Positions 1 through 11,054 of a DNA stretch of 11,054 bases are shown here, piece by piece (positions within the stretch are counted from its first letter, which is position 1; the number at the start of each line of letters is the position of its first letter). Position numbers and translations under genes: made by a program. The notes beneath the pieces were generated by a model. The model had not been told where the DNA came from and did not search any database. It saw only the letters and a program-made list of their open reading frames with translations. The stretch spans positions 1 to 11,054 of the forward strand of contig JADFON010000035.1 of the NCBI GenBank assembly GCA_022562855.1, read 5' to 3'. The stretch comes from Candidatus Zhuqueibacterota bacterium. Lineage in GTDB: Bacteria; SM23-31.

Positions 1-686
1 AGCTTTTCTAACAACGTATTCCAGTCATCCGTGCCTTCCCAGAGGACAGATTTTAATGCAGCCACGGCATCCGGGCTAAAGCCAGACAGACTTTCTGCCA
101 AAGCGCATACCGCGCTATCTAAATCCGGGTAATTGGAATAAACTTCGTTATACAACCCGTGCTCTTTTGCCCACTGCGCGCTTTGCCATTCGGCGCTGAC
201 CGAAAGCTGATTAAATGCGCTCAGCCCCGCTTTTCGTTCAACCGCAGGTCCTATGACAAACGGACCGATACCCAGGGCAAGTTCACTAAGTTTTATCCCT
301 GCAGTATCCAATGCTAAGACATAATCCGATGCAGCGATGATTCCTACAGCGCCCCCGACCGCTTTTCCCTGTACCCGTGTAATAATGAACTTCGGGCAGT
401 CTTTCATTGCGATGATAAGACCTCCGAACCCCATAAAAAATTCTTTCCCCGATTCAAAGGTCGTAATCGCCGTCAACTCTTCGAACGAAGCGCCGGCGCA
501 GAAGGCTTTTTCTCCCGAACTTTGTAATACTATTACTTTTATCTCATCGCTTTTTCCGGCGTTTTCCACCTCATCTGCCATTTTCCTGAGCAGATTTCCC
601 GGGAGCGAATTACTCTTCGGATGGGAAAAAGTAATCGTTCCGATACCGTTATTTACCGAAATATTTGTGTTTCCGTTTTCTGTCAT
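1..686 (-). CDS. Enoyl-CoA hydratase/isomerase family protein, C-terminus cut by window edge
   Basis: A crotonase-fold protein of which 228 codons are visible; the last few dozen residues lie beyond the left edge. I translated it from the ATG at 686. The oxyanion-hole segment FCAGASFEEL is at residues 62-71 and the second glycine-rich segment KAVGGAVGI at 108-116. Aligned by eye with rat enoyl-CoA hydratase, the position of Glu144 is Gly115, while the position of Glu164 is kept as Glu135 (motif LSELALGIGP). It therefore has one of the two classical hydratase glutamates and may be an isomerase or a modified hydratase. It is the last visible gene of the paa run, 95 bases after paaZ. The leader is AT-rich without a clear Shine-Dalgarno sequence. 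I recall similar proteins in Bacteroidetes paa clusters. The family is certain; the exact substrate is not. Confidence 0.88.
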   Translation of the reverse strand, partial: MTENGNTNISVNNGIGTITFSHPKSNSLPGNLLRKMADEVENAGKSDEIKVIVLQSSGEKAFCAGASFEELTAITTFESGKEFFMGFGGLIIAMKDCPKFIITRVQGKAVGGAVGIIAASDYVLALDTAGIKLSELALGIGPFVIGPAVERKAGLSAFNQLSVSAEWQSAQWAKEHGLYNEVYSNYPDLDSAVCALAESLSGFSPDAVAALKSVLWEGTDDWNTLLEK

Positions 687-781
687 ATTTATTAATTTTT
701 ATTATTTTTGACATTGATTAACACAAACCGGATTTATCAACGCGGAAAAATAGAATTTACCATCTGTACATTTCTGTTCTA

Positions 782-2842
782 TCAGTTTGAATCAGTGTCG
801 GAATTATCCTTACGCTGTACGAGTGTTAAGATTGTAGCTTGTGCAACCGTTTCGTGTTCCTGGTTCAGAACTTCAACGTCCCATTTCACAATACCCTGTA
901 ATACCTCGTCCTCACGTTTTTCTTTTTTTGTTTTTTCCTTACAGGTAAGCTTGACATAAAACGTGTCGCCCACATAGACCGGTTTTGTAAATCTCAAGTC
1001 GTCTATTCCGTAATTTGCAAGAACGGGACCTTTTTTGGGGTCGACAAACAAACCTGCCGCGGCAGAAATTATGAAATACCCGTGCGCAACCCGTCTTTTG
1101 AAAATGGACCCCTCCAGTGAGGTTACATCCATGTGGGCATAAAAAAAGTCACCGCTGACGCCTGCAAAATTGACTATATCCGCTTCGGTTACCGTTCTTC
1201 TGTGGGTTGTCAGGGAATCGCCGATTTGCAGTTCGTCAAAATATTTCCTGAACGGATGCACGATATCCTCTTTCCGTTCTCCGCCTTTCATCCATTCATT
1301 GCAGATATGCGATAACGTTGTCGGGGAACCCTGCAAAGCTGTTCGCTGCATATAATGGAGAACGGACCTGATTCCGCCCAATTCTTCTCCTCCTCCCGCC
1401 CTTCCGGGACCGCCGTGTACAAGATGAGGAAGCGGTGAACCGTGTCCGGTCGACTCTTTCGCGCAGTCGCGGTTTATCACCATTAATCTTCCGTGGTATG
1501 GAGCCGTACCGAAGACAACTTCCCGCGCAACGTTGTTGTCCGCGGTAAAAAGCGACCCGACAAGACTTCCGCGTCCAAGTTTTGCAAGTTCGATCGCTTC
1601 ATCGACCGTTTTATACGGCATAACCGTGTTTACCGGTCCGAATGCCTCGATATCGTGCGGTTCTCTTTTTTTGAACGGTTTATCGCAATAGAGTAAAATC
1701 GGGGGGAAAAAGGCGCCTTTATCCTTGCTGCCTCCAACAATTTCGAAATCTTCCGGGTCTCCAAAAATTAACTCACCGGCGTTTTTTAATGCTTCAACTC
1801 TTCCAGCAACTTCATCAACCTGCTCCCTGCTTGCAAGAGGTCCCATTCGTACTCCCTCTTTTGAGGGGTCGCCGACAGCGATACCGGACAGCCTCTTTTT
1901 CAATGCATCATTCACCTCACCTACATATTTGTCCGGAACAATAGTTCTGCGAATGGCGGTACACTTTTGCCCCGCCTTTACGGTCATCTCTTTTGCTACT
2001 TCTTTTATAAATAAATTAAATTCTTCCGTATCCGGCGCAGCGTCGGGACCGAGCATCGAAAAATTGAGCGAATCGGTTTCCATATTGAATCTTGTTGAAT
2101 TTTCAACAATAACCGGATTTTCTTTGAGCGTTTTGCCGGTCGAAGCCGAACCGGTAAACGTCACCACATCCTGACAGTCAAGATGGTCAAGCAGGTCGCC
2201 GACTCCCCCGCAGATTAGCTGAAGCGCCCCATCGGGAAGAATCCCGGATTTTATCATTTCCTCGACCATAAGACGTGTGAGATAGGAGGTGATGCTCGCG
2301 GGTTTCACTATTGCGGGCATCCCGGCAAGAAACGTCGGGGCAAGTTTCTCCAACATACCCCAGCACGGAAAATTAAATGCATTGATGTGAATCGCTGCGC
2401 CTTCAAGCGGAACACAGACATGTCTTCCGATAAAGGTACCGTTTTTCGAGAGTTGTTCGAGATTGCCTTCGACATAGAACGTCTCATCGGGCATTTCCCG
2501 TCGTCCTTTGGTCGCGTAAGTAAAAAAAGTTGATATTCCCCCTTCTATATCTATCCAGGAGTCTATTTTTGTTGCGCCGGTGGCAGGAGAAAGCTTATAA
2601 AATACCTCTTTCTTATCCATAAGGTACAACGCCATGGCTTTTAACATTCTTCCACGTTCATGAAAGGTCATTCCCCGAAGTTTCGGTCCGCCGATGTTCC
2701 GGGCGTAAGCGAGAATACTCTTGAAATCGAGTCCTTCGCTGGTGACTTCAGCGATATTTTCGCCTGTCACCGCATGATAGAGTTTTTTTCCTTTTCCGGT
2801 TCCTGCCGTCCATTTACCCTGGACAAAACTTTTTAGCTTCAT
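782..2842 (-). CDS. paaZ: Bifunctional oxepin-CoA hydrolase / 3-oxo-5,6-dehydrosuberyl-CoA semialdehyde dehydrogenase PaaZ
   Basis: A 686-residue fusion, close to the length of E. coli PaaZ. Residues 1 to about 500 are an aldehyde dehydrogenase: the glutamate base is Glu255 (NMETDS) and the nucleophile is Cys294 (GQKCTAIRR). Residues from about 535 to the end are a MaoC-type hot-dog hydratase, with Asp565 and His570 in SGDFFYAHMD and the segment RVAHGYFIISAAAGLFVD at 584-601. In E. coli the equivalent aspartate is needed for ring opening. The hydratase half opens oxepin-CoA to a semialdehyde, and the dehydrogenase half oxidises it with NADP+, avoiding a reactive intermediate that can cyclise to a dead-end compound. 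Both active sites look intact. The start at 2842 is supported by a GAGG eight bases upstream. It lies 52 bases after paaY. Confidence 0.96.
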   Translation of the reverse strand: MKLKSFVQGKWTAGTGKGKKLYHAVTGENIAEVTSEGLDFKSILAYARNIGGPKLRGMTFHERGRMLKAMALYLMDKKEVFYKLSPATGATKIDSWIDIEGGISTFFTYATKGRREMPDETFYVEGNLEQLSKNGTFIGRHVCVPLEGAAIHINAFNFPCWGMLEKLAPTFLAGMPAIVKPASITSYLTRLMVEEMIKSGILPDGALQLICGGVGDLLDHLDCQDVVTFTGSASTGKTLKENPVIVENSTRFNMETDSLNFSMLGPDAAPDTEEFNLFIKEVAKEMTVKAGQKCTAIRRTIVPDKYVGEVNDALKKRLSGIAVGDPSKEGVRMGPLASREQVDEVAGRVEALKNAGELIFGDPEDFEIVGGSKDKGAFFPPILLYCDKPFKKREPHDIEAFGPVNTVMPYKTVDEAIELAKLGRGSLVGSLFTADNNVAREVVFGTAPYHGRLMVINRDCAKESTGHGSPLPHLVHGGPGRAGGGEELGGIRSVLHYMQRTALQGSPTTLSHICNEWMKGGERKEDIVHPFRKYFDELQIGDSLTTHRRTVTEADIVNFAGVSGDFFYAHMDVTSLEGSIFKRRVAHGYFIISAAAGLFVDPKKGPVLANYGIDDLRFTKPVYVGDTFYVKLTCKEKTKKEKREDEVLQGIVKWDVEVLNQEHETVAQATILTLVQRKDNSDTDSN

Positions 2843-2894
2843 TCGGTTAACCTCATATTTTCTCCCTGTTACATCTCAAAACTGCCAAATAAAA

Positions 2895-3500
2895 TTATTT
2901 TTGGGACTTGATTTCATGCCATGTTTTGTATATTTGTGGTTGCTTTGGCTTGTCTTTTTGCATCTCTCCTAACGGTTCGCACGACTTGAGAGACCGGTGC
3001 AGTTGTTCGGGAAGCGACTGGTAAAGCCTTGTCCCGTCGGTCTTCCACTTAATCATTTCATCGTCAACATCTTTTACAATTTTTGCCGGGTTTCCTACAA
3101 CTACTTTGCGGTTGGGAATCTTCATATCTGCCGGAACGAAACAGAGCGCGCCTATAATGCACTCATCTCCTATCACGGCGTTATCCATAATTACAGAATT
3201 CATACCTATTAATGTATTGAAGCCTATCGACGCCCCGTGTATAATCGCCCCGTGACCGATGTGTGCGCTTTTCTGAAGCCTGACCGTCACGCCGGGAAAC
3301 ATATGAATAGTGCAGTTTTCCTGTACGTTACATCCATCCTCGATGATAATCTCTCCCCAATCACCCCTTATCGCCGCTCCGGGACCGACATATACATTTT
3401 TCCCGATCGTTACATTTCCTGTAACGGTGGCGTTGGGATGAATAAAAGCCGATTCGTGAACCACGGGGATAAAACCGTCGAATTCGAATATATTATTCAT
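2895..3500 (-). CDS. paaY: Hexapeptide-repeat thioesterase PaaY
   Basis: A 201-residue left-handed beta-helix protein with hexapeptide repeats from about residue 20 to 145 (for example VTIGKNVYVGPGAAIRGDWG), like E. coli PaaY in length and sequence. The gamma-carbonic-anhydrase-type metal ligands are visible as His66, His83 and His88, the last two in AHIGHGAIIHG. The C-terminal tail is helical and charged. PaaY is reported to hydrolyse CoA thioesters formed when the ring-opening step misfires, returning CoA to the pathway. The ATG at 3500 lies only six bases from the inverted repeat bounding the upstream cassette, so the entire leader belongs to or adjoins that element and shows no Shine-Dalgarno sequence. 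Its native upstream region therefore appears to have been displaced from paaJ. Confidence 0.94.
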   Translation of the reverse strand: MNNIFEFDGFIPVVHESAFIHPNATVTGNVTIGKNVYVGPGAAIRGDWGEIIIEDGCNVQENCTIHMFPGVTVRLQKSAHIGHGAIIHGASIGFNTLIGMNSVIMDNAVIGDECIIGALCFVPADMKIPNRKVVVGNPAKIVKDVDDEMIKWKTDGTRLYQSLPEQLHRSLKSCEPLGEMQKDKPKQPQIYKTWHEIKSQK

Positions 3501-3506
3501 ATTTTA

Positions 3507-3535
3507 GACACAGATTTACACTGATTAAACTGATT
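3507..3535. repeat. Left inverted repeat of the GxxExxY cassette
   Basis: A 29-base arm beginning GACACAGATTTACA and ending TTAAACTGATT on the plus strand. It is the reverse complement of 4001-4029 with a single mismatch (28 of 29). It ends six bases from the paaY start codon. The word ATCTGTGT and its complement recur in the 7831-7933 element, so this is a family of repeats and not a single chance pair. Confidence 0.9.
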
Positions 3536-3553
3536 AAAAGCGATTCACATCTA

Positions 3554-3940
3554 TTATATATCATGTATTTTTCGTTTAATATCCATTTTTTTACCAAAGT
3601 TTATTAAAAGACCAATATCAATATCGGTAGCTTTTAAGTAGTTTACTAACTGAACCTCATGAATTTGATTGAGTTTTTCTATAGCTTTCACTTCTACAAT
3701 TACCTTGTTCTCTATGACGATATCTGCAAAATACTCTCCGACTAATGCCTTTTCAAAGTAAACATTTATCGGATATTGCTGTTCAACTTTTAGCTCTATT
3801 ATTCCCAATCTATATACCAATGCATTTTCGTAAATTTTCTCAAGAAAGCCATATCCTAATTCATTGTAAACATAGTACGCTTCTTTGATTATTTTCTCTG
3901 TAATGTCAGAATATTTATAGTCTCCCTTTATATATTTCAT
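3554..3940 (-). CDS. GxxExxY-family protein, PD-(D/E)XK nuclease-like
   Basis: A 128-residue protein with the family signature GFLEKIY at residues 31-37 (Gly31, Glu34, Tyr37). Further on is Asp73 followed by Glu83-Val-Lys85 (ADIVIENKV then IVEVKA), the spacing expected of a PD-(D/E)XK nuclease core. The family is widespread, often multi-copy, and has no settled function that I know of. It has no link to phenylacetate chemistry. It reads in the operon direction between paaJ and paaY, is much more AT-rich than its neighbours (17 of 60 bases are G or C at 3601-3660, against 29 of 60 at 4321-4380 in paaJ), and is bounded by near-perfect inverted repeats. This points to an inserted cassette. No Shine-Dalgarno sequence is evident before the ATG at 3940. 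Confidence 0.9.
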   Translation of the reverse strand: MKYIKGDYKYSDITEKIIKEAYYVYNELGYGFLEKIYENALVYRLGIIELKVEQQYPINVYFEKALVGEYFADIVIENKVIVEVKAIEKLNQIHEVQLVNYLKATDIDIGLLINFGKKMDIKRKIHDI

Positions 3941-4000
3941 AAAATCGAGCTATTCCAGATATCATTTAACGCTTCAAAAATTATTATTCTAAACAGTGGA

Positions 4001-4029
4001 AATCAGTTTAATCAATGTAAATCTGTGTC
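4001..4029. repeat. Right inverted repeat of the GxxExxY cassette
   Basis: The 29-base partner of 3507-3535, beginning AATCAGTTTAATCA and ending AAATCTGTGTC on the plus strand, inverted and matching at 28 of 29 positions. It ends nine bases from the paaJ stop codon. I looked for an extension of the pairing or a target-site duplication outside the two arms and found none that is clean; both flanks are AT-rich. Confidence 0.9.
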
Positions 4030-4038
4030 ATAATAAAT

Positions 4039-5262
4039 TTAAACTCGTTCAATAATTACTGCCATTCCCTGACCGACCCCAACGCACATTGTGCAGAGAG
4101 CATATTTTTCTTTGCGAATTTCAAGTTCGTTCATTGCTGTGGTAATCAGCCGCGCTCCGGTCATGCCGAGAGGATGACCGATAGCGATGGCTCCGCCGTT
4201 TGGGTTTACCCTGGGATCATCATCGGCTAAAACCAGTTCGCGCAGACAAGCGAGACTTTGCGCTGAAAACGCTTCGTTTAACTCGATAACCGACATATCA
4301 TCCAGTGACAGCCCTGTTTTGCTCATCACTTTTTCTGTTGCTCCAACAGGACCCATGCCCATTAATCGAGGTTCCAAACCGACCACTGCAGACCCGACAA
4401 TCCTTGCCCGCGGCTTCAAATTAAATTCTTTTGCAGCGGATTCGGAACCGACCAACAAGGCGCATGACCCGTCGTTGATCCCGGAGGAATTTCCTGCCGT
4501 AACCGACCCTTTGCCATCAAGGCGAAAGACTGGTTTGAGCTTTGAAAGTATCTCCGTTGTTGTGGCTGGTCTGAGAAATTCATCATGTTTAAACTGCAAT
4601 GGATCAGCTTTTTTTACCGGTATCTCAACCGGGGTTATTTCTTTTGCAAATCTTCCGTTTTCACGTGCTGCCGCCGCTTTTTTTTGCGAGTTGAAGGCAA
4701 ATATATCCTGGTCTTCGCGGTTTATATTGTACATCTCCGCAACATTTTCCGCAGTGTTTCCCATCGAGTCGATGCCAAACAATTTCTCTATGACCGGGTT
4801 TACAAATCTCCAGCCGAAGCTCGAATCGAATATTTCCGCTTTTCGGGAAAAAGCCGCTTCCGGCTTACTCAGCACAAAGGGCGCCCTCGTCATATGTTCT
4901 ACACCGCCGGCAATATACAAATCACCATCACCCAGCCGAATCGCCCGGGACGCATGGACAACGGCGCTCATCCCGGATGCGCACAACCTATTCACTGTTT
5001 CGCCGGGAACCGATGCAGGTATCCCTGCGATTAGAAGCGCCATTCTTGCCACGTTTCTGTTGTCTTCGCCAGCCTGGTTTGCACAACCGAAAATAACATC
5101 GTCAATCCGGTCGCCCGGAACAGTGGAGTTACGTTCAATGATTTTTCTGATCGTCCAAGCCGCAAGATCATCTGCACGGATATTCGATAGAGAACCGGCG
5201 TGCTTTCCTACCGGGGTTCTGACAGCGTCAAATATGTAAGCGTCTCTCAAATCATGCACCAA
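4039..5262 (-). CDS. paaJ: 3-oxoadipyl-CoA / 3-oxo-5,6-dehydrosuberyl-CoA thiolase PaaJ
   Basis: A 407-residue type II thiolase of the usual length. The acyl-accepting cysteine is Cys94 (NRLCASGMSAV), the histidine is His363 (AIAIGHPLGMTGARL), and the second cysteine is Cys393 (CVGVGQGMA); NEAFSAQ supplies the conserved asparagine. The N-terminus DAYIFDAVRTPVGKHAGSL is typical of beta-ketoadipyl-CoA thiolases, with a His in place of the more usual Arg or Tyr after Gly-Lys. In this pathway PaaJ acts twice, first on 3-oxo-5,6-dehydrosuberyl-CoA and finally on 3-oxoadipyl-CoA to give acetyl-CoA and succinyl-CoA. It starts eight bases after paaI, which indicates translational coupling, and is followed by the repeat-bounded cassette. 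The identity rests on family plus context. Confidence 0.95.
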   Translation of the reverse strand: MVHDLRDAYIFDAVRTPVGKHAGSLSNIRADDLAAWTIRKIIERNSTVPGDRIDDVIFGCANQAGEDNRNVARMALLIAGIPASVPGETVNRLCASGMSAVVHASRAIRLGDGDLYIAGGVEHMTRAPFVLSKPEAAFSRKAEIFDSSFGWRFVNPVIEKLFGIDSMGNTAENVAEMYNINREDQDIFAFNSQKKAAAARENGRFAKEITPVEIPVKKADPLQFKHDEFLRPATTTEILSKLKPVFRLDGKGSVTAGNSSGINDGSCALLVGSESAAKEFNLKPRARIVGSAVVGLEPRLMGMGPVGATEKVMSKTGLSLDDMSVIELNEAFSAQSLACLRELVLADDDPRVNPNGGAIAIGHPLGMTGARLITTAMNELEIRKEKYALCTMCVGVGQGMAVIIERV

Positions 5263-5270
5263 TTCTGATT

Positions 5271-5693
5271 TTAGTCTAAGACATTTTTGTGCGTTCTAAA
5301 GACAGTTCCGCGAAAAAAACCAACGGCGGTTCCGTCCTGTTTTGTAATAGTAATATCGTATATACCGGTCTTATTAGTAACATTTTTTTCATGTGCAGAG
5401 GCGGTGAGAACATCACCGTCCACAACCGGGGCAGGAAACGACATATTTGCCTGCATGACAACACTTAAGCGGCCATGTGAATTGGACGCAAATGCCAATG
5501 CGCTGTCTGCAAAGGCAAATGTAATGCCCCCGTGAAGGATATAAAAACCATTCAACATTTCCTTTCGAACGGTCATCTCGATTTCAGCATATCCCGGTTT
5601 CAGATCCAGCAATTTGACGCCAAGCCATTTGCTGAATGCGTCGTTCTTGAGCATTTTTTCTACCGCTTTTTCCGCAAGCTGTTGTTTATTCAT
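5271..5693 (-). CDS. paaI: Hydroxyphenylacetyl-CoA thioesterase PaaI
   Basis: A 140-residue single-domain hot-dog thioesterase, the length of E. coli PaaI. The active-site region is NGFYILHGGITFAFADSA at residues 48-65, with the His-Gly-Gly turn at 54-56 and Asp63 matching the catalytic aspartate of PaaI enzymes. The later segment with GDVLTASA and NKTGIYDI is the usual core of the fold. PaaI releases CoA from ring-hydroxylated phenylacetyl-CoA side products that would otherwise trap CoA. It sits 31 bases after paaH and eight bases before paaJ, inside a tightly packed block. The family is clear; its choice of substrate is inferred from context. Confidence 0.94.
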   Translation of the reverse strand: MNKQQLAEKAVEKMLKNDAFSKWLGVKLLDLKPGYAEIEMTVRKEMLNGFYILHGGITFAFADSALAFASNSHGRLSVVMQANMSFPAPVVDGDVLTASAHEKNVTNKTGIYDITITKQDGTAVGFFRGTVFRTHKNVLD

Positions 5694-5724
5694 AATTTTT
5701 TCAATGTGTTAATTCAAATCGTTT

Positions 5725-6900
5725 TTAGTAGAATTTCTCTTTTCTCTTAACCATCCTTTTTATCAGCGGATTCGGGCGGTATCGGTCTTCTCCGTATTCG
5801 TCCTGCAGGTCGGTTAGATTCTTCAAAATCGTATCCAAGCCTATCTCGTCCGCCCATTCCAGCAAACCTCTCGGATAGTTGACCCCTTTTGTCATTGCGA
5901 TGTCGATGTCGGACGGAGTTGCGACATTGAGAAACACAGCGTCTGCGGCTTCATTGATCAACATGGCAAGTATCCGCTGAACTATCTTTTCCCCCAGTTC
6001 TATGTCTGTAACCGGTGAAGGATTTACCGCCCCGTTACCATATTCATAAAATCCCTTTCCGGTCTTTTTCCCCAGAAAATTTGCCTCCACCATCCTTTTT
6101 TGTATTTGTGAAGGCTTAAAACGGGGATCGTAATAGAAAGCTTCAAACACAGTTTCCGAAACTTTATAATTAACGTCGTTTCCGATCAAATCCATCAGTT
6201 CGAAGGGTCCCATTCGGAATCCGCCGATCTCTTTCATAGCCCAGTCGATCGTTGCAGCATCGGCTATCCCTTCCTCCATTATCCTCAAAGCCTCTCCATA
6301 AAAAGGACGTCCGATCCGGTTCACAATAAAACCCGGTGTGTCCTTTGCAAGAACCGTAGTTTTGCCCCAAGATTTCAGAAGGTCACACGCTTTTCCGACC
6401 GTTTGTCCGGATGTTGTCAATCCTGTGATAATTTCGACTAACGGCATTACCGGGGCAGGGTTAAAAAAATGTAGCCCCAGAAACCGGTCCCGTTTTTCGA
6501 CCGCTGAACCGATCGATGTTATAGATAACGAGGAAGTGTTAGTTGCGAGAAGGGCGTCAGCATCGACTATGGCTTCCAGGTTCTCAAAAACTTTTTGTTT
6601 TATTTTAAGGTTTTCTACAACCGCTTCAATAACCAAAGCGCAATCAACGAACTTCTTAATATCAGTACTCAGTACTATTTTATCAATTATTGCCCCGGCT
6701 TCAGACTTCTTTATACTTCCTTTTTCCACTTTCCGGTCAAGGATTATTTTTATATTTTGACAGGCTGTTTCAAGAGCTGCTTTGTCGGTATCGTACAGGT
6801 AAACCAAATGACCGTTTGCTGCCGCGACCTGGGCAATTCCGGCGCCCATTGTTCCCGCACCGATAACTCCGATAGGTTTAGATTTGTCTATTTTTCTCAC
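5725..6900 (-). CDS. paaH: 3-hydroxyadipyl-CoA dehydrogenase PaaH
   Basis: A 391-residue 3-hydroxyacyl-CoA dehydrogenase. The NAD-binding Rossmann motif GVIGAGTMG is at residues 11-19. The catalytic dyad is His144 (LHFFNPAPVMPL) and Glu156, with Asn194 in KDTPGFIVNR. The first C-terminal helical domain runs from about 188 to 286, and a second one from about 303 to the end (AMTKGVNYPRGLLEWADEIG). E. coli PaaH is longer, about 475 residues; the difference seems to lie between the two C-terminal domains, both of which are present here. It oxidises 3-hydroxyadipyl-CoA to 3-oxoadipyl-CoA for PaaJ. It begins two bases after the paaG stop codon, so the pair is probably translationally coupled. Confidence 0.95.
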   Translation of the reverse strand: MRKIDKSKPIGVIGAGTMGAGIAQVAAANGHLVYLYDTDKAALETACQNIKIILDRKVEKGSIKKSEAGAIIDKIVLSTDIKKFVDCALVIEAVVENLKIKQKVFENLEAIVDADALLATNTSSLSITSIGSAVEKRDRFLGLHFFNPAPVMPLVEIITGLTTSGQTVGKACDLLKSWGKTTVLAKDTPGFIVNRIGRPFYGEALRIMEEGIADAATIDWAMKEIGGFRMGPFELMDLIGNDVNYKVSETVFEAFYYDPRFKPSQIQKRMVEANFLGKKTGKGFYEYGNGAVNPSPVTDIELGEKIVQRILAMLINEAADAVFLNVATPSDIDIAMTKGVNYPRGLLEWADEIGLDTILKNLTDLQDEYGEDRYRPNPLIKRMVKRKEKFY

Positions 6901-6902
6901 GT

Positions 6903-7688
6903 TTATTTCCCGGTAAATTTTGGTTTTCTCTTTTCTATAAATGCCCTGACGCCTTCCCGGTAATCATGAGTCTTACCCGCAATCCCCTGAAGTTCTTCCT
7001 CAAATTCGAGCTGTGAATCAAGATCATTAGAAAATGACCGGTTAAATCCGCGCTTAATCAGTCCAAGACCGGTTGTAGGCATCGAAGCCAGCCGTTCGGA
7101 CAGGTTCAGCGATTCGCTTTTTAGTTTGTCATGCTCAACCACCTTGTAAATCATACCGTATTCAAGCGCCAGTTTTGCCGATATTTTCTCGCCAAGCATC
7201 GCCATCGCTGTGGCTCTGGGCAGACCGACCAAACGGGGCAGAAAAAATGTTCCACCGCTGTCAGGTATCAAACCTACATGACAGAACGATTGAATAAACG
7301 ATGCATTTTCAGAAGCGATCACAAGGTCGCATGCAAGAGCAATGTTTGCTCCGGCGCCGGCTGCAACGCCATTCACCGCACACACAACCGGTTTCTCAAG
7401 ATGACGGATCCCCTTTATTATAGGGCTATACGATTCCTTGACGATTTCTTCGATGATTTCAGAATTATTCGGATCCGACACTTCCGCCAGGTCTTGACCG
7501 GCGCAGAATGCTCTGCCTGCACCTGTAAACAAAACACATCGAATCGAATCGTCATCTTGTGCGGAAGCAAGAACTGCCTGCACCTCTTTTGCCATTTCCC
7601 TGTTGAAGCTGTTGAGGACGTCGGGACGGTTCAACGTAAGGTGTGCAACACTATTGATTACCTTGTAACTGATAAAATCGAATGACAT
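6903..7688 (-). CDS. paaG: 1,2-epoxyphenylacetyl-CoA isomerase PaaG
   Basis: A 261-residue crotonase very close to E. coli PaaG by eye, especially NGVAAGAGANIALACDLVIA, the GLIPDSGGTFFLPR region and the C-terminus DYREGVRAFIEKRKPKFTGK. The oxyanion-hole segment AFCAGQDL is at residues 60-67. The positions of both classical hydratase glutamates are occupied by other residues (Asn115 and Phe135), while Asp143 in the IPD motif matches the catalytic aspartate of PaaG. This identifies an isomerase and not the PaaF hydratase. It turns the ring epoxide into oxepin-CoA and can shift double bonds in the unsaturated intermediate. It is the first gene after a 252-base gap, with an AT-rich leader, so it may start a separate transcript. 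Confidence 0.95.
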   Translation of the reverse strand: MSFDFISYKVINSVAHLTLNRPDVLNSFNREMAKEVQAVLASAQDDDSIRCVLFTGAGRAFCAGQDLAEVSDPNNSEIIEEIVKESYSPIIKGIRHLEKPVVCAVNGVAAGAGANIALACDLVIASENASFIQSFCHVGLIPDSGGTFFLPRLVGLPRATAMAMLGEKISAKLALEYGMIYKVVEHDKLKSESLNLSERLASMPTTGLGLIKRGFNRSFSNDLDSQLEFEEELQGIAGKTHDYREGVRAFIEKRKPKFTGK

Positions 7689-7768
7689 AATTAATTTTGT
7701 TTTCTTTTTGATAATACTATATTCGAGGATAATTTTTCATTGCTGGGACATATCAAGGCTAACAACTA

Positions 7769-7799
7769 TCGCGTAGTGACCCCGCCACGCGAGTGGTCA
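7769..7799. other. GC-rich patch with overlapping short inverted repeats
   Basis: Inside the AT-rich gap between paaG and paaD there is a short GC-rich patch. TCGCGT (7769-7774) pairs with ACGCGA (7787-7792), and TGACC (7777-7781) pairs with GGTCA (7795-7799). CCAC and GTGG (7785-7788 and 7793-7796) form a third, tighter hairpin with a GCGA loop. The three structures overlap, so only some can form together. It may be an operator for paaG, a structured leader, or a relic of something larger; I cannot choose between these. Confidence 0.35.
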
Positions 7800-7821
7800 A
7801 TAATTTACTGAAAAGCACAAG

Positions 7822-7933
7822 AAAAAAAACCTGACACAGAGTCACACAGATTTATTAAGAAAGACGCAGATATAAGAAAAATTATATTGTTAATCAGTGT
7901 AAATCATATTTGATCTGTGTCCATCAGTGTCAG
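7822..7933 (-). terminator. Possible terminator or attenuator after paaD
   Basis: Read on the minus strand, the 103-base palindrome forms a long imperfect stem whose 3' arm is followed, after GG, by eight T residues (complement of 7822-7829). A stem followed by a U-tract is the form of an intrinsic terminator, here starting seven bases after the paaD stop. The loop is far longer than usual, so termination may be only partial or absent. Confidence 0.3.
7831..7933. repeat. 103-base imperfect palindromic element related to the cassette repeats
   Basis: The element starts CTGACACAGAG and ends CATCAGTGTCAG on the plus strand. Its 21-base arms (7831-7851 and 7913-7933) match as inverted repeats at 17 positions. 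A further inner word AATCAGTGTAAATC (7892-7905) resembles the arms of the GxxExxY cassette at 3507-4029. There is no gene inside. It lies between runs of eight and seven A residues (7822-7829 and 7934-7940). It looks like a non-autonomous, gene-less relative of the cassette. Confidence 0.6.
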
Positions 7934-7940
7934 AAAAAAA

Positions 7941-8432
7941 TCAGTGGCATTTAAAATGTTCAAAAGGCTGACAGCAGTTGTTACAATAATAGAGCGATTT
8001 GCAGGCTGTCGAGCCGAATTCACTTTTGAGTTCCGTTTCATTTGACTCACAAAACGGGCAATCTACTTCTTTATCAACATAATTCAGAGGGTCAAATTCA
8101 TCATCGGATAATCTTCCCGGCGGGGCAATTCCATAAGATTTGAGCTTTTGCTTTGTTTTTTCGCTCATCCAATCGGTCGTCCACGCAGGAGACATAACCG
8201 TGTTTATAGTAATATCGTCGAAACCTTTTTTATGCAATTCGGCGATAATCTGATCTTCTATTAGTTTCATTGCCGGGCAGCCCGAATAAGTCGGCGTTAT
8301 GTCTATTTTCAGTGTTTCGTTGTGTACAACAATATCCCGTACAATTCCCATTTCCACTATATCGAGTACCGGTATTTCGGGGTCTTTTACCTCTGTAAGG
8401 TACTCGAGAATTTTTTCTTTTGAAACCGTCAT
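7941..8432 (-). CDS. paaD: Phenylacetyl-CoA epoxidase maturation protein PaaD
   Basis: A 163-residue protein with an N-terminal MIP18/DUF59 domain: KDPEIPVLDI at residues 16-25 and TPTYSGCPAM at 46-55, with Cys52 as the conserved cysteine. The C-terminal third adds a zinc-ribbon-like region with Cys125 and Cys128 (CPFC), Cys144, and the cluster Cys150, Cys153 and Cys154 (YYCNNCC). PaaD is needed for the epoxidase to be active, probably by helping iron-sulfur or metal assembly, in keeping with the known role of the DUF59 family. It follows paaC by 16 bases and ends at the palindromic element, where paaE would follow in the E. coli gene order. Confidence 0.95.
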   Translation of the reverse strand: MTVSKEKILEYLTEVKDPEIPVLDIVEMGIVRDIVVHNETLKIDITPTYSGCPAMKLIEDQIIAELHKKGFDDITINTVMSPAWTTDWMSEKTKQKLKSYGIAPPGRLSDDEFDPLNYVDKEVDCPFCESNETELKSEFGSTACKSLYYCNNCCQPFEHFKCH

Positions 8433-8448
8433 ATTAGATTCAGGTCTT

Positions 8449-9228
8449 TTACCATTTTACGCCCGGATAAGAGCGGTGAACAATTTGCATTTCTGCGAGA
8501 AGATGTCCGAGATGTTCGGAATGTCTGCCATTTCTGCTGCCCTGAGCCATATACCGGTCGTTTCCCGGGATATCCAGCGTTGCATCCTTCATAACTTTAG
8601 CCACCATTTCTTCCCACGCTTTCTTTATCAGCGCAAGGTCCGGTGCGATTCCCGCAGCGACGAGAATATCGTCGACTTCATCGGTGAAAAAGAGTTCCTC
8701 TGAATAAGTCCAAAGATCCTCAAAGGCGTTTTGCACCCGGTCATGGCTTTCCCCGGTTCCATCACCGAGTCTTCGTACCCATTCGCTTGAGTGTCTCAGG
8801 TGATACCGGTCTTCTTTGACTGCCTTTTCGGCAATTCCGGCTATTTCGCCGTCCGCGCTTTTTTGAAGTTCATCAAGAAGAGGATAGCTGTATACATCGA
8901 AGAGGAACTGACGCGCAATCGTGTGGGCAAAATCTCCATTCGGGACTTCGACCATCTGTACATTCCTGAAGTCGACCGCCTCCCTGAGATAGGCGAGATC
9001 GTCCTCATTCCGTCCCTTGTTTTCCACTTTTCCCGCCAGACTGAGAAAATTTGAAGCCTGTCCGATACAATCGAGGGCAATATTCGCAAGGGCAATATCT
9101 TCTTCAAGAATCGGGGCGTGACCGCACCATTCCGACAAACGGTGACCGAGAACAAGCCTGTCGTCACCCAATCTCAGAAGATACTCAAATAATGCCTGAC
9201 CGGTTTTGCTGTCACGGTTTGAGATCAT
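8449..9228 (-). CDS. paaC: Phenylacetyl-CoA epoxidase structural subunit PaaC
   Basis: A 259-residue ferritin-like helical protein, close in length to E. coli PaaC. Recognisable segments are EYLLRLGDDRLVLGHRLSEW (residues 15-34), EEDIALANIALDCIGQA (42-58), the RQFLFDVYSY helix, and KEDRYHLRHSSEWVRRLGDG (138-157). PaaC pairs with PaaA in the epoxidase core and is considered structural, lacking a functional di-iron site. Its ATG overlaps the paaB stop codon in an ATGA arrangement, so the two are translationally coupled and probably made in fixed ratio. Confidence 0.95.
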   Translation of the reverse strand: MISNRDSKTGQALFEYLLRLGDDRLVLGHRLSEWCGHAPILEEDIALANIALDCIGQASNFLSLAGKVENKGRNEDDLAYLREAVDFRNVQMVEVPNGDFAHTIARQFLFDVYSYPLLDELQKSADGEIAGIAEKAVKEDRYHLRHSSEWVRRLGDGTGESHDRVQNAFEDLWTYSEELFFTDEVDDILVAAGIAPDLALIKKAWEEMVAKVMKDATLDIPGNDRYMAQGSRNGRHSEHLGHLLAEMQIVHRSYPGVKW

Positions 9229-9551
9229 TTGAATATCTTGACGCCTTTCGGCACTTTATAAAACTGCGGATGCCGATAGATTTTGTCGTCTGCAGGATCA
9301 AAAAAAGGCTGGCTGTCGGAAGAGGTGGAGGCTGTAATTGAATCTGAAGGAGCAACCCAGATACTTGTTACAGGACCGCGGCGCGCATACACATCGCGGG
9401 CGTTTTGCAGCGCCATCTCCGCGTCAGGTGCATGAACACTTCCGGCATGTTCATGGGGTAATCCTGTTTTTGACTGGGTAAATACCTCCCAGAGAAGCCA
9501 TTGGCTGTCACGCCTGTCGCTACGGGGTTCAGCGGGTTTCTTATCTGCCAT
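9225..9551 (-). CDS. paaB: Phenylacetyl-CoA epoxidase subunit PaaB
   Basis: A 108-residue protein, slightly longer than E. coli PaaB (about 95). The core WLLWEVFTQSKTGLPHEHAG followed by SVHAPDAEMALQNARDVYARR is diagnostic, as is the C-terminal part with FFDPADDKIYRHPQFYKVP. The first 17 residues are polar and variable. PaaB bridges PaaAC heterodimers in the epoxidase complex and has no catalytic centre. It begins eight bases after the paaA stop and overlaps paaC by four bases. Confidence 0.95.
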   Translation of the reverse strand: MADKKPAEPRSDRRDSQWLLWEVFTQSKTGLPHEHAGSVHAPDAEMALQNARDVYARRGPVTSIWVAPSDSITASTSSDSQPFFDPADDKIYRHPQFYKVPKGVKIFK

Positions 9552-9559
9552 GTCAAACT

Positions 9560-10504
9560 TTAATTATTATTGCTGTGATTGGTTTTACGTTTTTTTGCAT
9601 ACTCTTCAGCCGCAATTCGTACCCATTCACCATCGAAATGCGCTTTTCTCCGTGCGGTCATTCGCTCCTTGTTACACGGTCCGTTACCCCGGATAACTTC
9701 GTAGAATTCGTCCCAATTTATCTTGCCGAACTCCCAATGACCCGTCTTTTTATTCAGTTTTAAATCAGGATCGGGTATCGTAAGGTCGATTCTTTGTGCC
9801 TGAGGTATCGTGAGATCGATAAATCTTTGGCGAAGGTCGTCGTTCGACTTACGTTTTATCTTCCACTTCATCAAAAGGGGTGTATTCGGCGAATCCTTGT
9901 CGCTTGGTCCAAACATCATTAACGAAGGCCACCAATAGCGGTCGACTGCATTTTGCACCATTTCTTTTTGAGCCTGAGTCCCCAGGGCAAGTGTAGCTGC
10001 AATTTCATAGCCCTGTTTTTTATGAAAATTCTCTTCCGCACAAATACGCAGCATTGCGCGTGAATAAGGACCATAAGATGATCTCGCAAGCATCGTCTGG
10101 TTTACGATAGCGGCTCCGTCAACAAACCAGCCGATCACGCCCATATCCGCCCAGGTCAGAGACGGATAATTAAATATGTTTGAATATTTCGCCTTGCCCT
10201 CAAGAAGCTGGTCTACCATCTCATCGCGTCCGATTCCGAGCGTCTCCGTAGCGCTGTAAAGGTAGAGACCGTGACCAGCTTCGTCCTGAACTTTGGCTAT
10301 AAGCCCCATCTTTCTGCGAAGCGTGGGCGCCCGTGTAATCCAATTCCCCTCCGGCAGCATCCCGACTATTTCGGAATGGGCATGTTGGGACATCATGCGA
10401 ATGAGTTGTTTTCTGTATCGCTCGGGCATCCAGTCTTTTGGCTCGATCTTCTCACCGCGCTTTATCTTTGCTTCAAACTCAATTAGTTTCGCGTCATCGT
10501 CCAT
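9560..10504 (-). CDS. paaA: Phenylacetyl-CoA epoxidase catalytic subunit PaaA
   Basis: A 314-residue di-iron oxygenase subunit of normal length. Likely iron ligands are visible as Glu45 (HSEIVGM), Glu75 and His78 ([12 protein letters not shown]), and Glu158 with His161 ([10 protein letters not shown]). The segment [20 protein letters not shown] (118-137) is highly typical. It epoxidises the aromatic ring of phenylacetyl-CoA with O2 and electrons that normally come from PaaE. The start at 10504 is supported by GAGGG (complement of 10514-10518), nine bases upstream. It is the first gene of the minus-strand run, facing a 400-base non-coding stretch with a candidate promoter. Confidence 0.97.
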
Positions 10505-10559
10505 TTAAAACATCCCTCACCGGTTTAAAGTTCTCAATTTCCCGACATACATGTACGTA

Positions 10560-10588
10560 AATATATAAAGTCGAACATCTTAAATCAA
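10560..10588 (-). promoter_or_regulatory. Candidate paaA promoter
   Basis: On the minus strand, TTGATT (10583-10588) is followed 17 bases later by TATATT (10560-10565), a good sigma-70-like pair with ideal spacing. Transcription would start near 10552, giving a leader of about 50 bases before paaA. An imperfect 14-base palindrome with core TACATGTA (10548-10555) covers the expected start point and could be an operator. Support is from sequence pattern only. Confidence 0.4.
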
Positions 10589-10661
10589 GAAATAACTGAA
10601 ACAGAGCAATATTGATTTGCTATGTTGAATCGGGTATTTTGTTCAACTTGATTTTATGTTA

Positions 10662-10704
10662 TGGTCACTTATCACCAATTTTCCTGCCCTGGTTACTTAT
10701 CACC
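10662..10704. repeat. Pair of 15-base direct repeats in the divergent intergenic region
   Basis: TGGTCACTTATCACC (10662-10676) recurs as TGGTTACTTATCACC (10690-10704), matching at 14 of 15 bases and spaced 28 bases apart. Each copy has partial dyad symmetry (GGTNA, four bases, TNACC). They could be two sites for a regulator shared by the divergent genes. Alternatively they may be a relic of an insertion sequence end with repeated terminal motifs, as in IS21-type elements. No transposase remains nearby. Confidence 0.5.
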
Positions 10705-10794
10705 CAAAATATTTGCTTTTGAAGTACATTTCATGCCTAATACCGGTTTGGCATGCATGTTGTATTTACAAATTGTTGTAATAAGTTTTCACTG

Positions 10795-10823
10795 TTGGAA
10801 TTTAAAAAGCAATCACGTATATT
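10795..10823 (+). promoter_or_regulatory. Candidate promoter of the divergent secreted-protein gene
   Basis: TTGGAA (10795-10800) and TATATT (10818-10823) are separated by 17 bases. The perfect palindrome ATTCGT-T-ACGAAT (10821-10833) overlaps the -10 element and the expected start near 10830, which is a common place for a repressor site. The resulting leader would be about 75 bases. This is pattern evidence only. Confidence 0.4.
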
Positions 10824-10905
10824 CGTTACGAATCCGTTAAATGAATACCATATCAAAAAAATTTTCTGCCCAGATTAATCACAAACAAACCAAAGAGGCG
10901 TTACC

Positions 10906-11054
10906 ATGAAAAAAATTTATATCACTTTGTTCTTGATATTACTATTAGGGTCAGGAGTATTTGCACAAGAAAACGGACTGCAATCAATACAAATTTCTCC
11001 TGCCGATACAGCGCTTACCGTAGGGGACTCGATCCTTTACACCTCTGTCGTCAC
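10906..11054 (+). CDS. Secreted protein with bacterial Ig-like (Big_2-type) domain, N-terminus only
   Basis: The first 49 codons of a gene running off the right edge. The start ATG at 10906 follows AGAGG seven bases upstream. Residues 1-21 form a signal peptide: a Lys-Lys start, a hydrophobic stretch ITLFLILLLG and a cleavage region GVFAQ. The mature part begins ENGLQSIQISPADTALTVGD, which matches the opening strands of bacterial Ig-like group 2 domains (pattern I.I.P....L.VGD). It would be exported and may be a surface or secreted adhesive protein. It is divergent from the paa cluster and there is no reason to link it to phenylacetate use, beyond sharing the intergenic region. The rest of the protein is unseen. 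Confidence 0.8.
   Translation, partial: MKKIYITLFLILLLGSGVFAQENGLQSIQISPADTALTVGDSILYTSVV

Follow-up and report, generated by a model that had tools for sequence, protein, structure and literature searches.

The window, a stretch of 11,054 nucleotides from a Candidatus Zhuqueibacterota bacterium, contains a single GxxExxY gene (3554–3940, minus strand, 128 aa) enclosed by two inverted arms in the paa operon. The arms lie at 3507–3535 and 4001–4029, 465 nt apart, and are 29 nt long with one mismatch, as in the original prediction. The gene belongs to the PD-(D/E)XK nuclease family (TIGR04256, E=1.1e-37; PF13366 PDDEXK_3, E=1.3e-38) and is the sole gene between the arms, where no other Pfam family is found. 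On one side the cassette is flanked by a 3-oxoadipyl-CoA thiolase gene (pcaF/paaJ; 4039–5262, minus strand; NF006551 above cut-off). On the other side is a PaaY-like gene (2895–3500, minus strand; TIGR02287, E=2.9e-66, under the curated cut-off), the ATG of which is 6 nt outside the arm. The GxxExxY gene is co-directional with the surrounding paa cluster; the proposal that this orientation does least harm is drawn from a single locus and is not supported. Searches with the TIGR04256 and Pfam profiles find no transposase gene within the cassette, and the description of a compact unit with the PDDEXK_3 gene and no transposase holds. No target-site duplication is visible beside the arms, and Rfam gives no match in the window. 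The cassette is located in the paa operon and not in 23S rRNA.

The left/right inverted score of the cassette region is 26.5 without gaps. The highest score over 1000 shuffles is 14.5, which rules out a chance inverted repeat. The arms had been described as simple inverted repeats; the inversion stands at 28/29, but the arms are built as arrays of tandem units. Degenerate units of ~10 nt with the consensus ACACNGATT make up each arm and carry on inward of the 29 nt. The array on the low-coordinate side (3507–3552, plus strand) extends inward beyond the near-perfect 29 nt, and its unit series is GACACAGATT, TACACTGATT, AAACTGATT, AAAAGCGATT and CACAT (CACATCT over 3507–3552). The array on the high-coordinate side (4001–4029, minus strand) is the inverted copy of 3507–3535. 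The units recur in gene-less copies, and the arm belongs to a minority GACAC type.

To our knowledge, GxxExxY proteins form a common, often multi-copy family without known function. The window protein scores far above the curated cut-offs of TIGR04256 (128.9 versus 35 bits) and PF13366 (132.4 versus 22 bits). Its motifs are G31xxE34xxY37, D73, E83xK85 and Q97xxxY101. Across 28 homologs G31, E34, Y37, D73, E83 and K85 are invariant, and Q97 and Y101 (QxxxY) are kept in at least 90%. As a rule, PD-(D/E)XK proteins that carry QxxxY act on DNA as nucleases. The AF2 model of the protein (pLDDT 94) has a Cas4/lambda-exonuclease-like fold. A sequence search of solved structures finds no match for the protein; the nearest structure is Cas4 SSO0001 (4ic1; VIA Z 9.9, rmsd 5.2 over 102 residues, Foldseek E 2e-4), and lambda-type exonucleases and Holliday junction resolvases (Hjc) rank below it. 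By its modelled fold and QxxxY, the protein is a predicted Cas4/RecB-like PD-(D/E)XK nuclease, and likeness of fold does not prove function. Pairwise dN/dS is about 0.31, 0.10 and 0.12, and by these sequence comparisons the protein is under purifying selection, with an intact D-ExK...QxxxY site. Some GxxExxY copies are broken or truncated.

The host genome assembly (2.5 Mb, 491 contigs, 80% complete) contains one TIGR04256 gene, yet it has many arm-like sites. Read closely, these sites are palindromes of ~100 nt without a gene, composed of the same units as the cassette arms. One of these gene-less units is in the window at 7832–7932, between the paaG-like gene and paaD (92.9 bits, E=6e-20 in the window), and three lie in tandem on another contig (C201). 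A covariance model built from six gene-less palindromes, the unit at 7832–7932 among them, finds 12 places of 83–137 nt in the host genome at E<1e-6, plus weaker ones, and six of the 12 were outside the building set. A weak match in the window at 709–800 (19.2 bits, E=0.011), overlapping and just beyond the 3' end of paaZ (782–2842), is a possible decayed unit. The usual ends of a gene-less unit are TGACAC...GTGTCA, flanked by T-rich and A-rich sequence. None of the well-scoring units overlaps an ORF of 100 aa, and those examined are intergenic. When folded as single-stranded DNA, the window's unit is not significant (z -0.98), and two others are (z -3.5 and -4.5). A search of the host genome for the arm had been proposed as a test. 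Since it yields 12 confident gene-less units elsewhere, the arm is not confined to the cassette. Nor do its copies always flank GxxExxY genes, as one has the gene and at least 12 do not.

The same packaging is found in other bacteria. The GxxExxY loci come from named contigs covering many phyla, from sets of 98 and later 386 genomes (mostly of different families), from plasmids and from viral contigs. Inverted matches between the 300 nt on each side of the gene were scored by script, and a score of at least 16 was counted as strong. Strong inverted arrays flank ~55% of 180 GxxExxY genes in many phyla, with similar values for the discovery loci (54%, n=81) and the replication loci (56%, n=99). 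The rate is 1.7% for mismatched flanks, which combine the left side of one locus with the right side of another, and 0.1% for shuffled flanks. Flank length varied between runs (450 versus 300 nt), which alters the count of armed loci but not the contrast with these controls. Among ~90 other ORFs used as a control, the sole match of at least 16 not caused by runs of N is a further GxxExxY gene; this first control set gave two N-run artefacts and two matches that proved to be GxxExxY genes. By this score ~45% of GxxExxY genes are without strong inverted arrays, and some clearly have none, including three genes of one genome (G334).

The gene is patchily distributed and is found in 71 of 386 genomes. 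There are six GxxExxY records on plasmids, one of which (Bacteroides finegoldii) has clear arrays. No match is found in the phage collection or in the defence-system library. GxxExxY genes are present in long viral contigs (L143–L148), with inverted arms that are AT-rich and have longer units. At one locus (L083:1150-1770) the gene is between two complete 21-bp hairpins, not half-palindromes, and another half copy follows.

At 55 of 67 loci the period of the arm arrays is 8, 9 or 10 nt. In 91 of 119 cases the outermost C[AG]C unit has a C in front of it and so reads CC[AG]C, compared with 22 of 223 for inner units. This CC cap is specific to the outermost unit, and the element therefore has defined ends. 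The match of an arm to its own partner (median 25.5/20) is far better than its match to arms of the same unit class (10.5/9.5), which indicates that the two arms of one element co-evolve.

The type of unit tracks the protein. Units were classed by a fixed rule as C-N-GAT, C-N-[AG]AG, CGAA[TC] or ACAGGAT. With these coarse classes, which leave 32 of 119 armed loci unclassed, unit type changes 5 times on the protein tree of 44 loci (shuffled mean 16.8, minimum 11) and 10 times on that of 87 loci (shuffled 32.2, minimum 26). When the closest discovery protein (median 55% identity) is used to predict the unit of a replication locus, 37 of 48 predictions are correct (permuted mean 20.9, maximum 35); below 50% identity the figure is 6 of 12. 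Paralogs in the same genome bear different units according to their clade (G064, G202, G209, G163, G287 and G291). In G064, for example, the YQEAL protein occurs with CGCAGATTA and the LLESAYE protein with CAGAGG. These paralogs rule out host composition as the cause of unit type. The co-variation could stem in part from joint inheritance of gene and arms, not from recognition.

Similar copies are dispersed within genomes. Three GxxExxY copies in one genome (G004) are 87–96% alike and have different flanks, and the similarity stops at about the arms; no target-site duplication is seen at these copies. Two loci of this genome (L031 and L108) have the same 13-nt insertion, CCCACAGGGCAGG, at the same position in several units of both arms, and the sister copy L045 is without it. 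Because the insertion is shared by several units of an array, the units seem to be homogenised within one element. A search for paaY synteny in relatives gives one distant paaY-like match, and it yields no clean example of a paaJ–paaY junction without the cassette, the check that had been proposed. One orthologous site, in the genus of G052, was compared in related genomes, and no clean pair of empty and occupied sites was found. A candidate empty site there was rejected, as the 'empty' relatives retain a decayed remnant of the 3' end of the gene. This indicates loss of an ancestral element by deletion and not a recent insertion. With neither a clean empty site nor a target duplication, the case for mobility rests on the dispersed copies and not on observation.

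Genomes with the gene are also enriched in arrays. Sites of the form CACAGAGN(1-3)CACAGAG were counted per genome. At least five sites are present in 29 of 71 genomes with the gene and in 12 of 315 without it (odds ratio 17, relatedness among genomes not corrected). The reversed pattern gives 86 matches, compared with 1420 for the true pattern. Five genomes (G370, G261, G069, G282 and G167) have 12 to 115 CACAGAG-array sites and no GxxExxY gene detected at E<=1e-30, which suggests relics or another mobiliser.

An unrelated family has a parallel architecture. TIGR02436 (S23, four-helix bundle) genes are flanked by inverted arrays in 19 of 28 loci (array-flanked loci L110–L128, L165–L168 and L131). 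Units of 7 nt are found in 17 of 21 S23 loci, compared with 4 of 67 GxxExxY loci (p=5e-11). One genome (G059) contains four S23 copies that are ~89–98% identical and at different places. The two families co-occur: out of 24 and 32 genomes, 16 have both (odds ratio 7), and in G001 they are side by side. As in all the cross-genome statistics but the tree-based counts, shared ancestry is uncorrected here. The S23 architecture was already known in the intervening sequences of 23S rRNA, which RNase III cuts (PMC4990558). None of the 20 S23 loci checked is within rRNA. At two loci (L121:1284-2238 and L128:1352-1970) an S23 element is located between tRNA genes, which recalls the known place inside rRNA. 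In a further genome (G013; L169 and L170) there are 15 TIGR02436-like genes that differ from the array-flanked ones: they are divergent and for the most part arranged as head-to-head pairs.

The comparisons show that gene and arms form one unit with defined ends and co-vary, that similar copies are dispersed at unrelated sites of one genome, that gene-less palindromic copies accompany the gene-bearing one, and that a protein with an intact active site is under purifying selection. The packaging, the change of unit with protein family and the scattered gene-less copies point to an undescribed, very widespread self-spreading element. The cassette is best read, with a probability of roughly 0.55, as the gene-bearing (autonomous) form of a widespread REPtron-like repeat family, in which a cognate PD-(D/E)XK nuclease recognises its own units and spreads the palindromes. 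Such an element would consist of two inverted arrays of 8-, 9- or 10-nt units around one GxxExxY nuclease gene, and the nuclease would recognise the units of its own element. It may nick or cut the arrays, either as a folded hairpin or cruciform or as a duplex repeat. The palindromes could then be spread within the genome by repair, by annealing or by replication from another copy, and the gene-less units would be non-autonomous passengers, comparable to the REP/REPIN spread by RAYT/TnpA-REP. Movement, cleavage and binding by GxxExxY elements are proposed here, not observed. An enzyme acting on the repeats had been part of the original prediction, and the intact predicted nuclease site and the unit–protein co-variation fit this idea; equivalent arms also enclose GxxExxY genes elsewhere.

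In a homing model, the gene-less palindromes are targets. The nuclease cuts an uninterrupted palindrome (as hairpin or cruciform) and gap repair pastes in the gene-bearing copy, in which the target is disrupted by the gene lying between the arms. The gene does occupy the loop position of a palindrome, the genome also contains palindromes of the same units without a gene, and Hjc and Cas4-like folds are among the nearest structures. This model is nonetheless unlikely. Gene-less units outnumber gene-bearing units 12:1 in the host genome, the opposite of efficient homing, and the arms move with the gene in G004, for which homing by itself has no need.

The arrays could also owe their spread to another enzyme, such as a Y1 transposase of the HUH type, or to errors of replication or repair, with GxxExxY as cargo or a late coloniser. 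Unit sequence follows the GxxExxY tree across phyla and among paralogs of one genome, and unit length differs by family (7 nt for S23, 8–10 nt for GxxExxY). Cargo should not predict the unit, which makes this explanation distinctly unlikely, even though some array-bearing genomes have no detected GxxExxY gene and the unrelated S23 protein indicates that the architecture does not require this nuclease.

It is improbable that the arrays are host regulatory, transcript-end or repair sites maintained by GxxExxY as a domesticated factor. The patchy presence (71 of 386 genomes), the broken copies and the dispersal of similar copies in one genome are not congruent with a host function, to which the purifying selection, the prolonged retention of an element at a single site within a genus and the intergenic position of the examined gene-less units would be suited. 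Spread at the RNA level, with pairing of the arms in the paa transcript and RNase III processing as in rRNA intervening sequences, is very improbable given the typical DNA substrate of QxxxY PD-(D/E)XK proteins, although complementary arms could pair in this way and the S23 sister architecture has such a precedent.

Under the preferred reading of a self-spreading, nuclease-bearing repeat element, the GxxExxY family gains a context and a testable substrate, and a large class of unexplained short bacterial repeats gains a possible origin. The correspondence between units and proteins, including paralogs of the same genome, would be a natural recognition table for a nuclease of ~15 kDa. A more tentative proposal unites GxxExxY and S23 (IVS-type) elements as two branches of a single class of selfish DNA, so far unrecognised, in bacteria and some archaea. 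In each, a small cognate protein would recognise short tandem words (8–10 nt or 7 nt) set out as inverted arrays and would spread these arrays, and many of the short repeats scattered in bacterial genomes (ACACGGATGA, CACAGAGA, CGCAGATTA and heptamers) would be non-autonomous copies.

Searches of the open-access literature with repeat words and family names returned incidental matches and no description of the element. The window protein is a clear member of TIGR04256/PF13366 PDDEXK_3, and the matches returned for this family mention no flanking arrays. Gene-less palindromes of ~100 bp beside a gene-bearing copy of ~520 bp resemble a MITE and its autonomous parent. Unlike a DDE-type insertion sequence or MITE, the GxxExxY cassette has no transposase or visible target-site duplication. 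Heptamer repeats, among them cyanobacterial STRRs and the TAACTGA repeats of Beggiatoaceae, resemble the present arrays as intergenic arrays of fixed short words in patchily distributed lineages. Unlike GxxExxY elements, they are described mainly as direct repeats and have no cognate gene. The TAACTGA repeats of Beggiatoaceae are intergenic short-word arrays in patchy lineages (PMC4679880). Their unit length matches the S23 class and not GxxExxY.

The closest likeness in working is to the REPtron (REP/REPIN and RAYT), in which one gene lies amid inverted palindromic repeats, many palindromes are gene-less, and enzyme and repeat co-evolve, as is also found for GxxExxY elements (PMC3116915, PMC8266576). 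The enzyme of the REPtron is an HUH Y1 transposase (TnpA-REP) whereas that of GxxExxY elements is a predicted PD-(D/E)XK nuclease, and REPs are single repeats of 20–40 nt whereas the GxxExxY repeats are arrays of 8–10-nt units with a CC cap. Because the defining HUH enzyme is absent, the cassette is not classed as a REPtron despite its REPtron-like working. The 23S rRNA intervening sequences with an S23p ORF have inverted arms and are cut by RNase III, and selfish behaviour has been proposed for them (PMC4990558). Like the cassette, they consist of a single ORF of ~120 aa within inverted arms. Their protein is unrelated (a four-helix bundle), they are located in rRNA, and their arms are described as simple stems. 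The GxxExxY cassette lies outside rRNA, and the non-rRNA S23 loci, unlike these simple stems, bear arrays of 7-nt units. The S23 parallel ties the GxxExxY elements to the long-standing question of what the 23S rRNA intervening sequences are.
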